A stretch of 64,000 bases of DNA from Acidobacteriota bacterium (GTDB lineage: Bacteria > Acidobacteriota > Terriglobia > Terriglobales > Acidobacteriaceae), in NCBI GenBank assembly GCA_021792135.1, contig JAJYVF010000005.1, forward strand, positions 62,001 through 126,000, given 5' to 3'. The notes below the pieces were generated by a model, which had not been told where the DNA came from, did no database searches, and saw nothing but the letters and a program-made list of their open reading frames with translations. Made by a program: the position numbers and the translations under genes. Below are positions 1 through 64,000 of this stretch, in pieces (position 1 is the first letter of the stretch; every line of letters begins with the position of its first letter).

Positions 1-477
1 CTCGGGATCCACCGGACCAAAGTGCCGTGCCAGGTCGCGCCACAGCGCAGCGAAATCCTCCACTCCCGACGACCCCTGAAAAAGCTGAGCCTTGTAGTCG
101 CTGCTCGGATGAATATCGATGACTACGGACAGGTGGTTATCCAGCATGGTCCGCACCGCGCGGTCCAGTTCCGTCATGAAGGGCGTTTCCCTGCCCGTGC
201 GCTGCCAGGCGACCAGCGGACCCGCATCGATGCTCAGTCGGCAGTGGTCGAACCCCATGCGGGCGATCAGGGCAATGTCCTTTGGCGTCGTATACGTCTC
301 CAGCCGCTGCGGAGAGTAGTCTCCCGCCTGCGCAAACCACATGCTGGTATTGATTCCGTGCCGGAGATGCAGCGCCCGCTCGAAAGCAATCGAGTTCTCA
401 TCCTGGGCGGCGGCGGATGCGGCGATGCAAAGGAGAAGAACAGCAACGATGGAGGAGCAGCCCCTGGAGCTTCGCAT
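1..477 (-). CDS. Secreted GH5-type glycoside hydrolase (cellulase-like), N-terminal part
   Basis: The reading frame is open from an ATG at 477 to the left edge of the window (159 codons seen; the C-terminus is missing). Residues 1-24 form a typical signal peptide ending in SAAA before QDEN, so the enzyme is exported. The mature part starts like glycoside hydrolase family 5: HGINTSMWF near residue 40, DHCRLSID near 77 with the conserved Arg, and VVIDIHPSSD near 118, which matches the strand carrying the conserved active-site-region His. The catalytic Glu residues would lie in the missing part, so substrate (beta-glucan, mannan or other) cannot be told. It is transcribed away from ubiE with only 33 bases between the two starts. 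Confidence 0.72.
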   Translation of the reverse strand, partial: MRSSRGCSSIVAVLLLCIAASAAAQDENSIAFERALHLRHGINTSMWFAQAGDYSPQRLETYTTPKDIALIARMGFDHCRLSIDAGPLVAWQRTGRETPFMTELDRAVRTMLDNHLSVVIDIHPSSDYKAQLFQGSSGVEDFAALWRDLARHFGPVDPE

Positions 478-510
478 ACGCGTCGGTTATAGCACGCGAT
501 ATGCTGAGTT

Positions 511-1275
511 TTGCGAAACCTCACTCATACCCCGGGTTCGCGCCCCGAAGGCGCAACCGGCGAGGGCGACTCCGCCCGCGCCGTCCGCGAGATGTTCGAT
601 CGGGTTGCCCCCCGTTACGACCTGCTGAACCACCTCCTTTCCTGCAACATCGACCGCCTCTGGTGGCGAAGTGCCGCCCGCCGCTTTCGCCATATCCTCG
701 CCCGTCCCGACGCGCAGGTGCTCGACATCTGCTGCGGCACCGGAGACCTCACCCTCGCGCTCCTCCGCCACCGCCCTTCCGGCGCTCGGCCCGTCATCGC
801 CGCCGACTTCTCCCGCCCTATGCTCGAGCGGGCCGCCAAAAAACTGCCGGCCGGGCGCGCCTCCGTGCTCGAAGCCGATGCTCTTCATCTGCCGTTTTCA
901 GACCGCTCACTCGATCTGATCACCAGCGCCTTCGGATTCCGCAACCTCGCGAACTATCAGGCGGCCCTGGAGGAATTCTTTCGTGCGCTCGCGCCCGGCG
1001 GCGAACTGGGCATCCTGGACTTCAGCCAGCCAGGCGGCCTCATCGGCTCTCTGTACGCCTTCTACTTTCGCCGCGTCCTGCCCGCCATCGGCACCCGCAT
1101 CTCCGGAGTTCGCGGCGCCTATGCCTATCTGCCTTCCTCCGTCGAGAACTTCCCCGCCCCTCCCATCCTGCTCGACATGATGCTCCGGGCAGGGTTCGCC
1201 CGCGTCTCCTGGACTCCCTACAGTTTCGGCATTGCCGGCCTTTGGCGCGGGGTCAGGCCAGCCTGCCGCAAATAG
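511..1275 (+). CDS. ubiE: Demethylmenaquinone/2-methoxy-benzoquinol methyltransferase
   Basis: UbiE/MenG class SAM-dependent C-methyltransferase, 254 aa, last methylation step of menaquinone (or ubiquinone) synthesis. The family signature VREMFDRVAPRYDLLNHLLS lies at residues 25-44, SAM motif I (LDICCGTGDL) at 71-80, the acidic loop DFSRPML follows, and the conserved TSAFGFRN and VENFPAP segments are present. The frame is closed by a TGA at 505-507, so the start is either TTG at 511 or the internal ATG at 592; TTG is preferred because the TPGSRPEGA segment before the methyltransferase core is typical of the family. In acidobacteria the quinone is expected to be menaquinone, so the MenG role is more likely. 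The next gene follows after 42 bases. Confidence 0.9.
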   Translation: MRNLTHTPGSRPEGATGEGDSARAVREMFDRVAPRYDLLNHLLSCNIDRLWWRSAARRFRHILARPDAQVLDICCGTGDLTLALLRHRPSGARPVIAADFSRPMLERAAKKLPAGRASVLEADALHLPFSDRSLDLITSAFGFRNLANYQAALEEFFRALAPGGELGILDFSQPGGLIGSLYAFYFRRVLPAIGTRISGVRGAYAYLPSSVENFPAPPILLDMMLRAGFARVSWTPYSFGIAGLWRGVRPACRK

Positions 1276-1317
1276 CCCTTGATCCACCGCCCCTTGATCC
1301 CTGTACGCTGAAAGTGG

Positions 1318-2754
1318 ATGACATCCAGCGCGGCCATTCCCGGGGCATCGCGCGCCAGCGCGGAAAAGCGCTGGGCGGCCCTGATTTCCGTCGCCGTCGC
1401 CTGTATCATGACGGCGCTTAAGCTGCTTGTCGGCCTGCTCACCGGCAGCCTCGGAGTCCTCTCCGATGCCGTGCACTCCGGCCTCGACCTCGCCGGTTCC
1501 GCCCTCACCTTTCTGTCCGTCCGCGTCTCCGATCGCCCTGCCGACCTGAACCACCCCTACGGCCACGCCAAAGTCGAAAATATCTCCGCCTTCCTCGAAA
1601 CCGGCCTGATGGCCGTCTCCGCCATCGGCATTACCGCCGAAGCTGTCAACCGCATCTTCTTTCGTCCCGTCGCCCTGCGCTACTCCATCTGGCCTCTGCT
1701 GGTGATGGGCCTTTCGATCACGGTGGACCTCTGGCGCTCCCGCCGGCTCCGCCGGGTGGCCCTTCGCTACGGCAGCGAAGCCCTGGCCGCCGATGCTCTC
1801 CACTTTGCCTCGGACATCTGGGCCAGCATCGCCGTCCTGTGCGGCCTCGGCGCTTCCTGGCTCGGCACCGTCGAGCACCTGCCCTGGCTGCGCTTTGCCG
1901 ATCCCTTCGCTGCCCTGCTGGTCTCGGCCATGATTCTGGTCTTCGGCTGGCGCCTCGCCTGGCGGGCCGTCGCCGCTCTCACCGATGCCATCCCGGCCGA
2001 ACTCCGCATCCGCCTCATCGACGAGATCCGCGGCATCGGCGGCGTTCTCCGCATCGATCAGGCTCGCGTCCGTCGCTCCGGCAGCACCTGGTTTACCGAC
2101 CTCACCCTGTCCCTCCCGCGGCAGCTGACATTTGAGCGCAGCGAAGTTCTGGTCCGCGATGCCACCGCAGCCGTGCATCGCGTGCTTCCCGGCGCCGACG
2201 TCGTCATCCGTACCGTGCCTCGCTCCACCCTCGCCGAAAGCATCTTCGACAAGGTCCGTGCCGTCGCCGCCCGCAACAATACCGTCCTGCACGACGTGAG
2301 CATTGAATCCTTCCCCGACGGGCTGCACGTCGAGCAGCACATCGAACTGCCGGAGGTCATGCCGCTGGTTGCTGCCCACCGTTTCGTCCACAGTCTGGAG
2401 CAGGAGATCCGCAGCGAGTTGCCTCAGGTCGGTTCGGTCCTGACCCACATCGAAAGTGAGCCTGCCACCATCGAAGCTCCGGTTCGCATCGAGCAGAACC
2501 GCAGGATCGAGCAGCACCTTCGCCATGCCGCGGCCCAGGTCTCCGGGGTTGTCGATATCCACGAGGTTCTGGTCGACCGCGTCGGCGACCGCCTGCATGT
2601 CACCTGTCACTGCACCCTGCCCGATGCCGCCCCCATGCGGCAGGTCCACGAGGCCATCACCGCCATCGAGAATCGTTTTAAGCTGGAATGTCCGGAAGTC
2701 GACCGGGTGCTCATCCATCCCGAGCCGGCTTCCGACAATCAACATCGACAGTAG
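1318..2754 (+). CDS. Cation diffusion facilitator (CDF) metal transporter with extended cytoplasmic tail
   Basis: 478 aa. The N-terminal about 220 residues are a CDF/cation efflux domain with six hydrophobic segments. The metal site residues are visible: D50, H53 and D57 in TM2 (SDAVHSGLD) and H162/D166 in TM5 (HFASD). The HPYGHAKVE signature is at 79-87. It should export divalent metal (Zn, Fe, Mn, Co or Cd; specificity cannot be read from sequence) using the proton gradient. The tail is unusual: instead of one about 80-residue C-terminal domain there appear to be three in a row (about 228-300, 305-385, 395-475), each with the pattern of a helix, two strands ending in V-H/D, a helix and a strand ending in V-x-I/T-H. 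Start ATG 1318. It is followed 12 bases later by the OsmC gene. Confidence 0.88.
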   Translation: MTSSAAIPGASRASAEKRWAALISVAVACIMTALKLLVGLLTGSLGVLSDAVHSGLDLAGSALTFLSVRVSDRPADLNHPYGHAKVENISAFLETGLMAVSAIGITAEAVNRIFFRPVALRYSIWPLLVMGLSITVDLWRSRRLRRVALRYGSEALAADALHFASDIWASIAVLCGLGASWLGTVEHLPWLRFADPFAALLVSAMILVFGWRLAWRAVAALTDAIPAELRIRLIDEIRGIGGVLRIDQARVRRSGSTWFTDLTLSLPRQLTFERSEVLVRDATAAVHRVLPGADVVIRTVPRSTLAESIFDKVRAVAARNNTVLHDVSIESFPDGLHVEQHIELPEVMPLVAAHRFVHSLEQEIRSELPQVGSVLTHIESEPATIEAPVRIEQNRRIEQHLRHAAAQVSGVVDIHEVLVDRVGDRLHVTCHCTLPDAAPMRQVHEAITAIENRFKLECPEVDRVLIHPEPASDNQHRQ

Positions 2755-2766
2755 CCGGAGGATTTT

Positions 2767-3168
2767 GTGATCGCAAGCGCGGAGTGGCGGCAGGGAATGC
2801 TCTTCGATGGCAGATCGCAGAGCGGGCATGCACTGCATTTCGACGGCACGCCGGAACATGCCTCCGGCCCCAGTCCCATGGAGGCCGTCCTCGCCGCTCT
2901 CTGCGGCTGTACTTCTGTCGACGTCGTCAGCATCCTGCTGAAGAAGCGCGAGCCGCTGCAGGGCCTCACCGTCTCGGCGGTTGCCGAGCAGGCGCAGCAG
3001 CCGCCCCGTGTCTTCACCCACATCCGGCTCATCTACCGGATTCGCGGTAATGTTTCTCGCAAGGCAGCCGAGGACGCCGTCGCTCTCTCCAAAGACAAAT
3101 ACTGCTCTGTCTCGAAGATGCTGGAGAAGGTTGCGACCATCGAACATTCGATCGAACTCGAACCATGA
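2767..3168 (+). CDS. OsmC/Ohr family thiol peroxidase-like protein
   Basis: 133 aa, GTG start at 2767. It belongs to the OsmC family, small cytoplasmic dimeric proteins that reduce organic hydroperoxides by a pair of cysteines. The family core GPSPMEAVLAALCGCTSVDV is at residues 34-53 with C48 as the likely reactive cysteine, and the partner cysteine C113 lies in DKYCSVSKML. Most of the usual N-terminal strand is present but short, as in the YhfA-like OsmC branch. The gene overlaps the next one by four bases (ATGA), so the two are translationally coupled. Confidence 0.85.
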   Translation: MIASAEWRQGMLFDGRSQSGHALHFDGTPEHASGPSPMEAVLAALCGCTSVDVVSILLKKREPLQGLTVSAVAEQAQQPPRVFTHIRLIYRIRGNVSRKAAEDAVALSKDKYCSVSKMLEKVATIEHSIELEP

Positions 3169-3914
3169 TCGGATTCTTCCGCTTCGTGCTGGTGCTGCTG
3201 CTGCTCGTGGCGGTGGCCATGACTTCCGCCATCGTGACCATGCATTTCGCCATCCACGGCACGGAGGTCTCCATTCCTCAGTTCAAAGGCATGACCGTCC
3301 CTGATGCGGGCAGGCGCGGGGCCGGCATGGGGCTGAGGATCACCGTGGAGAACCGCCTGTATTCCGCCGAGGTGCCTGCGGGGCGCGTCGCGAACCAGGC
3401 TCCTGCCGCCGGGACCATTGTGCGCCGCGGATGGCGTGTGTGGCTTACCGAGAGTCTTGGCCCACAGAAACTCGCCATTCCCGATCTCCTCGGCGTGGAC
3501 CAGCGGCTCGCGACCATCGAGATCCGGCGTGTCGGGCTGCAGACAGGAACCGTCGCCGAAATGCCGTGGCCGGATGCGCAACCCGGCACCGTGATTGCGC
3601 AAAGCCCCGAAGCCAACGCCTCCGGTGTCGCGCGCCCGGCGGTGAATCTGCTGGTTGCCTCCGCGCCGCCTCCGCAGGCGGCTGCATCCTTTGTCATGCC
3701 CGATCTCCGCGGCCAGATTTTCTCCGCTGCCGCCCTCACGCTCGTCCGAGCGGGTCTTCATCTCGCCCCCGTAGCGGAGCAGAGTGTGCCGGTGTCTTCC
3801 CCTGGCTCGCCCGCCCAGCCGGCCCCGGCGCCGGGCACCGTGATTGCCCAGGCTCCTCCGCCCGGCTCCCGGATCGACCCCGCCACCCCCCTCCAGCTGA
3901 CGGTCGCAAAATGA
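3165..3914 (+). CDS. Membrane-anchored PASTA-domain protein (three PASTA repeats)
   Basis: 249 aa. Residues 5-28 are a single membrane segment with a short cytoplasmic N-terminus. The rest is extracytoplasmic and made of three PASTA domains at about 36-98, 103-165 and 173-248, each recognisable by a start such as V-P-D-x-x-G, a central ...AGL... helix, a P-x-G-T-V/I-x-x-Q-x-P motif and a closing strand (WLTES, LLVAS, LTVAK). Pro/Ala-rich linkers separate repeats. PASTA domains bind peptidoglycan or beta-lactam-like ligands in Ser/Thr kinases and PBPs, but no kinase or transpeptidase domain is attached here, so this is a free-standing cell-wall-sensing or binding protein of unknown role. ATG overlaps the stop of the OsmC gene. 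Confidence 0.85.
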   Translation: MIGFFRFVLVLLLLVAVAMTSAIVTMHFAIHGTEVSIPQFKGMTVPDAGRRGAGMGLRITVENRLYSAEVPAGRVANQAPAAGTIVRRGWRVWLTESLGPQKLAIPDLLGVDQRLATIEIRRVGLQTGTVAEMPWPDAQPGTVIAQSPEANASGVARPAVNLLVASAPPPQAAASFVMPDLRGQIFSAAALTLVRAGLHLAPVAEQSVPVSSPGSPAQPAPAPGTVIAQAPPPGSRIDPATPLQLTVAK

Positions 3915-4030
3915 GACCCGTCTGCCCGGGCTGAGTCCCCCACCGCCGCCTGCTGGAAACGTTTAGTAGAATGTCGGCGATCCGAATTCTTGCCGAGGAA
4001 CCTTGGCGCGGTCCCGTGTAGAGTAAACGT

Positions 4031-4723
4031 ATGCTGGAAGCTCTCCGATCCCGGGTTCTCGATGCCAACCTCGAGATTGTCCGCCGCGGGCTTGTCCTGT
4101 ATACCTTCGGCAACGCCAGCGGCATCGATCGCGAATCCGGCCTCGTCGCCATCAAGCCCAGCGGCGTGCCCTACGAGGAGATGACCCCCGACCACATGGT
4201 GATCAGCGACCTCAGCGGCAATATCGTCCATGGAACGCTGAAGCCCTCCTCCGACCTCGGCACGCACCTGGAGCTGTATCGCTCCTTCCCGGCGATTGGC
4301 GGCGTCGTCCACACCCATTCCGAATTCGCGACAGCATGGGCCCAGGCGGGCCGCGAGATCCCCCCCTATGGCACCACCCATGCCGATTACTTCTGCGGCC
4401 CCGTACCTATCACCGAAGAACTGAGCGCCGAGGAAATCGGCGGCGACTACGTCCTCAACACCGGCAAGGCCATCGTGCGCCGCTTCCGCGATCTGGACCC
4501 CCTGGCTGTGCCCGGCGTGCTGGTCGCCGGCCACGCCCCCTTCGCCTGGGGCCAGGCTCCCCTCCATGCCGCGTATCATGCTGTCGTGCTCGAAGCCGTG
4601 GCGCGCATGGCCTTCTACACCGCAACCTTGAATCCGGCCTGCGCGGGCGTCTCGCAGGCCTTGCTGGACCGGCATTATTTCCGCAAGCACGGCGCCAGGG
4701 CCACTTACGGGCAGGGCGGTTAA
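4031..4723 (+). CDS. araD: L-ribulose-5-phosphate 4-epimerase (class II aldolase family)
   Basis: 230 aa, the usual AraD length. It interconverts L-ribulose 5-phosphate and D-xylulose 5-phosphate in pentose catabolism. Zn ligands are visible as H94 and H96 (VVHTHSEFATAW) and H168 (AGHAPFAWG); D75 (KPSSD) and D119 (THADY) match conserved AraD residues, and the C-terminal HYFRKHGARATYGQ stretch carries the catalytic Tyr. The THADY and FAWG motifs favour AraD over fuculose-phosphate aldolase. A transporter and a sugar isomerase follow on the same strand, so the group probably imports and converts L-arabinose or a related sugar; no ribulokinase gene is in the window. Confidence 0.9.
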   Translation: MLEALRSRVLDANLEIVRRGLVLYTFGNASGIDRESGLVAIKPSGVPYEEMTPDHMVISDLSGNIVHGTLKPSSDLGTHLELYRSFPAIGGVVHTHSEFATAWAQAGREIPPYGTTHADYFCGPVPITEELSAEEIGGDYVLNTGKAIVRRFRDLDPLAVPGVLVAGHAPFAWGQAPLHAAYHAVVLEAVARMAFYTATLNPACAGVSQALLDRHYFRKHGARATYGQGG

Positions 4724-4777
4724 ATTCGGAACCCGGTCGGGTTCCCACACTTCTGGCAGATCGAGGCTCAACCCGGC

Positions 4778-6535
4778 ATGTCCCACGCATTCGCCCCCGC
4801 AGCAGCGCTGATCGCGGTTCTGGCAGCTCCGGTACAACATTCCCTCGTTCGTCTCTCCGCAGTCGACGCCGCCGTCATCGCAATCTACTTTGCCATTGTC
4901 ATCTTCATCGGGTTCCATCTGAAGGGAGCCACCGACACCAGCGAGCAGTTCTTCATGGCCGGACGGGAGATGACCGCCTGGATCGCGGGGCTCAGCTTCG
5001 TCTCTGCGAATCTGGGGGCGCTGGAGCTCATGGGATGGGCCGGCTCCGCTTACCAGTACGGCATCCTCGCCCTGCACTGGTACTGGATCGGCGCGATTCC
5101 GGCCATGCTCTTCCTCGGCCTGGTCATGATGCCCTTCTATTACGTCTCCAAAACCCATTCGGTCCCCGGCTATCTCAAGCTCCGCTTCGGTGAATCGAGC
5201 CGCGTTCTGGCCGCCCTTTCCTTCGCCACCGAAATGATCCTCATGAGCGGCGTCAATATGTTCTCCATGGCCGTGGTGATGAAGGTGGTTCTGGGCTGGA
5301 ACATGACCTTCAGCATTTTCATGTCTTCCCTGGCCGTCGCCGTCTATGTCGCTCTCGGTGGTCTGCGCTCCGCCATCTTCAATGAGGTTCTCCAGTTCTG
5401 CCTCATCTGGGGCGGCGCCCTGCTGGTCCCCATCCTCGGGCTCGTGGAAGCCGGCGGATTCGAGGGACTCAAGCGCCAGATCATCCAGCATCTCGGTAAC
5501 GCCGACTACCTGCACCTCTGGACCACGACAGCGCACTTTCGCGACAATCCCATGGGCGTGCACTGGACCGGCATCGTCTTCGGCCTCGGGTTCGTGATCT
5601 CCTTCGGCTACTGGACCACCGATTTCCTCGTCGTGCAGCGCGTCCTGTCCGCACATAACCTGCGCGCCGCGCAGATGGCCCCGGTGATCGGCTCTTTCTT
5701 CAAAATGGCCGTCCCCTTCATCGTCATCCTCCCCGGCCTGCTGGGTCTTGTGGTCCTGCGCAATCCCGACGGCAGCCTCATGCATCTCGTCGGACAAAAT
5801 CAGCTCACCGCCGCAAATCCCCACAGCTACAACGAGGTGCTCCCCCTCATGATGGTCCGTTATCTCGGACCAGGTTTGCTCGGCCTCGGAATCACCGCCC
5901 TGCTGGCCGGCTTCATGTCCGGCATGGCCGGCAATGTCAGCGCTTTTGCCACAGTCTGGACCTATGACATCTATCGGCCCCACATCAGGAAGAACGCCAC
6001 AGACAGCCACTATGTGGCTGTGGGGCGCTGGGCCACGGTGCTGGGGGTCATGGTCAGCATCTGCGCAGCCTACCTGGTCATGCACGCCGCCGGCATTATG
6101 GATTACGTGCAGGCGCTGTTCAGCTTCTTCATCGCTCCGCTGCTGGGCGTGATTCTGCTCGGCATGTTCTGGAAACGCGCCACCGCCGCCGGCGGATTCT
6201 GGGGCCTGCTGATCGGCATCCTCACCTCAGTCAGCCTTTTCGTATGGGTCAAATTCGCCGGTCAGAGTGCGCTGAGCCGAGTTGCCTTCTCTCCCGACGC
6301 GAAGCCCATGGCGGAAAACCTCTATCGCGCTCTCTGGTCCTGGAGCGTCAGCGTCCTGGTCACCGTCGTGGTGAGCTTCTTCACCCAACCGCGGCCGGTC
6401 GAAGAGCTGAACGGCCTGGTTTACGGCGCCACCCAGCTGCCCAGGGAAGCTCCCATTGCCTTCTACAAAACTCACTGGTTCTGGGCCGCCGTCCTCGGTG
6501 TTATTTTCATCGTGGCCAACATCCTCTTCCGGTAA
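4778..6535 (+). CDS. Sodium:solute symporter (SSS family), probable sugar transporter
   Basis: 585 aa integral membrane protein with about 14 hydrophobic segments from residue 30 to the C-terminus. SSS hallmarks: the N-terminal GRxMTAWIAGLSFVSANLGALELMGW region, TKSHSVPGYLKLRFG-like loop (KTHSVPGYLKLRFG), and GYWTTDFLVVQRVLSAHN in the middle. It is of the SGLT/GalP-like long type rather than proline/pantothenate type. Placed between araD and the isomerase gene, it most likely imports the pentose or deoxyhexose that these enzymes use, driven by Na+. ATG at 4778; 54 bases after araD. Confidence 0.87.
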   Translation: MSHAFAPAAALIAVLAAPVQHSLVRLSAVDAAVIAIYFAIVIFIGFHLKGATDTSEQFFMAGREMTAWIAGLSFVSANLGALELMGWAGSAYQYGILALHWYWIGAIPAMLFLGLVMMPFYYVSKTHSVPGYLKLRFGESSRVLAALSFATEMILMSGVNMFSMAVVMKVVLGWNMTFSIFMSSLAVAVYVALGGLRSAIFNEVLQFCLIWGGALLVPILGLVEAGGFEGLKRQIIQHLGNADYLHLWTTTAHFRDNPMGVHWTGIVFGLGFVISFGYWTTDFLVVQRVLSAHNLRAAQMAPVIGSFFKMAVPFIVILPGLLGLVVLRNPDGSLMHLVGQNQLTAANPHSYNEVLPLMMVRYLGPGLLGLGITALLAGFMSGMAGNVSAFATVWTYDIYRPHIRKNATDSHYVAVGRWATVLGVMVSICAAYLVMHAAGIMDYVQALFSFFIAPLLGVILLGMFWKRATAAGGFWGLLIGILTSVSLFVWVKFAGQSALSRVAFSPDAKPMAENLYRALWSWSVSVLVTVVVSFFTQPRPVEELNGLVYGATQLPREAPIAFYKTHWFWAAVLGVIFIVANILFR

Positions 6536-6552
6536 GCTTCGGAGACCATGCC

Positions 6553-6756
6553 ATGCGCTCCACAATGTCGATCTGGTTCTTCGCAGGTGTTCTCTTTCTG
6601 ACCTACGGTATCCTCGTCACCTCCGTCGGGATCTGGGAGTTAGCTCATCCCCCGGCCCATCCACCGGCCCTCTTCTACCTGCATGCCTCCATCTGGTGGG
6701 GCGCGCTGATGGGAATTGCCGGCCTCGCGTACACCATCCGTTTCCGTCCGCGATAA
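6553..6756 (+). CDS. Small two-TM membrane protein between symporter and isomerase
   Basis: 67 aa, ATG at 6553 (an alternative ATG is at 6565). Two hydrophobic segments are seen, about residues 6-28 and 43-62, joined by an HPPAHPP loop. No known domain is recognised. It starts 17 bases after the symporter stop and ends 40 bases before the isomerase start, so it is part of the sugar operon. It may be an accessory subunit of the symporter, but that is only inferred from position. Confidence 0.62.
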   Translation: MRSTMSIWFFAGVLFLTYGILVTSVGIWELAHPPAHPPALFYLHASIWWGALMGIAGLAYTIRFRPR

Positions 6757-6796
6757 CCCTGCAACCGTTCTTACCAGTGTCATTGAGGTTTCTGCT

Positions 6797-8209
6797 ATGA
6801 GAAAACAACTCACCTTCGGAGTCATTGTTGGTAACCGCGGATTTTTCCCTGACCATCTGGCCAAAGAGGGCCGCGAAGAAATGCTTGCCGTGCTCGAGAA
6901 GGCCGGCATTAAGACCATCGCACTCACCCCCGAGCAGTCCAAATACGGGGCCGTTGAGACCCACGATGAGGCCATCCGCTGCGGCGACCTCTTCCGCGCG
7001 CATGGCGACGAGATTGATGGCCTCATCGTCACGCTCCCCAATTTCGGTGACGAGCGTGCCATCGCAGACTCCATCCGCTACTCGAAACTCGGCGTTCCTG
7101 TCCTCGTCCAGGCCACGCCCGACCGCCGCGATGATATGACCATCGCGCAGCGTCGCGACAGCTTCTGCGGCAAGATGTCCGCCTGCAATAACCTGATGCA
7201 GTACGGCATCCCCTATTCGCTGACGACGCGCCACACCCTCCAGCCCGGCTCCGACGAGTTCCGCAAAGACCTCGACTGGTTCACGAAGGTCTGCCGCGTC
7301 ACCAACGGCCTCAAAAAGCTGCGCATCTGCGCCATCGGCGCGCGCCCCCAGGCCTTCAACACCGTCCGCTACAGCGAAAAGCTGCTGGAGCGTTACGGCA
7401 TCTCGGTCGTCACTCTTGATCTTTCCGACATTTTCGGTGCCATCGGCCGGATGAAGGACGACGAGCCCGAGGTGCAGAGGCAGCTCAAGGCGATCCAGGC
7501 CTATGTCACAACCCAGGGCATTCCCGCCCCGGCGCTCATGAAGATGACCAAACTGGGCGTCGCTATCGACCGCTTCATGCGCGATACGCACTGCACGGTC
7601 AGCGCCGTTCAGTGCTGGACCTCGCTCGAGGAGAACTTCGGCGTCGTCCCCTGCACCATCATGAGCATGATGAGCGAAAACCTCCTGCCGGCTGCCTGCG
7701 AAACCGACGTCATGGGCACCGTCTCCATGCACGCCCTCGCGCTGGCCAGCCAGAGCCCCAGCGCCCTGCTCGACTGGAACAACAACTACGGCACCGATGA
7801 GAACAAGTGCGTCTGCTTCCACTGCTCCAATCTGCCCAGGCACTTCTTCGCCGACGTGGTCATGGATTTCCAGGCCATCATCGCCGGCACCGTCGGGAAG
7901 GAAAACACCTTCGGCACCTGCGTCGGCCGCGTCAAGCCCGGCGCCATGACCTACGTGCGCTTCTCCACCGACGAATACCGCGGCAGGATGCGCGGCTACG
8001 TGGGCGAGGGCGAGTTCACCAGCGATCCCCTGGAAACCTTTGGCGGAGCCGGTGTGGCGAAGATCCCGAACCTGCAGCGGCTGCTGCGCAAAATCTGCGA
8101 AGAGGGCTTCGAGCATCACGTCGCGGCCAACTTCTCCCACGTCGCCGGTCCGGTGTACGAGGCAGCCACGCGCTATCTCGGCTGGGAGATGTACTGGCAC
8201 GAGCAGTAG
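6797..8209 (+). CDS. L-fucose/L-arabinose isomerase-family sugar isomerase
   Basis: 470 aa, ATG at 6797 (MRKQLTFGVIVGNRGFF). The protein has the layout of the L-fucose isomerase-related family: an N-terminal Rossmann-like part with GVIVGNRGFFPD, a central GARPQAFNTVRYSEKLL segment, then the C-terminal active-site region with the metal-binding Glu/Asp candidates in SLEENFGVVPC and ETDVMG and the His pair late in the sequence. Beside araD and a sugar symporter it probably makes L-ribulose from L-arabinose or acts on a related aldose. It is not a classical AraA. A strong hairpin terminator follows 17 bases after the stop, closing the operon. Confidence 0.8.
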   Translation: MRKQLTFGVIVGNRGFFPDHLAKEGREEMLAVLEKAGIKTIALTPEQSKYGAVETHDEAIRCGDLFRAHGDEIDGLIVTLPNFGDERAIADSIRYSKLGVPVLVQATPDRRDDMTIAQRRDSFCGKMSACNNLMQYGIPYSLTTRHTLQPGSDEFRKDLDWFTKVCRVTNGLKKLRICAIGARPQAFNTVRYSEKLLERYGISVVTLDLSDIFGAIGRMKDDEPEVQRQLKAIQAYVTTQGIPAPALMKMTKLGVAIDRFMRDTHCTVSAVQCWTSLEENFGVVPCTIMSMMSENLLPAACETDVMGTVSMHALALASQSPSALLDWNNNYGTDENKCVCFHCSNLPRHFFADVVMDFQAIIAGTVGKENTFGTCVGRVKPGAMTYVRFSTDEYRGRMRGYVGEGEFTSDPLETFGGAGVAKIPNLQRLLRKICEEGFEHHVAANFSHVAGPVYEAATRYLGWEMYWHEQ

Positions 8210-8226
8210 ATCGGCCCCGAAACAGT

Positions 8227-8254
8227 AAAGGGAGCAGCCCACGCTGCTCCCTTT
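8227..8254 (+). terminator. Intrinsic terminator of the sugar operon
   Basis: Perfect 11-bp inverted repeat AAAGGGAGCAG / CTGCTCCCTTT with a 6-base loop, 17 bases downstream of the isomerase stop. The A-rich left and T-rich right ends make it work as a terminator in either direction. Confidence 0.85.
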
Positions 8255-8302
8255 CGCTTCCTCATGGCCCATCTCCCGAATTACAGGGTTTCTCCCGGGA
8301 TG

Positions 8303-8310
8303 CCGACAAC
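8303..8310. repeat. Target site duplication, left copy
   Basis: CCGACAAC, identical to 10691-10698, directly abutting the left inverted repeat of the transposon. The 8-bp length is the one generated by IS1595-family transposases. Confidence 0.9.
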
Positions 8311-8335
8311 GGCAATAATATACTTGCGGAATCAT
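8311..8335 (+). repeat. Left terminal inverted repeat (IRL)
   Basis: Starts GGCAATAATATAC; then shares TG and AATCAT with the right end. It begins exactly at the edge of the target duplication. Confidence 0.88.
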
Positions 8336-8363
8336 ACCTCCGGCGAGAGAATGGAGGTGTGCT

Positions 8364-9152
8364 GTGAGTGCGCTGCCTGAATTGGAGGGACTTTTCGATG
8401 ACCCTGAAGGCTATCCAGCAAAATGGATGTGTATGCTGAAGCTCTATGTTGACGAATCCTCTAACGATAATAGTGGGATGTATTTTGTCGCTGGATTCCT
8501 CGGGGATGAGGGCCAATGGACATCCTATGTCGAGCGATGGAAGGAGGAGCGCAAACCATTTAAATCTCTTCACGCGTCAGAATGCAGGCTTGGGTCCAGG
8601 CGCGGATTAGCGCGTTACAAAACTGTATTAGAACGATTAGGAAAAGTACCAGAACAGTGCAAGTTAATACCTGTGGCCGGATCAATTTGCAGGAATGATT
8701 ACGCCCAGCAGATTAAAGGCACAGTTCTAACTGTTTTGATGGGGGGATATGTCCTTGCAATCCTGGCCCTCTTAGATGAGGTAAAGATGCATATCCCGCC
8801 CGATGAGCGTCTAGAAGTCTGGTTTGAAACAAATGTTGCCCATGCGAAATATCGAGAAAAAGCAATGGTCATGTGGAGTGAGATGCACAAAACATCCTCC
8901 GGTACTTCAGTTTTAGTTAAGTGGTCATCGATACCAAAAGGGATACTAACCGAAGCCTCCGACTATCTCTGTTATGCGCTTCAACAAAGAGAATCGGATG
9001 ACACTTCTCAAAAAGCGAGACTGACAGCTCCGATCCTTGTCAATGAGCCATTGTGGAGACACACAGGAAAGGAAGAAGTGTCCCACTGGTTAGATGAACT
9101 CCGAAGAACTCGGACGCGGACAGGGGATTTGCGAGAGGCAAAACTTATATGA
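8364..9152 (+). CDS. DUF3800-family protein, transposon passenger
   Basis: 262 aa, GTG start at 8364 with GGAGG six bases upstream (8353-8357). The N-terminal LYVDESS (D30, E31) followed by MYFVAGFLG and an aromatic W is the signature of DUF3800, a family with a predicted RNase H-like core and no established function that is common in accessory and mobile regions. Further family-like segments are FKSLHASEC near 68, DEVKMHIP near 140 and ASDYLCYAL near 205. It lies 53 bases inside the left end of the transposon and overlaps the next gene by four bases, so it heads a passenger operon. Codon use is AT-richer than in the host genes. Confidence 0.75.
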   Translation: MSALPELEGLFDDPEGYPAKWMCMLKLYVDESSNDNSGMYFVAGFLGDEGQWTSYVERWKEERKPFKSLHASECRLGSRRGLARYKTVLERLGKVPEQCKLIPVAGSICRNDYAQQIKGTVLTVLMGGYVLAILALLDEVKMHIPPDERLEVWFETNVAHAKYREKAMVMWSEMHKTSSGTSVLVKWSSIPKGILTEASDYLCYALQQRESDDTSQKARLTAPILVNEPLWRHTGKEEVSHWLDELRRTRTRTGDLREAKLI

Positions 9153-9334
9153 ATAATCCGACGGAATCAGACAAATTCAACGATGCGATGGACGCTATCC
9201 TCCGCGCCGACCCACAGACCGTGAAAGAAGCGATGGAGAAGGAAAGCCGGGAGCAGGCCAAGGAGCGCGCTGCCAAGGGCGAGCGGAAGCGGGGCCGTAA
9301 GCCTACGCAAGGAGGCAATCGTGAGCGAGGATGA
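9149..9334 (+). CDS. Small charged protein, transposon passenger
   Basis: 61 aa, ATG overlapping the stop of the DUF3800 gene (ATGA). The N-terminal half is a likely amphipathic helix (FNDAMDAILRADPQTVKEAM); the C-terminal half is strongly basic (KGERKRGRKP). No family is recognised. The basic tail could bind nucleic acid. Tight overlap with both neighbours suggests translational coupling and a joint function. Confidence 0.55.
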   Translation: MNNPTESDKFNDAMDAILRADPQTVKEAMEKESREQAKERAAKGERKRGRKPTQGGNRERG

Positions 9335-9635
9335 ACTAAACGCAGCAATCGTTCGGCTTGTGAAGGAGAGAAGCGAATCAAAAAAGAAACGCGCCAGCAT
9401 TGAGAGCGAACCGCGCTCTGCCGGCCGCGCTCTGTTTTCTATTGGAAACTCATTGCGAGAGGTTGCAGCGGATGGGAGCTGGAACCACACCCCATCGGCA
9501 ATTCTCCCGGAGATAGAAAAAGCTCCAGAAATATGCGGCCTTACGAGGATTCGAGAACTGTTGGAAGAGCTGCAGAAAACCAGCGATCTTATCAAGCAAT
9601 TGGATCAGAGCGCACGCGAAATGGGTATAGATTAG
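9321..9635 (+). CDS. Hypothetical coiled-coil-like protein, transposon passenger
   Basis: 104 aa, GTG at 9321 preceded by AAGGAGG (9309-9315 region), overlapping the previous gene by 14 bases. Highly charged; the ends (residues 1-28 and 80-104, with IRELLEELQKTSDLIKQLDQ) look helical and possibly coiled-coil. No known domain is seen. It ends seven bases before the convergent stop of the transposase gene. Confidence 0.55.
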   Translation: MSEDELNAAIVRLVKERSESKKKRASIESEPRSAGRALFSIGNSLREVAADGSWNHTPSAILPEIEKAPEICGLTRIRELLEELQKTSDLIKQLDQSAREMGID

Positions 9636-9642
9636 CGCGCTT

Positions 9643-10641
9643 TCACCTTCGGACCCCGCTTCTTCCGCCACGGATTAGGCTTGCGTCGTCGCGTTCTTGC
9701 CGGTGAGTTCGGAATAGGTGAGCCGCTTGTCTGCGATCTGCGAAAGCAGCGATTACGAAGCGGTCAGCATCGTTCAGCGGGTTCTCTTTGGTGGCCCGAT
9801 TGTTGTACCGGAAAATCTGCTCATCCACATAACGGTCAAGATGAAAAGGTTCCACAGCAACGTAGGTTCCGCTCAGAGTCCGCTTCAGCAGGCTCCAGAA
9901 GTTCTCGATGCCCTGGGTGTGGACCTGACCGCGAACGTACTCATCAACATGGTTGACGGTCTCGTGGATGAAGTCCTGGGCATTCAGGGTGTCGTAGGCC
10001 GGATAGCCGTCTGTGTAGACGGTTGCGCCCTTCTGGATTTCGTCCAGGATGGCACTCTGGAGGGTTTCGCGCTTCACATTCGGCACGACGTGGGCGCGGA
10101 CTTGGCGGGTTTCGCGGTCCAGCATTCCCATGACGATTGCCTTTTGATTGCACTTCTCCGCAGTCTGCATCCGCAGACGGCGCTCACGGTGCATCTTCTG
10201 AGGCTTTGGGCCTACGAAAGTCTCATCCACTTCGACGGGGCCGGAGTCCCCCATCTTCATCAGGGAGCCGTTTCGCATAGCGGTCCGAATCCGATGCAGC
10301 ATGAACCAGGCGGTCTTCTGGGTAACGCCAAGATGCCGGGCCAGTTCATAGGAGCTGACGCCGTTCTTGCAGTTCACTACCAGCCAGACAGCAGGAAGCC
10401 ACTTTTCCAGACCAAGCGGGGAATCCTCAAAGACAGTCCCGACCTTGGCGGTAAACTGCCGCTTCGCGTGGGCACTCTTGCACTGCCATTTGCGCTGCGT
10501 CTTCAGAAAGCTCACGTCCTGGCGTCCGCAGGTAGGGCAGACAACGCCGTTCGGCCAGCGCCGCGCCGCCATGTATTCCATGGCGCGAACGGAATCGGAG
10601 AAGTAAACAATGGCTTCCTGCAAGGTCTTTGGGTCTTTCAT
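9643..10641 (-). CDS. IS1595-family (ISXO2-like) transposase, C-terminal frameshift
   Basis: 332 aa from ATG 10641 (MKDPKTLQEAIVYF, the usual family start; ATGs at 10650 and 10653 are alternatives). Residues 30-60 hold the N-terminal zinc-ribbon (CPTCG, later WQCKSAHAKRQF), then KVGTVFEDSPLGLEKWL. The ISXO2/DDE domain shows VEVDETFVG, YTDGYPAYD and GIENFWSLLKR. The normal end of the family, LSQIADKRLTYSELTGKN, is encoded but in another frame: one extra base near 9745-9750 moves the reading frame, so the last about 25 residues are replaced and the stop is at 9643 instead of the TAA at 9675-9677. All catalytic motifs precede the shift, so activity may remain. Confidence 0.88.
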   Translation of the reverse strand: MKDPKTLQEAIVYFSDSVRAMEYMAARRWPNGVVCPTCGRQDVSFLKTQRKWQCKSAHAKRQFTAKVGTVFEDSPLGLEKWLPAVWLVVNCKNGVSSYELARHLGVTQKTAWFMLHRIRTAMRNGSLMKMGDSGPVEVDETFVGPKPQKMHRERRLRMQTAEKCNQKAIVMGMLDRETRQVRAHVVPNVKRETLQSAILDEIQKGATVYTDGYPAYDTLNAQDFIHETVNHVDEYVRGQVHTQGIENFWSLLKRTLSGTYVAVEPFHLDRYVDEQIFRYNNRATKENPLNDADRFVIAAFADRRQAAHLFRTHRQERDDASLIRGGRSGVRR

Positions 10642-10665
10642 GTTTCCCATCATAGGGAACTGCAG

Positions 10666-10690
10666 ATGATTTGTCACGTATATTATTGCC
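10666..10690 (-). repeat. Right terminal inverted repeat (IRR)
   Basis: Read on the minus strand it starts GGCAATAATATAC and continues GTG, matching the left end at 8311. It ends exactly at the right target duplication and lies just upstream of the transposase start. Confidence 0.88.
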
Positions 10691-10698
10691 CCGACAAC
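10691..10698. repeat. Target site duplication, right copy
   Basis: CCGACAAC, identical to 8303-8310, directly outside the right inverted repeat. Confidence 0.9.
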
Positions 10699-10779
10699 TA
10701 TCTTGTCCGGCGAGATTTGGCGCTGACGCCGCACCACCGATGCGACGACTCTATCCGAATTAGGGTATTCGGGAAGATG

Positions 10780-11784
10780 TCACCAACCCTCCCCATTCGC
10801 GAATGCTCTTTCCGTGGTCTCCTTAATTGAATTATCCCTGGGGGGCCGAAGGCCATCAACCCACTCTTTGGGTATGATTCCGACGCGCGTCGACTTGTTC
10901 CTGGCATCATTGCCTACCAGGTACCCGATTAGCGTGAAATCGCCACTTTCTGCCAGACTTTCGTAGAGAGTTGAAGTCCTCGTCGATGCCGCGTCCATCA
11001 AAAGTTCCTTCGGAATGGCCTCGAGCGAGATCTTTTTATCTAGTTCTGCGTAGGCCTGGTGCTTAAGCTCCTGGAGCCCCCTGTAACTGCTCTGATCCTT
11101 CCGCTCCGAGGCCTTGAGGTGATTATGAACGTCGGAGCCTGATTTCCTCTCCGCGAGCCACAGGACGTTAGCCTCATTCTTCGCGACGACGTAACTCTCG
11201 AGCAATGACCTTTGGTTGGCTCGTATGAAGTGTCCGAACTCATCCTCAAGTGAGGCGACCTGATAGCAGTAGGTAACAAATCCCGCACAACCCATGCCCT
11301 GATTGAAACTAAGAGGCATGTCGCGTTGAGCGCGCATCCAGGCCTTTGCTGCATCGAACAGGCTGTTTGTAGTGGTCCATTGCTCTTGCTTGTCTTTCGC
11401 CCGCTCCCGCATCTGATATGGAGTCTTGAGGTAAGCCTTCTTGCCCGCCCCAAGGACCTCACGATATGTTTTCCCTGGCTCTGAAACGCTCGGATCATCC
11501 ATCCCCACAGCCCATTTCCGTGCGTATCCCGCAGCCTTTTCTCCCATCCTTGAATTCTTGCAACGGAAGACGTGGTTAACCAGGGACTCATAGTATTCGG
11601 CCTTAAAAAACGCCTTGCGTTCACCTAACTTCAAGCCGTTAGCATTCCCGTCATTTGCTTCGGCTATGCACTTATTCTCCAAACTTAGCCATATGATGCT
11701 ATGCGGAACGGGAACTTGATACTCGCCCATTTCGCGTGGGTTCAGAATGAGGTCTCCTGGTTCTGGCTTCAACAAAAATGTCAT
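10780..11784 (-). CDS. Putative permuted NlpC/P60-like cysteine peptidase
   Basis: 334 aa from ATG 11784, which has a strong GGGAGG ribosome site five bases upstream. The frame is open further upstream but that part has no protein-like character. Motif order is PGDLILNP (residues 9-16), VPVPHSIIWLSL (about 24-35) and GMGCAGFVTYCYQ (about 172-184). G-D-L-I, then a His strand, then C-(A/S)-G-F-V is the order seen in circularly permuted NlpC/P60 (YiiX/YaeF-like) papain-fold enzymes, with an unusually long insert between His and Cys here. This is inferred from motifs only. Codon use is AT-richer than the chromosome, and the gene sits alone next to the transposon, which suggests transfer. Confidence 0.5.
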   Translation of the reverse strand: MTFLLKPEPGDLILNPREMGEYQVPVPHSIIWLSLENKCIAEANDGNANGLKLGERKAFFKAEYYESLVNHVFRCKNSRMGEKAAGYARKWAVGMDDPSVSEPGKTYREVLGAGKKAYLKTPYQMRERAKDKQEQWTTTNSLFDAAKAWMRAQRDMPLSFNQGMGCAGFVTYCYQVASLEDEFGHFIRANQRSLLESYVVAKNEANVLWLAERKSGSDVHNHLKASERKDQSSYRGLQELKHQAYAELDKKISLEAIPKELLMDAASTRTSTLYESLAESGDFTLIGYLVGNDARNKSTRVGIIPKEWVDGLRPPRDNSIKETTERAFANGEGW

Positions 11785-12337
11785 GGTGTCCTCCCGGGTT
11801 CCATCAGAAAGATTGACATGTGTGGACCCAATGAACCTGGCAGCGGGCGGGTAGTGCACAGGAACAGAAGCAGTCCGCCCCGTGCGGCTTTGGCTTGCCG
11901 AAGCCTGACCAGGTCTTTTCCCGAACCGAACCGTCCGTTCATGTCCTGCCGATCGGAGAAGACTGCCGTTCAGCAACGGATTGAAGGAGTGCCGACCCCG
12001 AGTTCCATCGGTGCCCCGCCCCATTTGCATGTATACATCTTTACCAGCGCAGTAAAGAAATTGTATGTGAGTAGCAGCCAGGATGACGGGTGAGCCAGCC
12101 ACGCATCTTCCGTGCCCATTCCACCACCTTCGTGGGTCCCCAACCCGAGCGGCCCTATTTGCCACATCGTGGATAGGCAGAACCCCACACAACTCAAACT
12201 GCGGCCCTAACCGGCTGGCGCCAGAGAGGCGGACAGATCCGGAAAACGGGCTTGTGTTCTCTCATCCAGAAATGGCCGGTCGGTTGGTAAGCGGGAAATT
12301 TCACGGATAGGGGATCCGGAACCTCTCCGACCCAGCT
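11785..12337. other. Intergenic stretch without a recognisable gene
   Basis: About 550 bases between the peptidase-like gene and the end of feoB. Long frames exist on both strands but none shows a ribosome site or recognisable motifs. It probably marks the right border of the transferred region. Confidence 0.4.
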
Positions 12338-14233
12338 CTAGCGCACGAAATACAGAATCGCCTGGTTGGTTGCCAGCGCGGCCACATACGCCAGCACGCT
12401 CATGTAGCAGAACTGCAGCGCCGGCCACTTCCAGCTGTTGGTCTCCCGCCGCACAATGGCCAGCGTCGAGGTGCACTGCAGCGCAAACGCGAAGAACACC
12501 ACCAGCGCCATCGCCCCGCCCAGCGTCAGGTCGTGGCGCAGCGCCGCCTGCAGGCCCAGCGACTGCGTCGCAGGATCGGCGCCGTACAGCGTCCCCAGCG
12601 TCCCCACGATCACTTCCCGCGCCATCACCGAGGTCAGCAGCCCGATGCCGATCTTCCAGTTGAAGCCGAGCGGCTGGATGACGGGCTCAATCAGATGCCC
12701 CAGCCTCCCAATCAGGCTGTCCGGCAGCGATGTATGCAACGGAACATGGCTCAGAATCCACAGCACCAGCGTCACCGCCAGGATGATCGTCCCCGCCTGG
12801 CGCAGGAACACCTTGCCGCGATCCATCAGCCGCAGCCCCAGCGAGCGCACCGTGGGCAGCCGATATTGCGGCAACTCCAGGATGAAGGGTGCCGATGATG
12901 CCTTCAGAACCGATGACTTCAGCAGCCGCGCCGTCGCCAGCGCCGCAAGAAAGCCCAGCAGGTAGAGCGACAGCATCACCGCCGCCCGCAGCCCGAAGAA
13001 TTCCCCCAGCAGCGGCCTGTTGGGGATGAAAGCGGCGATCATCAGCATGTAGATCGGCAGCCGCGCCGAGCAGGTCATGAAGGGCGCCACCAAAATCGTC
13101 GCAAACCGATCGCGCTTGTTCTCGATCGTACGCGTCGCCATGATCGCCGGCACCGCGCAGGCATAGGCCGAGAGCAGCGGGATGAAGGCCTTCCCGTTCA
13201 ACCCGATGGACCGCATCACACGATCGGCAATCAGGGCCGCGCGTGCCAGGTAGCCGGAATCCTCGAGCACCCCGATAAACAGGAACAGGAGCAGAATCTG
13301 GGGGAGGAAGACCAGAACCGAAGCCACCCCGCGCCACACCCCGTCGATCGCCAGCGACTCGAACCATCCTGAGCCCAGCAGCGGGGCGATATGATCCCCG
13401 GCGGCATTCAGAACGTCTCCAAAACCATCGCTGAGCGGCTGACCGATCGAAAAAACCACCTGAAAAACCGCGAAAACCACCGCCAGGAAAATCAGCGGCC
13501 CCCAGATGCGGTGCAGCAGCACATGGTCGAGGCGCCGCGTCCACTGCGACGAAAGCGGAGCTTTGTACTTGGTGCGCGTGCTGACGCCTGTTGCCCATTG
13601 CCGGTAGGACCGGGGATTGCCCAGAACCGGCAGCTCGATCTTTGACGCTGCCGCTGCCTCCTCCGGCTCAGCTCTGCGATCCAGAAAGTGATTGATGGCG
13701 TCCAGCCCCGTTCCCCGGGTCGCGCTGATCTTGGCCACCGGGACGCCCAGCTCCTGGGCCAGCGCCAGCGTGTCGACGCGGCCGCCGCGCGCCTCCATCA
13801 GGTCGCTCATGTTCAGAAGCACCAGGGTGGGCAGGCCCAGAGCCAGCACCGGAGCGGCCAGCATCAGCTGCCGCCGCAGATGCAGCGAATCCAGAACCAG
13901 CAGGATCGCGTCCGGCATCGGCGTCCCCGGCATCTGACCCCGGAGCACGTCCACGGCCACCCGCGCGTCTTCGGAATAGGAGTCCAGACCGTAGATTCCG
14001 GGAAGATCGATCAGCGTCAGATCGGCGCGCCCGATCCCATTCAGCCGTCCTACCCGCTGCTCCACCGTCACCCCGGGGTAATTCGCCACCTTCTGGCGGA
14101 GCCCCGTCAGCCGATTAAACAATGTGGATTTTCCGGAGTTGGGAGGGCCCACCAGAGCCACCGTGCGAATGCGCCCCGGAACCCGCGGTTCCAGGGGAAA
14201 ATCGACGGTCTCAGTGCTGCAGCAGCTGCTCAT
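12338..14233 (-). CDS. feoB: Ferrous iron transporter FeoB
   Basis: 631 aa. The cytoplasmic N-terminal G domain carries G1 GPPNSGKST (29-37), the T-containing switch I segment YPGVTVE, G3 DLPG (76-79) and G4 NMSD (141-144). A helical GDI-like spacer follows, then the membrane part with about eight to ten segments, including the two Gate repeats (LLSAYACAVPAIMATRTI and the later FALQCTSTLAIVRRET). It imports Fe2+ across the inner membrane. The protein is shorter than the about 770 aa of E. coli FeoB because loops are trimmed. The N-terminus has a Cys pair (SSCC). Its start overlaps the feoA stop by four bases. Confidence 0.95.
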   Translation of the reverse strand: MSSCCSTETVDFPLEPRVPGRIRTVALVGPPNSGKSTLFNRLTGLRQKVANYPGVTVEQRVGRLNGIGRADLTLIDLPGIYGLDSYSEDARVAVDVLRGQMPGTPMPDAILLVLDSLHLRRQLMLAAPVLALGLPTLVLLNMSDLMEARGGRVDTLALAQELGVPVAKISATRGTGLDAINHFLDRRAEPEEAAAASKIELPVLGNPRSYRQWATGVSTRTKYKAPLSSQWTRRLDHVLLHRIWGPLIFLAVVFAVFQVVFSIGQPLSDGFGDVLNAAGDHIAPLLGSGWFESLAIDGVWRGVASVLVFLPQILLLFLFIGVLEDSGYLARAALIADRVMRSIGLNGKAFIPLLSAYACAVPAIMATRTIENKRDRFATILVAPFMTCSARLPIYMLMIAAFIPNRPLLGEFFGLRAAVMLSLYLLGFLAALATARLLKSSVLKASSAPFILELPQYRLPTVRSLGLRLMDRGKVFLRQAGTIILAVTLVLWILSHVPLHTSLPDSLIGRLGHLIEPVIQPLGFNWKIGIGLLTSVMAREVIVGTLGTLYGADPATQSLGLQAALRHDLTLGGAMALVVFFAFALQCTSTLAIVRRETNSWKWPALQFCYMSVLAYVAALATNQAILYFVR

Positions 14234-14541
14234 TTTGCCTCGTACTCGCGGACCCGGATGGAGCGCGCCGTCTCGCGCCGCAGCGCCACCTCGAAGCCAT
14301 CAATCGAATACACCGTCGGATCGCCAGCCGGTGCCCGCCGCACCACCACCACTCTCGCCTCCGGGACAAACCCCATATGCATCAGGTGATGCTGGATCTC
14401 GCCGGGCAGTTCCAGAGACTCCACCACCCCCGTCGTTCCAATGGGCAATTCGCTCAGCAGACGCAACTTCCAGGCTCCGGAGAGGTCGATCTCGTCGGCG
14501 GTCTCGGCTCCAAAAATCGATGATAGCGCAATTGCGACCAT
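14230..14541 (-). CDS. feoA: FeoA-domain protein
   Basis: 103 aa, ATG at 14541 preceded by AGGAG five bases upstream. A roughly 25-residue N-terminal extension is followed by the SH3-like FeoA domain: LSELPIGTTGVVESLELPGE, HHLMHMGFVPEARVVVVRRAP, and the closing EVALRRETARSIRV strand pair. FeoA is a small cytoplasmic partner needed for FeoB function. The stop overlaps the feoB ATG, so the genes are coupled. Confidence 0.9.
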   Translation of the reverse strand: MVAIALSSIFGAETADEIDLSGAWKLRLLSELPIGTTGVVESLELPGEIQHHLMHMGFVPEARVVVVRRAPAGDPTVYSIDGFEVALRRETARSIRVREYEAK

Positions 14542-14587
14542 TTTGCTCCTATATTGCGAAGCATAAAGTCCTCCATCATCGGTTTCC

Positions 14588-14601
14588 GTGACCAATGTCA
14601 C
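14588..14601. promoter_or_regulatory. CRP/FNR-type palindrome upstream of feoAB
   Basis: Perfect inverted repeat GTGAC-CAAT-GTCAC, which fits the CRP/FNR half-site spacing TGA-N6-TCA, 46 bases upstream of the feoA start. A TATGCT-like -10 lies between them on the minus strand. FNR control of feo is known in other bacteria; here it is inferred from the motif only. Confidence 0.45.
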
Positions 14602-14898
14602 ACACCTGGCCCTGCCATCCATGCCCGGGTACCAATCCTGACACCGTGGAGGGGGACAAAATCCAGGATCCCGAGCCTCAGCGAAGTTGTCCGTGAAAGA
14701 AGTGTCTTCCCGCCGCCCATCCCGGCGCGCTTGCCGGCCAAAATGGCACGCTGACCGCCCGGGTGACCGTTGTCCAGGCCACCCAGGCGGCACTTCGCGT
14801 TCACCCGTTCAGCCAATCTGCCCCGGACCGCCCCCACCCGGATTCACCGCCGGCCCGGCCCGCGCGATCAGCTCAGCTGCCGAGCCCATCCCGAAGCG
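14602..14898. other. Intergenic, nothing recognised
   Basis: About 300 bases between the feo regulatory site and the end of the cytochrome gene, transcribed in the same minus direction. No motif-bearing frame, tRNA or convincing terminator was seen. Confidence 0.4.
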
Positions 14899-15474
14899 CT
14901 AGCGGGACGGCTCCGTCGCAGGCGCGCTCTCGGATGCGCCGCTCAAATTCAGCGGCTCCTCGATCAGCTGCTTCACATCCGCCCCCAGCGGCTGATCCGC
15001 ATTCTTCACCAGCAGACTCACCTGCCACATCTGCGTCTGGTTCAGAACCTTGTCGAACGCCGGCATGCCGGTCAGCCGGATACCGTTCGCCACCTTCCAG
15101 TAAGTCTCCCCCACCGGATCGTCGCTCACACCCACAACGCCATGGTTCCCGTGTGCCTGCCACAGTTGCGGCACCGGCGGATACAGATGGGAGCCCAGAA
15201 GGGCCGGGCGCCCTTCCAGACCATGACAGAATGCACAGTTGGCGCGGTAGATCTGCGCCCCGGCCACGAGATTCGAGTCGCTGGCCTCCATCGGCGAGTT
15301 GTGCGGCATCTGCCTGTCGATGCGCGCGTGCAGCGGAATATGCACAATCTGTTTCTCAAACGGAAACGGCGGATCGGCAACGGCAACCGGTGGCGTTCCC
15401 ACCGTGAAATACAGATAACCACCCAGCGGGATCATCAGAAGTCCCACTACCAGGCCCAGCAGGAACTTTTTCAT
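14899..15474 (-). CDS. Membrane-anchored monohaem c-type cytochrome
   Basis: 191 aa from ATG 15474 (GAGG 11 bases upstream). Residues 4-26 form an uncleaved signal anchor, so the domain faces the periplasm. The haem site is C80-A-F-C83-H84, and M137 in LTGMPAF is the likely sixth ligand, preceded by the typical YWKVANGIR segment. The fold is like the mono-haem cytochromes of alternative complex III or quinol-oxidase gene sets, but no oxidase genes are adjacent, so its redox partner is unknown. Confidence 0.85.
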   Translation of the reverse strand: MKKFLLGLVVGLLMIPLGGYLYFTVGTPPVAVADPPFPFEKQIVHIPLHARIDRQMPHNSPMEASDSNLVAGAQIYRANCAFCHGLEGRPALLGSHLYPPVPQLWQAHGNHGVVGVSDDPVGETYWKVANGIRLTGMPAFDKVLNQTQMWQVSLLVKNADQPLGADVKQLIEEPLNLSGASESAPATEPSR

Positions 15475-15774
15475 GCGATGTGCGCCTCGAAGCTGGAATA
15501 AAAAACGGGGCTCTCTGGCATCGTTGCATGCAAATCGAAAGGCCGCAATGCCTCCGGCCCCGGTCACTTCTCGATCCGCACACGATCATCTTTCCGCAAA
15601 CGCCCGCCAATCGACGCCCTTCAGATGTTTTAATACAAAGCAGGGAAAATCTCTTGTTCTTCAGGCCAGACTGTTTCCACAATCGCCCGTTCTCGGGGAA
15701 GTGGTCCTTCAAGGCAGTTTCTGTCGCCTGAACATCGTCTATGTGGAAACAGCAAGGTGGAGGCATTCAGGTTC

Positions 15775-16557
15775 ATGCATTTTCGCAAGTTTTCCGGGTA
15801 CGCCGTGTATCCGCTGCTGGCAACTCTGCTTTCTTTTCTTCCCATCCCCGCACTGCGCGCGCAGAACACGTCCCCTCCGCAGCAGCAGCAGCCGGGCGCC
15901 ACAGTGCCTCCCACCGATCAGTCCCAGAACCCCTCGCAGCAGCGCGCCGAGGTGCTGCGCGAAGCCCAGCTCCGTGTGAACGCGCGGCGCAGGCAGCGCA
16001 TCCGGCAGATCATCCATGACACCTACAACCATAAATACGACATCTACTTCGGCGGTGTGTATTCGCGCTTTCGCCCCGGCACCAGCCTCCAGCACGTGAG
16101 CGAAGGCGGGTGGGACGTCGGCTTTGTCGACTACCTCCACTACCTGCAGGGCAATCTGGGGGTTGCTGCCGATTTCCGCGGCTATTACGGCACCGCCTTC
16201 ATCGGCCCCAATCCCTATTCCATCTTCGCTCCCAGCATCAGCCAGTATTCCTTTCTCGGCGGCCCGCAATACCGCTTTTTCGAAGGGCAGCACTGGGGCT
16301 GGACCGCCCAGATCCTCGGCGGAATGGGTCACGGCAACTTCGGCACCGGCACCAACGGGCTGCCGCCCACGCTCATCGACCTTTATCCCGACTCCACCGT
16401 CTTCAATGCCACCGCCGGTGCTTCCGTCGACTACAATGTCAGCCTGGGGCTCGGCCTTCGCCTTACCCCGAACATCCTCTTCACCAATTTCGGAGGCCAG
16501 CTGCAGGAAAACCTGGGGTGGACCCTGGCCACCGTCTACCGCTTTGGGAAGAAATAG
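15775..16557 (+). CDS. Outer-membrane beta-barrel-like protein
   Basis: 260 aa from ATG 15775; an in-frame GTG at 15757 is an alternative. Residues 1-29 are a signal peptide ending PALRA before QN. A Gln/Pro-rich and then Arg-rich linker (about 30-80) precedes a region of alternating short strands rich in aromatic and Gly residues (DIYFGGVYSRFRPG, GVAADFRGYYG, YRFFEGQHWGWTAQILGG, LGLGLRLTPNILFTNFGGQ, TLATVYRFG), the pattern of an eight-stranded OmpA/OmpW-like barrel. It is a type of outer-membrane protein common in acidobacteria; function unknown. Confidence 0.65.
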   Translation: MHFRKFSGYAVYPLLATLLSFLPIPALRAQNTSPPQQQQPGATVPPTDQSQNPSQQRAEVLREAQLRVNARRRQRIRQIIHDTYNHKYDIYFGGVYSRFRPGTSLQHVSEGGWDVGFVDYLHYLQGNLGVAADFRGYYGTAFIGPNPYSIFAPSISQYSFLGGPQYRFFEGQHWGWTAQILGGMGHGNFGTGTNGLPPTLIDLYPDSTVFNATAGASVDYNVSLGLGLRLTPNILFTNFGGQLQENLGWTLATVYRFGKK

Positions 16558-16674
16558 CCCACATCGATGCGGATGCCCCGGCTGATGGCCTGCGCACAGC
16601 CCCTGCAGGAGCCGGACCGGTCGAATCGTTACAATATTGATAAGTTCTCTTCATAATCACCGGCGCAAGCGCAT

Positions 16675-18351
16675 ATGCAGAGTCTCCTGCTACTGACAGC
16701 CTTCGCCGCCCGGCTCCTGTCCGGTGCGACAGGGTCCCTCTGCCTGCTGCTTTACAAGAGCGACCTGCGCCACTATCTGCGTACCCACTACGGTGATCAC
16801 ACCTTCCAGAACCTCTATCACTGGCAGCTTTTCTCCTTTGACACGCTGCTGCTTACCCCCTATTTCCTGGTCATGATCGTTCTCTCGATCTACGGCCTGC
16901 ACCGCTACAAGCTGGTCTGGCAGTATTACCGTCACCGAAAGAACGCCACACACGAGCCGCCCCGTCACTTCGACGAACTGCCCAGGATTACCGTTCAGCT
17001 TCCCATCTTCAACGAGCAGTTCGTCATCGACCGCCTCATCGACTCCGTCTGCAGCCTCGAGTACCCCCGCGATCGCCTGGAGATCCAGGTCCTCGACGAC
17101 TCCACCGACGAAACCCGCCAGGCCGCCGCAGCGATCGTCGAGCGCTACCAGGCCCTGGGACATCCCATCCTCTACATTCACCGCACCGACCGTACCGGCT
17201 TCAAGGCCGGTGCTCTCCAGGAAGGCCTGAAGGTGGCCACCGGCGAATTTGTCGCCATCTTCGACGCCGACTTTGTCCCGCCCCGCGACTGGCTCCTCCG
17301 CGTCATCCATCATTTCGCGGAGCCCGACATCGGCATGGTCCAGACCCGCTGGACCCACCTCAACCGCGACTACAGCTTCCTGACCCAGGTCGAAGCCATC
17401 CTGCTCGACGGCCACTTTGTCCTCGAACACGGCGCCCGCGCCCGCTCGAACCTGTTTTTCAACTTCAACGGAACCGCCGGCATGTGGCGCCGCTGCGTCA
17501 TCGGCGAGGCCGGCGGATGGCAGCACGACACCCTCACCGAGGACACCGACCTCAGCTACCGCGCCCAGATCCTCGGCTGGAAGTTCAAGTACCTGCAGGA
17601 TGTCGAGTGCCCGGCCGAAGTGCCCATCGAAATGACCGCCTTCAAAACCCAGCAGCAGCGCTGGGCCAAGGGCCTCATCCAGACCTCCAAAAAAATCCTT
17701 CCCCGCGTCTTCCGCTGCGACGCGCCCCGCCGCGCCAAAATCGAAGCCTGGTATCATCTCACCGCCAACATCAGCTATCCCCTCATGGTCGTGCTCTCGG
17801 TGCTGCTCATGCCCGCCATGATCATCCGCTTCTATCAGGGCTGGTGGGAGATGCTCTACATCGACTTTCCCCTCTTTCTGGCATCGACGTTTTCCATCTC
17901 GTCCTTCTATCTCGTCTCACAGAAAGAGCTCTTCCCGCGCCACTGGTACCGCACCCTGCTCTATCTGCCCTTCCTCATGTCGCTGGGCATCGGCCTCACC
18001 ATCACCAACACCATCGCCGTCATGGAGGCGATCTTCGGCATCCAGAGCGCCTTCAAACGCACGCCCAAATACCGGGTTCAGAAGCGCGGCGAGAAATCCA
18101 AAGCCTCCAAATACCGCAGGCGCCTCGGCATCATTCCCTTTCTGGAACTGCTGGTGGGCAGCTACTTCGCCCTGTGTATCTGGTACGCCGTCTCCAACGA
18201 GAATTACTTCACCGTTCCCTTCCTGCTGCTCTTCGTCGTCGGTTACTGGTACACAGGTCTCCTGTCGCTGCTTCAGGGCCGCTTCGAACGCTGGCGTTCC
18301 GGCGCTGCCATCGAGGAAGCCTCTCCCAAGCCCTTCCCCGTCGGTGTCTGA
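16675..18351 (+). CDS. Processive GT2 glycosyltransferase (cellulose/glucomannan synthase-like)
   Basis: 558 aa. Two N-terminal membrane segments (about 5-27, 57-78) are followed by a cytoplasmic GT2 domain with the full processive-enzyme set: DD (141-142), DAD (197-199), TED (288-290) and QQQRW (326-330). Four or so membrane segments follow (about 355-380, 390-410, 425-450, 485-510, 515-535). It should polymerise a sugar nucleotide into a beta-linked chain and move it across the membrane. There is no PilZ domain, BcsB-like partner or cyclic-di-GMP motif in or near the gene, so the CslA/glucomannan-like branch is more likely than bacterial cellulose synthase. Confidence 0.85.
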   Translation: MQSLLLLTAFAARLLSGATGSLCLLLYKSDLRHYLRTHYGDHTFQNLYHWQLFSFDTLLLTPYFLVMIVLSIYGLHRYKLVWQYYRHRKNATHEPPRHFDELPRITVQLPIFNEQFVIDRLIDSVCSLEYPRDRLEIQVLDDSTDETRQAAAAIVERYQALGHPILYIHRTDRTGFKAGALQEGLKVATGEFVAIFDADFVPPRDWLLRVIHHFAEPDIGMVQTRWTHLNRDYSFLTQVEAILLDGHFVLEHGARARSNLFFNFNGTAGMWRRCVIGEAGGWQHDTLTEDTDLSYRAQILGWKFKYLQDVECPAEVPIEMTAFKTQQQRWAKGLIQTSKKILPRVFRCDAPRRAKIEAWYHLTANISYPLMVVLSVLLMPAMIIRFYQGWWEMLYIDFPLFLASTFSISSFYLVSQKELFPRHWYRTLLYLPFLMSLGIGLTITNTIAVMEAIFGIQSAFKRTPKYRVQKRGEKSKASKYRRRLGIIPFLELLVGSYFALCIWYAVSNENYFTVPFLLLFVVGYWYTGLLSLLQGRFERWRSGAAIEEASPKPFPVGV

Positions 18352-18530
18352 GAACCGCATTCAATCACCCCGGATTCGTCCGCTTCCTGTATCCGCCGCA
18401 AAATTGTCAAGGACTGAACCACAAAACCAAAGTAATAACCATTGGCAGATCACGACTTATCCGCCAGGTTAGCCAAAGATATTTGGCAGTCTAATTCGCT
18501 CAGCTTGGTATCCTGATAATAGGGAGTAAG

Positions 18531-18566
18531 AAACAGAAGGCCGCCTTCCTGGCGGCCTCTCTGTTT
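18531..18566 (+). terminator. Hairpin terminator-like element
   Basis: AAACAGA then AGGCCGCC, loop TTCCT, GGCGGCCT then CTCTGTTT. A long near-perfect stem about 180 bases after the glycosyltransferase stop. It lacks a long T tract and could equally stop transcription from either side. Confidence 0.55.
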
Positions 18567-18704
18567 GAAAGGGGGAGTCGATGTCGGCGCTTGTTCCTGA
18601 TCCCCCCCGCCACATCGAATCGGCGCACGCCAGTTGGCTCTGCCTCCGCTCTGCCGCCCCGGAGGCGCAGTCCGCATTGAATTCGACCGCCCTTGACGTA
18701 CCCC

Positions 18705-18872
18705 CGGCCCAGTTTGATGCACACTCAGCCGTACCCCCATCAAACCCGGCCCACTCTGACGCAAAGACGGCCGAATCCCATCTGACCACCACTCAGTCAC
18801 TTCCGCGCATCTCGGTCGCGATTGTTACAATCCCGGCCGAGCTTGAATCAAACACGGCCACGGCACAACTGA
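18705..18872. repeat. Degenerate CGGCC-centred direct repeats
   Basis: CGGCC recurs at 18705, 18747, 18768, 18834 and 18855, each time followed by a C/G-A-rich then TTGA-like segment (for example CGGCCCAGTTTGATGCA and CGGCCGAGCTTGAATCA). The arrangement recalls the multiple short repeats at ends of IS21-family elements, so this may be a relic end. There is no transposase here. The rest of 18352-18982 holds no recognisable gene. Confidence 0.35.
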
Positions 18873-18982
18873 CTTGTTCTCCGTCATCTCCGTGCCCCTC
18901 GATGCCTTACCACCGGCTAACTCTCACAAAACAAGTCACCGGCATTTCGCCCCCCTCAAAAAAAAAGCTACACTGCCCTGCA

Positions 18983-20332
18983 ATGGGATTCTCGCGCCGG
19001 CTGCTCCTTCTTCTCTTCCTCCCCACCCTGCTCTTCGCGCTCGATCGCCAGCCCGCCTCGGTCTACCACGGCCGCCGCGAGCACCTCGCCGCGGCTCTCC
19101 AGGGAGGCGTCGCCGTCCTCTTCGCCGCCGAAGAGCCGCTGCTCGATTTCATGCCCTTCCGCCAGGATTCCGACTTCTACTACCTCACCGGCTGGAATCA
19201 GCCTGGCGCCGCCCTGCTGATCGAAGCGCCCGCCGCCGGCACTGATCTGCACCCGGCGCGGACCTATCGCGAAATCATGCTTCTGCCCACGCGCAATCTC
19301 CGCCTCGAGCTTTATACCGGCCCTGAGCTCGATGCCGCTTCACCCGGCGCGCCGCGTATCACCGGTGTCGACGAGGTCCAGCCCATGACCTCCCTGCCCG
19401 CAATCCTCGGCGCCCTGATGCGCAGCGACCGCTATCTCGCCGCGAATCTCTGGAGCGAGCCGGACATGGACCAGGCGCGTGCCCTCGCCTCCTGGACCGC
19501 CACGACCCTCGGCTCCGCTACGCCCCCGGCCCTCCAGGACGTCCGCGCGCTCACCGCTGTCCTCCGCACCGTGAAAGACCCCGGCGAGCTGGCCCTGATG
19601 CAGAAGGCCGCCGATGCTTCCGTCAAAGCCCAGCTTGCCTTGATCGCCGCCATCCATCCCGGCATGACCGAACGCACCGCCGCCGGCATCATCGTCGAGA
19701 ACCTGATGAAGAACGGCTGCGAGCGCGTCTCCTACGCGCCCATCGTGGGTTCCGGTCCCAACTCCACCATCCTTCACTACTCTGAGAACAGCCGCACCAT
19801 GCAAAGCGGCGACGTGGTCCTCGTCGATGCCGCCGGCGAATACTCCATGTATGCCGCCGACATCACCCGCTCCATGCCCGTCAATGGCCGCTTCACCGCC
19901 CGCCAGCGCGAAGTCTACAACGTGGTCCTCGGGGCCCAGCGCGCCGCCATGGAGGCTTTTGTCGCCGGCAAATCCCGCATCAACGACCCCTACCACCGCT
20001 ATCCCGACTCGCTCGACACCATCGCCTTCAACTACATGAACGCCCACGGCACGGACCTGCACGGCCAGGGCCTCGGCAAATACTTCATCCACGGCATCGG
20101 CCATTCCGTCGGCATCGACGTTCACGACCCCTGGGACTACTCAAAGCCCATCGAGAAAGGAATGGTCTTCACCATCGAGCCGGGCATTTACATCCCGGAA
20201 GAAAAGCTGGGCGTCCGCATCGAAGACGACTACTACGTTCGCCCCGACGGCACCCTTGAATGTCTCACCTGCGCCCTGCCCAAAACTGCTGACGCCATCG
20301 AAGCCCTGATGCATGGCGCGGCCGGCCGGTAA
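18983..20332 (+). CDS. pepP: Secreted Xaa-Pro aminopeptidase (aminopeptidase P)
   Basis: 449 aa from ATG 18983, which directly begins a signal peptide (FSRRLLLLLFLPTLLFALD). The frame stays open upstream to 18581 but that part is low-complexity and overlaps repeats, so it is not used. An N-terminal creatinase-like domain (about 25-180) carries FRQDSDFYYLTGWNQPGA. The C-terminal pita-bread metallopeptidase domain shows the five metal ligands in VLVDAAGEY, AADITRS, HGIGHSVGIDVHD, FTIEPGIYIPE and VRIEDDYYV. It removes N-terminal residues that precede proline, here outside the cytoplasm. Confidence 0.92.
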   Translation: MGFSRRLLLLLFLPTLLFALDRQPASVYHGRREHLAAALQGGVAVLFAAEEPLLDFMPFRQDSDFYYLTGWNQPGAALLIEAPAAGTDLHPARTYREIMLLPTRNLRLELYTGPELDAASPGAPRITGVDEVQPMTSLPAILGALMRSDRYLAANLWSEPDMDQARALASWTATTLGSATPPALQDVRALTAVLRTVKDPGELALMQKAADASVKAQLALIAAIHPGMTERTAAGIIVENLMKNGCERVSYAPIVGSGPNSTILHYSENSRTMQSGDVVLVDAAGEYSMYAADITRSMPVNGRFTARQREVYNVVLGAQRAAMEAFVAGKSRINDPYHRYPDSLDTIAFNYMNAHGTDLHGQGLGKYFIHGIGHSVGIDVHDPWDYSKPIEKGMVFTIEPGIYIPEEKLGVRIEDDYYVRPDGTLECLTCALPKTADAIEALMHGAAGR

Positions 20333-20422
20333 TCATGGCGGATTCCTCTGAGGCCGCTGGAACTGCTCTTACCGAGTCAGTGCACCTGCCAGGACTTCGA
20401 ATGAGACCGGCCGCCCCCGGAT

Positions 20423-20449
20423 CCCGGCGAGCCATCCTGGCTCGCCGGG
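20423..20449 (+). terminator. Strong hairpin after pepP
   Basis: Perfect 11-bp stem CCCGGCGAGCC / GGCTCGCCGGG with loop ATCCT, 90 bases after the pepP stop. No T tract follows; a second, weaker GTCGAAGCG / CGCTTTCGAC hairpin lies just downstream. Confidence 0.5.
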
Positions 20450-20523
20450 GTGGTCGAAGCGCGGCTCACGCTTTCGACAATAGCCTCAAATCGGCTGATG
20501 AGACCGGTTCTATACTCTCCCTG

Positions 20524-21450
20524 ATGAAGTCCCGCTCGCTGCGCCTCTGCGCTTTCCTGCTCCTTCTGCCTCTGCTGGCCGTTCCCTCATCCTTTGCCTG
20601 GGGCAACGAAGGTCACCGGATGATCAACCACCTCGCCGTCGAAAGCCTGCCTGCCGACGTACCCCCTTTCCTGCGCGCGCCCGAAGCCCTGAACGAGATC
20701 GAGTACCTCGGCCCTGAACCCGACCGCTGGCGCTCGCCCGCCGAGCCCGAACTCAACGCCGAGCAGGCTCCGGATCACTACATCGACCTCGAACTTGCCG
20801 ACCTCGTTGGACCGCTGCCCCGCCAGCGCTACCAGTACATCGCCCTCCTGTACGCCGCGGCCGTGCTGCACCCCGCCATGGCCGCCGAACTCCGCCCCGA
20901 ACGGGTCGGCTTCCAGCCGTACATCACCAACGAGGTCTGGGAGCGTCTCAAGGCGGCAATGCGCGAGTACCGCCGGCTCAGCGACCAGCACCAGGACACC
21001 GCGCCGGTCCAGGCCGCCATCCTCTTCTACGCCGGGTGGCTCGGCCATTACGTCGGCGACGGCTCCCAGCCGCTTCACGTGACCATTAACTACAACGGCT
21101 GGGTTGGCAGGGAGAACCCCAGCGGCTACACGACCGCCCACGGCATTCACTGGAAGTTCGAAGGCACCTACGTCGCCGCGAACATCAAAACGGCCGATGT
21201 TCGACCGCTGATCGCGCCGCTCCATCCCGTCGGCGACGAATGGACCGCCTACCTCGCCTACCTGCGCCACACCGCGACCTTCGTCGACCGCGTCTATCAA
21301 CTCGACAGGGAACACGGCTTCGACGGCGCTGGCACACCGGAGGCAAGACTATTCACCGAACAGCGCCTTGCTGCCGGAGCCTCCATGTTGCGCGACCTCA
21401 TCTGCGCCGCCTGGGTCGGGAGCGCGGAGCCCGTACCCGATGCACATTAG
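20524..21450 (+). CDS. Secreted S1/P1-type zinc nuclease
   Basis: 308 aa from ATG 20524. Residues 1-22 form a signal peptide whose cleavage would leave Trp at the mature N-terminus (SSFA before WGNEGHRMI), as in nuclease S1/P1 where that Trp binds zinc. Other zinc ligands are visible: H in EGHRMINHLAV, D in DHYIDLEL, the H-x3-D-x5-H triad in GHYVGDGSQPLH and H in GIHWKFE, where Glu replaces the usual Asp. It should cut single-stranded nucleic acid and remove 3' phosphates outside the cell. A TATACT -10-like box ends seven bases before the ATG. It may supply nucleosides to the convergent salvage operon. Confidence 0.85.
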   Translation: MKSRSLRLCAFLLLLPLLAVPSSFAWGNEGHRMINHLAVESLPADVPPFLRAPEALNEIEYLGPEPDRWRSPAEPELNAEQAPDHYIDLELADLVGPLPRQRYQYIALLYAAAVLHPAMAAELRPERVGFQPYITNEVWERLKAAMREYRRLSDQHQDTAPVQAAILFYAGWLGHYVGDGSQPLHVTINYNGWVGRENPSGYTTAHGIHWKFEGTYVAANIKTADVRPLIAPLHPVGDEWTAYLAYLRHTATFVDRVYQLDREHGFDGAGTPEARLFTEQRLAAGASMLRDLICAAWVGSAEPVPDAH

Positions 21451-21496
21451 CAGCGACAGCACTCCGCGGATCCGCCATCGTGGTTTCGAGCGCCCG

Positions 21497-22327
21497 CTAG
21501 CCCCCCATCAGCGGCACCAGCCGATCGAGTAAACCGGCGAGCTGCCTCTCCACCGCACGCCCCGTCTCGATTACCTCTTCATGGCTCAGCGGTTCCTTCC
21601 CGATCCCCGCCGCCATGTTCGTTACGCAGGAGATTCCCAGCACTTCGATGCCCATCTGCCGCGCAGCAATCGTCTCCTGCACCGTCGACATGCCCACCAG
21701 ATCCGCTCCCATCGCCCGGAAGGCGCGAATCTCCGCCGGTGTCTCGAAGCTCGGCCCCAGCACGCTGATGTAGACGCCTTCCGCCAGCTCGAACTTCGCG
21801 CTCCGGCCTGCCTCCTGCGCCAGCCGCCGCAACCGCGCCGAATACGCCTCGCTCATGTCGAAGAAGCGCGGCCCGAATTGCTCCTCCTGCTGCCCCGCCA
21901 CCGGATTTCGCCCGCTGAGATTGATGTGATCTGCGATCAGCACCAGCTGCCCCTGCCGCAGCGCAGGGTTGATCCCCCCGGCTGCATTGGTCAGCACCAG
22001 CCTCCTGACACCCAGCCGTCCCAGCACCCGGACCGGAAATGTCACCTCGTCGGAACTGTATCCTTCATACGCGTGCACGCGCCCCTGCATCACTGCGACC
22101 GGCACGGTCTGGATTGTCCCGATCACCAGCCGCCCGCTGTGCCCCGGCACCGTGGACTGCGGAAAGTACGGAATCTCGGCAAACGGAATCGCCGTCGCAT
22201 TCTTCAGTTGGCCGGCTACTGCTCCGAGTCCCGAGCCCAGCACAATGCCGATCTGCGGGCGCAACTCCGACCACTCGGCAATGAACTCCGCGGCAGCGCC
22301 GGTCTTCTCGAAGAGAGTGTTCTCCAT
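21497..22327 (-). CDS. punA: Purine-nucleoside phosphorylase
   Basis: 276 aa, trimeric PNP (type II) that splits inosine, guanosine and deoxy forms with phosphate. Phosphate-binding motifs GSGLG (33-37) and VPGHSGR, the NAAGGINP loop, and the base-binding VGMSTVQET and SCVTNMAAGIG segments are all present. Last gene of the minus-strand operon cdd-deoA-nupC-punA, two bases after the nupC stop. Confidence 0.93.
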   Translation of the reverse strand: MENTLFEKTGAAAEFIAEWSELRPQIGIVLGSGLGAVAGQLKNATAIPFAEIPYFPQSTVPGHSGRLVIGTIQTVPVAVMQGRVHAYEGYSSDEVTFPVRVLGRLGVRRLVLTNAAGGINPALRQGQLVLIADHINLSGRNPVAGQQEEQFGPRFFDMSEAYSARLRRLAQEAGRSAKFELAEGVYISVLGPSFETPAEIRAFRAMGADLVGMSTVQETIAARQMGIEVLGISCVTNMAAGIGKEPLSHEEVIETGRAVERQLAGLLDRLVPLMGG

Positions 22328-22329
22328 GG

Positions 22330-23583
22330 TTACTTAAGCAGGATCCCTGCAATGGAAGCCGACATCAGGTTGGCCATCGTGCCGGCAAGCATCGCCCGAA
22401 AACCCAGCCGCGCCAGCTCGTTGCGCCGCTTCGGAGCCAGAGCGCCAATCCCACCGATCTGGATCCCGATCGAGCTGAAATTAGCGAAGCCGCACAGCGC
22501 AAAGGTCGCAATCGTAAACGAGCGCGGGCTCAGCATTGCCTTCTGCGCGCCCAAATAGGTATAGGCCACCAGCTCGTTCATCACCATGCGCGTACCCAGC
22601 AGGTTTCCGACCAGCGGCGCATCATGCCATGGAATTCCGATCAGCCACGCAATCGGCGCAAACAGGAATCCCAGAATCGCATCCATGCTCCGCGGGAAGG
22701 GAATGTGGTGCCAGCCCAGCCAGTTGTGCATTCCACCCAGCATCCCGTCCAGGAGCGCAATCAGGGCCAGAAACGAGATCAGCATAATGCCGACATTGAA
22801 GGCGAGCCGCCCGCCGTCAATCGTTCCCCGCGCAATCGCGCCCAGGAAGTTCTCTTCCCCGTGCTCTGCGCTTTCCGGCAGATGCACCACGCCCGCCGTC
22901 GCCGGCAGCTGTTCTTCCGGCACCAGCATCTTGGAAATCAGAATCGTGCCCGGCGCGGTCATGATCACAGCCGCCAGCAGGCTGCTCGCCTGGATGCCAT
23001 ACATGATGTAAGCGGCCATGATGCCGCCCGAAACGTGCGCCATGCCGCTGGTCATGATGGTCATCAGCTCGGAACGCGTGGCATTCGGCAGAAACGGCCG
23101 AATGGTCAGCGGCGCCTCGGTTTGCCCCATGAAAATGCTGGCCGCGACGTTGAGGCTCTCCGCGCCCGAGACCTTCATCGTCCACTGCATCACCCGTGCA
23201 AACGCCCGGATGATGAGCTGCATGATGCCCAGATAGTAGAGCACCGCAAAAAATGCCGAGATGAAGATGATGGTCGGCAGCACCTGAAACGCAAAGAAGC
23301 TGGTCCCGAAGGCCGAGCCGATCTTCGACCGGTGCGCGCCGAGGTCGCCAAAGACAAACGTCGAGCCGGCGAAGGCGTACGACAGCAGCCTGTTCACGGC
23401 GTCCCCGGCAGACTTGAGGACGCGCTGGCCCACAGTCCACTCCAGCACGAGAAAAGCAAACACGATCTGTAGTCCGAGGCCCCAGGCCACGGTGCGCCAT
23501 CGGATCGCTCTGCGGTTGGCGGAGAAAAGCCATGCCAGCAGCAGCATGGTCAGCAGCCCCAGCACCCCTGTGAATCGAGCCAA
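22330..23583 (-). CDS. nupC: Concentrative nucleoside transporter (NupC/CNT family)
   Basis: 417 aa inner-membrane protein with about ten segments. CNT hallmarks: GQTEAPL in the first re-entrant repeat, MTSGMAHVSGGIMAAYI, then MVMNELVAYTYL and CGFANFSSIGIQIGGIGALAP in the second repeat. It couples nucleoside uptake to H+ or Na+. Placed between deoA (27 bases upstream) and punA, it delivers the substrates for the phosphorylases. Confidence 0.93.
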   Translation of the reverse strand: MARFTGVLGLLTMLLLAWLFSANRRAIRWRTVAWGLGLQIVFAFLVLEWTVGQRVLKSAGDAVNRLLSYAFAGSTFVFGDLGAHRSKIGSAFGTSFFAFQVLPTIIFISAFFAVLYYLGIMQLIIRAFARVMQWTMKVSGAESLNVAASIFMGQTEAPLTIRPFLPNATRSELMTIMTSGMAHVSGGIMAAYIMYGIQASSLLAAVIMTAPGTILISKMLVPEEQLPATAGVVHLPESAEHGEENFLGAIARGTIDGGRLAFNVGIMLISFLALIALLDGMLGGMHNWLGWHHIPFPRSMDAILGFLFAPIAWLIGIPWHDAPLVGNLLGTRMVMNELVAYTYLGAQKAMLSPRSFTIATFALCGFANFSSIGIQIGGIGALAPKRRNELARLGFRAMLAGTMANLMSASIAGILLK

Positions 23584-23610
23584 ATCGTTCTCCCTCGGTT
23601 TTTCTCAATC

Positions 23611-24978
23611 CTATGAGGCGCTGCGGCGTTGCAGGAACATATTTTTGTTATCCAGCGAGATAACCTGCCGCATCAGCAGAGGCGGCGGCACCGGCTCGTC
23701 CCCGATCAGCAGGGCTGCGGACAGCAAATGCTCCGGCTCGGCAAAGCGCGCTTCCTCCTGCGTAAACAGATTCGCGAGGGGCTGCCCGGCCTCGACGGGG
23801 TCGCCCAGCTTGACCAGCATCTCCAGGCCTGCGTGCGCTTCCACCGGCTCGCCGGCCTGCTCGCGTCCGGCGCCGAGCCGCTGCACCGCCCACCCGATCT
23901 TCGTGCAATCGGCAGAGGTGAAATACCCGCCCCTCGGCGCGCGAAACTCCCGACGGAATCGCGGCCGGTGAAAACTGGCGCCCGCATCGAGCGCGTCCAG
24001 GGAACCGCCCTGCGCCGCCACCATCGCACGAAAAATCCGCAGTGCGGATCCATCCGCCAGCTTCTGTTCCGCAATCGTGCGTCCCTCCTTTGCGCTCGGA
24101 GCTTTGCCACCCAGGAAAATCATCCAGCCGGCCAGCACCAGCGAAATCTCCCTCAGATCCTCACGCAGCCGATCGCGCTCATTTCTTAGCAAAGCCAGCG
24201 CCTCCTGCACCTCCACCCAGTTTCCCGCGAACCGGCCCAGCGGCTGGCTCATATCGGTCAGGACCGCCACCGTCCGCGTGCCCGCTCGCTCCCCGGTTTC
24301 CACCATCAGCGCCGCGAGGAATTGCGCATCCTCTTCGTTTCGCAGAAAGGCGCCCGAGCCCGTTTTCACATCGATCACCAGCGCATCCAGACTCGCGGCC
24401 AGCTTCTTGCTCATAATCGACGCGCAGATCAGATACGGATTCTCCACCGTCGCCGTGCGGTCCCGCAGGCTGTAGAGCTTCCGATCCGCCGGAACCAGAT
24501 TCCTGGTCTGCCCCACAATCGACGCCCCGCACTGCTCCAGCACCTGGCGCATCTCGGCAAGCGAAAGCTGCGTCCGATATCCCGGAATCGATTCAAGCTT
24601 GTCGAGTGTGCCGCCGGTGTGCCCCAGCGCCCGCCCGCTGATCATCGGATCCGCCAGCCCTGCTGCTGCCGCAATCGGCGCCACCAGAAACGAGGTCTTG
24701 TCGCCAACGCCGCCGGTCGAGTGCTTGTCGACCGTCCTGCGGCCCAGCCCCATGTGGTCCAGCACCTCGCCCGAGAAGCGCATAGCGGTCGTGAGCGTAT
24801 CCAGTTCGGCCAGCGACAGCCCCCGCAGAAACACGGCCATCAGCCAGGCTGACAGCTGCTCCGCAGGGATCTTCTCCTGCGCCGCACCCGCGACCAGAAA
24901 CCGGATCTCCTCGGCGCTCAGCTCTTCGCCGTCGCGCTTCTTCCGGATAAGGTCCACCGCGTGCAGAGCCTCGCTCAT
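23611..24978 (-). CDS. deoA: Thymidine/pyrimidine-nucleoside phosphorylase
   Basis: 455 aa. The N-terminal helical domain is followed by the phosphate-binding DKHSTGGVGDKTS motif at about 84-96, the SGRALGHTGGTLDKLESIPG signature (about 114-133) and KTGSGAF. The C-terminal PYNP domain is present (HRPRFRREFRAPRGGYF and DPVEAGQPLANLF). It releases thymine or uracil from nucleosides. Its ATG overlaps the cdd stop by four bases. Confidence 0.94.
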   Translation of the reverse strand: MSEALHAVDLIRKKRDGEELSAEEIRFLVAGAAQEKIPAEQLSAWLMAVFLRGLSLAELDTLTTAMRFSGEVLDHMGLGRRTVDKHSTGGVGDKTSFLVAPIAAAAGLADPMISGRALGHTGGTLDKLESIPGYRTQLSLAEMRQVLEQCGASIVGQTRNLVPADRKLYSLRDRTATVENPYLICASIMSKKLAASLDALVIDVKTGSGAFLRNEEDAQFLAALMVETGERAGTRTVAVLTDMSQPLGRFAGNWVEVQEALALLRNERDRLREDLREISLVLAGWMIFLGGKAPSAKEGRTIAEQKLADGSALRIFRAMVAAQGGSLDALDAGASFHRPRFRREFRAPRGGYFTSADCTKIGWAVQRLGAGREQAGEPVEAHAGLEMLVKLGDPVEAGQPLANLFTQEEARFAEPEHLLSAALLIGDEPVPPPLLMRQVISLDNKNMFLQRRSAS

Positions 24979-25400
24979 CGCGCGCCTTTCTCCGGCTCAA
25001 AGCGAAACCCATACGGAAAAATCTCAGCGAAGGATCGCGTCTCCTCACCGTGCTCGCCGGGAAAACAAACCACCGCATCCGGGCTCACAAACTCGCTCAG
25101 CACCTGGCGGCACGCGCCACACGGCGAGCCAGCCGCCCCATTCCGATTCGCCACCGCGATCGCCACAATCTTCCGCCCCGCTCCGCGTTCGCTGATGGCG
25201 CGAAACAGCGCATTCCTCTCCGCACAGCTCGTTAATCCATAGGAGACGTTCTCGACATTGCAGCCCGTAAACAGCGCCCCGTCTTCAAACAGGAGCGCCG
25301 CCCCCACATAGAACTTCGAATAGGGAGCATACGCGTGTGCAGCTGCCAAGGAGGCAGCCTGCCGCAATCGGTCCAGCGTGGCGGAATCGATCTCTCGCAT
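24975..25400 (-). CDS. cdd: Cytidine deaminase
   Basis: 141 aa tetrameric-type CDA. The zinc site is C-A-E-R-N (TSCAERNALF) with the catalytic Glu, and PCGACRQVL provides two further Cys ligands. FYVGAALLFEDG and GCNVENVSYG are the substrate-binding segments. First gene of the nucleoside salvage operon: it turns (deoxy)cytidine into (deoxy)uridine for DeoA. Confidence 0.94.
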   Translation of the reverse strand: MREIDSATLDRLRQAASLAAAHAYAPYSKFYVGAALLFEDGALFTGCNVENVSYGLTSCAERNALFRAISERGAGRKIVAIAVANRNGAAGSPCGACRQVLSEFVSPDAVVCFPGEHGEETRSFAEIFPYGFRFEPEKGAR

Positions 25401-25478
25401 GTGTTTCTGAGCCTAATGCGGGAAGCGCGCTCAGGCAACACGATCTCAGGTCTCCTCAGCGCTTTCGATGTAGCCATC

Positions 25479-25690
25479 GTGGACGACCTCACGCGAGAAT
25501 TCCTGCTGGAAAGCCAGGACGGTCCGGACCGGATGGAGCGGTGCCTCACCGCCCCGGAGCGGCGGTCCGGCGACGCCGTCCTGCCGGCGGAGACTTTCGC
25601 TCCCTGCACACCGTCAAAGGCACCACGGGATTCCTCGGATATGGCCATCCTGAAGCTCTCTCGCATGCCGGCGAAACCTCTCCAGGGCGA
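25479..25690 (+). pseudogene. cheA: Fragment of a CheA-type HPt domain with a frameshift
   Basis: From GTG 25479 one frame reads VDDLTREFLLESQDGPDRME and onward to LPAE. After a one-base deletion near 25592, the next frame continues FRSLHTVKGTTGFLGYGHPE and LSHAGE. Together they match the N-terminal histidine phosphotransfer domain of chemotaxis kinase CheA, including the phospho-accepting His codon at 25607-25609. Everything after the HPt domain is gone, and the fragment runs into a hairpin just before lhr. It is a truncated and broken gene unless the frameshift is a sequence error, in which case it would be a short orphan HPt. Confidence 0.75.
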
Positions 25691-25706
25691 TCTGGTATCG
25701 CCCTTT
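25684..25706 (+). terminator. Terminator-like hairpin
   Basis: AGGGCGAT / ATCGCCCT, loop CTGGT, then TT. Perfect 8-bp stem immediately after the CheA fragment, 78 bases before lhr. Confidence 0.5.
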
Positions 25707-25783
25707 GCCGGTTACCATGCGCGAGCCCGTGACGCGCCCGGAAGGGCATCTTTTCCGTCGCCGCGCTATGCTCACAGGCAGGC

Positions 25784-28700
25784 ATGGCCGCAGAGAGACC
25801 CCGGCAATCTTCCAAGAGAGACGATACCCTCGCCACCGTTGCGGCCGGAGCGCACGATGCGCTCTCCCTCTTTCATCCCGTCACCCAGGCCTGGTTCCGC
25901 TCGGCGCTTGGAGAGCCGACCACTCCGCAGCGCCTCGGCTGGCCGGCGATTGCCCGCGGCGAAAGCACCCTGATCCTCGCCCCCACCGGAACCGGCAAAA
26001 CTCTGGCTGCCTTTCTCTGGTGCCTCGATCGGCTTATGCTGCATGCACCGGAGACGTCCGAACCCCGAGCCGGCGGTACGGGCGGGTCTGCCCTGACCAG
26101 GCTGAGTTCCGGTTGCGGCGTCGTCTATATCAGCCCGCTCAAGGCTCTCGCCGTCGACGTGGAGCGCAATCTCCGAACTCCGCTCGCCGGTATCGCCGAA
26201 GCGGCACGCCGCGCAAGCGTCCCTGTGCGCGCACCGGAGATCGCGATCCGCACGGGAGACACGCCCCAGCAGGAGCGCAGCCGCTTTCGGCGCCACCCGG
26301 CCGAAATCCTCGTAACTACCCCTGAATCCCTGTACCTGCTGCTCACTTCCGAATCCGCTGCCGCCCTGCGCACCGTCGACACGGTTATTGTTGACGAGAT
26401 TCACGCCCTCGTTCCCACCAAACGCGGGGCCCACCTCGCTCTTTCCCTCGAACGCCTGCAGTTCATCGCCGCGACCCCCCTCCAGCGCATCGGCCTCTCC
26501 GCCACGCAGCGACCCCTCGATGAGGTCGCGCATTTCCTGGGTGGAAATCTGGCTGGCCATCCTGAGCGACGCGACGAACCTGGCCCCCCGGCGCTCTGGC
26601 TCGCCGGAGTGGAGGTCGCCGAGTCGACGGGCCCGCATTTCCAGCCGGCTTCGTCCGGGCCGCAAAGCGCAGCGCCAACTCCCCGTCCCGTCACGATCGT
26701 CAATGCCAGTGAGCCCAAGCGCCTTGCGCTCAGAGTGGAGGTCCCCGTCGAGGACCTGGCCAGAGTCGCACAGCAGCGATCCGCTCCGGACCCCAATGCG
26801 CCGGCCAAACGCCCCTCCATCTGGAACGCGATCCCACCCCGCCTCGTCGAGATCATCGGTCAGCGCCAGTCCACGCTCATCTTCGTCAACAACCGCCGCA
26901 CCGCCGAGCGCCTCGCCGGAGCCATTAACGAACTGGCTCCCACAGACGGGCCGCCGCTCGCCCGCGCCCACCACGGCTCGCTCGCGGCGGCCCAGCGCGC
27001 CGAGATCGAGACCCAGCTGAAGAACGGCCAGATTCGCGCTGTCATCGCGACATCGTCTCTGGAACTCGGCATCGATATGGGAGCCATCGACCTGGTGATC
27101 CAGATCGAGTCGCCGCCTTCCGTCGCCAGCGGCATGCAGCGCATCGGCCGCGCCGGCCACCGTGTCGGCGTCGTCAGCGAAGGCATCATCTTTCCCAAAT
27201 ACCGCGCCGATCTGGTCGCCTGCGCGGCCGTCACCCGGGCCATGCACGAAGGCCTGGTCGAATCCACCTCCATGCTCCGCAACCCCCTCGATGTCCTCGC
27301 GCAGCAGATCGTCGCGACCGCTGCCCAGCCGCCGCGTCTCGCCCTTCCGCGCAGCAGGGGTGACCGCCCCCGAGAACCGGAAATTTCCGTCGAAGACCTT
27401 TTCACCATCGTCCGGGGAGCGGCACCCTTCACATCGCTCAGCCGCGCAGCCTTCGAAAATGTCCTCGATCTGCTTGCCGGCAAATACCCTTCCGACGAGT
27501 TTGCCGAACTGCGCCCGCGCATCACCTGGGACCGCGAGGCCAATCTCCTCAGACCTCGAGAAGGCGCAAAGAGCCTCGCAATTCTCAACGGCGGCACTAT
27601 TCCCGATCGCGGCCTCTATGGCGTCTTTCTTGCCGGCGACCACAAGAGGCCGGTCCGCGTCGGCGAACTCGATGAGGAGATGGTCTTCGAGAGCCGCGTC
27701 GGCGACGTCTTCGCCCTCGGTGCCTCCGCCTGGCGCATCGACGAAATCTCCCATGACCGCGTGCTGGTGTCGCCCGCCCCCGGTGAGCCCGGAAGAATGC
27801 CCTTCTGGCACGGCGACCTCGCCGGCCGTCCGCTGGAATTCGGCCGCCGTATCGGCGCGCTGGTCCGTGAGTTCCGGGCCCTGCCCGCAAACGCCGCCAT
27901 CAGCCGCCTCGTCCGCGAACACGACCTCTGCGTTCAGGCTGCCGAGAACCTTCTCCGCTTCCTCGCCGAGCAGGCAAATGTAACCGGTACCGTTCCAGAT
28001 GACCGCAACATCGTCGTTGAGCGCATCCGCGACGAACTCGGCGACTGGCGCATCTGCGTTCTCACCCCCTTTGGCAACCGCGTCCACACACCCTGGGCAA
28101 TGGCCGCCGCCGCGCAGATCCAGGCTCAGGGCGGCCCGCACGTCGAAACCATGAGCACCGACGACGGCTTCGTCCTGCGCTTTCCCGATGTCGAGACCGC
28201 CCCCGAATCCGCAGTCCTGTTCCCCGACCCCGGCGTAGCCACCGATCTGGTCGTGCACCAGCTCAGCGCAACCTCGCTCTTCACCGCCAAATTCCGCGAA
28301 GCCTCCGCCCGCGCACTCCTGCTGCCGCGTCGCCGCATGCAGGGCCGCGCTCCCCTCTGGCAGCAGCGCAAACGCGCCTCCGATCTGCTCGCCGTGGCTT
28401 CGCGCTATCCGTCTTTCCCCATGCTGCTCGAAGCGCATCGCGAATGCCTCCGCGACACCTTCGACATGCCTGCGCTCGTCGACGTGCTGCGCTCGATCAA
28501 GGTGGGTGAGATTCAGGTCCACACCGTGGACACTCCGAAGCCCTCACCCTTCGCCGCTTCGCTTCTCTTCGGCTATGTTGGGAATTTCATCTATGAGGGC
28601 GACGCTCCCCTTGCGGAACGCCGCGCCGCCGCGCTTTCCATCGACCAGAGCCAGTTGCGCGACCTCCTCGGCGAGGCCGATCTGCGCGACCTCCTCGATC

Positions 28701-30565
28701 CCGATTCCATCGCCGAAGTCGAACAGCAGCTTCAGCTTCTGAACGAGACGCAGCGAGCGCGCTCCGCCGACGCGATCCACGACCTCCTGCTCCGCCTCGG
28801 CGATCTCTCCCTCCAGGAGCTGTCGCCGCGCCTCGCCGCCCCGAACCTGCTGGCAGCCGTTGACGACCTGGCCCGCTCCCGCCGCGTTCTTCATGTCAAC
28901 ATCGCCGACCAGGAGCGCTTCATCGCTGTTGAGGACGCCGCGCGCTATCGCGATGCACTCAGGATTCCTCTGCCTCCCGGAGTTCCCAAGGCTCTGCTCC
29001 ACTCCGTCGCTGCGCCCGTTCTCGAGCTTGTCCGCCGCTATGCCCGAACCCACGGGCCCTTCACCCGCGAAGAGGCCGCGGCTCGCTTCGGCCTTAATCC
29101 GCTGGCTGTCGAAGCAGCTCTGCGTCAGCTGGTTATCGACGGCCGCGTCCTCGAAGGCGGGTTCCGCCCCGGAGGGGCACACCGCGAATGGTGCGATGTC
29201 GAATCCCTCCGCCTCATCCGCCAGAAGTCACTGGCGCGGCTAAGAAGAGAAATCGAGCCTGTCGACCAGCGCCTGCTGGCCCGCCTGCAAACTCACTGGC
29301 AGGGCGTGCTCCAGAAGCGTCGTGGTCTCGATGCTCTGCTCGATACCATCGAATCTCTCCAGGGCGCACCGCTCCCGGCCTCGCTGCTGGAGTCGCAGAT
29401 CCTTCCCGCGCGCATCGCCCGTTATTCCCCCGCCGATCTCGACACACTCATCGCCGCCGGAGAAATCGCCTGGTGTGGCTTCGACTCCCTCGGCGAACGC
29501 GACGGCCGCATCGCTCTCTATCTCGCCGATCGAATCACCGAACTCTTCCCGCCGCGTTCCGCCCCCGCGGAGCCCCTCGGACCTCGCGAAGAAGCGATCC
29601 TTGCGCAGCTTGCCCGGGGCGGCGCGATGTTCTTCGCGCAGTTGCACGAAGCGGTCGGTGGCGGCTATCCGGGCGAAACCGTCGACGCTCTGTGGAGCCT
29701 CGTCTGGCGCGGGCTCGTCACCAACGACACCTTCCACGCACTCCGCGCCTGGGTTGAAAAACCGGCTGCCTCCCGCACATCGAAACACCAGCAAAACCAG
29801 CCCGCGTTCCGTTCGCGCCGCACGACCCCTCCCAGCGCCCAGGGCCGATGGAGTCTCGTTCCTGCCAGCAACTGCAGCACGCCCGCTGCGCAGACCTCCT
29901 GGTCGCACGCCATCGCGCTCCAGCTCCTGCATCGCTACGGTGTCCTTACCCGCGAAACCGCGGCCCAGGAGAATCTTCCCGGCGGCTTCAGTGCGGTCTA
30001 CGAGGTTCTGAAAGCTCTTGAGGGAAGCGGCCGCATCCGCCGCGGCTATTTTGTCGCCGGACCTGGCGCCGCGCAGTTCGCCCTGCCAGCCGCGGTCGAT
30101 CTTCTCCGATCGCTGCGTAATCCGGCCCCGGAAAATTCCGAGATGGTTGCCCTCGCCGCAGCCGATCCCGCCAATCCCTGGGGCAGTATCCTGCGCTGGC
30201 CCGAGCCGGAATCAGCCACCGATGGCGTGCCTTCGCTCAGCCGCAGCGTGGGCGCAACCGTCATCCTCCGCAACGGTGAACCGGCCGCCTACCTGCGCCG
30301 CAATAATCCCGCCATCCAGGTCTTTCTGCCGGCCGACGAGCCGGACCGCTCCGCCGCGGCCCGCGACCTGGCCACCTTCCTCGCGAATTGTGCTCAGGAA
30401 CAGTTACAAAATCCCTCCACGCGTCGCCATGGAGGCCTGCTCATCGATACCATCAATGGTCAGCCGGCGCACCGGCACGTGCTCGCGGAATTCCTGCGGG
30501 AGGCCGGTTTTCATCCAACGCCCCGCGGTTTTCACGTGCGTCACATGCCACAGGAGCAACCGTGA
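25784..30565 (+). CDS. lhr: Large DEAD/DEAH-box helicase Lhr
   Basis: 1593 aa, the size of full-length Lhr (about 1540 in E. coli). RecA-like domain 1 has motif I APTGTGKT (about 66-73) and motif II DEIHAL in VIVDEIHALVPTKRGAHL; domain 2 has STLIFVNNRRTAERLA, SSLELGIDMGAIDLV and motif VI MQRIGRAGHRVG. Winged-helix and Lhr-specific parts follow (the Lhr core ends near residue 870), and about 700 C-terminal residues form the extra Lhr-CTD with further winged-helix-like segments. Lhr is an ATP-dependent 3'-5' helicase implicated in DNA repair. ATG at 25784 has only a weak ribosome site. Confidence 0.93.
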   Translation: MAAERPRQSSKRDDTLATVAAGAHDALSLFHPVTQAWFRSALGEPTTPQRLGWPAIARGESTLILAPTGTGKTLAAFLWCLDRLMLHAPETSEPRAGGTGGSALTRLSSGCGVVYISPLKALAVDVERNLRTPLAGIAEAARRASVPVRAPEIAIRTGDTPQQERSRFRRHPAEILVTTPESLYLLLTSESAAALRTVDTVIVDEIHALVPTKRGAHLALSLERLQFIAATPLQRIGLSATQRPLDEVAHFLGGNLAGHPERRDEPGPPALWLAGVEVAESTGPHFQPASSGPQSAAPTPRPVTIVNASEPKRLALRVEVPVEDLARVAQQRSAPDPNAPAKRPSIWNAIPPRLVEIIGQRQSTLIFVNNRRTAERLAGAINELAPTDGPPLARAHHGSLAAAQRAEIETQLKNGQIRAVIATSSLELGIDMGAIDLVIQIESPPSVASGMQRIGRAGHRVGVVSEGIIFPKYRADLVACAAVTRAMHEGLVESTSMLRNPLDVLAQQIVATAAQPPRLALPRSRGDRPREPEISVEDLFTIVRGAAPFTSLSRAAFENVLDLLAGKYPSDEFAELRPRITWDREANLLRPREGAKSLAILNGGTIPDRGLYGVFLAGDHKRPVRVGELDEEMVFESRVGDVFALGASAWRIDEISHDRVLVSPAPGEPGRMPFWHGDLAGRPLEFGRRIGALVREFRALPANAAISRLVREHDLCVQAAENLLRFLAEQANVTGTVPDDRNIVVERIRDELGDWRICVLTPFGNRVHTPWAMAAAAQIQAQGGPHVETMSTDDGFVLRFPDVETAPESAVLFPDPGVATDLVVHQLSATSLFTAKFREASARALLLPRRRMQGRAPLWQQRKRASDLLAVASRYPSFPMLLEAHRECLRDTFDMPALVDVLRSIKVGEIQVHTVDTPKPSPFAASLLFGYVGNFIYEGDAPLAERRAAALSIDQSQLRDLLGEADLRDLLDPDSIAEVEQQLQLLNETQRARSADAIHDLLLRLGDLSLQELSPRLAAPNLLAAVDDLARSRRVLHVNIADQERFIAVEDAARYRDALRIPLPPGVPKALLHSVAAPVLELVRRYARTHGPFTREEAAARFGLNPLAVEAALRQLVIDGRVLEGGFRPGGAHREWCDVESLRLIRQKSLARLRREIEPVDQRLLARLQTHWQGVLQKRRGLDALLDTIESLQGAPLPASLLESQILPARIARYSPADLDTLIAAGEIAWCGFDSLGERDGRIALYLADRITELFPPRSAPAEPLGPREEAILAQLARGGAMFFAQLHEAVGGGYPGETVDALWSLVWRGLVTNDTFHALRAWVEKPAASRTSKHQQNQPAFRSRRTTPPSAQGRWSLVPASNCSTPAAQTSWSHAIALQLLHRYGVLTRETAAQENLPGGFSAVYEVLKALEGSGRIRRGYFVAGPGAAQFALPAAVDLLRSLRNPAPENSEMVALAAADPANPWGSILRWPEPESATDGVPSLSRSVGATVILRNGEPAAYLRRNNPAIQVFLPADEPDRSAAARDLATFLANCAQEQLQNPSTRRHGGLLIDTINGQPAHRHVLAEFLREAGFHPTPRGFHVRHMPQEQP

Positions 30566-30613
30566 CGCCTGCAGAGGGAGGATGCGGAGCACCTCCGCCC
30601 GGGCGGCTGTTCC

Positions 30614-31861
30614 TCAGTGAATTGTCTTCATCCGGCGCTGCAGGTAGTCCATCAGCAGATACTCGCCCAGCGTCTCCGGAGTCGTGAAATACGCCTTCCC
30701 CCTGCACATCTGTGTCACCTTCTGCACGAACTGCACGAGCCCGAAGTCCGACGCCAGCATGAAGGTGTTGATCATGATGTTCTGCCGCTGGCAGCGCGAC
30801 ACTTCCTCGAGCGTCTCGCTCACCACCAGCGGATCCAGTCCGAACGCATTCTTATAAATCCGCCCGTCCGGCAGCGTCAGCGCCGAAGGCTTCCCATCGG
30901 TGATCATCACGATCTGCTTCATGTCCTTGCGCTGCCGCTGCAGGATGCGCTGCGACAGCCGCAGCCCCTCGCGCGTGTTCGTGTAATACGGCCCCACCTT
31001 CACGCGCGCCAGTTGCGAGACCGGCATTTCCTCGGCCGAGTCATGAAAGAGCACCAGCGACAGCGTGTCGCCCGGATACTGCGTCCGGATGAGATGCGCC
31101 ATCGCCATCGCCACCTTCTTCGCCGGAGTAAAGCGGTCCTCGCCGTACAGGATCATCGAGTGCGAGCAGTCCAGCATCACCACCGTTGCACATGAGCTTT
31201 GATACTCCGACTGGTGCACCTGCAGATCGCTGTATTCGAGATTCAGCGGCAGCGTCAGCCCTTCGCGCGCAATCGCCGATTTGAGCGTCGCCGGAGCATC
31301 CAGGTTCAGAGTGTCGCCAAATTCGTAGGGCTGCGATCCGCCGCTGGTCTCCACGCCCGTGGCCCAGTGCCGTGTGTCGTGCCGCCCGAGACTGGCCTTG
31401 CCCAGCGATCCGAGAAGATCCCGCAGAGCCTTGTATCCCAGAAAGTCCAGGCTCTTGTCCGTCACCTCAAACCGCGCTTCCGTCAGCCGACTGCCCAGTT
31501 CTCCCGCCCTCTGCGCAATCTGCGCAGAATCCTGCGACTGATTCATCGGCTGCTCGGTGGAAATGTAGTTCTCCCGTTCCATCCGCTCGATCAGCCTGTC
31601 AATCAGCTCATCCAGTTGCCCCTCGGCTGCCATCTGATCGATCTTCTGCTGGATGGCATCGTCAAACGCATCCCCCGATTCAAGCGCCCGCCGCAGCGCC
31701 TCGCGCAGATCGTCGAGCGTCTGCTGCAGATCCTGGAACTCCGCATAGGGATTCTGAAAGCCCGAGTCCAGCAGATAGTCGGCAAGCGCCCTGAGCAGAT
31801 CCTCCATGCTGATCTCGCTGGCCAGATCGCCCGTGAACTTCGTGTACCGAACGCTCTTCAT
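30614..31861 (-). CDS. VWA-domain protein (CoxE/BatA-like partner of MoxR ATPase)
   Basis: 415 aa. The N-terminal 220 residues are helical and very acidic. The C-terminal von Willebrand A domain starts at about 225 with the MIDAS motif D231-C-S-H-S-M and ends with [15 protein letters not shown]. Further MIDAS-type residues sit in DSAEEMP and MITDGKPSA. There is no signal peptide or membrane segment, so it acts in the cytoplasm. It is downstream of, and probably co-transcribed with, the ChlI/MoxR-type AAA+ gene; such pairs act as a chaperone-like ATPase with its VWA adaptor. Its targets are not known. Confidence 0.82.
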
Positions 31862-31991
31862 CGCTTCCTGCCCTCAGCGGAGCCCTTCAGGTTTCTGTGT
31901 TTCACCGCCAGGTCCTCACTCGCCGGCTCGCGACCTTCTAAGCCGCTCACTCGTTACAGACAGCCCGACGCTCTACGCTGAACGCTATCGG

Positions 31992-33587
31992 CTAGTTAAA
32001 ACTTCCCCGCCTCGATCGCCGCGACTGCCACTGCTCGTACTCCTGTTCAGGCTGCGCGCGCTCCGGCCGCTCCGGCTTCTCCCCGCCGCGCCGGTGCGCT
32101 GCAAAGCTGCGCTCCTCATTCCGGCTGATGCGACGGTGCGAGCACATCCCTTCCAGCAGGAACTCCGCCGCCGCGATTACACTTTCCGGCGCATCCCCGG
32201 CCTTCACTCCCAGCGGCGCCAGCTTCTCCATCAATCCCTGAATCTGCTTCAGTTGGTCCATCGTGGCTTTGGCGCCCTGCTCGTCGGAGATCTTCACCGT
32301 CCCGCCCAGGTTGAACCACTGCTCGATCTGCTGCATATTCACATCCCCCAGGTATTTGTCGAACACCTTGCCGATCGCCGTGCGCACGATCTCCCGCACC
32401 ACCGTATCGGCTCCCTTCATCTCGCCTTCGTACTCCAGCTCGAGTTTGCCCGTGATTCCCGGCAGAGCCGTATACAGGTCGCCCACCCGCGGCACCACCC
32501 GCGACTCGCCGTGCAGCAGCGCCCGCCGCTCCGCATTGGAGACAGCGAGCTCGAGAGTAGCAATCGGCAGCCGCTGGCTGACGCCGCTGCGCTTGTCTAC
32601 CTTCTTGTCTTCGCGCGCCGTGAATGCCACCTGCTCGATGACCTCTCGCAGATGGTGCGGGACCTCCGCCTCGCCCAGTTCCCTTTCAGTCCACGCCTCC
32701 TGGGTGGTGATGGCGATACCCTCCTCCAGCGTCTCGGGATAATGCGTGCGAATCTCCGATCCGATGCGATCCTTGAGCGGCGTCACAATCTTTCCGCGCG
32801 CTGTGTAATCCTCGGGATTTGCGCTGAACACCAGCGCCACATCCAGCTCCAGCCGCACCGGGTAGCCCTTTATCTGCACATCGCCTTCCTGCATGATGTT
32901 GAACAGCGCTACCTGGATCTTGCCTGCCAGATCCGGCAGTTCGTTTACGGCGAAGATCCCGTGGTTGGCCCGCGGCAGCAGCCCGTAGTGCATGGTCATC
33001 TCGCTCGCCAGATCATGCCCCCCGCGCGCCGCCTTGATCGGATCCAGATCGCCAATCAGATCAGCGACCGTCACGTCCGGCGTGGCCAGCTTTTCCACGT
33101 AGCGCTCGTCCCGCGACATCCACCCCAGCGGCGTCGCATCGCCCTGCTCCATGATCAGATCGCGGCAGCGCCGGCACAGCGGCAGATACGGATTGTCGCG
33201 GATCTCGCAGCCGCCGACACAGGGCACATATTCGTCCAGCAGCGCCGTCAGTGAGCGCAGAATCCGGCTCTTTGCCTGCCCGCGCAGCCCCAGCAGAATG
33301 AAGTTCTGCCGCGACAGCACGGCATTCACAATCTGGGGCACCACCGTGTCTTCGTACCCGATGATGCCTGGAAAGATCGTCTCCTTCGCCTTCAGCCGCG
33401 CAATCAGGTTCTCGCGCATCTCGTCTTTCACCGTGCGCGCGCGCAGTTTCGCCTCCCTGAAATCGCGGCTCGCGCGCAGTTCGCCAAGAGTCTGCGGCAG
33501 GTGCGCCGCCGTGGCATCACGCTGCTCAGCGCGCGAATGCTGCAGATTACGAGCGGACTGGTCCGAACCGGTCTGTCGAGTAGCCAT
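31992..33587 (-). CDS. MoxR/ChlI-like AAA+ ATPase
   Basis: 531 aa. The AAA+ core (about 70-350) has an unusual P-loop, GLRGQAKS at 100-107, and the Walker B region reads GIFAVNELPDL, with Asn where Asp is usual. FSANPEDYT is sensor 1 and a Cys-rich insert (CVGGCE ... LCRRC, about 122-141) could bind zinc. These variations occur across this Mg-chelatase-subunit-I-like family, so they do not prove loss of activity. The C-terminal about 60 residues are charged and disordered. It lies 130 bases upstream of the VWA gene in the same direction. Confidence 0.82.
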   Translation of the reverse strand: MATRQTGSDQSARNLQHSRAEQRDATAAHLPQTLGELRASRDFREAKLRARTVKDEMRENLIARLKAKETIFPGIIGYEDTVVPQIVNAVLSRQNFILLGLRGQAKSRILRSLTALLDEYVPCVGGCEIRDNPYLPLCRRCRDLIMEQGDATPLGWMSRDERYVEKLATPDVTVADLIGDLDPIKAARGGHDLASEMTMHYGLLPRANHGIFAVNELPDLAGKIQVALFNIMQEGDVQIKGYPVRLELDVALVFSANPEDYTARGKIVTPLKDRIGSEIRTHYPETLEEGIAITTQEAWTERELGEAEVPHHLREVIEQVAFTAREDKKVDKRSGVSQRLPIATLELAVSNAERRALLHGESRVVPRVGDLYTALPGITGKLELEYEGEMKGADTVVREIVRTAIGKVFDKYLGDVNMQQIEQWFNLGGTVKISDEQGAKATMDQLKQIQGLMEKLAPLGVKAGDAPESVIAAAEFLLEGMCSHRRISRNEERSFAAHRRGGEKPERPERAQPEQEYEQWQSRRSRRGSFN

Positions 33588-33657
33588 GGTAGTTGGTGTC
33601 CTCTAGCTCCTGTTTCCCGTTAGATGCTGCCGCACCCGCCTGGCTCCGGCGAGTTCC

Positions 33658-34248
33658 CTATGCGACTGGTCCGTCACTCGCCCGGGCGGCACTGCGCAGC
33701 TGCGGCAGCACGTCGTAATAGAACTCCCGCAGCCGTGCTGTTCGTTCCGCGTCCGACCGGCTTCCCAGCAGCAGCTGTTTGAAGCCCAGATCCGACGGCA
33801 GTGCATCTGCCAATTGAAAGGCCACCGGCTCGTTCAGGTCCAGATGCGTCACGGCGTCCGCAATCCCGGCCAGATGCAGCGTCTCAAAGTGCAGTGCCGC
33901 GCATTCCTCCCGGTCCTGCCTGGTGGATGAGTTGCCCACGTCGTCGAAGAAATCCACATCGGCCTGCAGAAAGCTCCGCGACTCATCCAGGCCCTCAATC
34001 TCGAAGCGCCGGACCCCCTCGCACAGAATATCCATCCTCCCGTCCGGGTACCGCTCCACCACGCGCACGATTCTGGCTGTACAGCCGATCAGCGCCATCT
34101 CAGTCCGCTCGGCCCGCACCACTCCGAAGGGCCTGTCGTCCTTCAGGCATTCCCCAACCATCTCCCGATACCGCTCCTCAAAGATGTGCAGCGGCAGCGC
34201 CGAACCGGGAAAAATCACCGTGTCCAGCGGGAAGAGGGGAATTCTCAT
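33658..34248 (-). CDS. Stand-alone Lon N-terminal (LON substrate-binding) domain protein
   Basis: 196 aa from ATG 34248 (MRIPLFPLDTVIFPG). The PUA-like Lon N-domain is complete: PLHIFEERYREMV, then GVVRAERTEM, GCTARIVRVVERYPDGRMDILCEGVRRFEI, and a helical second half. No AAA+ or protease domain follows, so this is the short YcaC/PVF-like LON family found near but separate from protease Lon. Its role is thought to be substrate or peptide binding but is not established. Confidence 0.82.
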   Translation of the reverse strand: MRIPLFPLDTVIFPGSALPLHIFEERYREMVGECLKDDRPFGVVRAERTEMALIGCTARIVRVVERYPDGRMDILCEGVRRFEIEGLDESRSFLQADVDFFDDVGNSSTRQDREECAALHFETLHLAGIADAVTHLDLNEPVAFQLADALPSDLGFKQLLLGSRSDAERTARLREFYYDVLPQLRSAARASDGPVA

Positions 34249-34338
34249 GATTGTGACATTATGCGCGTCCTTGCGCGGCTGCGCGTAAGATCGGACGCCA
34301 AACGGGAAATATCCACCGGGTGCCACATCGCCCCGCAT

Positions 34339-34656
34339 CTACTCCGGAACCTCCATCTCGTCCAGCATCGCCTGCATCTCCCGCAGGGCGTGCTGGTTAC
34401 CGGTGCGACGCGCGCAGGCAATGCCATCCGCCAGCCGCTGTTTGGCTTCCGCCTCGCGGCCCGCTCTGGCCAGCGTCTGCGCAGCCATGAAATACCCCGC
34501 GGTATAGTCGGGATGCTCGCTCCGCAGCCGGTCGAACTCGCCCATGGCCGCCTCGGTTTCGCCGTGTCCCGCGTATTCCATTGCCAACCCGTAACGAGCC
34601 AGTGCGTTGCGCGGCTCCTGCTCCAGAATCTCCCTCAGACTTGCGATTTTGTCCAT
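34339..34656 (-). CDS. Small TPR protein
   Basis: 105 aa from ATG 34656 with GGAGAGG upstream. Two to three tetratricopeptide repeats are seen: ALARYGLAMEYAGHGETEAAMGEF, TAGYFMAAQTLARAGREAEAKQRLADGI, and a terminal helix pair. It is soluble, with no signal peptide. It probably mediates protein-protein contacts. It precedes the LON-domain gene by 90 bases on the same strand. Confidence 0.7.
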   Translation of the reverse strand: MDKIASLREILEQEPRNALARYGLAMEYAGHGETEAAMGEFDRLRSEHPDYTAGYFMAAQTLARAGREAEAKQRLADGIACARRTGNQHALREMQAMLDEMEVPE

Positions 34657-34842
34657 CAGCCGGTCCTCTCCATGCCCCTTTATCATTTCCTGGCGCCGGC
34701 CTCGCGCGCAAAGTCCGGTGCCCCTTTCTGTTGCGGGGGCCTTGTTGCTGTCTCTGCGCGCTCAGCGCCAGGCGCCGCTCTTTGCACCCAATGCTCTCCG
34801 CCGATTAAGGTAGTAGTTGAGCCTGCTCTGAAGGAGAACCGC

Positions 34843-35370
34843 ATGGAGCTGAGTGGACCCGCGCTGCCCGCGCGCACGGTAGCCCATTCGCAGTCGGAGA
34901 TGACCGAGCTGATCCTGCCCAACGACACCAACACACTGGGCAATCTGCTCGGTGGCCGGCTGATGAACTTCATCGACCTGGTGGGCGCCATGGCCGCCTT
35001 TCGTCACGCCCGCAGCCATGTCGTCACTGCCTCCATGGAGCACATTGACTTCATCGCGCCGGTTCATGTGGGCGATCTGCTCATCCTCAAGTCCTCGCTG
35101 AATCGCGCCTTCCGCACATCCATGGAGGTCGGCGTCAAGGTTTGGGTGGAAAACGCGCTGGCTGGCGTCCACCATCACGTCGCCTCGGCCTACCTGACCT
35201 TCGTCGCCATCGATCAGCAGGGGCGGCGAGTCCCTGTACCGCCACTCCAGCCCGAAACCGAAGAGGAGATGCGCCGTTTCGAAGACGCAGGCCGCCGGCG
35301 CGAAATGCGCGAAGCCGAAGCCCGGCGCCGGCGTATCCCAAAATTTGAGGCCTCACCCATCAAGGCATAA
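34843..35370 (+). CDS. Acyl-CoA thioesterase (hotdog fold, YciA/BACH-like)
   Basis: 175 aa from ATG 34843 with AAGGAG upstream. The hotdog domain shows the family start MTELILPNDTNTLGNLLGGRLM, with the N/D-x-x-G-x-x-x-GG pattern, then VTASMEHIDFIAPVHVGDLL and a second strand set with STSM-like (RTSMEVGVKVW). It cleaves acyl-CoA to fatty acid and CoA in the cytoplasm. The C-terminal 40 residues are a charged helix. The mrp gene starts 19 bases later. Confidence 0.87.
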   Translation: MELSGPALPARTVAHSQSEMTELILPNDTNTLGNLLGGRLMNFIDLVGAMAAFRHARSHVVTASMEHIDFIAPVHVGDLLILKSSLNRAFRTSMEVGVKVWVENALAGVHHHVASAYLTFVAIDQQGRRVPVPPLQPETEEEMRRFEDAGRRREMREAEARRRRIPKFEASPIKA

Positions 35371-35389
35371 GTACTGAGAGGATCTGAAC

Positions 35390-36220
35390 ATGGCGCATGC
35401 ACCCACTCCCCCGCCCCCTGCCGCAATCCCCGGAGTTAGATCCATCGTTGCCATCGGCTCCGGCAAGGGCGGCGTCGGCAAAACCACTCTGGCCGTCAAT
35501 CTGGCCATCGCGCTCGCCCGCCTCGGCCGTCGTGTCGGTCTCATCGATGCCGATATCTACGGACCCAACGTGCCGCTCATGCTCGGCACCACGCGCCAGC
35601 CGCGCGTCCGCGAAAACAATCAGATCGAGCCCAATCTCGCTCACGGCGTCAAGGTGATCTCCATCGGTTTCATTTCTCCTGGAGACAAGCCGCTGGTCAT
35701 GCGCGGGCCCATGCTGCACCAGATCATCCGCCAGTTCCTGCAGCAGGTCGACTGGGGTGAGCTCGACATCCTCCTCATCGATCTGCCGCCCGGCACCGGC
35801 GACGTGGTCATCTCGCTGGTGCAGACCGTGCCCCTCACCGGAGCTATCGTCGTTTCCACTCCCTCCGACGTCTCGCTCCAGGATGCGCGCAAGGCGATTG
35901 AGATGTTCCACCAGGTCAATGTCGAAGTCCTCGGCATCGTCGAGAACATGAGCCACTTTACCTGCCCCCATTGCCACAAGGAGATCGATATCTTCTCCCG
36001 CGGCGGAGCGGAGCGCACGGCAAAGCAGTTCAATATTCCTTTCCTGGGCTCCGTCGAGCTGCTTCCCGAAATCCGTCATGGCGGCGACACCGGACTGCCC
36101 GTTGCTCTCGCTGGTCCCGAGTCGGCGCACGCCGCGCAGTTCTATGCCATTGCCACCCTCCTCGCGGAAAACGCCCTCGCCCGGGCCGCTAAAAGCGAGA
36201 GCATCTTCGAAATCAGCTAA
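35390..36220 (+). CDS. mrp: Mrp/ApbC-type P-loop iron-sulfur carrier ATPase
   Basis: 276 aa. Deviant Walker A GKGGVGKTT at 25-33 and LIDLPPGTGD are diagnostic for the Mrp/NBP35 family; switch I is DADIYGPNVP. The C-P-H-C motif near residue 196 is the bridging [4Fe-4S] site. It helps to deliver Fe-S clusters to apoproteins. The usual N-terminal DUF59/MIP18 domain is lacking, so it is the short form. A 12-bp-stem hairpin lies immediately downstream. Confidence 0.93.
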   Translation: MAHAPTPPPPAAIPGVRSIVAIGSGKGGVGKTTLAVNLAIALARLGRRVGLIDADIYGPNVPLMLGTTRQPRVRENNQIEPNLAHGVKVISIGFISPGDKPLVMRGPMLHQIIRQFLQQVDWGELDILLIDLPPGTGDVVISLVQTVPLTGAIVVSTPSDVSLQDARKAIEMFHQVNVEVLGIVENMSHFTCPHCHKEIDIFSRGGAERTAKQFNIPFLGSVELLPEIRHGGDTGLPVALAGPESAHAAQFYAIATLLAENALARAAKSESIFEIS

Positions 36221-36225
36221 CCGGG

Positions 36226-36263
36226 CTTCCTTTCGCGCCGGCGCAACACGCCGCGAAAGGAAG
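36226..36263 (+). terminator. Hairpin after mrp
   Basis: Perfect 12-bp stem CTTCCTTTCGCG / CGCGAAAGGAAG with a 14-base GC-rich loop, five bases after the mrp stop. No T tract follows, so factor-dependent or weak termination is possible. Confidence 0.6.
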
Positions 36264-36429
36264 GCTGCGCATGATTCGCCCAGCGCAGGCGTTTCCCCGC
36301 TGGCGCTTTCGACTGGGCTGGGAATGGACCGCCCTTCTCCTCAGCCGCCGGAACTTTATCGAGGCCGGCCGTCCGGTAACGCAAAAGGCACCGTCTGTGT
36401 GCTAGAGTCGACAGATCGGAGGTCAGTGT

Positions 36430-37311
36430 ATGTCCCACTACTCCCGTCGTGACTTCCTCAAAGCCGGAGCCGCAACCGGCGCGCTCGCAACTCTCGGAAC
36501 CCTCCCGCTCCCCGCCGAGAAGAAGACCGCAACCGACTGGGTCACCCTCGGCAAATCCGATGTGCAGGTCACCCGCCTCGCCTTTGGCACCGGCACCTTT
36601 GCCGGCGAAGTCCAGCGCGACCTCGGCCAGGAACAGTTCACGACCCTCGTGCGCTACGCCTACGACCGCGGTATCCGCTTTTATGAGACGGCCGAGGCCT
36701 ACCGCGACATGCACCGTATGCTCGGCATCGCCCTCAAGGGCATTCCGCGCGAGTCCTACCGCATCATGACCAAGGTTGAAACCGGCGACAGCGTCGACCC
36801 GATGCAGAAGATCGATCAGCTCCGCCGCCTCGCGAACACTGACTACTTCGACATCATGCTGCTCCACTGGCAGCACACTGCTGACTGGCCTGAAAAGACC
36901 GTCCGCTGGCAGGATGTCATCTCCGAGGCTCAGCACAAGGAGATCGTGCGCAGCCACGGCGCCTCCGTCCACGGTCTGCCCGCCCTGCGCCAGGTTCCCA
37001 AAACGGAGTGGCTGCAGGTCGCCATGATCCGTGTCAACCACAAAGGCGTCCGCATGGATGCCGAAGACTACAGGGCCAGCGTCGGCGGAGATGTGCCTGA
37101 GGTGGTCGACTACGTCCACCAAAGTCTGCATAAGGACCTGGGCGTGATCAGCATGAAGCTGGCCGGCGAAGGCACCTTCGACCGCGAAGACCGCCGCAAG
37201 GCCATGCGTTTTGCTTTTCAGAAAGCCCGGGTTGACAGCGTTACGGTCGGCTACAAGAACACCGGTGAGATCGACGAAGCCATCGACAACGTGAACGAGG
37301 CGCTCACCTGA
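36430..37311 (+). CDS. Tat-exported aldo/keto reductase-like protein
   Basis: 293 aa. The N-terminus SRRDFLKAGA followed by a hydrophobic stretch is a twin-arginine signal, so the folded enzyme is exported. The AKR barrel follows, but the tetrad is altered: E86 stands where Asp is expected (FYETAEAY), with Y91, K115 (MTKVE) and H146 (LLHWQH) kept. The C-terminal NADPH-binding segment is VDSVTVGYKNTGEIDEAI. AKR-like proteins with Tat signals are frequent in Acidobacteria and Planctomycetes; their substrates are unknown. The stop is ten bases from the convergent phosphatase gene. Confidence 0.85.
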   Translation: MSHYSRRDFLKAGAATGALATLGTLPLPAEKKTATDWVTLGKSDVQVTRLAFGTGTFAGEVQRDLGQEQFTTLVRYAYDRGIRFYETAEAYRDMHRMLGIALKGIPRESYRIMTKVETGDSVDPMQKIDQLRRLANTDYFDIMLLHWQHTADWPEKTVRWQDVISEAQHKEIVRSHGASVHGLPALRQVPKTEWLQVAMIRVNHKGVRMDAEDYRASVGGDVPEVVDYVHQSLHKDLGVISMKLAGEGTFDREDRRKAMRFAFQKARVDSVTVGYKNTGEIDEAIDNVNEALT

Positions 37312-37320
37312 TCGCAAGTC

Positions 37321-38457
37321 CTACAACGCCCGCACCAGCATGCAGGTGATGTCGTCGTGCTGCGGCACATCGCCTGCAAACCGGTTGATATCGGCCACCA
37401 ATGCCCGCAGCAGCACGCTCGGGGGCAGCCCTGTTCCCCATCGCAGCATGACCAGCAGCCGATCCTCGCCGTATTGCTGCTGAGAGTTGTTCTCCGCCTC
37501 AATCACTCCATCGGTGAAAGCCGCCAGCCAGTCACCGGTCTCCAGCGTCACCTCGCCCGCTTCATAAGGAGCACAATCCAGAATCCCCAGCGGCATCCCT
37601 CCGCAGCCCAGCCGCTCCACGGCCCCCGAGCGGCGCAGCAGGATCGGGCTGTTGTGTCCCGCATTGACATAGATCAGCCTGCGCTGCGCCGGGAAATATT
37701 CCGCAATGAAGGCCGTCGTGAATCGCCGCCCGTTCTGGCTGTTGCTGCACGCATACCGGTTAATCGATCCCACCAGTCCGGTCAGAGGTCCCGGCATGCC
37801 GCTGAGCGTCCTGAGACTCGCCTGGAAGGTCGCCATCAGCAGCGCCGCCGGCACACTTTTTCCGGCAACGTCCGCAATCGCGATCAGGAAGGTTTTCTCC
37901 CCATCGGAAGCCGGCCTGGGAAAGACGTCATAGTAATCCCCCGCAACGGTATTCGCCGGGCGTGTGGCGAATGCAATGTCCAGCCCCGGCACGTGCGGCG
38001 GTGCAGCCGGCAGCAGCCATGCCTGAATCTCTTTCGCAATCTGCAGATCGCGCTTCATCACCACCCGGTCGCCGACCTCCATCACCAGAAGCGCAAACAT
38101 CAACACTCCGCCGATGAAATGAAGGTTCGGCGCATTCCCGTGTACTTCGCCCGATCGGAATCCCCATCCCCAGTCAGCAACGGGAATGATCAGCAGCACG
38201 AGCGCAAGCACCAGCAGCACCCGCCGAGCCGGGCTCAGCTTCTCGACGACTGCCCAAAAGAACTGACCGGCGATATTGAAGAATCGCCTGGCTCCACGGA
38301 CTTCTGTCCCTCGTGTGGAATCGATCTCCAGGGAATAGAGGCGATAGCTGGAGCGCGCGTCGGCCCGAAACTGCTGCCACAGTTCGTTGAGCTGCATGCC
38401 TTCCGTGATCCGCAGCCAGAACCGTTTCGCTCGCGTCCTGACGGTCTGCCCCGCCAT
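37321..38457 (-). CDS. RsbU-like PP2C (SpoIIE) phosphatase with membrane segments
   Basis: 378 aa. Two membrane segments (about 78-95 and 112-128) precede a short helical linker (KRDLQIAKEIQAWLLPAAPP) and a SpoIIE-type PP2C domain to the end. Metal-binding Asp/Gly motifs are GDYYDVF, IADVAGKSVPAALLM, NAGHNSPIL, TDGVIEA and HDDITCM. It should dephosphorylate an anti-anti-sigma (STAS) protein, linking an envelope signal to sigma-factor control; no sigma, RsbW or RsbV gene is nearby. Region 38458-38748 upstream holds no recognised gene. Confidence 0.87.
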   Translation of the reverse strand: MAGQTVRTRAKRFWLRITEGMQLNELWQQFRADARSSYRLYSLEIDSTRGTEVRGARRFFNIAGQFFWAVVEKLSPARRVLLVLALVLLIIPVADWGWGFRSGEVHGNAPNLHFIGGVLMFALLVMEVGDRVVMKRDLQIAKEIQAWLLPAAPPHVPGLDIAFATRPANTVAGDYYDVFPRPASDGEKTFLIAIADVAGKSVPAALLMATFQASLRTLSGMPGPLTGLVGSINRYACSNSQNGRRFTTAFIAEYFPAQRRLIYVNAGHNSPILLRRSGAVERLGCGGMPLGILDCAPYEAGEVTLETGDWLAAFTDGVIEAENNSQQQYGEDRLLVMLRWGTGLPPSVLLRALVADINRFAGDVPQHDDITCMLVRAL

Positions 38458-38748
38458 CGTCCACGCCCTTTCCGTCTCCGATTTTCTTCAGAAGCTCGTC
38501 TGGAGGATACGCTATCGGCCCGTCTCAGGATCTCCCCTGGACGATCGGTTTTGGGCTGACAAAAGGCAGGTCACCCCCTGGGCGACACCTGGAACCCGGC
38601 AGCCGGTCCCTGGGGTGAAGTGAAGAGTATTGTCCGCGATCCTGCGCGCCGGGAGGCGCGTCCGGTGCGATGCTTCGGAGAAGGTGGATTTCCGCCCCGA
38701 AGCGCCCGATCCCGCGCATGGGGTAGCGCAGGCGCCCGGGCACGGTAC

Positions 38749-39159
38749 CTAGCGCTCGCCGGCGATCTCGATCCTGGTCGTCGCCTCGGCCATGATTTCA
38801 TTGGCCTGCGCGTACTTCTCCGGATCCTCGCCCGCTTCGTTCCATATCTGCTCGCCGTGCTGCATTTGTTCGCGAGCCGTTGCGACGTCGATCTCCTCCG
38901 GCTTCTCCGCAGTTTCCGCCAGAATCGTCACGCGCTCCGGCAGGACCTCGACGAACCCGCGGGCAACGATAAATCGCTGCTCATCGGCCTCGCCCCCGTG
39001 CAGCCGTACCTCGCCCGTCCCAACCTCCGACAGAAGAGGGGCGTGCCCGTAGAGAACCTCGATATATCCGGTCTTCGCCGGAATCTCGACAGCCTCCGCC
39101 GTCACGTCCACGAGAATGCGGTCGGGCGTAACCAGCCGTACTTTAATCGGGTCGGCCAT
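38749..39159 (-). CDS. atpC: F1 ATP synthase epsilon subunit
   Basis: 136 aa. N-terminal beta-barrel VRLVTPDRILV ... KTGYIEVLYGHAPLLSEVGTGEVRL and a C-terminal helical hairpin in place of the usual one. It inhibits and couples F1 rotation. Last gene of the atp operon, one base after the atpD stop. Confidence 0.95.
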   Translation of the reverse strand: MADPIKVRLVTPDRILVDVTAEAVEIPAKTGYIEVLYGHAPLLSEVGTGEVRLHGGEADEQRFIVARGFVEVLPERVTILAETAEKPEEIDVATAREQMQHGEQIWNEAGEDPEKYAQANEIMAEATTRIEIAGER

Positions 39160-39160
39160 C

Positions 39161-41703
<2,543 letters not shown>

Positions 41704-41706
41704 GAC

Positions 41707-43931
<2,225 letters not shown>

Positions 43932-44642
43932 CTAGGCATTTCCTCCGCTCCCCAGCTTTGCCCCAAATTCCCTGACCAGCGCCCTGTCGGTTTCTGCAGT
44001 CAGCCGGATTCTGTGCATCGCCTGGTCGATCGCCAGGTCGGCGGCAAACTTCTTCAGCTCCCGCTGCGCTCCCGTCTGGGCAGCCGCGATCTCCTGCTCC
44101 GCGGAGGCGATGATGCGCTCCCGCTCGGTGTCCAGCGTGGTGCGGATGCGCTTCTCGTCTTCCGCCGCATCTTTCTCCACCTGCAGCCGAATCCCGTCAA
44201 TTTCAGCATCCAGCCGCGACAAACGAGCCTCCACCTCAGCCAGCCTGCGATTCGCGTCTTCGGCGGCATAGCGAGCGTCCGTCAGCTCTCGGGCCAGCGA
44301 TTCCGAGCGCTGCCGGAACATCTTCGGCAGCACCTTCCACAGGAGGCCAAAAACCGCCAGCAGCAGGACCGCAGAATTGAAGTCCTCGAAGATCTGCGCC
44401 GCTGTCTCCGTTCTCACATGCGCGTAGCGCGCAATCGCCTGAACCGCCGCGGAATGCCGGTACTGCTCAATGTCAGAGCTGCTCTCCGGCGCATCCGTGT
44501 GCCTGGCGGCGGTCGCGGCCTTTCCGGTCTGCTGGGCTGCGGCCGGCTGCGCGTGCAGCCGTGCGGCAGAGATCAGCAGCAGCACTCCGGCCAGAAGAAT
44601 CGAGCCGCGCATCAGGATCGTCCGTTTCCGTGGCGTCTTCAA
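43932..44642 (-). CDS. atpF: F0 ATP synthase subunit b with signal-like N-terminal extension
   Basis: 236 aa, longer than the usual about 160. Residues 14-31 are hydrophobic and end in LHAQ, like a signal peptide, followed by about 55 polar residues rich in Ala, Gln and Ser. The true b-type membrane helix is at 89-107 (NSAVLLLAVFGLLWKVLPKMF) and the rest is the charged stator coiled coil. The extra N-terminal part would put about 60 residues in the periplasm. It overlaps atpF' by four bases. Confidence 0.88.
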   Translation of the reverse strand: MKTPRKRTILMRGSILLAGVLLLISAARLHAQPAAAQQTGKAATAARHTDAPESSSDIEQYRHSAAVQAIARYAHVRTETAAQIFEDFNSAVLLLAVFGLLWKVLPKMFRQRSESLARELTDARYAAEDANRRLAEVEARLSRLDAEIDGIRLQVEKDAAEDEKRIRTTLDTERERIIASAEQEIAAAQTGAQRELKKFAADLAIDQAMHRIRLTAETDRALVREFGAKLGSGGNA

Positions 44643-45103
44643 TGGAGGCTCTCCACGGCCTTGCTGGCCGGCAAGACCGCCCCCATCACCTGGGCGGCGA
44701 GTTCGCTGGCCGCGGCCTCAATTTCTTTCCGCGCCTCGGCGTTTTGCGCAGCCAGAGCCAGCTGCGCGGTGCGCACGCGTTCCTGTGCCGCGACCCGTGC
44801 CGCCGCTACGGCCCGTTCCCGTTCGGCGTTCCACTGCTGCACCCTCTGTTCCCGCTGGCGGAACAGCTCGGCCCGGGCCGCCCGCAGCTTCGCTGCGTAT
44901 TCCTGGGCTCGAGCATCCGCCCGGGCGACGGCCAGCCGCGACCTCTCCATGGCCCCCGCCGTTCGCTCCCGCCGCTCTGCCCGGATCCTCATCAGAGGGC
45001 CGTACAAGATGAAGCGATAGGCAAGGACCAGAATCACAAACAGGATCAGGGTCGGTATGGAACCGAGCGCAAGATCACCAAGTTGACGCAGCAATTCATC
45101 CAT
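44639..45103 (-). CDS. atpF': F0 ATP synthase subunit b'
   Basis: 154 aa. Membrane helix at 13-34 (LGSIPTLILFVILVLAYRFILYGPL), then a long Arg/Glu/Ala coiled coil. It is the second, diverged stator subunit, as in organisms with b/b' heterodimers. First gene of the operon; no atpB (a) or atpE (c) gene is upstream in this window. Confidence 0.9.
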   Translation of the reverse strand: MDELLRQLGDLALGSIPTLILFVILVLAYRFILYGPLMRIRAERRERTAGAMERSRLAVARADARAQEYAAKLRAARAELFRQREQRVQQWNAERERAVAAARVAAQERVRTAQLALAAQNAEARKEIEAAASELAAQVMGAVLPASKAVESLH

Positions 45104-45157
45104 AGATCGGCCGGTTGGCTGTCGGGAACGCTAGGGTAGATCAGGTGGAACTTAAGT

Positions 45158-45186
45158 TTCTAACAGACGCAAAAAATGAGTGTCAA
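45158..45186 (-). promoter_or_regulatory. Promoter of the atp operon
   Basis: On the minus strand, -35 TTGACA (45186-45181), 17-base spacer, -10 TTAGAA (45163-45158). The predicted start near 45151 leaves a leader of about 48 bases before atpF'. Confidence 0.6.
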
Positions 45187-45294
45187 CTCTTGAAAGCCAC
45201 TGATCCTGCGTCCTCCCGCTCTTGTCTCCACCCCCTGCGGGCCGGATTCCATAATTGTTTGCCGAAAAACGTCTGCCGAACCCCTGGAACGGGC

Positions 45295-45322
45295 TTGACC
45301 TGGCGTGCGCCCGGCGTACAAT
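45295..45322 (+). promoter_or_regulatory. Orphan plus-strand sigma70-type promoter
   Basis: TTGACC (45295-45300), 16-base spacer, TACAAT (45317-45322). It points away from the atp operon and into the convergent 3' end of hflX; no protein gene follows on this strand. Confidence 0.6.
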
Positions 45323-45328
45323 GAGAAT

Positions 45329-45400
45329 ACCACCTCGACCCGGATCAGGGTCGGCGAACCGGGTGATCGGAGATCCCACCACTCCATCACCCGGTTCGTT
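45329..45400 (+). ncRNA. Candidate small RNA with two hairpins
   Basis: Downstream of the orphan promoter lie CGACCC-GGATCA-GGGTCG (45336-45353) and a perfect 13-bp stem CGAACCGGGTGAT / ATCACCCGGTTCG (45355-45398) with an 18-base loop. The second hairpin starts 18 bases from the hflX stop and may instead be the hflX terminator, although neither direction shows a T tract. A small RNA would fit the adjacent hfq operon but is unproven. Confidence 0.35.
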
Positions 45401-45415
45401 CTGTCTGCGGCCCCT

Positions 45416-46783
45416 TCACCGGTACCGGAATCTTCGGTAACGCCCCAGCAGCGAGGCCGGCCCAGCAACCGTCATCCGAACGACATTGCCCTCATACTGG
45501 CGTTCCCGGATTACGGCACCGGCTCCCAGGGCCGCCAGCGCATCCCCCTCCGACTGCGGAATCCGAAACTCCTGCTCCAGAATTGGGTCCCGCACCAGCT
45601 CCGCGTCGATCCGCTCCAGCAGCGCTTCCAGCCCTGTCCGCTCCTTTGCCGAGATGGCAATTACGCCTGCGTTGGCGCGAAGCCCCGTGCGCTCCTCTTC
45701 GCTCAGCAGATCCACCTTGTTCAGAACTTCCAGCCGCGGCTTACTGAGAGCATCCAGTTCGCCCAGCACCTTTTCCACCTCAGCTTTCTGTTCCTCCCGT
45801 ATCGGGCTGGAAGCATCGCGCACGTGCACCAGCACCTCGGCCTTGCGCACCTCCTCGAGGGTCGCCCGAAACGACGTCACCAGCGTGTGCGGCAAATCCC
45901 GGATGAACCCGACCGTGTCCGACAGGAGCACCTTCCTGCGGCTGGGCAGCTGAATCGCGCTCAGTTTCGGATCGAGCGTCGCGAACATTCGCGCCGACTG
46001 GAGTACGCCGATCCCCGTCAGCGCATTAAACAGAGTGCTCTTCCCTGCATTCGTATAACCCACCAGGGCCACGGCGGGGACCGGAACCGATTCCCGCCTC
46101 TGCCGCTGCTGGCCCCGAATGCGCCGCACCCCTTCCAGTTCGTGCCGCAGATGCAATACGCGCCGCTGAATCCGCCGACGGTCCGATTCCAGCTGCGTTT
46201 CGCCGGGTCCGCGAGTCCCGATGCCGCCTCCCAGCTGCGACATGGCCTTCCCGCGTCCGGTCAGCCGTGGCAGCATATACTCGAGCTGCGCGAGCTCCAC
46301 CTGCAGCTGGCCCTCTCGCGTCCGGGCATGTCTCGCAAAAATATCCAGAATCAGCTGGGTCCGGTCGATCACCCGGCACGGAAGCGCGTCTTCGAGATTG
46401 CGCAGCTGGGTAGGAGTCAGGTCGTAGTCGAAAACCACCAGATCGGCAGAGGTCGACGCCGCCGTTGCGGTCAGTTCCTCCACCTTGCCGCTGCCGACCA
46501 GCGTCGCCGGATCGGCCCTCGGCCGGTGCTGCTCCACCTCGGCTGCAATGTCCGCCCCGGCGCTGGTTACCAGCTCCCGAAACTCGTCGAGTCGCGATTC
46601 TTCATCGCTGGTCATGCACCGGGCCCGGCCGTCCGGAGGCGCTGCCGCAAGCTCCCGCGCCTGAGCCGCCGCGCGAGACACAACTCGCCTCGCTGGTCCG
46701 AATGTCACTGATACCAGCAGTGCGCGTTCCCGAGCAGCCTGCAGCCGCTCCACGGGCGCCCTCTCAGGATCCGGACGCCTCAT
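45416..46783 (-). CDS. hflX: Ribosome-associated GTPase HflX
   Basis: 455 aa. The N-terminal HflX domain has [22 protein letters not shown] and [21 protein letters not shown]; the linker has the signature [11 protein letters not shown] (185-195). The GTPase domain shows G1 GYTNAGKST (242-250), [11 protein letters not shown] (G3) and NKVD (G4). It splits stalled 70S ribosomes and is heat-stress related. The start overlaps the end of hfq by 20 bases, the conserved hfq-hflX pairing. Confidence 0.93.
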
Positions 46784-47069
46784 GGACCGCCGGGGACGGC
46801 GTCACGACGACGGGACCGGCCTGCGTGGTATGTGGCGGACGATGCTCAGCGTGCAGTACCGAGCGGGTACTAACCACCGTCGAGATGGCGTGTTTAAAAA
46901 TCAGCTGCTCCTGGCTGTTGTTTTCCAGCAGCACTGAATACTTATCAAAAGAGCGGATCTTTCCGGTGAGCTTCACTCCGCTCACCAGATAAATCGTAAT
47001 CGGGGTCTTGTCTTTGCGAACCGTGTTCAGGAACGTGTCCTGAATGTTCTGCGCCGGCTTGTTGTCCAT
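46764..47069 (-). CDS. hfq: RNA chaperone Hfq
   Basis: 101 aa. Sm1 motif region [31 protein letters not shown] and Sm2 FKHAIST (58-64, normally YKHAIST) are present. The C-terminal about 30 residues are a disordered tail with His and Pro. Hfq binds sRNAs and mRNAs as a hexameric ring. A plausible minus-strand promoter lies about 110 bases upstream: TTGCGC (47213-47208), 18 bases, TATCTT (47189-47184). Confidence 0.96.
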
Positions 47070-47400
47070 GAGCCGATCTCCTTTGCCATCTTCGAATCAA
47101 CGGTGAAACTGCAACTACAGGCAAAACCGCAGCGGACCCGAGACTACCGAAAGCGCCGCACGCACCGCGTTGGTGTGCTAACAAAGATACGAGGTAATGA
47201 ACCACTTGCGCAACATCCTGGATCCCTTTCGCTTGCGCTGAAAGCCCCTGGCTCCTGCCCTTCCCTCATCCGCGGCGAACGTCGCCGCTTCCCGACGGCA
47301 AAAGCGGCACACTCCAGAGTGGTTGGATGCCGGATTTTCTGCACGTGCAGCCCGGGGTGAGAAATAAACCGATTTGGCGAACTCCTTGCTGGATTACCCA
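47070..47400. other. Intergenic stretch upstream of hfq
   Basis: About 330 bases with no recognised gene. It holds the likely hfq promoter (47184-47213, minus) and a GCGGCGA-ACG-TCGCCGC hairpin at 47272-47288 that may end the SH3-lipoprotein transcript. Confidence 0.4.
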
Positions 47401-48534
47401 TTAACCCCGCGGCCGTCCATGCCGACGCAGGTGGTGCTCTGCCGCTCTGCCGGAGGGCCTTGCGCGCGCCTGCGGCCCCGGCTCCTCGCCAATCCGCCGC
47501 ACGATCACTCCCTCCATATGGAAGCTCTCCGTCGTCGTAGCGCCTGGCTTCACCATGCCCGTTTGCGGGTCCAGGGCTGGGGCGTCGCCGGTTGCCACCC
47601 GGTACGAAAAGACCGGCTCCGCCAGTTTTCCAAACGTCTGCTGCGACACCGTCACCGGCAGGTATCCCGCAATATTCCGTTCGCGGAACGCGGTCTCATA
47701 GCGATGCTTCCTGACATTCCAGGTAAACACCCGCACCTGGTTGAAGTCGTACGGCAATCCGTCCTTCCACGGTGCCAGCATCGTCACATACTCGGGAACT
47801 CTCCCGCCCGGCACACTCGCCTGCGGGTCCTCCACCGTCTTCAGCACATAAGCTGCGACGATCTTTTGTCCCTCCGCCAGCCCCGCAATCGCGTCCGGAA
47901 CATCCTCGTCCAGCGCGCGCCCGCGCACCCAGCCCACATGCCCCGCGCCGTCCCGCACCAGCCAGTAGTCCTCGAGCGCCGGCGGAGGCGGCGCCGCTGG
48001 TGTCTCCTTCTTCCCCTTCGCTTCGGGCTGAACGATGGCAGGCAGCAGTATCTGCGCCGGTTGCGGCTTTGGCACCGACGCGCGCATCAACAGCTGCAGC
48101 GTGGCATTTTCAGGCAGGAACAGAAACCGGTTGGACTTGCGTCCCGGCGCATCCCGCAGCCAGTAGTCCTCCTGGAGAACTGCGGTTGCCACGACCGGCG
48201 CATGCGCGTTTTCCCGCGCCAGTTGCGTGAACCTGTCATAAATCAGCTGGTCGATGACCCCGTGTTCTTCGATCCAGCCGACCTCTCCCTTTGCGGTCTT
48301 CACTTTGAGAAAGCGCCGTCCGTGTTCGATCACTTCCAGGCGCTGTCCGTTGACGACCTCGGCTACACGATTGCTGACCGGAGCCACGCGGTCGCGGAGA
48401 TAAGTACCTTTGGCCCAGACATAGACGTATTCGCGATTTTCATGAGAACGGAAACGCCCGCATCCGCCAATCAGAACCAGAATCAGGAGTGCTCCCGAAA
48501 TGAGCCGGCGGGAGAAGAACGAGGGAACCTGCAT
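47401..48534 (-). CDS. SH3-like-domain lipoprotein
   Basis: 377 aa from ATG 48534; an upstream in-frame ATG at 48600 is less likely. The N-terminus has a basic start, hydrophobic core and the lipobox-like LIGGC at about 20-24, so it is probably lipidated. An SH3b-like domain follows (about 30-90: YVWAKGTYLRDRVAPVSNRVAEVVNGQRLEVIEHGRRFLKVKTAKGEVGWIEE), then a proline-rich linker and a second region with WLVRDGAGHVGWVRGRAL. It likely binds cell-wall or surface ligands; function unknown. Confidence 0.72.
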   Translation of the reverse strand: MQVPSFFSRRLISGALLILVLIGGCGRFRSHENREYVYVWAKGTYLRDRVAPVSNRVAEVVNGQRLEVIEHGRRFLKVKTAKGEVGWIEEHGVIDQLIYDRFTQLARENAHAPVVATAVLQEDYWLRDAPGRKSNRFLFLPENATLQLLMRASVPKPQPAQILLPAIVQPEAKGKKETPAAPPPPALEDYWLVRDGAGHVGWVRGRALDEDVPDAIAGLAEGQKIVAAYVLKTVEDPQASVPGGRVPEYVTMLAPWKDGLPYDFNQVRVFTWNVRKHRYETAFRERNIAGYLPVTVSQQTFGKLAEPVFSYRVATGDAPALDPQTGMVKPGATTTESFHMEGVIVRRIGEEPGPQARARPSGRAAEHHLRRHGRPRG

Positions 48535-48638
48535 AGGCACAGACAAGAGACGCAAAAGAGTACGACAAAGACCTGAGGAGAGAATACACCTGAGCAACAC
48601 CTCGGGATCGTAACTTTCGAGTTATCCATAGGAACGAG

Positions 48639-48667
48639 TTGACAGTCATCGCATCAGGTTCTACGCT
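48639..48667 (+). promoter_or_regulatory. Promoter of the Cys leader / peroxiredoxin unit
   Basis: TTGACA (48639-48644), 17-base spacer, TACGCT (48662-48667), then seven bases to the ATG of the Cys-rich leader. The predicted start falls on or next to that ATG, so the leader ORF would be leaderless. Spacing is identical to the promoter at 49745. Confidence 0.65.
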
Positions 48668-48674
48668 GGGATCG

Positions 48675-48746
48675 ATGGCTGTAAACTCCCCAGCCCGCAT
48701 GTGTCAGTGCTGCTGCTGTCGCTGCACGCTGCGGGTGCCTGTCTGA
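48675..48746 (+). CDS. Cysteine-rich leader peptide (23 aa)
   Basis: ATG GCT start, TGA at 48744-48746. Residues 10-17 read CQCCCCRC: six of eight codons are Cys. There is no ribosome site; translation probably starts on a leaderless mRNA. A terminator follows 36 bases after the stop and the peroxiredoxin gene starts 117 bases after it. The bases GCGGGTG (48731-48737), just after the Cys codons, can pair with CACCCGC (48787-48793) in the 5' arm of the terminator. If the ribosome stalls at the Cys codons this pairing is free and blocks the terminator; if it reaches the stop, the pairing is covered and the terminator forms. Confidence 0.75.
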   Translation: MAVNSPARMCQCCCCRCTLRVPV

Positions 48747-48782
48747 GAGAGCCGAACCGATACAGTTTCGAGATTCGATCAG

Positions 48783-48820
48783 AACCCACCCGCCGCCGAT
48801 GACCGGGTGGGTTTTGATTT
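48783..48820 (+). terminator. Intrinsic terminator (attenuator) before the peroxiredoxin gene
   Basis: 10-bp stem AACCCACCCG / CGGGTGGGTT with an 11-base loop (48783-48813), followed by TTGATTTG. It lies between the leader peptide and the structural gene, the position of an attenuator. Confidence 0.8.
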
Positions 48821-48863
48821 GTTCGCTGCATTTGATCGCAATCAGCTCTGGAAGGAGAATCCC

Positions 48864-49532
48864 ATGTCACTCCGCATCAACGATATTGCCCCGGATTTCA
48901 CCGCAGAAACGACCCAGGGAGCGATTCACTTCCACGAGTGGATCGGCAACAATTGGGCTGTGCTCTTCTCCCATCCCAAAGACTTCACCCCAGTCTGCAC
49001 GACGGAGCTGGGGGCTGTCGCCAGCCTCGAACAGCAATTTGCGCAGCGCGGCGCCCAAGTCATCGGCCTCAGCGTCGATCCCGTGACCAGCCACAGCAAG
49101 TGGGCCACCGACATTAAGGATGTTGGCGGTTACGAGGTCAATTACCCCATCATCGGCGATCCCGAGCTGAAAATTGCCAGGCTCTACGACATGCTGCCCG
49201 CCGACGCCGGAGACACCTGTGAAGGCCGTACCCCCGCGCTGAACGCCCCTGTCCGCACCGTGTTCATCATCGGACCGGACAAGCGCATCAAGCTGACGCT
49301 GGCCTATCCGATGAGCACCGGCCGCAATTTCGACGAGATCCTCCGCGTTCTCGACTCCATCCAGCTCACCGCCCAGCACCCCGTCTCAACACCCGCAAAC
49401 TGGAAGCCGGGCGAGGACATCATCATTGCCGGTTCGGTGTCCAATGAAGAGGCGGCAAAGCGCTTCCCCGGGTTTAAGACAGTGAAGCCCTACCTGCGCA
49501 CCGCTGCGCAGCCGCAGTCGTCCGTGGAGTAA
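48864..49532 (+). CDS. 1-Cys peroxiredoxin (Prx6 type)
   Basis: 222 aa from ATG 48864 with GAAGGAG upstream. The peroxidatic Cys is in HPKDFTPVCTTELG (C47 region); the Prx6-type C-terminal half (NAPVRTVFIIGPDKRIKLTLAYPMSTGRNFDEILRVLDSIQL) is present, and no resolving Cys in the 2-Cys position is seen. It reduces H2O2 and organic peroxides in the cytoplasm. It is expressed behind a Cys-codon leader and an attenuator, which links it to cysteine supply; two hairpins lie after its stop. Confidence 0.92.
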   Translation: MSLRINDIAPDFTAETTQGAIHFHEWIGNNWAVLFSHPKDFTPVCTTELGAVASLEQQFAQRGAQVIGLSVDPVTSHSKWATDIKDVGGYEVNYPIIGDPELKIARLYDMLPADAGDTCEGRTPALNAPVRTVFIIGPDKRIKLTLAYPMSTGRNFDEILRVLDSIQLTAQHPVSTPANWKPGEDIIIAGSVSNEEAAKRFPGFKTVKPYLRTAAQPQSSVE

Positions 49533-49548
49533 CCTTCCTGCAGAGGAA

Positions 49549-49599
49549 CTGCCGCAGGGCATGGCGGCAGCGCACAGTTCCCGCCGCTCGAACGGCGGG
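49549..49599 (+). terminator. Two hairpins between the peroxiredoxin gene and tRNA-Cys
   Basis: CTGCCGC-AGGGCATG-GCGGCAG (49549-49570) and CCCGCCG-CTCGAA-CGGCGGG (49580-49599), both with perfect stems. They probably end the peroxiredoxin mRNA or shape the tRNA precursor. Confidence 0.5.
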
Positions 49600-49608
49600 G
49601 TTCAATGA

Positions 49609-49684
49609 GCACCGGTGGCGAAGTGGCTAACGCGCTGGTCTGCAAAACCAGTATTCGCCGGTTCAATCCCGGCCCGGTGCTCCA
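49609..49684 (+). tRNA. tRNA-Cys (GCA)
   Basis: 76 bases with encoded CCA. Acceptor GCACCGG / CCGGTGC, D arm GCG/CGC, anticodon stem CTGGT / ACCAG with loop CTGCAAA (anticodon GCA), T arm GCCGG-TTCAATC-CCGGC. The discriminator base is U73, the main identity base of tRNA-Cys. It sits between two Cys-leader units. Confidence 0.97.
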
Positions 49685-49744
49685 GCCCTCTTCAGTAATG
49701 TAAGACGATTGGGATCCGAGCAGTCAGCCAGTCTGCCAGCAGTC

Positions 49745-49773
49745 TTGACCCCGCGCGATTCTGCCGGTAGTAT
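49745..49773 (+). promoter_or_regulatory. Promoter of the Cys leader / sulfite reductase operon
   Basis: TTGACC (49745-49750), 17-base spacer, TAGTAT (49768-49773), then seven bases to the leader ATG at 49781. TATAAG at 49771 is a possible alternative -10. Geometry equals that of the first unit (36 bases from -35 to ATG). Confidence 0.65.
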
Positions 49774-49780
49774 AAGCGCA

Positions 49781-49849
49781 ATGGCTATGTGCCCCACTCC
49801 GGCTGTCTGCTGCGCTTGTTGTTGCGCGCTGCGCCGGACTTGTGGGTGA
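49781..49849 (+). CDS. Cysteine-rich leader peptide (22 aa)
   Basis: ATG GCT start, TGA at 49847-49849. Seven Cys: MAMC at the start, CCACCC at residues 10-15, and one near the end (TCG). No ribosome site and probable leaderless start. A terminator hairpin lies 29 bases after the stop, and the sulfite reductase gene starts 87 bases after the stop. TGTGG (49841-49845) at the end of the ORF can pair with CCACA (49884-49888) in the terminator arm, a weaker version of the pairing seen in the first unit. Confidence 0.78.
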   Translation: MAMCPTPAVCCACCCALRRTCG

Positions 49850-49878
49850 GCCTCCCGACTTAGCCTTTCCCCATCAGC

Positions 49879-49911
49879 CCGCGCCACAGCCTCCCTGCTG
49901 GCGCGGTTTTT
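49879..49911 (+). terminator. Intrinsic terminator (attenuator) before the sulfite reductase gene
   Basis: 8-bp stem CCGCGCCA / TGGCGCGG with a 12-base loop, followed by TTTTTC. It ends 25 bases upstream of the sir start and 30 bases after the leader stop codon. Confidence 0.85.
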
Positions 49912-49936
49912 CTTTGCACTCAAAACCGGAGGAGCC

Positions 49937-51640
49937 ATGGCCGACTCGATCGCCGTGAAAGAGACCAAAGCCCAGAAGGCCGAGCGCCTGAAGCGCGAGA
50001 AGAATCCCTGGGACGCTTTTGAAGAGATCCGCGCCTTTGCCCGCAAAGGGCGCTCTTCCGTCCCCGAAGAGTGGAGCACGTACTTCCGCTGGTGGGGCAT
50101 CTACACCCAGGGCGATGGCCTCGGCGTCACCGGAGGCCGCGGCGGCGAAGGCAAATCCACCGACTTCTTCATGATGCGGGTGGCCATCGCCAACGGCATT
50201 CTCACCGCCGCTCAGGCCCGCGTCCTCGCCGAAATCGCGCAGCGGCACGGCCAGAATCTCGCTGACATCACGGTGCGCCAGAACATCCAGTACCACTGGC
50301 TCACCGTCGAGTCGCTGCCCGAGATCATGGAATCTCTTGACGCTGTCGGCCTCTCCCCCAAAGGAGCGTGCGGCGATGTGGTCCGCAATGTCACCGGCTG
50401 CCCGCTCGCCGGCATTGCCCACGACGAGATCATCGACGCCTCGCCCCTCGCTGTCGAGATCGCCAACGAGCTCCGCGGCAACAACGATTTCTACAACCTC
50501 CCGCGGAAGTTCAAGATCTGCGTCAGCGGCTGCCCGGCGTGGTGCTCCTATCCGGAGATCAACGATATCGCCTTTACCGCTGTCCGTCGCGGCGAGGAGG
50601 TCGGCTATTCCGTCCGCGTCGGCGGCGGCCTCTCCAACGAACCGCACATCGCCGTGCGCCTCAATGCCTTCGTTCGTCCCGATCAGGCGCCCGCCGTGGC
50701 CCGCGCCATCGCGCAGATCTTCCGCGACACGCCGGTTCTGCGCGAGAGCCGCGACCGCGCCCGCATGAAATACCTCTTCATGAAGGAGGGCTGGACTGCG
50801 GAGCGGTTCCTCGACGAGATTCACAGCCGCATCGGCTATCAGCTCGATCCTGCCGTCCTCGAGGCGGTGCCCGACGATATCGTCCGCGATCACGCCGGCA
50901 TTCACCGGCAGAAGCAGCCTGGGCTCAGCTACGTGGGCGCCAGCGTCCTGCGCGGACGGCTCAGCGGGGATCAGCTTGCCGCAGTCGCCGATCTCGCCGA
51001 GGCCTTCAGCCATGACGGGCGTGGCGATCTCCGCCTTACCGTCATGCAGAACCTCATCTTCCTCAACATCCCGACGGAGCGCACCGGCGAACTGGCGGCG
51101 GAACTGGAGCTGATCGGGCTCCACGTCGACGGCACGCCCTTCTGGCGCGGCGGCATCGCCTGCACCGGCACCGAGTTCTGCAAGCTGGCCATCACCGAAA
51201 CCAAGGGCTTCCTGCGCTGGCTGGTCGAGGAGATGGAAGAGCGCCTGCCGCAGTTCGACCAGCAGCTTCGCCTGCATGTCACTGGCTGCCCTAACAGCTG
51301 CGGCCAGCACTGGATCGCCGATATTGGCCTCGAGGGCAAGAAGATCAAGCACGAGGGCAAGCTGACCGACGCTTATTACTTCTGCGTTGGCGGTTCGGTC
51401 GGCCGGTACGCCGGCACCGCTCGTCCGGTCGGCTTCCGCACACCGGCTCGTCTTGTCCCGGAGGCCATTGAGCGGCTGCTGCTCCGGTACATGGCCGAGC
51501 GCGAGGCCGAAGAAAGCCTGCGTGCCTGGTTTGCGCGCAGGAGCGATGCTGAGCTGCGGGCTGTGCTCGCAGGCGAAGAGCTTGCTCCCGTCGAGCGCGA
51601 TCTGCCCGGCGGCCGCGTGCCGGCTGAGGTGGCCGGTTAA
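49937..51640 (+). CDS. sir: Siroheme-[4Fe-4S] sulfite/nitrite reductase (ferredoxin-type)
   Basis: 567 aa from ATG 49937 with GGAGGAG upstream. Two homologous halves are seen, each with an N-terminal NIR_SIR ferredoxin-like segment and a siroheme-binding region. The cluster ligands are C409 and C415 (ACTGTEFC) and C451 and C455 (TGCPNSC); TVRQNIQYH carries Arg residues of the siroheme pocket. Six-electron reduction of sulfite to sulfide (or nitrite to ammonia). The Cys-codon attenuator upstream and siroheme synthase genes downstream favour the sulfite role; sequence alone does not exclude nitrite. Confidence 0.92.
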   Translation: MADSIAVKETKAQKAERLKREKNPWDAFEEIRAFARKGRSSVPEEWSTYFRWWGIYTQGDGLGVTGGRGGEGKSTDFFMMRVAIANGILTAAQARVLAEIAQRHGQNLADITVRQNIQYHWLTVESLPEIMESLDAVGLSPKGACGDVVRNVTGCPLAGIAHDEIIDASPLAVEIANELRGNNDFYNLPRKFKICVSGCPAWCSYPEINDIAFTAVRRGEEVGYSVRVGGGLSNEPHIAVRLNAFVRPDQAPAVARAIAQIFRDTPVLRESRDRARMKYLFMKEGWTAERFLDEIHSRIGYQLDPAVLEAVPDDIVRDHAGIHRQKQPGLSYVGASVLRGRLSGDQLAAVADLAEAFSHDGRGDLRLTVMQNLIFLNIPTERTGELAAELELIGLHVDGTPFWRGGIACTGTEFCKLAITETKGFLRWLVEEMEERLPQFDQQLRLHVTGCPNSCGQHWIADIGLEGKKIKHEGKLTDAYYFCVGGSVGRYAGTARPVGFRTPARLVPEAIERLLLRYMAEREAEESLRAWFARRSDAELRAVLAGEELAPVERDLPGGRVPAEVAG

Positions 51641-51650
51641 GGAGATTCGT

Positions 51651-52289
51651 GTGACCCTGCTACCCATTTTTCTTCGGCTGGACCGGCGTCCCTGCCTCGT
51701 GGTCGGCGCCGGCACCGTCGCCCTAAGCAAGATCGAGAGCCTGCGGAGCGCGGCGGCGAACATCACCGTGGTCGCTCCGGAGGCGGTCCCGCAGATCCGC
51801 GAAATGGCGGATCGGGGATTGCTCCGCTGGCGTCAGCGTGTCTTTGGAGCGTCTGATCTGGACGGCGCCTTTCTGGTGATCGCCGCCACCAACAGCAGCC
51901 AGACAAACCAGGCCGTGTATCAGGAAGCCCAGCGGCGAAACGTGCTCTGTAACGCCGTGGACGATCCGCCCAACTGCGACTTCTATTTTGGATCGGTCGT
52001 AGCCCGCGGGGACCTGCAGATCGCTATCTCCACGGCCGGCGAGAGTCCTGCGTTCGCCCAGCGGCTGCGCCGGGAAATCGACGAGCAGCTTCCAGGCGAC
52101 CTTGGGCCCTGGCTTTCGGAGATCGGTGCCCTGCGCCGCGAGGTCCGCGCCGCAACATCTCCGGGCTCAGCTCGTAACCTGCTGCTCCATGAACTGGCCC
52201 AGCGCCAGCTCTGCAGCTCCCCTTCGTGCCCGGCACGGCAGTTTGCCCGGGAGCGGATTCAGTCCCTGAAGAACGAGGTGCCCGCATGA
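51651..52289 (+). CDS. Precorrin-2 dehydrogenase / sirohydrochlorin ferrochelatase (siroheme synthase N-domain)
   Basis: 212 aa from GTG 51651 with AAGGAG upstream. The Met8/CysG N-terminal NAD domain is seen: PIFLRLDRRPCLVVGAGTVALSKIESL, the VVAPE strand, DLDGAFLVIAATN, and DDPPNCDFYFGSVVARGDLQIAISTAGESPAFAQRLRREI. It oxidises precorrin-2 and inserts Fe2+ to make siroheme for the reductase before it. Overlaps the next gene by four bases. Confidence 0.92.
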   Translation: MTLLPIFLRLDRRPCLVVGAGTVALSKIESLRSAAANITVVAPEAVPQIREMADRGLLRWRQRVFGASDLDGAFLVIAATNSSQTNQAVYQEAQRRNVLCNAVDDPPNCDFYFGSVVARGDLQIAISTAGESPAFAQRLRREIDEQLPGDLGPWLSEIGALRREVRAATSPGSARNLLLHELAQRQLCSSPSCPARQFARERIQSLKNEVPA

Positions 52290-53074
52290 CTGCTGCGGCG
52301 CATCCCGGAACTGTGTCCCTGGTGGGCGCCGGTCCCGGCGATCCGGAACTGCTGACGCTGAAGGCTGCTCGCCTGCTCGCCTCCGCGGACATCGTGCTCC
52401 ACGACGATCTGGTTCCGGCGGCTGTGCTGGCCCATGCCGAACGCGCTTTAATCATCAACGTCGGCAAGCGCTGTGGGCGAAAGAACCTGACCCAGGAACA
52501 GATCGAGGCGATGATGGTGGAGCACGCCCGCCGCGGCCTTTCCGTGGTTCGCCTCAAATCCGGCGATCCGCTCGTCTTCGGCCGCGCCGGCGAGGAAATG
52601 GATGCCCTCCGCGCGGCCGGGATTCCCTTCGAGGTCGTTCCCGGCATTACTGCGGCCTTTGCCGCAGCGGCCGCGATCCAGCGTCCGCTCACCGACCGCC
52701 GCAGCGCCTCGAGCATCAGCTTCTCGTCCGGCCATCATGCGCCGGGATCGGCGCTGCAGCCAGCGTCGCTCTCCGGAGCCACGCGTGTGGTCTACATGCC
52801 GGGACACGACCTGCATGCCATCGCAGCGCAACTGCGCAGCGATGGACTCTCTCCGGGGCTGCCCTGCGTCATCGTCTCCCGGGCTGCCCAGCCCGACCAG
52901 CAGATCCTGGGCACGACCCTGACTGATCTGGACCGGGTTGCGCCCCTGCCGGCGCCCTCCATCCTGCTGGTCGGCGAGACGCTGGCGCAAAGGCAGCCAG
53001 AGGCGGTCGATAGTCTGGCAGAATGCGGGCCGGCGGCCACCGCGGCAGCGCCGCCGCTGACGCTCGGTCTGTAG
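52286..53074 (+). CDS. cobA: Uroporphyrinogen-III C-methyltransferase
   Basis: 262 aa from ATG 52286, overlapping the previous stop. SUMT motifs: VSLVGAGPGDPELLTLKA at the N-terminus, VLHDDLVP, VVRLKSGDPLVFGRAGEE, VVPGITAAFAAAA and the family's PLTDRRSASSISFSSGH segment. It makes precorrin-2 from uroporphyrinogen III using SAM. Together with the preceding gene it replaces the fused CysG, so the operon makes both the sulfite reductase and its cofactor. Confidence 0.93.
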   Translation: MTAAAHPGTVSLVGAGPGDPELLTLKAARLLASADIVLHDDLVPAAVLAHAERALIINVGKRCGRKNLTQEQIEAMMVEHARRGLSVVRLKSGDPLVFGRAGEEMDALRAAGIPFEVVPGITAAFAAAAAIQRPLTDRRSASSISFSSGHHAPGSALQPASLSGATRVVYMPGHDLHAIAAQLRSDGLSPGLPCVIVSRAAQPDQQILGTTLTDLDRVAPLPAPSILLVGETLAQRQPEAVDSLAECGPAATAAAPPLTLGL

Positions 53075-53102
53075 TCCAGCTCAGCGCAGGCGAAAAATCC
53101 GG

Positions 53103-53513
53103 TCACGCGTCTGACGCACCGCCGAGGGTGTAATCGAATTCGTAGAAGTGTTGCTTGCCCTCTATACGAATGGTCATCGAACCGGCAATGCCCGTCAGGT
53201 CGCCCGTGCCCGAATCCGGCACCACGGTGATATTCATCTCCGGCACATTCCGATTCATTGTGGCGCGGTGCTGCAGCACGAAGCTCCCGCTCCTGCCGCT
53301 GAGGATTCCCGTGACGCGCTCCATCGCCACGTACCCGCCGGAGCCTTTCTCCCGGTCGAGGAGACTCAGGATCTCGCCCTGGCTGATGCCCTGCAGGTCG
53401 CCCTCGAACTCCTTTTCCATGGACATCCTGCCCAGTCCGGCGGAATCCGCCTGCGGGTTGTCCGGTTTCTGTGGAACCAGCTTCACTGCGAAGGTGCCGC
53501 GCGCCTCGTCCAT
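53103..53513 (-). CDS. DUF3224 family protein
   Basis: 136 aa from ATG 53513. The family pattern is complete: GTFAVKLVPQK, GLGRMSMEKEFEGDLQG, GYVAMERVTGILSGRSGSFVLQHRATM, ITVVPDSGTGDLTGIAGSMTIRI, HFYEFDYTL. It is a single beta-barrel-like domain of unknown function, sometimes annotated by similarity to allene oxide cyclase barrels. It is convergent with the sulfite reductase operon. Confidence 0.85.
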   Translation of the reverse strand: MDEARGTFAVKLVPQKPDNPQADSAGLGRMSMEKEFEGDLQGISQGEILSLLDREKGSGGYVAMERVTGILSGRSGSFVLQHRATMNRNVPEMNITVVPDSGTGDLTGIAGSMTIRIEGKQHFYEFDYTLGGASDA

Positions 53514-53770
53514 GGCCGCAGCATAACACTGGTCATTCCCTGCCCGTTTGCGCATCCGATGCCGCCATGGACAGGCATGGCGGCCTCTTCCATCCCACGC
53601 TGCTTCCGATTCCTGCACTCGTGCGATGTCACCGGAAGCAAACCCGGAACTCGGCCGAAGATCGGCTTCCTGCCGGTGACCCTGTCGCAGCGAATATCAG
53701 TCCGGCCAGCAATACGACTGTAGAGGACTCTCATCTCCAGGTGAGTGCGCCCTGCCGGGCGCACCAACAG

Positions 53771-53798
53771 AAAGGCCCGGGTCTCCACCCGAGCCTTC
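53771..53798 (-). terminator. Intrinsic terminator of the Ig-like protein gene
   Basis: AAGGC-T-CGGGT / ACCCG-G-GCCTT read on the minus strand, with a GGAG loop, followed by TCTGTT. It lies 35 bases after the stop of the Ig-domain gene. The rest of 53514-53770 shows nothing recognised. Confidence 0.75.
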
Positions 53799-53832
53799 CA
53801 GTCCCTGTTGCCTGTTTCCCGTCCCCTGCTTC

Positions 53833-54798
53833 TCACTTCACCGTCAGCGCCACGCAGACCGCCCCGGAACAGTTCGGATCCGTAGAGGTCGCCTGGGTGA
53901 TCGCCGTCCCGTTCGATGAGTAGGCGGACACCACCACCGTGAAGTTCCCGGGGCGCGTGCCGAAGTTCGGCGACGGCTGGTAGTTCAGGTAGTTGTAGCG
54001 GATATTACATGCCGTCAGCCCCATGGTCGCTGCGCCCAGCAGCATCACCACCCCCAGAATGCGCAGCGCTCCCCAGTTCTTCCGCCGCAGCGCCCCGATC
54101 CCGGCCAGTACCAGCACGCCCGGAATCAGAATTGCGTAAACCGCCCGCGATCTCCCGCCGAGTTCAGGCTGATTCAAGCCCACGCCCGACCGCGCCTGCG
54201 TCGTGATCTGCATGGCGCTGAGCACGGAGCCGTTCGCCGGAGGTGTGGCCACCAGCGGATTGAAATTGCAGGTGGAAGCTGGCGGTAGATTCGAACATGA
54301 CAGGTTCACCGCCCCCGAAAATCCATTTTGCGACGTGATGGTGAGGTTGACGTTCGCGTACTGGCCGGAGTTCACCGTCACCGAAGACGGGCTGGCGGTG
54401 ACCGTGAATCCCGGCAGCCCGCCGGCCTGCTGCGGAATCGCCGTGCTCGCATCCGAATTCGCGAAGGCCGCATCACCGTGGTAAACAGCCGTGACGTTTT
54501 TCGCCCAGTCTGGCGCATTCGTCAGGCTCAGCGTCGCCGTTCCGTCATGCACAAAAACGGATCCCAGCGATCCCCTGGTCGTCTCGAAGCTCACCGAGCC
54601 TTCTGACACAGACTCGCCCGCCGCGCCGCCTACTTTCGCCGTCAGGTTCAGCGTGCCGCCGCCATCGCGCTCGGCCGAGAGCTGCGTCCGCGTGGCAACC
54701 TGCGCCTGCGCTGTCGCGCCGGCCATCAGGCAAAGGCAGGCAAAGATCCCCGTGCTGAAGGAAAGAGGGGCAATGTGCTTCCGGAACAGCGAAATCAT
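53833..54798 (-). CDS. Secreted Ig-like repeat protein with C-terminal membrane segment
   Basis: 321 aa from ATG 54798. Residues about 8-32 are a signal peptide (CLCLMAGATAQAQ). A Big/Ig-like beta domain (about 35-125: TATLSLTNAPDWAKNVTAVYHGDAAFANSDAS) and a second Ig-like repeat (about 130-215: FTVTASPSSVTVNSGQYANVNLTITSQNGFSGAVNLSC) follow. Near the C-terminus are two hydrophobic stretches (about 222-240 and 250-266) before a last strand with Cys. This layout is common among acidobacterial surface proteins of unknown function. Confidence 0.68.
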   Translation of the reverse strand: MISLFRKHIAPLSFSTGIFACLCLMAGATAQAQVATRTQLSAERDGGGTLNLTAKVGGAAGESVSEGSVSFETTRGSLGSVFVHDGTATLSLTNAPDWAKNVTAVYHGDAAFANSDASTAIPQQAGGLPGFTVTASPSSVTVNSGQYANVNLTITSQNGFSGAVNLSCSNLPPASTCNFNPLVATPPANGSVLSAMQITTQARSGVGLNQPELGGRSRAVYAILIPGVLVLAGIGALRRKNWGALRILGVVMLLGAATMGLTACNIRYNYLNYQPSPNFGTRPGNFTVVVSAYSSNGTAITQATSTDPNCSGAVCVALTVK

Positions 54799-55009
54799 TC
54801 GTGAGGAACTCTCTTGGAAAAGCCTCCGCGCAATCCTGCCCGTTCCCGGCATGCACCACTCCGCCCGGATCGGACGCTCAGGTTCCTGCGCTGGAAATGC
54901 TATTGTATCCGACGCGCGGCAGCCCTGGCATCACGTGGCATCCTGCGTTCCCGCCGCCGCGGGTTTACGATTCTTGGTTGCTCATCCGAAGACTCCGAGG
55001 CACACCGTC

Positions 55010-56227
55010 ATGGACACCACGCTCTCCCAGCGCCCGCAGCTTCAGTACCTCACCACGCAGCTCGACGAGCTGAAACAGAAGGGAACTCATTTCCGCCTGC
55101 GCGTCCTCGAAGACGCGCAGGCCCCCGTCTGCACCTACGACGGCAAGCGGGTCATCAATCTCGCTTCCAACAACTATCTCGGCCTCTGCAATCATCCGAA
55201 GCTCCGCGAAGCCGCCATCCAGGCCATCAAAGACTACGGCGTTGGCTCCGGCGCCGTCCGCACCATTGCCGGCACCATGAAGATCCACATGGTCCTCGAA
55301 GAGAAAATCGCCCACTTCAAGAACGTCGAAGCCTGCGTCGTCTTCCAGAGCGGATTCACCGCCAACGCCGGCACCGTCTCCGCCCTCCTCGGCAAGGAAG
55401 ACTTCATCATCTCCGACGAGCTCAACCACGCCTCCATCATCGACGGCGCCCGTCTCTCCCGCGCCAAAATCAAAGTCTTCCGCCATAAGGACGTCGCCCA
55501 CGCCGAAGATCTCCTGAAAGAAGTGCAGAACGAGCCCGGCCGCAAGCTCCTGATCACCGACGGCGTCTTTTCCATGGACGGCGACATCGGCCCTGTCGAC
55601 AAGCTCGCCGATCTGGCCAAGAAGCACGGCGCCATCATGATGGTCGATGATGCCCATGCCTCGGGCGTTCTCGGCCGCAACGGCCGCGGCACCATCGACC
55701 ATTTCCACTGCCACGGCCGCGTCGATATTCAGGTCGGCACCTTATCCAAGGCCATCGGCGCCATCGGCGGCTACGTCTGCGGCTCGCGGGATCTCATTGA
55801 CTTCCTCTATCACCGCGCTCGCCCCTTCCTCTTCTCCACCTCCCATCCGCCATCGGTCACCGCCACCTGCATCGCCGCCTTCGACCTTCTCGAACAGGAG
55901 CCCGAGCGCATCGAGCGCCTCTGGGACAACACCCGCTACTTCAAGGTCGAACTGGGCCGCCTCGGCTTCAACATCGGCGGCATCAACACCCCGGCCAGCG
56001 AGACGCCTATCACCCCCATCATCATCGGCGACGGCCGCCAGACCATGGACTTCTCCAGGGCCCTCTTCGAGGCCGGCGTCCTCGGGACCGGCATCGCGTT
56101 TCCGACGGTGCCCGAAGGCAAAGCCCGCATCCGCACCATCATGACCAGTGAGCACACCCGCGAGCAGCTCGACCAGGCCCTCGCAACCCTGGAGAAAACA
56201 GCAAGGAAGCTGGGGATTTTGAACTAG
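55010..56227 (+). CDS. kbl: Alpha-oxoamine synthase (glycine C-acetyltransferase / BioF-like)
   Basis: 405 aa from ATG 55010. PLP-fold type I: NLASNNYLGLCNHP, GSGAVRTIAGT, VFQSGFTANAGTV, DELNHASIIDGARLSRA, DGVFSMDGDIGP, MVDDAHASGVLG, and the PLP-lysine K247 in GTLSKAIGAIGGY. It condenses an amino acid with an acyl-CoA. The closest match by motifs is 2-amino-3-ketobutyrate CoA ligase, but no threonine dehydrogenase is nearby, and 8-amino-7-oxononanoate or a serine-type oxoamine synthase cannot be excluded. The frame stays open far upstream, but that part overlaps the divergent Ig gene. Confidence 0.85.
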   Translation: MDTTLSQRPQLQYLTTQLDELKQKGTHFRLRVLEDAQAPVCTYDGKRVINLASNNYLGLCNHPKLREAAIQAIKDYGVGSGAVRTIAGTMKIHMVLEEKIAHFKNVEACVVFQSGFTANAGTVSALLGKEDFIISDELNHASIIDGARLSRAKIKVFRHKDVAHAEDLLKEVQNEPGRKLLITDGVFSMDGDIGPVDKLADLAKKHGAIMMVDDAHASGVLGRNGRGTIDHFHCHGRVDIQVGTLSKAIGAIGGYVCGSRDLIDFLYHRARPFLFSTSHPPSVTATCIAAFDLLEQEPERIERLWDNTRYFKVELGRLGFNIGGINTPASETPITPIIIGDGRQTMDFSRALFEAGVLGTGIAFPTVPEGKARIRTIMTSEHTREQLDQALATLEKTARKLGILN

Positions 56228-56529
56228 ATGAAGTGCAGGTGCAGGCGGCCGGATCCATCGCGGCGGCGCTGGTCCTGCTGTGCGAAGCTCCTGAGGGAGG
56301 TGACGGGAGGATTCGGCATGCAGCGCCGGTGATCACGTTCTCAGGAACTGTTGCGAGCCTCCTCATAATGCGGGCGCTTCACATCCTGCAAACGGGCGAA
56401 ACGCAGCTATCTTTCTTCGAACGATGAGACGGGATCATTGCCCCATGTTTGTCCGCAGTCAGCAGACACGGGAACCCACGCAGGCCAGGCGCCAACCTGC
56501 GCTCGCTATACTCAAAGCAGAGGTCCTCG
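56228..56529. promoter_or_regulatory. Intergenic region with likely trpC promoter
   Basis: About 300 bases with no gene. TATACT (56507-56512) is a good -10 seventeen bases before the TTG start of trpC; no clear -35, Trp-rich leader ORF or attenuator was found. Confidence 0.4.
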
Positions 56530-57351
56530 TTGTTGCATCTCGAACGTATTCTCACCCAAACCCGCGCCACGGTCGCCGAACGCCGCGCAAGCGTCCCTTT
56601 CCCCGATCTGGAACGCCGCGCCGCCCAGCACAAGCCCCGCGGATTCGCCCGCGCCCTGCGTATCGCAGCCGCCACCGGCCCCGCCATCATCGCTGAACTC
56701 AAAAAAGCCTCGCCCTCGAAAGGCCTCATCCGCCCCGACTTCGACCCACAATCCCTGGCTGCTCAGCTTGAACAGGGCGGAGCCGCTGCCCTCTCCGTCC
56801 TCACCGACGAGCCCTTCTTCCAGGGCAGCCTTGCTAACCTCGAACTCGCCTCGCAGGCCACGCAGATCCCCTGCCTGCGCAAGGACTTCATCGTCGACGA
56901 GTACCAGATCCTCGAAGCTCGCTCCCATCGCGCCGACGCCATCCTCCTCATCGTCGCCGCCCTTACCAACGCGGAACTCACCCGCTTCACCGCCGCCGCC
57001 CACCAGCACGAGCTGGACGTCCTCTGCGAAGTCCATACCGCCGAAGAGCTGGCACGCGCCAGCGACCTCGGCTGCGACGCTTACGGTGTCAACAACCGAG
57101 ACCTGCGCACCTTCGAAACCCGTCTCGAAACCTCCGTCCGCCTCGCCGCAGAGCTTCCGCCCCAGGCCGTCCACGTCGCCGAAAGCGGCATCCACACCGC
57201 CGACGACCTGCGCCAGCTCCGATCCGCCGGCTTCCACGCGTTCCTCATCGGCGAATCCCTCATGCGCCAGCCCCAACCCGGCGCTGCCCTCGAAGCCCTG
57301 CTGCGCGCCGCCGCCCAGCCCTTCCCCGAAATTCTCGTCGAGCGTGCCTGA
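56530..57351 (+). CDS. trpC: Indole-3-glycerol-phosphate synthase
   Basis: 273 aa starting from TTG 56530 (a second TTG follows at 56533), with AGAGG just upstream; the frame is open further back but without family similarity. The IGPS barrel shows the substrate-binding motif ELKKASPSKGLIR (about 82-94), LRKDFIVDEYQILEARSHRADAILLI, and GVNNRDLRTF and AESGIHT near the C-terminus. It closes the ring of 1-(o-carboxyphenylamino)-1-deoxyribulose-5P in tryptophan synthesis. Five bases separate it from trpF. Confidence 0.92.
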   Translation: MLHLERILTQTRATVAERRASVPFPDLERRAAQHKPRGFARALRIAAATGPAIIAELKKASPSKGLIRPDFDPQSLAAQLEQGGAAALSVLTDEPFFQGSLANLELASQATQIPCLRKDFIVDEYQILEARSHRADAILLIVAALTNAELTRFTAAAHQHELDVLCEVHTAEELARASDLGCDAYGVNNRDLRTFETRLETSVRLAAELPPQAVHVAESGIHTADDLRQLRSAGFHAFLIGESLMRQPQPGAALEALLRAAAQPFPEILVERA

Positions 57352-57356
57352 CCCCT

Positions 57357-58079
57357 ATGTGGATTAAGATCTGCGCCAACACCACCCTGGAGGACGCGCT
57401 CCTCGCCGCCGACGCCGCCGCTGACGCCATCGGCTTTGTCTTTGCGCCCAGCCCGCGCCGTGTCACCGCCGGCCAGATCGCCGAGATCATGCCCGAATTA
57501 CCGGCCGATCTCACCAAGATTGGAGTCTTCACAACCCAGGATTACGACGATATCCATCTTGCTCTGTCCTCTGCGGGACTGCACGGGGTTCAGCTCCACG
57601 GCGAGCTGGATTTCTCCCTGGCGGAGAGGTTGCGCGGCCAGTTCGGCTCCGGCTTCTTTCTCATCCAGACCCTCCATTGGGATCTCAACAGCGATCCCAT
57701 CCGCGCCGAACAGAGGCTCCGCGACGAGCTGCGCGCCATCGGTCGCCACAGCGCCATCGACGCCATCCTGCTGGATTCCAGAACCACAACTGCCTCCGGC
57801 GGTACCGGCAGAATACTTGACTGGGACCGCGCGAGCCAGATTCTCGGCGCTGAGAGCGGGAAACTCCGCGTGATCCTGGCCGGCGGCCTTCATTCCGGCA
57901 ACGTCGCCGAAGCCATCCACACCCTCCGCCCCTGGGGCGTCGACGTCGCCAGCGGAGTCGAATCCGCTCCCGGCAAAAAACATCCCGCCCGTCTGCGCGC
58001 CTTCGTCACCGCCGCCCGCGCGGCCTTCGCCGAGATCGAGAACGTCCCCGCGGTGCAGGTGCCCCAGAACTGCCCGTAG
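57357..58079 (+). CDS. trpF: Phosphoribosylanthranilate isomerase
   Basis: 240 aa. WIKICANTTLEDALLAADAAADAIGFVFAPSPRRV is the family start with the catalytic Cys; GVQLHGE and the C-terminal ILAGGLHSGNVAEAIHTL and GVDVASGVESAPGKKHPARL segments follow, the last with the phosphate-binding loop. Longer than E. coli TrpF by a C-terminal tail. Confidence 0.9.
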   Translation: MWIKICANTTLEDALLAADAAADAIGFVFAPSPRRVTAGQIAEIMPELPADLTKIGVFTTQDYDDIHLALSSAGLHGVQLHGELDFSLAERLRGQFGSGFFLIQTLHWDLNSDPIRAEQRLRDELRAIGRHSAIDAILLDSRTTTASGGTGRILDWDRASQILGAESGKLRVILAGGLHSGNVAEAIHTLRPWGVDVASGVESAPGKKHPARLRAFVTAARAAFAEIENVPAVQVPQNCP

Positions 58080-58151
58080 TTGGCAGATCTGGGATGCCAA
58101 GACCCTCCGCCCTGCCCATGCCCGTTGTTCCCCACGATGTAATCTGAATGC

Positions 58152-59354
58152 ATGGCAACCACCGCGGCCCCATCCGTAGCCGGACGCTTCGGCCCCTGGG
58201 GCGGACGCTACGTCCCTGAAACCCTGGTCGCAGCCCTTGATGAGCTGGAGCAGGCCTACGCCGAAGCCCAGGCCGACCCCGACTTCCACGTGAAGCTCGA
58301 TGCCCTGTTGCGCGATTACGCCGGCCGCCCCACGCCGCTCTACCACGCCGCGCGTCTCTCGGAATCCCTCGGCGGCGCCAGGATTTACCTTAAGCGCGAA
58401 GACCTCCTCCACACCGGCGCGCACAAGATCAACAACTGCCTCGGCCAGGCGCTCCTCGCCGTGCGCATGGGCAAAAGACGCATCATCGCCGAAACCGGCG
58501 CCGGCCAGCACGGCGTTGCCACCGCCACGGTCTGCGCGCTCTTCGGACTCGAATGCGTCGTCTACATGGGCGAAGAGGACATGCGCCGCCAGGAGCTGAA
58601 CGTCTATCGCATGCGCCTCCTCGGCGCGGAGGTACGCGGCGTCTCTTCCGGCTCCCGCACCCTCAAGGACGCCATCAACGAGGCCATGCGCGACTGGGTC
58701 ACCAACGTCCGCACTACGCATTACCTCCTCGGCAGCGTTCTCGGCGCGCATCCCTATCCGACCATGGTCCGCGACTTCCACCGCGTCATCAGCCGCGAAG
58801 CCCGCGCCCAGATCATCGAGAAGGAAGGCCGCCTGCCCACCGCCATTATTGCCTGCGTCGGCGGCGGCTCCAACGCCATCGGCGTCTTCTACGAATTCAT
58901 CCCCGACAAGGAAGTCCGCCTCATCGGCGTTGAAGCCGGAGGCCGCAGCCCGAAGCTCGGCGAGCACGCCGCGCGCTTCAGCGGCGGAGCCCCCGGCGTC
59001 CTCCAGGGCACCTACTCTTACGTCCTCCAGGACGAGGACGGCCAGATCGCCCTCACCCACTCTGTCTCCGCCGGCCTCGACTACGCCTCCATCGGCCCCG
59101 AACACGCCGCCCTGCACGACTCGGGCCGCGCCGAATACACCTCCGCCACCGACGCGGAGGCCCTCGATGCCACCCTGCGCCTCGCCCGCACTGAGGGCAT
59201 CATCCCGGCCCTCGAATCCGCGCACGCCGTCGCCGAGTGCATCCGCCTCGCGCCAAAGCTCAAGCCTCAGGAAATCCTGCTGGTGAACATCTCCGGCCGC
59301 GGCGACAAAGATATGGGCATTCTTACCCGCGAGCTTAAGCTGACTGGAGCGTGA
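58152..59354 (+). CDS. trpB: Tryptophan synthase beta subunit
   Basis: 400 aa. [20 protein letters not shown], the PLP-lysine motif in [45 protein letters not shown], and [16 protein letters not shown] are all present. It joins indole and serine. It is separated from trpA by about 310 bases with repeats instead of the usual overlap. Confidence 0.96.
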
Positions 59355-59570
59355 AAATGAATTCTGATCGCGCCTTGCTTTGCAGGCCAGGTTTTCGTAC
59401 CGCAGACGAGCTTTCCGTTGAGAGGCTTTTGGCCAGGCCGTGATTCGTCAATCCAGCAGAGCTCGTCATTCGCAACGGAGCGCAGCATCGTGAAGAGTTC
59501 ATACGATCCATCTGCGGCCGCCTTCGTCTCAGGTTTCACGCCGCGATCTGCGTTTTGTATCAGGGCACGG

Positions 59571-59640
59571 CTTCGACAGCTTGCCCTGAGCAAAGTCGAA
59601 GGGTGCCGCAACCAGTTTGACGTGGAGGGGCTTTAGCCCC
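59571..59640. repeat. Palindromic REP-like repeats between trpB and trpA
   Basis: CTTCGAC (59571-59577) and GTCGAAG (59595-59601) form one inverted repeat around GCTTGCCCTGAGC; GGGGCT-TT-AGCCCC (59627-59640) is a second. The remaining 59355-59666 holds no recognisable gene. The first unit resembles a short repeat scattered through many acidobacterial genomes (from general knowledge, not checked). Confidence 0.45.
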
Positions 59641-59666
59641 GCTGAGGAACTGAACCAGGAATCGAG

Positions 59667-60458
59667 ATGCCGCTTCACTTTCAAAACCGTCCCGGCCTTG
59701 TTGCCTATCTCACCATCGGCGACCCTGACCTTGAAACCAGCCGCGCCATCTGCCTTGCTGCCATCGACGCCGGCGCCGATGTCCTCGAGCTGGGTGTTCC
59801 CTTCAGCGACCCCGTCGCCGACGGCCCCGTCATCCAGCGCGCCAGTGAACGCGCTTTGCGCAACGGCACCCGCCTGCGCGACGTCCTCAGCCTCGCCGCC
59901 GACCTTCGCCGCGAACGCCCCGCTGCCAGCCTGGTCATCTTCTCGTACCTGAATCCCATCCTCCGCATGGGCCTCGAAACCTTCTGCGCGGCCGCCGAGC
60001 AGGCCGGTCTCGATGGCGTCCTCGTCACCGACATCATCGTCGAAGAGGCCGCTGAATACCTGAAAGCCATGCGCCGCCACCATCTCGCGCCCATCTTCCT
60101 CGCCGCGCCCACCAGCCCCGATGCCCGCCTCGAGCGCATTGCCGCCGCCAGCGAGGGCTTCGTCTACGCCATCTCCCGTGTCGGCATCACGGGCACGCAG
60201 AAGTCTCTGGCCTCCGACGCCGAACAGCTCGTGCATCGTCTGCGCCGCTATACCAAACTTCCCATCGCCGTCGGCTTCGGCGTTTCGACCCCCGAGCACT
60301 TCGCCGCCGTCGGCGAATTTGCCGACGCCGCTGTCATTGGCAGCGCGCTGGTCGCCACCATTGAGCAGGCTGGTCCGGAACACGCTCCCAGCTCCATCGC
60401 GCGATTTATCGAGGGCCTGCGCGGCGGCCTTCGAGAGCCTGCCGTGCCGGCCCACTGA
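59667..60458 (+). CDS. trpA: Tryptophan synthase alpha subunit
   Basis: 263 aa. The barrel has YLTIGDPDLETS (active-site Asp), VLELGVPFSDPVADGPVIQRA (catalytic Glu and Asp) and VYAISRVGITG, and ends with the phosphate loop GFGVSTPEHF. It cleaves indole-glycerol phosphate. Start ATG 59667, after the repeat region. Confidence 0.93.
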   Translation: MPLHFQNRPGLVAYLTIGDPDLETSRAICLAAIDAGADVLELGVPFSDPVADGPVIQRASERALRNGTRLRDVLSLAADLRRERPAASLVIFSYLNPILRMGLETFCAAAEQAGLDGVLVTDIIVEEAAEYLKAMRRHHLAPIFLAAPTSPDARLERIAAASEGFVYAISRVGITGTQKSLASDAEQLVHRLRRYTKLPIAVGFGVSTPEHFAAVGEFADAAVIGSALVATIEQAGPEHAPSSIARFIEGLRGGLREPAVPAH

Positions 60459-60546
60459 TGCCGATCCGCAGTCGCTTCGTATAGCTTAAGCAGGTGGAAT
60501 TCGCGATCCCGGTAGCCTTCCCCGCCGGGCTGGAGAGGGACGACCC

Positions 60547-60870
60547 ATGACCATTGAAGACTGGCGACGCGAAATTGATGAACTCGACCGCCAAATCGTA
60601 GCCCTCATCAGCCGGCGCGCTGCGGCCGCTCAGGAAATCGGCCGCCTCAAGCGCCAGACCTCCCTGCCCGTCTACGAGCCCAACCGCGAGCGCATTATCT
60701 TCGAGAACGTGCGCTCTCACAATCCCGGCCCGCTGCCCGACATCGAGCTCGTTCACATCTACGAGCGCATCGTCGATGTCATGCGGGCCCTCCAGCGGAA
60801 CGAGCTCGCCTCACGCCCCGGCATGCCGGCGCCGGGCCCCGACCGTCATCAGACAGGAAAAGAATCATGA
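60547..60870 (+). CDS. Chorismate mutase (AroQ class)
   Basis: 107 aa. IDELDRQIVALISRRAAAAQEIGRLKRQ and PVYEPNRERIIFENV are the all-helical chorismate mutase type II motifs with the Arg/Lys substrate contacts. It overlaps the DAHP synthase ATG by four bases; in many relatives the two activities are fused. Confidence 0.88.
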   Translation: MTIEDWRREIDELDRQIVALISRRAAAAQEIGRLKRQTSLPVYEPNRERIIFENVRSHNPGPLPDIELVHIYERIVDVMRALQRNELASRPGMPAPGPDRHQTGKES

Positions 60871-61883
60871 TCGTTGCTATGCAGGAACGCGCCACGGAAG
60901 AGGAGATTCAGGCCATCGTCGAGCGCATGGTGGAAATCGGCTTCAACGTTCACCGCACCACCGGAACGGTGCAGACCATCCTCGCCGGCGTCGGCACGCC
61001 CGCGCAGTTCGATCACGCTGAGTTCGAAGTCCTTGCCGGTGTTGCGGAAGTCATCCGCATCACCTCGCCCTATAAGCTCGCCGGGCGCAGCTTCCGCCCT
61101 GAAGGCACCATCGTGCATTTCCCCAACGGTGTCAGCATCGGCGGGCAGGAAGTCGTCGTGATGGCCGGCCCCTGCTCCGTCGAAAGCCGCGAGCAGATCT
61201 TCGCCTGCGCGCAGCTTGTTCAGGCCGCAGGCGCCAAATTCCTTCGCGGCGGAGCTTTCAAGCCCCGCAGCTCGCCCTATTCCTTCCAGGGTCACGGTCT
61301 CGACGCCCTCAAGCTTCTCCGTGAAGCCGGAGATGCCCACGGCCTCCTCATCGTCAGCGAGGTGATGGACATCTCCCAGATCGAGATCATGATGCCGTAC
61401 GTCGATCTCTTCCAGGTCGGCGCGCGCAACATGCAGAACTTCAACCTGCTCCGCGAACTCGGCGCCGTCCGCAAGCCTGTGCTCCTCAAGCGCGGCATCG
61501 CCGCCACCATCGAAGAACTGCTCCTCTCCGCGGAATACCTCCTCGCCGGGGGCAACTACGACGTGATCCTCTGCGAGCGCGGCATCCGCACCTTCGAGAC
61601 CTACACTCGCAATACCATGGACATCTCCGCCATCCCCGTGATCCACAAGCTCTCGCACCTGCCCATCCTCGGCGACCCTTCGCACGGCACCGGGCGGCGC
61701 GACAAAGTTCCGCCTATGGCGCGCGCGACCATCGCCGCCGGCGGGGATGGCTTGCTCATTGAAGTCCACCCCCACCCCGACAAGGCGCTCTCCGACGGAG
61801 CGCAGTCCCTCTTCCCCCAGCAGTTTGCCGAGCTCATGGATACGCTGCGCATCATCGCGCCGGCTGTCGGACGCACCCTCTAA
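60867..61883 (+). CDS. aroF: 3-deoxy-7-phosphoheptulonate (DAHP) synthase, type I beta
   Basis: 338 aa. A 70-residue N-terminal ferredoxin-like regulatory domain (FNVHRTTGTVQTILAGVG) is followed by the barrel: MAGPCSVES, FLRGGAFKPRSSPYSFQG, KRGIAATIEELLLSAEY, CERGIRTFE, LPILGDPSHGTGRRDKV and DGLLIEVHPHPDKALSDGAQSL. First committed step of the shikimate pathway. The extra domain and adjacent chorismate mutase suggest feedback control. Confidence 0.95.
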   Translation: MIVAMQERATEEEIQAIVERMVEIGFNVHRTTGTVQTILAGVGTPAQFDHAEFEVLAGVAEVIRITSPYKLAGRSFRPEGTIVHFPNGVSIGGQEVVVMAGPCSVESREQIFACAQLVQAAGAKFLRGGAFKPRSSPYSFQGHGLDALKLLREAGDAHGLLIVSEVMDISQIEIMMPYVDLFQVGARNMQNFNLLRELGAVRKPVLLKRGIAATIEELLLSAEYLLAGGNYDVILCERGIRTFETYTRNTMDISAIPVIHKLSHLPILGDPSHGTGRRDKVPPMARATIAAGGDGLLIEVHPHPDKALSDGAQSLFPQQFAELMDTLRIIAPAVGRTL

Positions 61884-62035
61884 GCACAATCGGCGGTGCA
61901 TCGAGACTGTGCAGGTCAACAGGCTCATGCACCGCAGTCGTCATTCTGGCCCTGAGACAAGCGCGCGTCCGAAGTCGAACAGGAACGCTTCAAAGCCAAT
62001 CCCCTCTCCATCGACCCGATACACTAAGGTTCGGC

Positions 62036-62917
62036 ATGATCGAGCGAATCGCCATCCTCGGCACCGGACTCATCGGCGCCTCCGCCGGCCTCGCGCTGCG
62101 CGCGCACGGGTTCACCGGCACCATCGCCGGTTGGGACCCGGACGAAGAGCAGCTCCACACCGCGCTGAGCCGCGGCGCCATCACCGTCTCCACCGACGCC
62201 CCCCTCACCGCCGCCGCGCAGAGCAATCTCATCCTCCTCGCCGGTCCCGTTTTCACCATCCTCGAATGGCTCGACCGCCTCGCGCCCGTGCTCCGCGAAG
62301 ACCAGCTGCTCACCGATGTCGGCAGCGTCAAGGGCGCCCTCTGCAATCACGCCCGCGGCCGCTACAACGGCCCCGGCCAGGCTGGCTTCCTCCCCGGTCA
62401 CCCCATGGCGGGCAAGGAAGTGGGGGGCGCCGAAAACGCCGACGCAGATCTCTTCCGCGGCTCCGTCTGGATCTTCACCCCGAGCGAGGGTGCCAGCGCG
62501 CCCGAGTCGAATGAGGGGGCCGCGCCTCTTGCCGAAGCCTGGCGCGCATGGGTGGCGAAGTTCGGCTCTCGCATCGTCGAACTCGACCCCGATCGCCACG
62601 ATGTTCTCTGCGCCTGGATCAGCCATCTGCCTCAGTTCGTCTCGACTGCCATGAGTGCGCTTCTCGGTGACGAATTCGCGGCGAATGCCGATCTGCTCCC
62701 CATCGGCGGCCGCGCTCTTCGCGAAATGACGCGCCTCGGGGCCAGTCCTTACTCCATGTGGCGCGACATCGCCCATACCAACTCCGAGGCGATCGCCCGC
62801 TCGCTGCACGCTCTCGAGCAGCGGCTCGCCCACATCCGCGAAAATCTCCGCACCCCCGAACTGCGCGGCGAATTCGAGCGCGCCAGAGCCTTCTCGCTCC
62901 TGCTGCCCCGCAAATAA
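62036..62917 (+). CDS. tyrA: Prephenate dehydrogenase
   Basis: 293 aa. N-terminal Rossmann GTGLIGASAGLAL (9-21), DVGSVKGAL (about 99-107) and the catalytic His in LPGHPMAGKE; C-terminal helical domain with HDVLCAWISHLPQFVSTAM. It makes 4-hydroxyphenylpyruvate for tyrosine. No ACT domain is seen. Confidence 0.92.
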   Translation: MIERIAILGTGLIGASAGLALRAHGFTGTIAGWDPDEEQLHTALSRGAITVSTDAPLTAAAQSNLILLAGPVFTILEWLDRLAPVLREDQLLTDVGSVKGALCNHARGRYNGPGQAGFLPGHPMAGKEVGGAENADADLFRGSVWIFTPSEGASAPESNEGAAPLAEAWRAWVAKFGSRIVELDPDRHDVLCAWISHLPQFVSTAMSALLGDEFAANADLLPIGGRALREMTRLGASPYSMWRDIAHTNSEAIARSLHALEQRLAHIRENLRTPELRGEFERARAFSLLLPRK

Positions 62918-63111
62918 CAAATCCCACTCGACCCAGGCAGGCCAGCCCACGATCTTCCGCGGCCAGGCGGCCACAGGGTACCCCCTGATTTGTCCAGCAC
63001 CAGGGCTGCCCGATCCCGGTTCCATCGTGTGCAATTTTGGAACTCTTCCATAGCGCAGGCCGTACTGCGCGGGTAGACTTGTGCATCATTCCTGTCTTTT
63101 CGGAGGTCCCG

Positions 63112-64000
63112 GTGCTTCGCTCGCCGCGCGCTGTACTCTTCGCCTGTCTCATCCTGCCTCTTTCCGTCTACGCCGCTCCGCTCCTTCTGCTTCATCCCTC
63201 CCTCAGCAAAGACCAGATCGCCTTCCGCCATGCCGACGATATCTGGACTGTCTCCCGCTCCGGGGGCGATGCCGAACGCCTCACCTCCACCGCCTCCGTC
63301 GTCGAGGGCCCGTATTTCTCTCCAGACGGCCAGACCATCGCCTACTCCGCGCGCATCCGCGGCAACGTCGACGTCTACACCGTGCCCACCAATGGCGGTG
63401 TTCCCCGCCGCCTCACGTGGCATCCCGGCGACGACGTCGTCGTCGGCTGGACCCCCGACGGCAGAGATGTCCTCTTCCTTAGCAGCCGCACCAGCTGGAA
63501 CGACTTCGCCAAGCTCTTCCGCATCCACGCCGATGGCTCCGGCCTGCCGGTTGAATTCCCGCTTCCTTCCGCCGACAGCGCCTCTCTCTCGCCAGACGGC
63601 AAGCAGATCGCCTACACGCCCTTCAACCAGTGGCAGCGCGCCTGGAAGCGTTATCGCGGCGGCCAGACCGAGCCCGTCTGGATCGTTGCTCTCGCCACCC
63701 TCGACCTCACCAAAGTTCCCCGCGATAACTCCAACGACTCCAATCCTCTCTGGGTCGGCGACAAGGTCTACTTCCTCTCCGACCGCAACGGCCCGGTGAC
63801 CTTGTTTGTTTACGACACCAAATCAAAACAGGTCCAGCAGGTCGTCGAAAACAAGAGCTTCGATTTCAAATCCGCCAGCGCCGGACCCGGTGGCATCGTC
63901 TACGAACAGTTCGGCAGCATTCATCTCTACGATTTCGCCTCGCACAGCGAGCACCCTGTCGACATCACCCTCCACGGCGACCTGCCCGCGCTCGAACCCA
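63112..64000 (+). CDS. Tricorn protease-like secreted protein, N-terminal part
   Basis: Open from GTG 63112 (GGAGG at 63102-63106) to the right edge. Residues 1-21 form a signal peptide, and the mature start (APLLLLHPSLSKDQIAFRHADDIWTVSRSGGDAERLT) is the first beta-propeller of tricorn-family peptidases. WD40/TolB-like blades with SPDGQTIAYSA, TPDGRDVLFLSSR and SPDGKQIAYTP follow. The PDZ and serine-protease part would be beyond the edge. Confidence 0.8.
   Translation, partial: MLRSPRAVLFACLILPLSVYAAPLLLLHPSLSKDQIAFRHADDIWTVSRSGGDAERLTSTASVVEGPYFSPDGQTIAYSARIRGNVDVYTVPTNGGVPRRLTWHPGDDVVVGWTPDGRDVLFLSSRTSWNDFAKLFRIHADGSGLPVEFPLPSADSASLSPDGKQIAYTPFNQWQRAWKRYRGGQTEPVWIVALATLDLTKVPRDNSNDSNPLWVGDKVYFLSDRNGPVTLFVYDTKSKQVQQVVENKSFDFKSASAGPGGIVYEQFGSIHLYDFASHSEHPVDITLHGDLPALEP

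Follow-up and report, generated by a model that had tools for sequence, protein, structure and literature searches.

How is transcription into the sulfite reductase (sir) operon of an acidobacterium controlled, and what is the role of the short cysteine-rich open reading frame (ORF) and the hairpin that lie in front of its first gene? We addressed this question in a window of 64,000 nucleotides, meaning the whole stretch of DNA that was analysed, which belongs to a genome of 5.1 Mb; among named organisms, Acidobacteriaceae and Acidobacterium MAGs carry the sir genes most closely related to its own. A literature search returned no description of such a cysteine leader in Acidobacteriota, and the survey of Naville and Gautheret (2010; PMC2965389) contains almost no predicted Acidobacteria attenuators with an assigned function.

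Results

The sir locus and its leader

The features of the locus, all on the forward strand, are as follows.

49609-49684 (+): tRNA-Cys(GCA) gene, after the peroxiredoxin unit and before the sir leader
49745-49773 (+): sigma-70-type promoter, TTGACC-17-TAGTAT, with a -10 element ending 7 nt before the leader ATG
49781-49849 (+): leader ORF, MAMCPTPAVCCACCCALRRTCG, from ATG 49781 to TGA 49849, 22 codons with 7 Cys
49879-49911 (+): intrinsic terminator, hairpin 49879-49906 and TTTTT 49907-49911
49928-49934 (+): Shine-Dalgarno sequence GGAGGAG of sir
49937-51640 (+): sir, a siroheme/4Fe-4S sulfite/nitrite reductase
about 51660-52289 (+): dehydrogenase/ferrochelatase of the CysG N-terminal type, siroheme synthesis, 3' of sir
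52226-53074 (+): uroporphyrinogen-III methyltransferase, a siroheme gene 3' of sir that completes the downstream block 51660-53074

The Cys codons of the leader are codons 4, 10, 11, 13, 14, 15 and 21. A gap of 29 bases separates the end of the ORF from a hairpin of 8 bp, followed by a bulge and a 3-bp extension, and 25 bases lie between the T tract and the sir ATG at 49937. The original prediction had described a 22-codon ORF with seven Cys codons, a 29-base spacing to an 8-bp hairpin with TTTTT, and a sir start 25 bases further on, all of which were borne out by the sequence and, for the hairpin, by the fold. An ORF with at least seven Cys codons is uncommon by chance in the leader stretch, being found in 15 of 2000 dinucleotide shuffles. 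The plain fold of the window leader was only mildly more stable than its shuffles (z -1.7) and was kept out of the evidence. At the curated threshold, Rfam matched nothing but tRNA in the whole window, with no riboswitch or leader family.

Both siroheme/4Fe-4S reductase domains are present in the sir protein, and among solved structures the M. tuberculosis NirA chain 1zj8 is the nearest to it. This enzyme is a sulfite reductase in which a bond joins Tyr69 and Cys161, and both residues aligned to Tyr69 and Cys161 are conserved in the window sir. Because 1zj8 is the best solved relative and both residues of the Cys-Tyr bond are conserved, we take the window sir to be a probable sulfite reductase as well. 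In NCBIfam the protein scored under every curated cut-off, with nitrite reductases/NirA ranked at the top.

Conservation among relatives

The leader was compared across 118 sir loci, comprising the window, 79 related loci from the contig collection and 38 further loci of the same family. Automated scanning detected both a Cys-rich ORF and a terminator ahead of sir in 96 of the 118, and at least seven further loci were clear by eye, giving at least 103. A terminator with a T tract was present at nearly every locus examined. In four related loci that have no such leader (L022, L149, L151 and L161), the upstream gene ends in a CysH-type C-terminus, as judged by eye. Among more distant acidobacterial loci, one (G322) has a Cys-rich leader and a terminator, but its leaderless spacing is not clear; the other distant sir loci examined have no Cys-rich leader.

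The layout spans many genera while the residues other than Cys change. The 96 leaders contain on average 4.9 Cys in 23.5 codons, the number and spacing of Cys vary freely, and the remaining peptide is unconserved. Apart from Cys, leaders of one clade have in common those residues that the pairing segments encode, and little else is shared, as CACCCALRRTCG, CCRCCMPLRAHR, CCMCMCPMRLRRSYV and CCCCANVSSGARGLLT illustrate. The ratio of TGT to TGC among Cys codons is 316:156 in the leaders versus 89:745 in the sir genes.

The same comparison bears on the tRNA-Cys gene at 49609-49684, which lies just upstream in the same direction, so that the terminator might simply end the tRNA-Cys transcript and the ORF be fortuitous. 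The 600 nt upstream of the related sir loci from the contig collection contained no tRNA, and relatives of this kind keep both the ORF and the terminator; the leader ORF also has its own promoter. We therefore rejected an origin of the terminator in the tRNA-Cys transcript as extremely unlikely. A second tRNA-Cys is encoded in the same genome, beside a tRNA-Gly (G000:C55, locus L194).

Promoter position and predicted leaderless start

In most relatives the Cys ORF is preceded by a TTGACx-17-TAnnnT promoter that ends 6-7 nt 5' of its start codon. The best promoter of each locus was picked blind to start codons, and an in-frame start was then sought 5-8 nt further on. The Cys ORF had an in-frame ATG or GTG at this distance in 74 of 96 loci, compared with 0 of 192 in the out-of-frame control, and a Shine-Dalgarno-like motif precedes just 9 of the 96 leaders. 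Since the -10 element of the window promoter ends 7 nt before the ATG, the window transcript is predicted to be leaderless, and the leader mRNA of most relatives is likewise predicted to begin without a 5' untranslated region.

Competing helices

Three segments upstream of and within the terminator can pair in alternative ways.

49792-49803 (+): arm 1, CCCCACTCCGGC, pairing with arm 2, from the fold and the genus shuffle test
49828-49846 (+): arm 2, GCTGCGCCGGACTTGTGGG, at the end of the leader ORF after the Cys codons, the antiterminator strand
49870-49890 (+): arm 3, CCCATCAGCCCGCGCCACAGC, the partner of arm 2, which holds the terminator 5' arm

A segment of arm 2, GCTGCGCCGG, resembles the terminator 3' arm, GCTGGCGCGG. 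When a 16-sequence clade was aligned with MAFFT, the sequences around the terminator were displaced by a few bases, and for this reason we used swap tests that are free of register. The duplex of arm 2 with arm 3 reached -20.4 kcal/mol in native combinations versus -17.2 kcal/mol with the arms swapped between the 96 loci (z -10.8). Swaps within clades went in the same direction, with p 0.016 in the genus of the window and p from below 0.001 to 0.08 in other clades. When arm 2 was shuffled, the mean z for this pairing was -1.3, and a pre-Cys control had no excess. Support was weak in one Granulicella-like clade (z -0.3 against shuffles).

In the window genus the core of the 2:3 helix is CUUGUGGG:CCCAUAAG. 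The window helix has a single mismatch, T49841 opposite C49875, and several relatives have a perfect helix. Covariation within the genus is limited, with most pairs invariant, and one locus (L122) carries a double change from C-G to U-A in the core. Other clades have different sequences with equivalent pairing, such as GAGUGAAU:AUUCAC, AUCCGA:UCGGAU and CUCUGGC:GCCAGAG.

Arm 1 and arm 2 form an anti-antiterminator hairpin that encloses Cys codons 10-15. The pairing of pre-Cys with post-Cys sequence had a mean z of -2.5 against dinucleotide shuffles in the genus, and the overall swap test gave z -9.5; the excess was missing in the CCRCC..RAHR clade (z 0.0).

For the antiterminator, 49828-49846 with 49870-49890 is the better-supported candidate by these comparisons, and it replaces the two pairings offered originally, neither of which is the conserved one: TGTGG:CCACA (49841-49845 with 49884-49888) is absent in relatives, and GCGCG:CGCGC (49824-49828 with 49880-49884) is kept only in part among them.

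Modelling of ribosome position

We masked the RNA under a ribosome placed either at the first Cys pair (stalled) or at the stop codon, and computed how likely the terminator 5' arm was to be unpaired just before the synthesis of arm 4. This probability was 0.36 for the stalled ribosome, 0.65 for the ribosome that had reached the stop codon and 0.47 when the intervening sequence was shuffled, and the 5' arm was unpaired less often in the stalled state than at the stop codon in 94 of 96 loci. For the whole RNA at equilibrium the effect was small, with a mean terminator probability of 0.82 stalled versus 0.95 at the stop codon. In the window at equilibrium, a stalled ribosome gave a terminator probability of 0.42-0.80 at codons 10-11 and about 0.9 at codons 13-15. 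Because the terminator is often favoured at equilibrium even with a stalled ribosome, the predicted switch must be largely kinetic and act during transcription, as is also the case for known attenuators.

The untranslated window RNA forms the terminator at equilibrium (0.95). Before arm 4 is made, its terminator 5' arm is mostly paired (0.22 unpaired), so it is solely by equilibrium folding that the terminator appears as the untranslated default.

Sister units

48639-48815 (+): peroxiredoxin unit, promoter TTGACA-17-TACGCT, leader MAVNSPARMCQCCCCRCTLRVPV at 48675-48746, terminator 48785-48811 followed by TTTT
about 1140-2319 of L207 (G000:C58:13456-14640), outside the window: cysD unit, a predicted leaderless leader MSFAPTPAVCCACCCVMPGLWGTKL and a terminator before cysD

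The first of these units is followed by a 1-Cys peroxiredoxin gene whose coding sequence ends at 49532, and it is, as we infer, the 'unit one' from which the sir mechanism was originally suspected to differ. It does not appear to differ, as both leaders share the promoter spacing and the pairing of the post-Cys arm with the terminator 5' arm. The same leader architecture precedes the peroxiredoxin gene in every one of 11 genus relatives, in which sir and the peroxiredoxin gene occupy separate contigs. In a scan of about 1 Mb of flanking sequence, this leader, within the window, was the sole other convincing unit.

The cysD unit was found by a pattern search of the whole genome. Its gene was identified as CysD by NCBIfam, above the cut-off, and the cysD orthologues of two relatives are also preceded by such a leader. 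A plain poly-Cys pattern search of the genome gave 60 matches versus 41 in the reversed control and was uninformative alone. The sir, peroxiredoxin and cysD leaders have a common pairing logic and promoters whose position predicts a leaderless start, and by this shared architecture the three form a small predicted cysteine-attenuation regulon.

Two further observations were made. A more distant type of cysD, about 59% identical, is preceded at three loci (L225, L226 and L227) by short ORFs with Cys-rich tails such as FCCCGCR*, in a different layout and with a weak T tract only. In the genome of the window, outside the window itself, a leaderless poly-His leader (MQVRAHRRHHHHHHVTSVPANFRIPG) and a hairpin precede a hisI-like gene (L213; G000:C77:61090). 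Because this poly-His leader occurs in the same genome, these bacteria may make general use of leaderless starts in their attenuators.

The targets of the sister units also bear on what the peptide might sense. Cys-rich leader peptides responding to metals are known, and with one unit placed before a peroxiredoxin, an oxidative-stress gene, the Cys residues could be thought to sense metals such as copper or zinc, or redox state, instead of Cys-tRNA supply. Against this stand the free variation of Cys number and spacing in an otherwise unconserved peptide, the enrichment of TGT, which is at the codon level, and the targets sir, siroheme synthesis and cysD, which belong to sulfate assimilation. 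We therefore regard metal or redox sensing as very unlikely.

Discussion

At sir we found a short ORF rich in codons for one amino acid, an intrinsic terminator, an antiterminator that excludes it and has support from relatives, and a competing upstream hairpin. The sir leader very probably attenuates transcription according to cysteine supply through the position of the ribosome, on a leader peptide whose mRNA is predicted to be leaderless. The conserved poly-Cys codons, the terminator, the competing helices and the paralogous leaders give strong comparative support to the original proposal that cysteine attenuates the sulfite reductase-siroheme operon. To that proposal our analysis adds the predicted leaderless start, the upstream competing arm, the neighbouring tRNA-Cys gene and the cysD unit.

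Sequence and computation show the ORF, the promoter spacing, the terminator, the conservation and the excess of both helices, and we have proposed a plausible model of the process, in which we infer the transcription start, translation, stalling and response to cysteine. RNA polymerase would start at the AUG or about one base before it, and ribosomes would bind directly at the 5' end. With abundant Cys-tRNA, translation would proceed to the stop codon, and the ribosome there would cover arm 2 at the end of the ORF, leaving arm 3 free, and the 3:4 terminator would halt RNA synthesis ahead of sir. With Cys-tRNA in short supply, the ribosome would stall at codons 10-13 and cover arm 1, exposing arm 2, which would capture arm 3 ahead of the synthesis of arm 4; the terminator would then be blocked, and sir and the siroheme genes would be transcribed. 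With no translation, the 1:2 hairpin would form, with the terminator as the default in equilibrium folds.

By its architecture the sir leader can be placed in a known kind, ribosome-mediated transcription attenuation. As in trp/his-type attenuators, including trpL, competition among 1:2, 2:3 and 3:4 helices would be driven by ribosome position, and the trpL attenuator RNA of Sinorhizobium meliloti also starts at its ATG (PMC7298713). The sir leader differs in that it would sense cysteine and in that the leader ORF itself, as far as its stop codon, contains arm 2. Cysteine leaders have been predicted in Actinobacteria, where conserved terminator hairpins were not found (Seliverstov et al., 2005; PMC1262725). 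The uORFC-8-2 motif before cysS in Rhodobacterales, described as a prediction in the relevant passage of Brewer et al. (2021; PMC8632094), has Cys codons within a stem followed by an intrinsic terminator and is likewise predicted to act by ribosome-mediated transcription attenuation for cysteine. It differs in its two tandem Cys codons, its target cysS and its alphaproteobacterial hosts, and that passage reports no leaderless start. The sir leader falls outside this motif, since its target is sir and not cysS and its host belongs to Acidobacteriota and not Rhodobacterales.

The closest experimentally studied relatives are the leaderless polycysteine short ORFs of mycobacteria (Canestrari et al., 2020, Mol Microbiol 114:93; as presented in passages of PMC13236596, PMC9031893 and PMC9094748). 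According to these passages they resemble the sir leader, itself predicted to be leaderless, in being leaderless short ORFs, in their runs of Cys codons, in their position upstream of sulfur or cysteine genes and in their response to cysteine. They are described there as translation attenuators (PMC13236596), whereas the sir locus, in the phylum Acidobacteriota, has an intrinsic terminator and an antiterminator. By analogy, the sir leader might work by translation attenuation or by Rho-dependent coupling, as proposed for the mycobacterial ORFs, with the hairpin incidental, and the sir Shine-Dalgarno sequence does lie about 20 nt past the terminator. However, a T-tract terminator stands at nearly every locus, the pairing of arm 2 with the terminator 5' arm is specific, and GGAGGAG at 49928-49934 is outside the arm helices. 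We consider this explanation unlikely and favour transcription attenuation.

For the regulon as a whole, we lean towards the view that one leaderless polycysteine design spread to cysD, sir and peroxiredoxin in Acidobacteriota, independently of mycobacteria, and that it couples leaderless initiation to intrinsic termination. In mycobacteria a leaderless run of Cys codons acts through another output step, and the recurrence of this way of sensing points to convergent evolution. The peroxiredoxin unit suggests that peroxiredoxin is managed within cysteine supply. With its predicted leaderless design, wide conservation and three-unit regulon, the sir leader represents a predicted means by which a large group of soil bacteria would sense cysteine to control sulfate assimilation.
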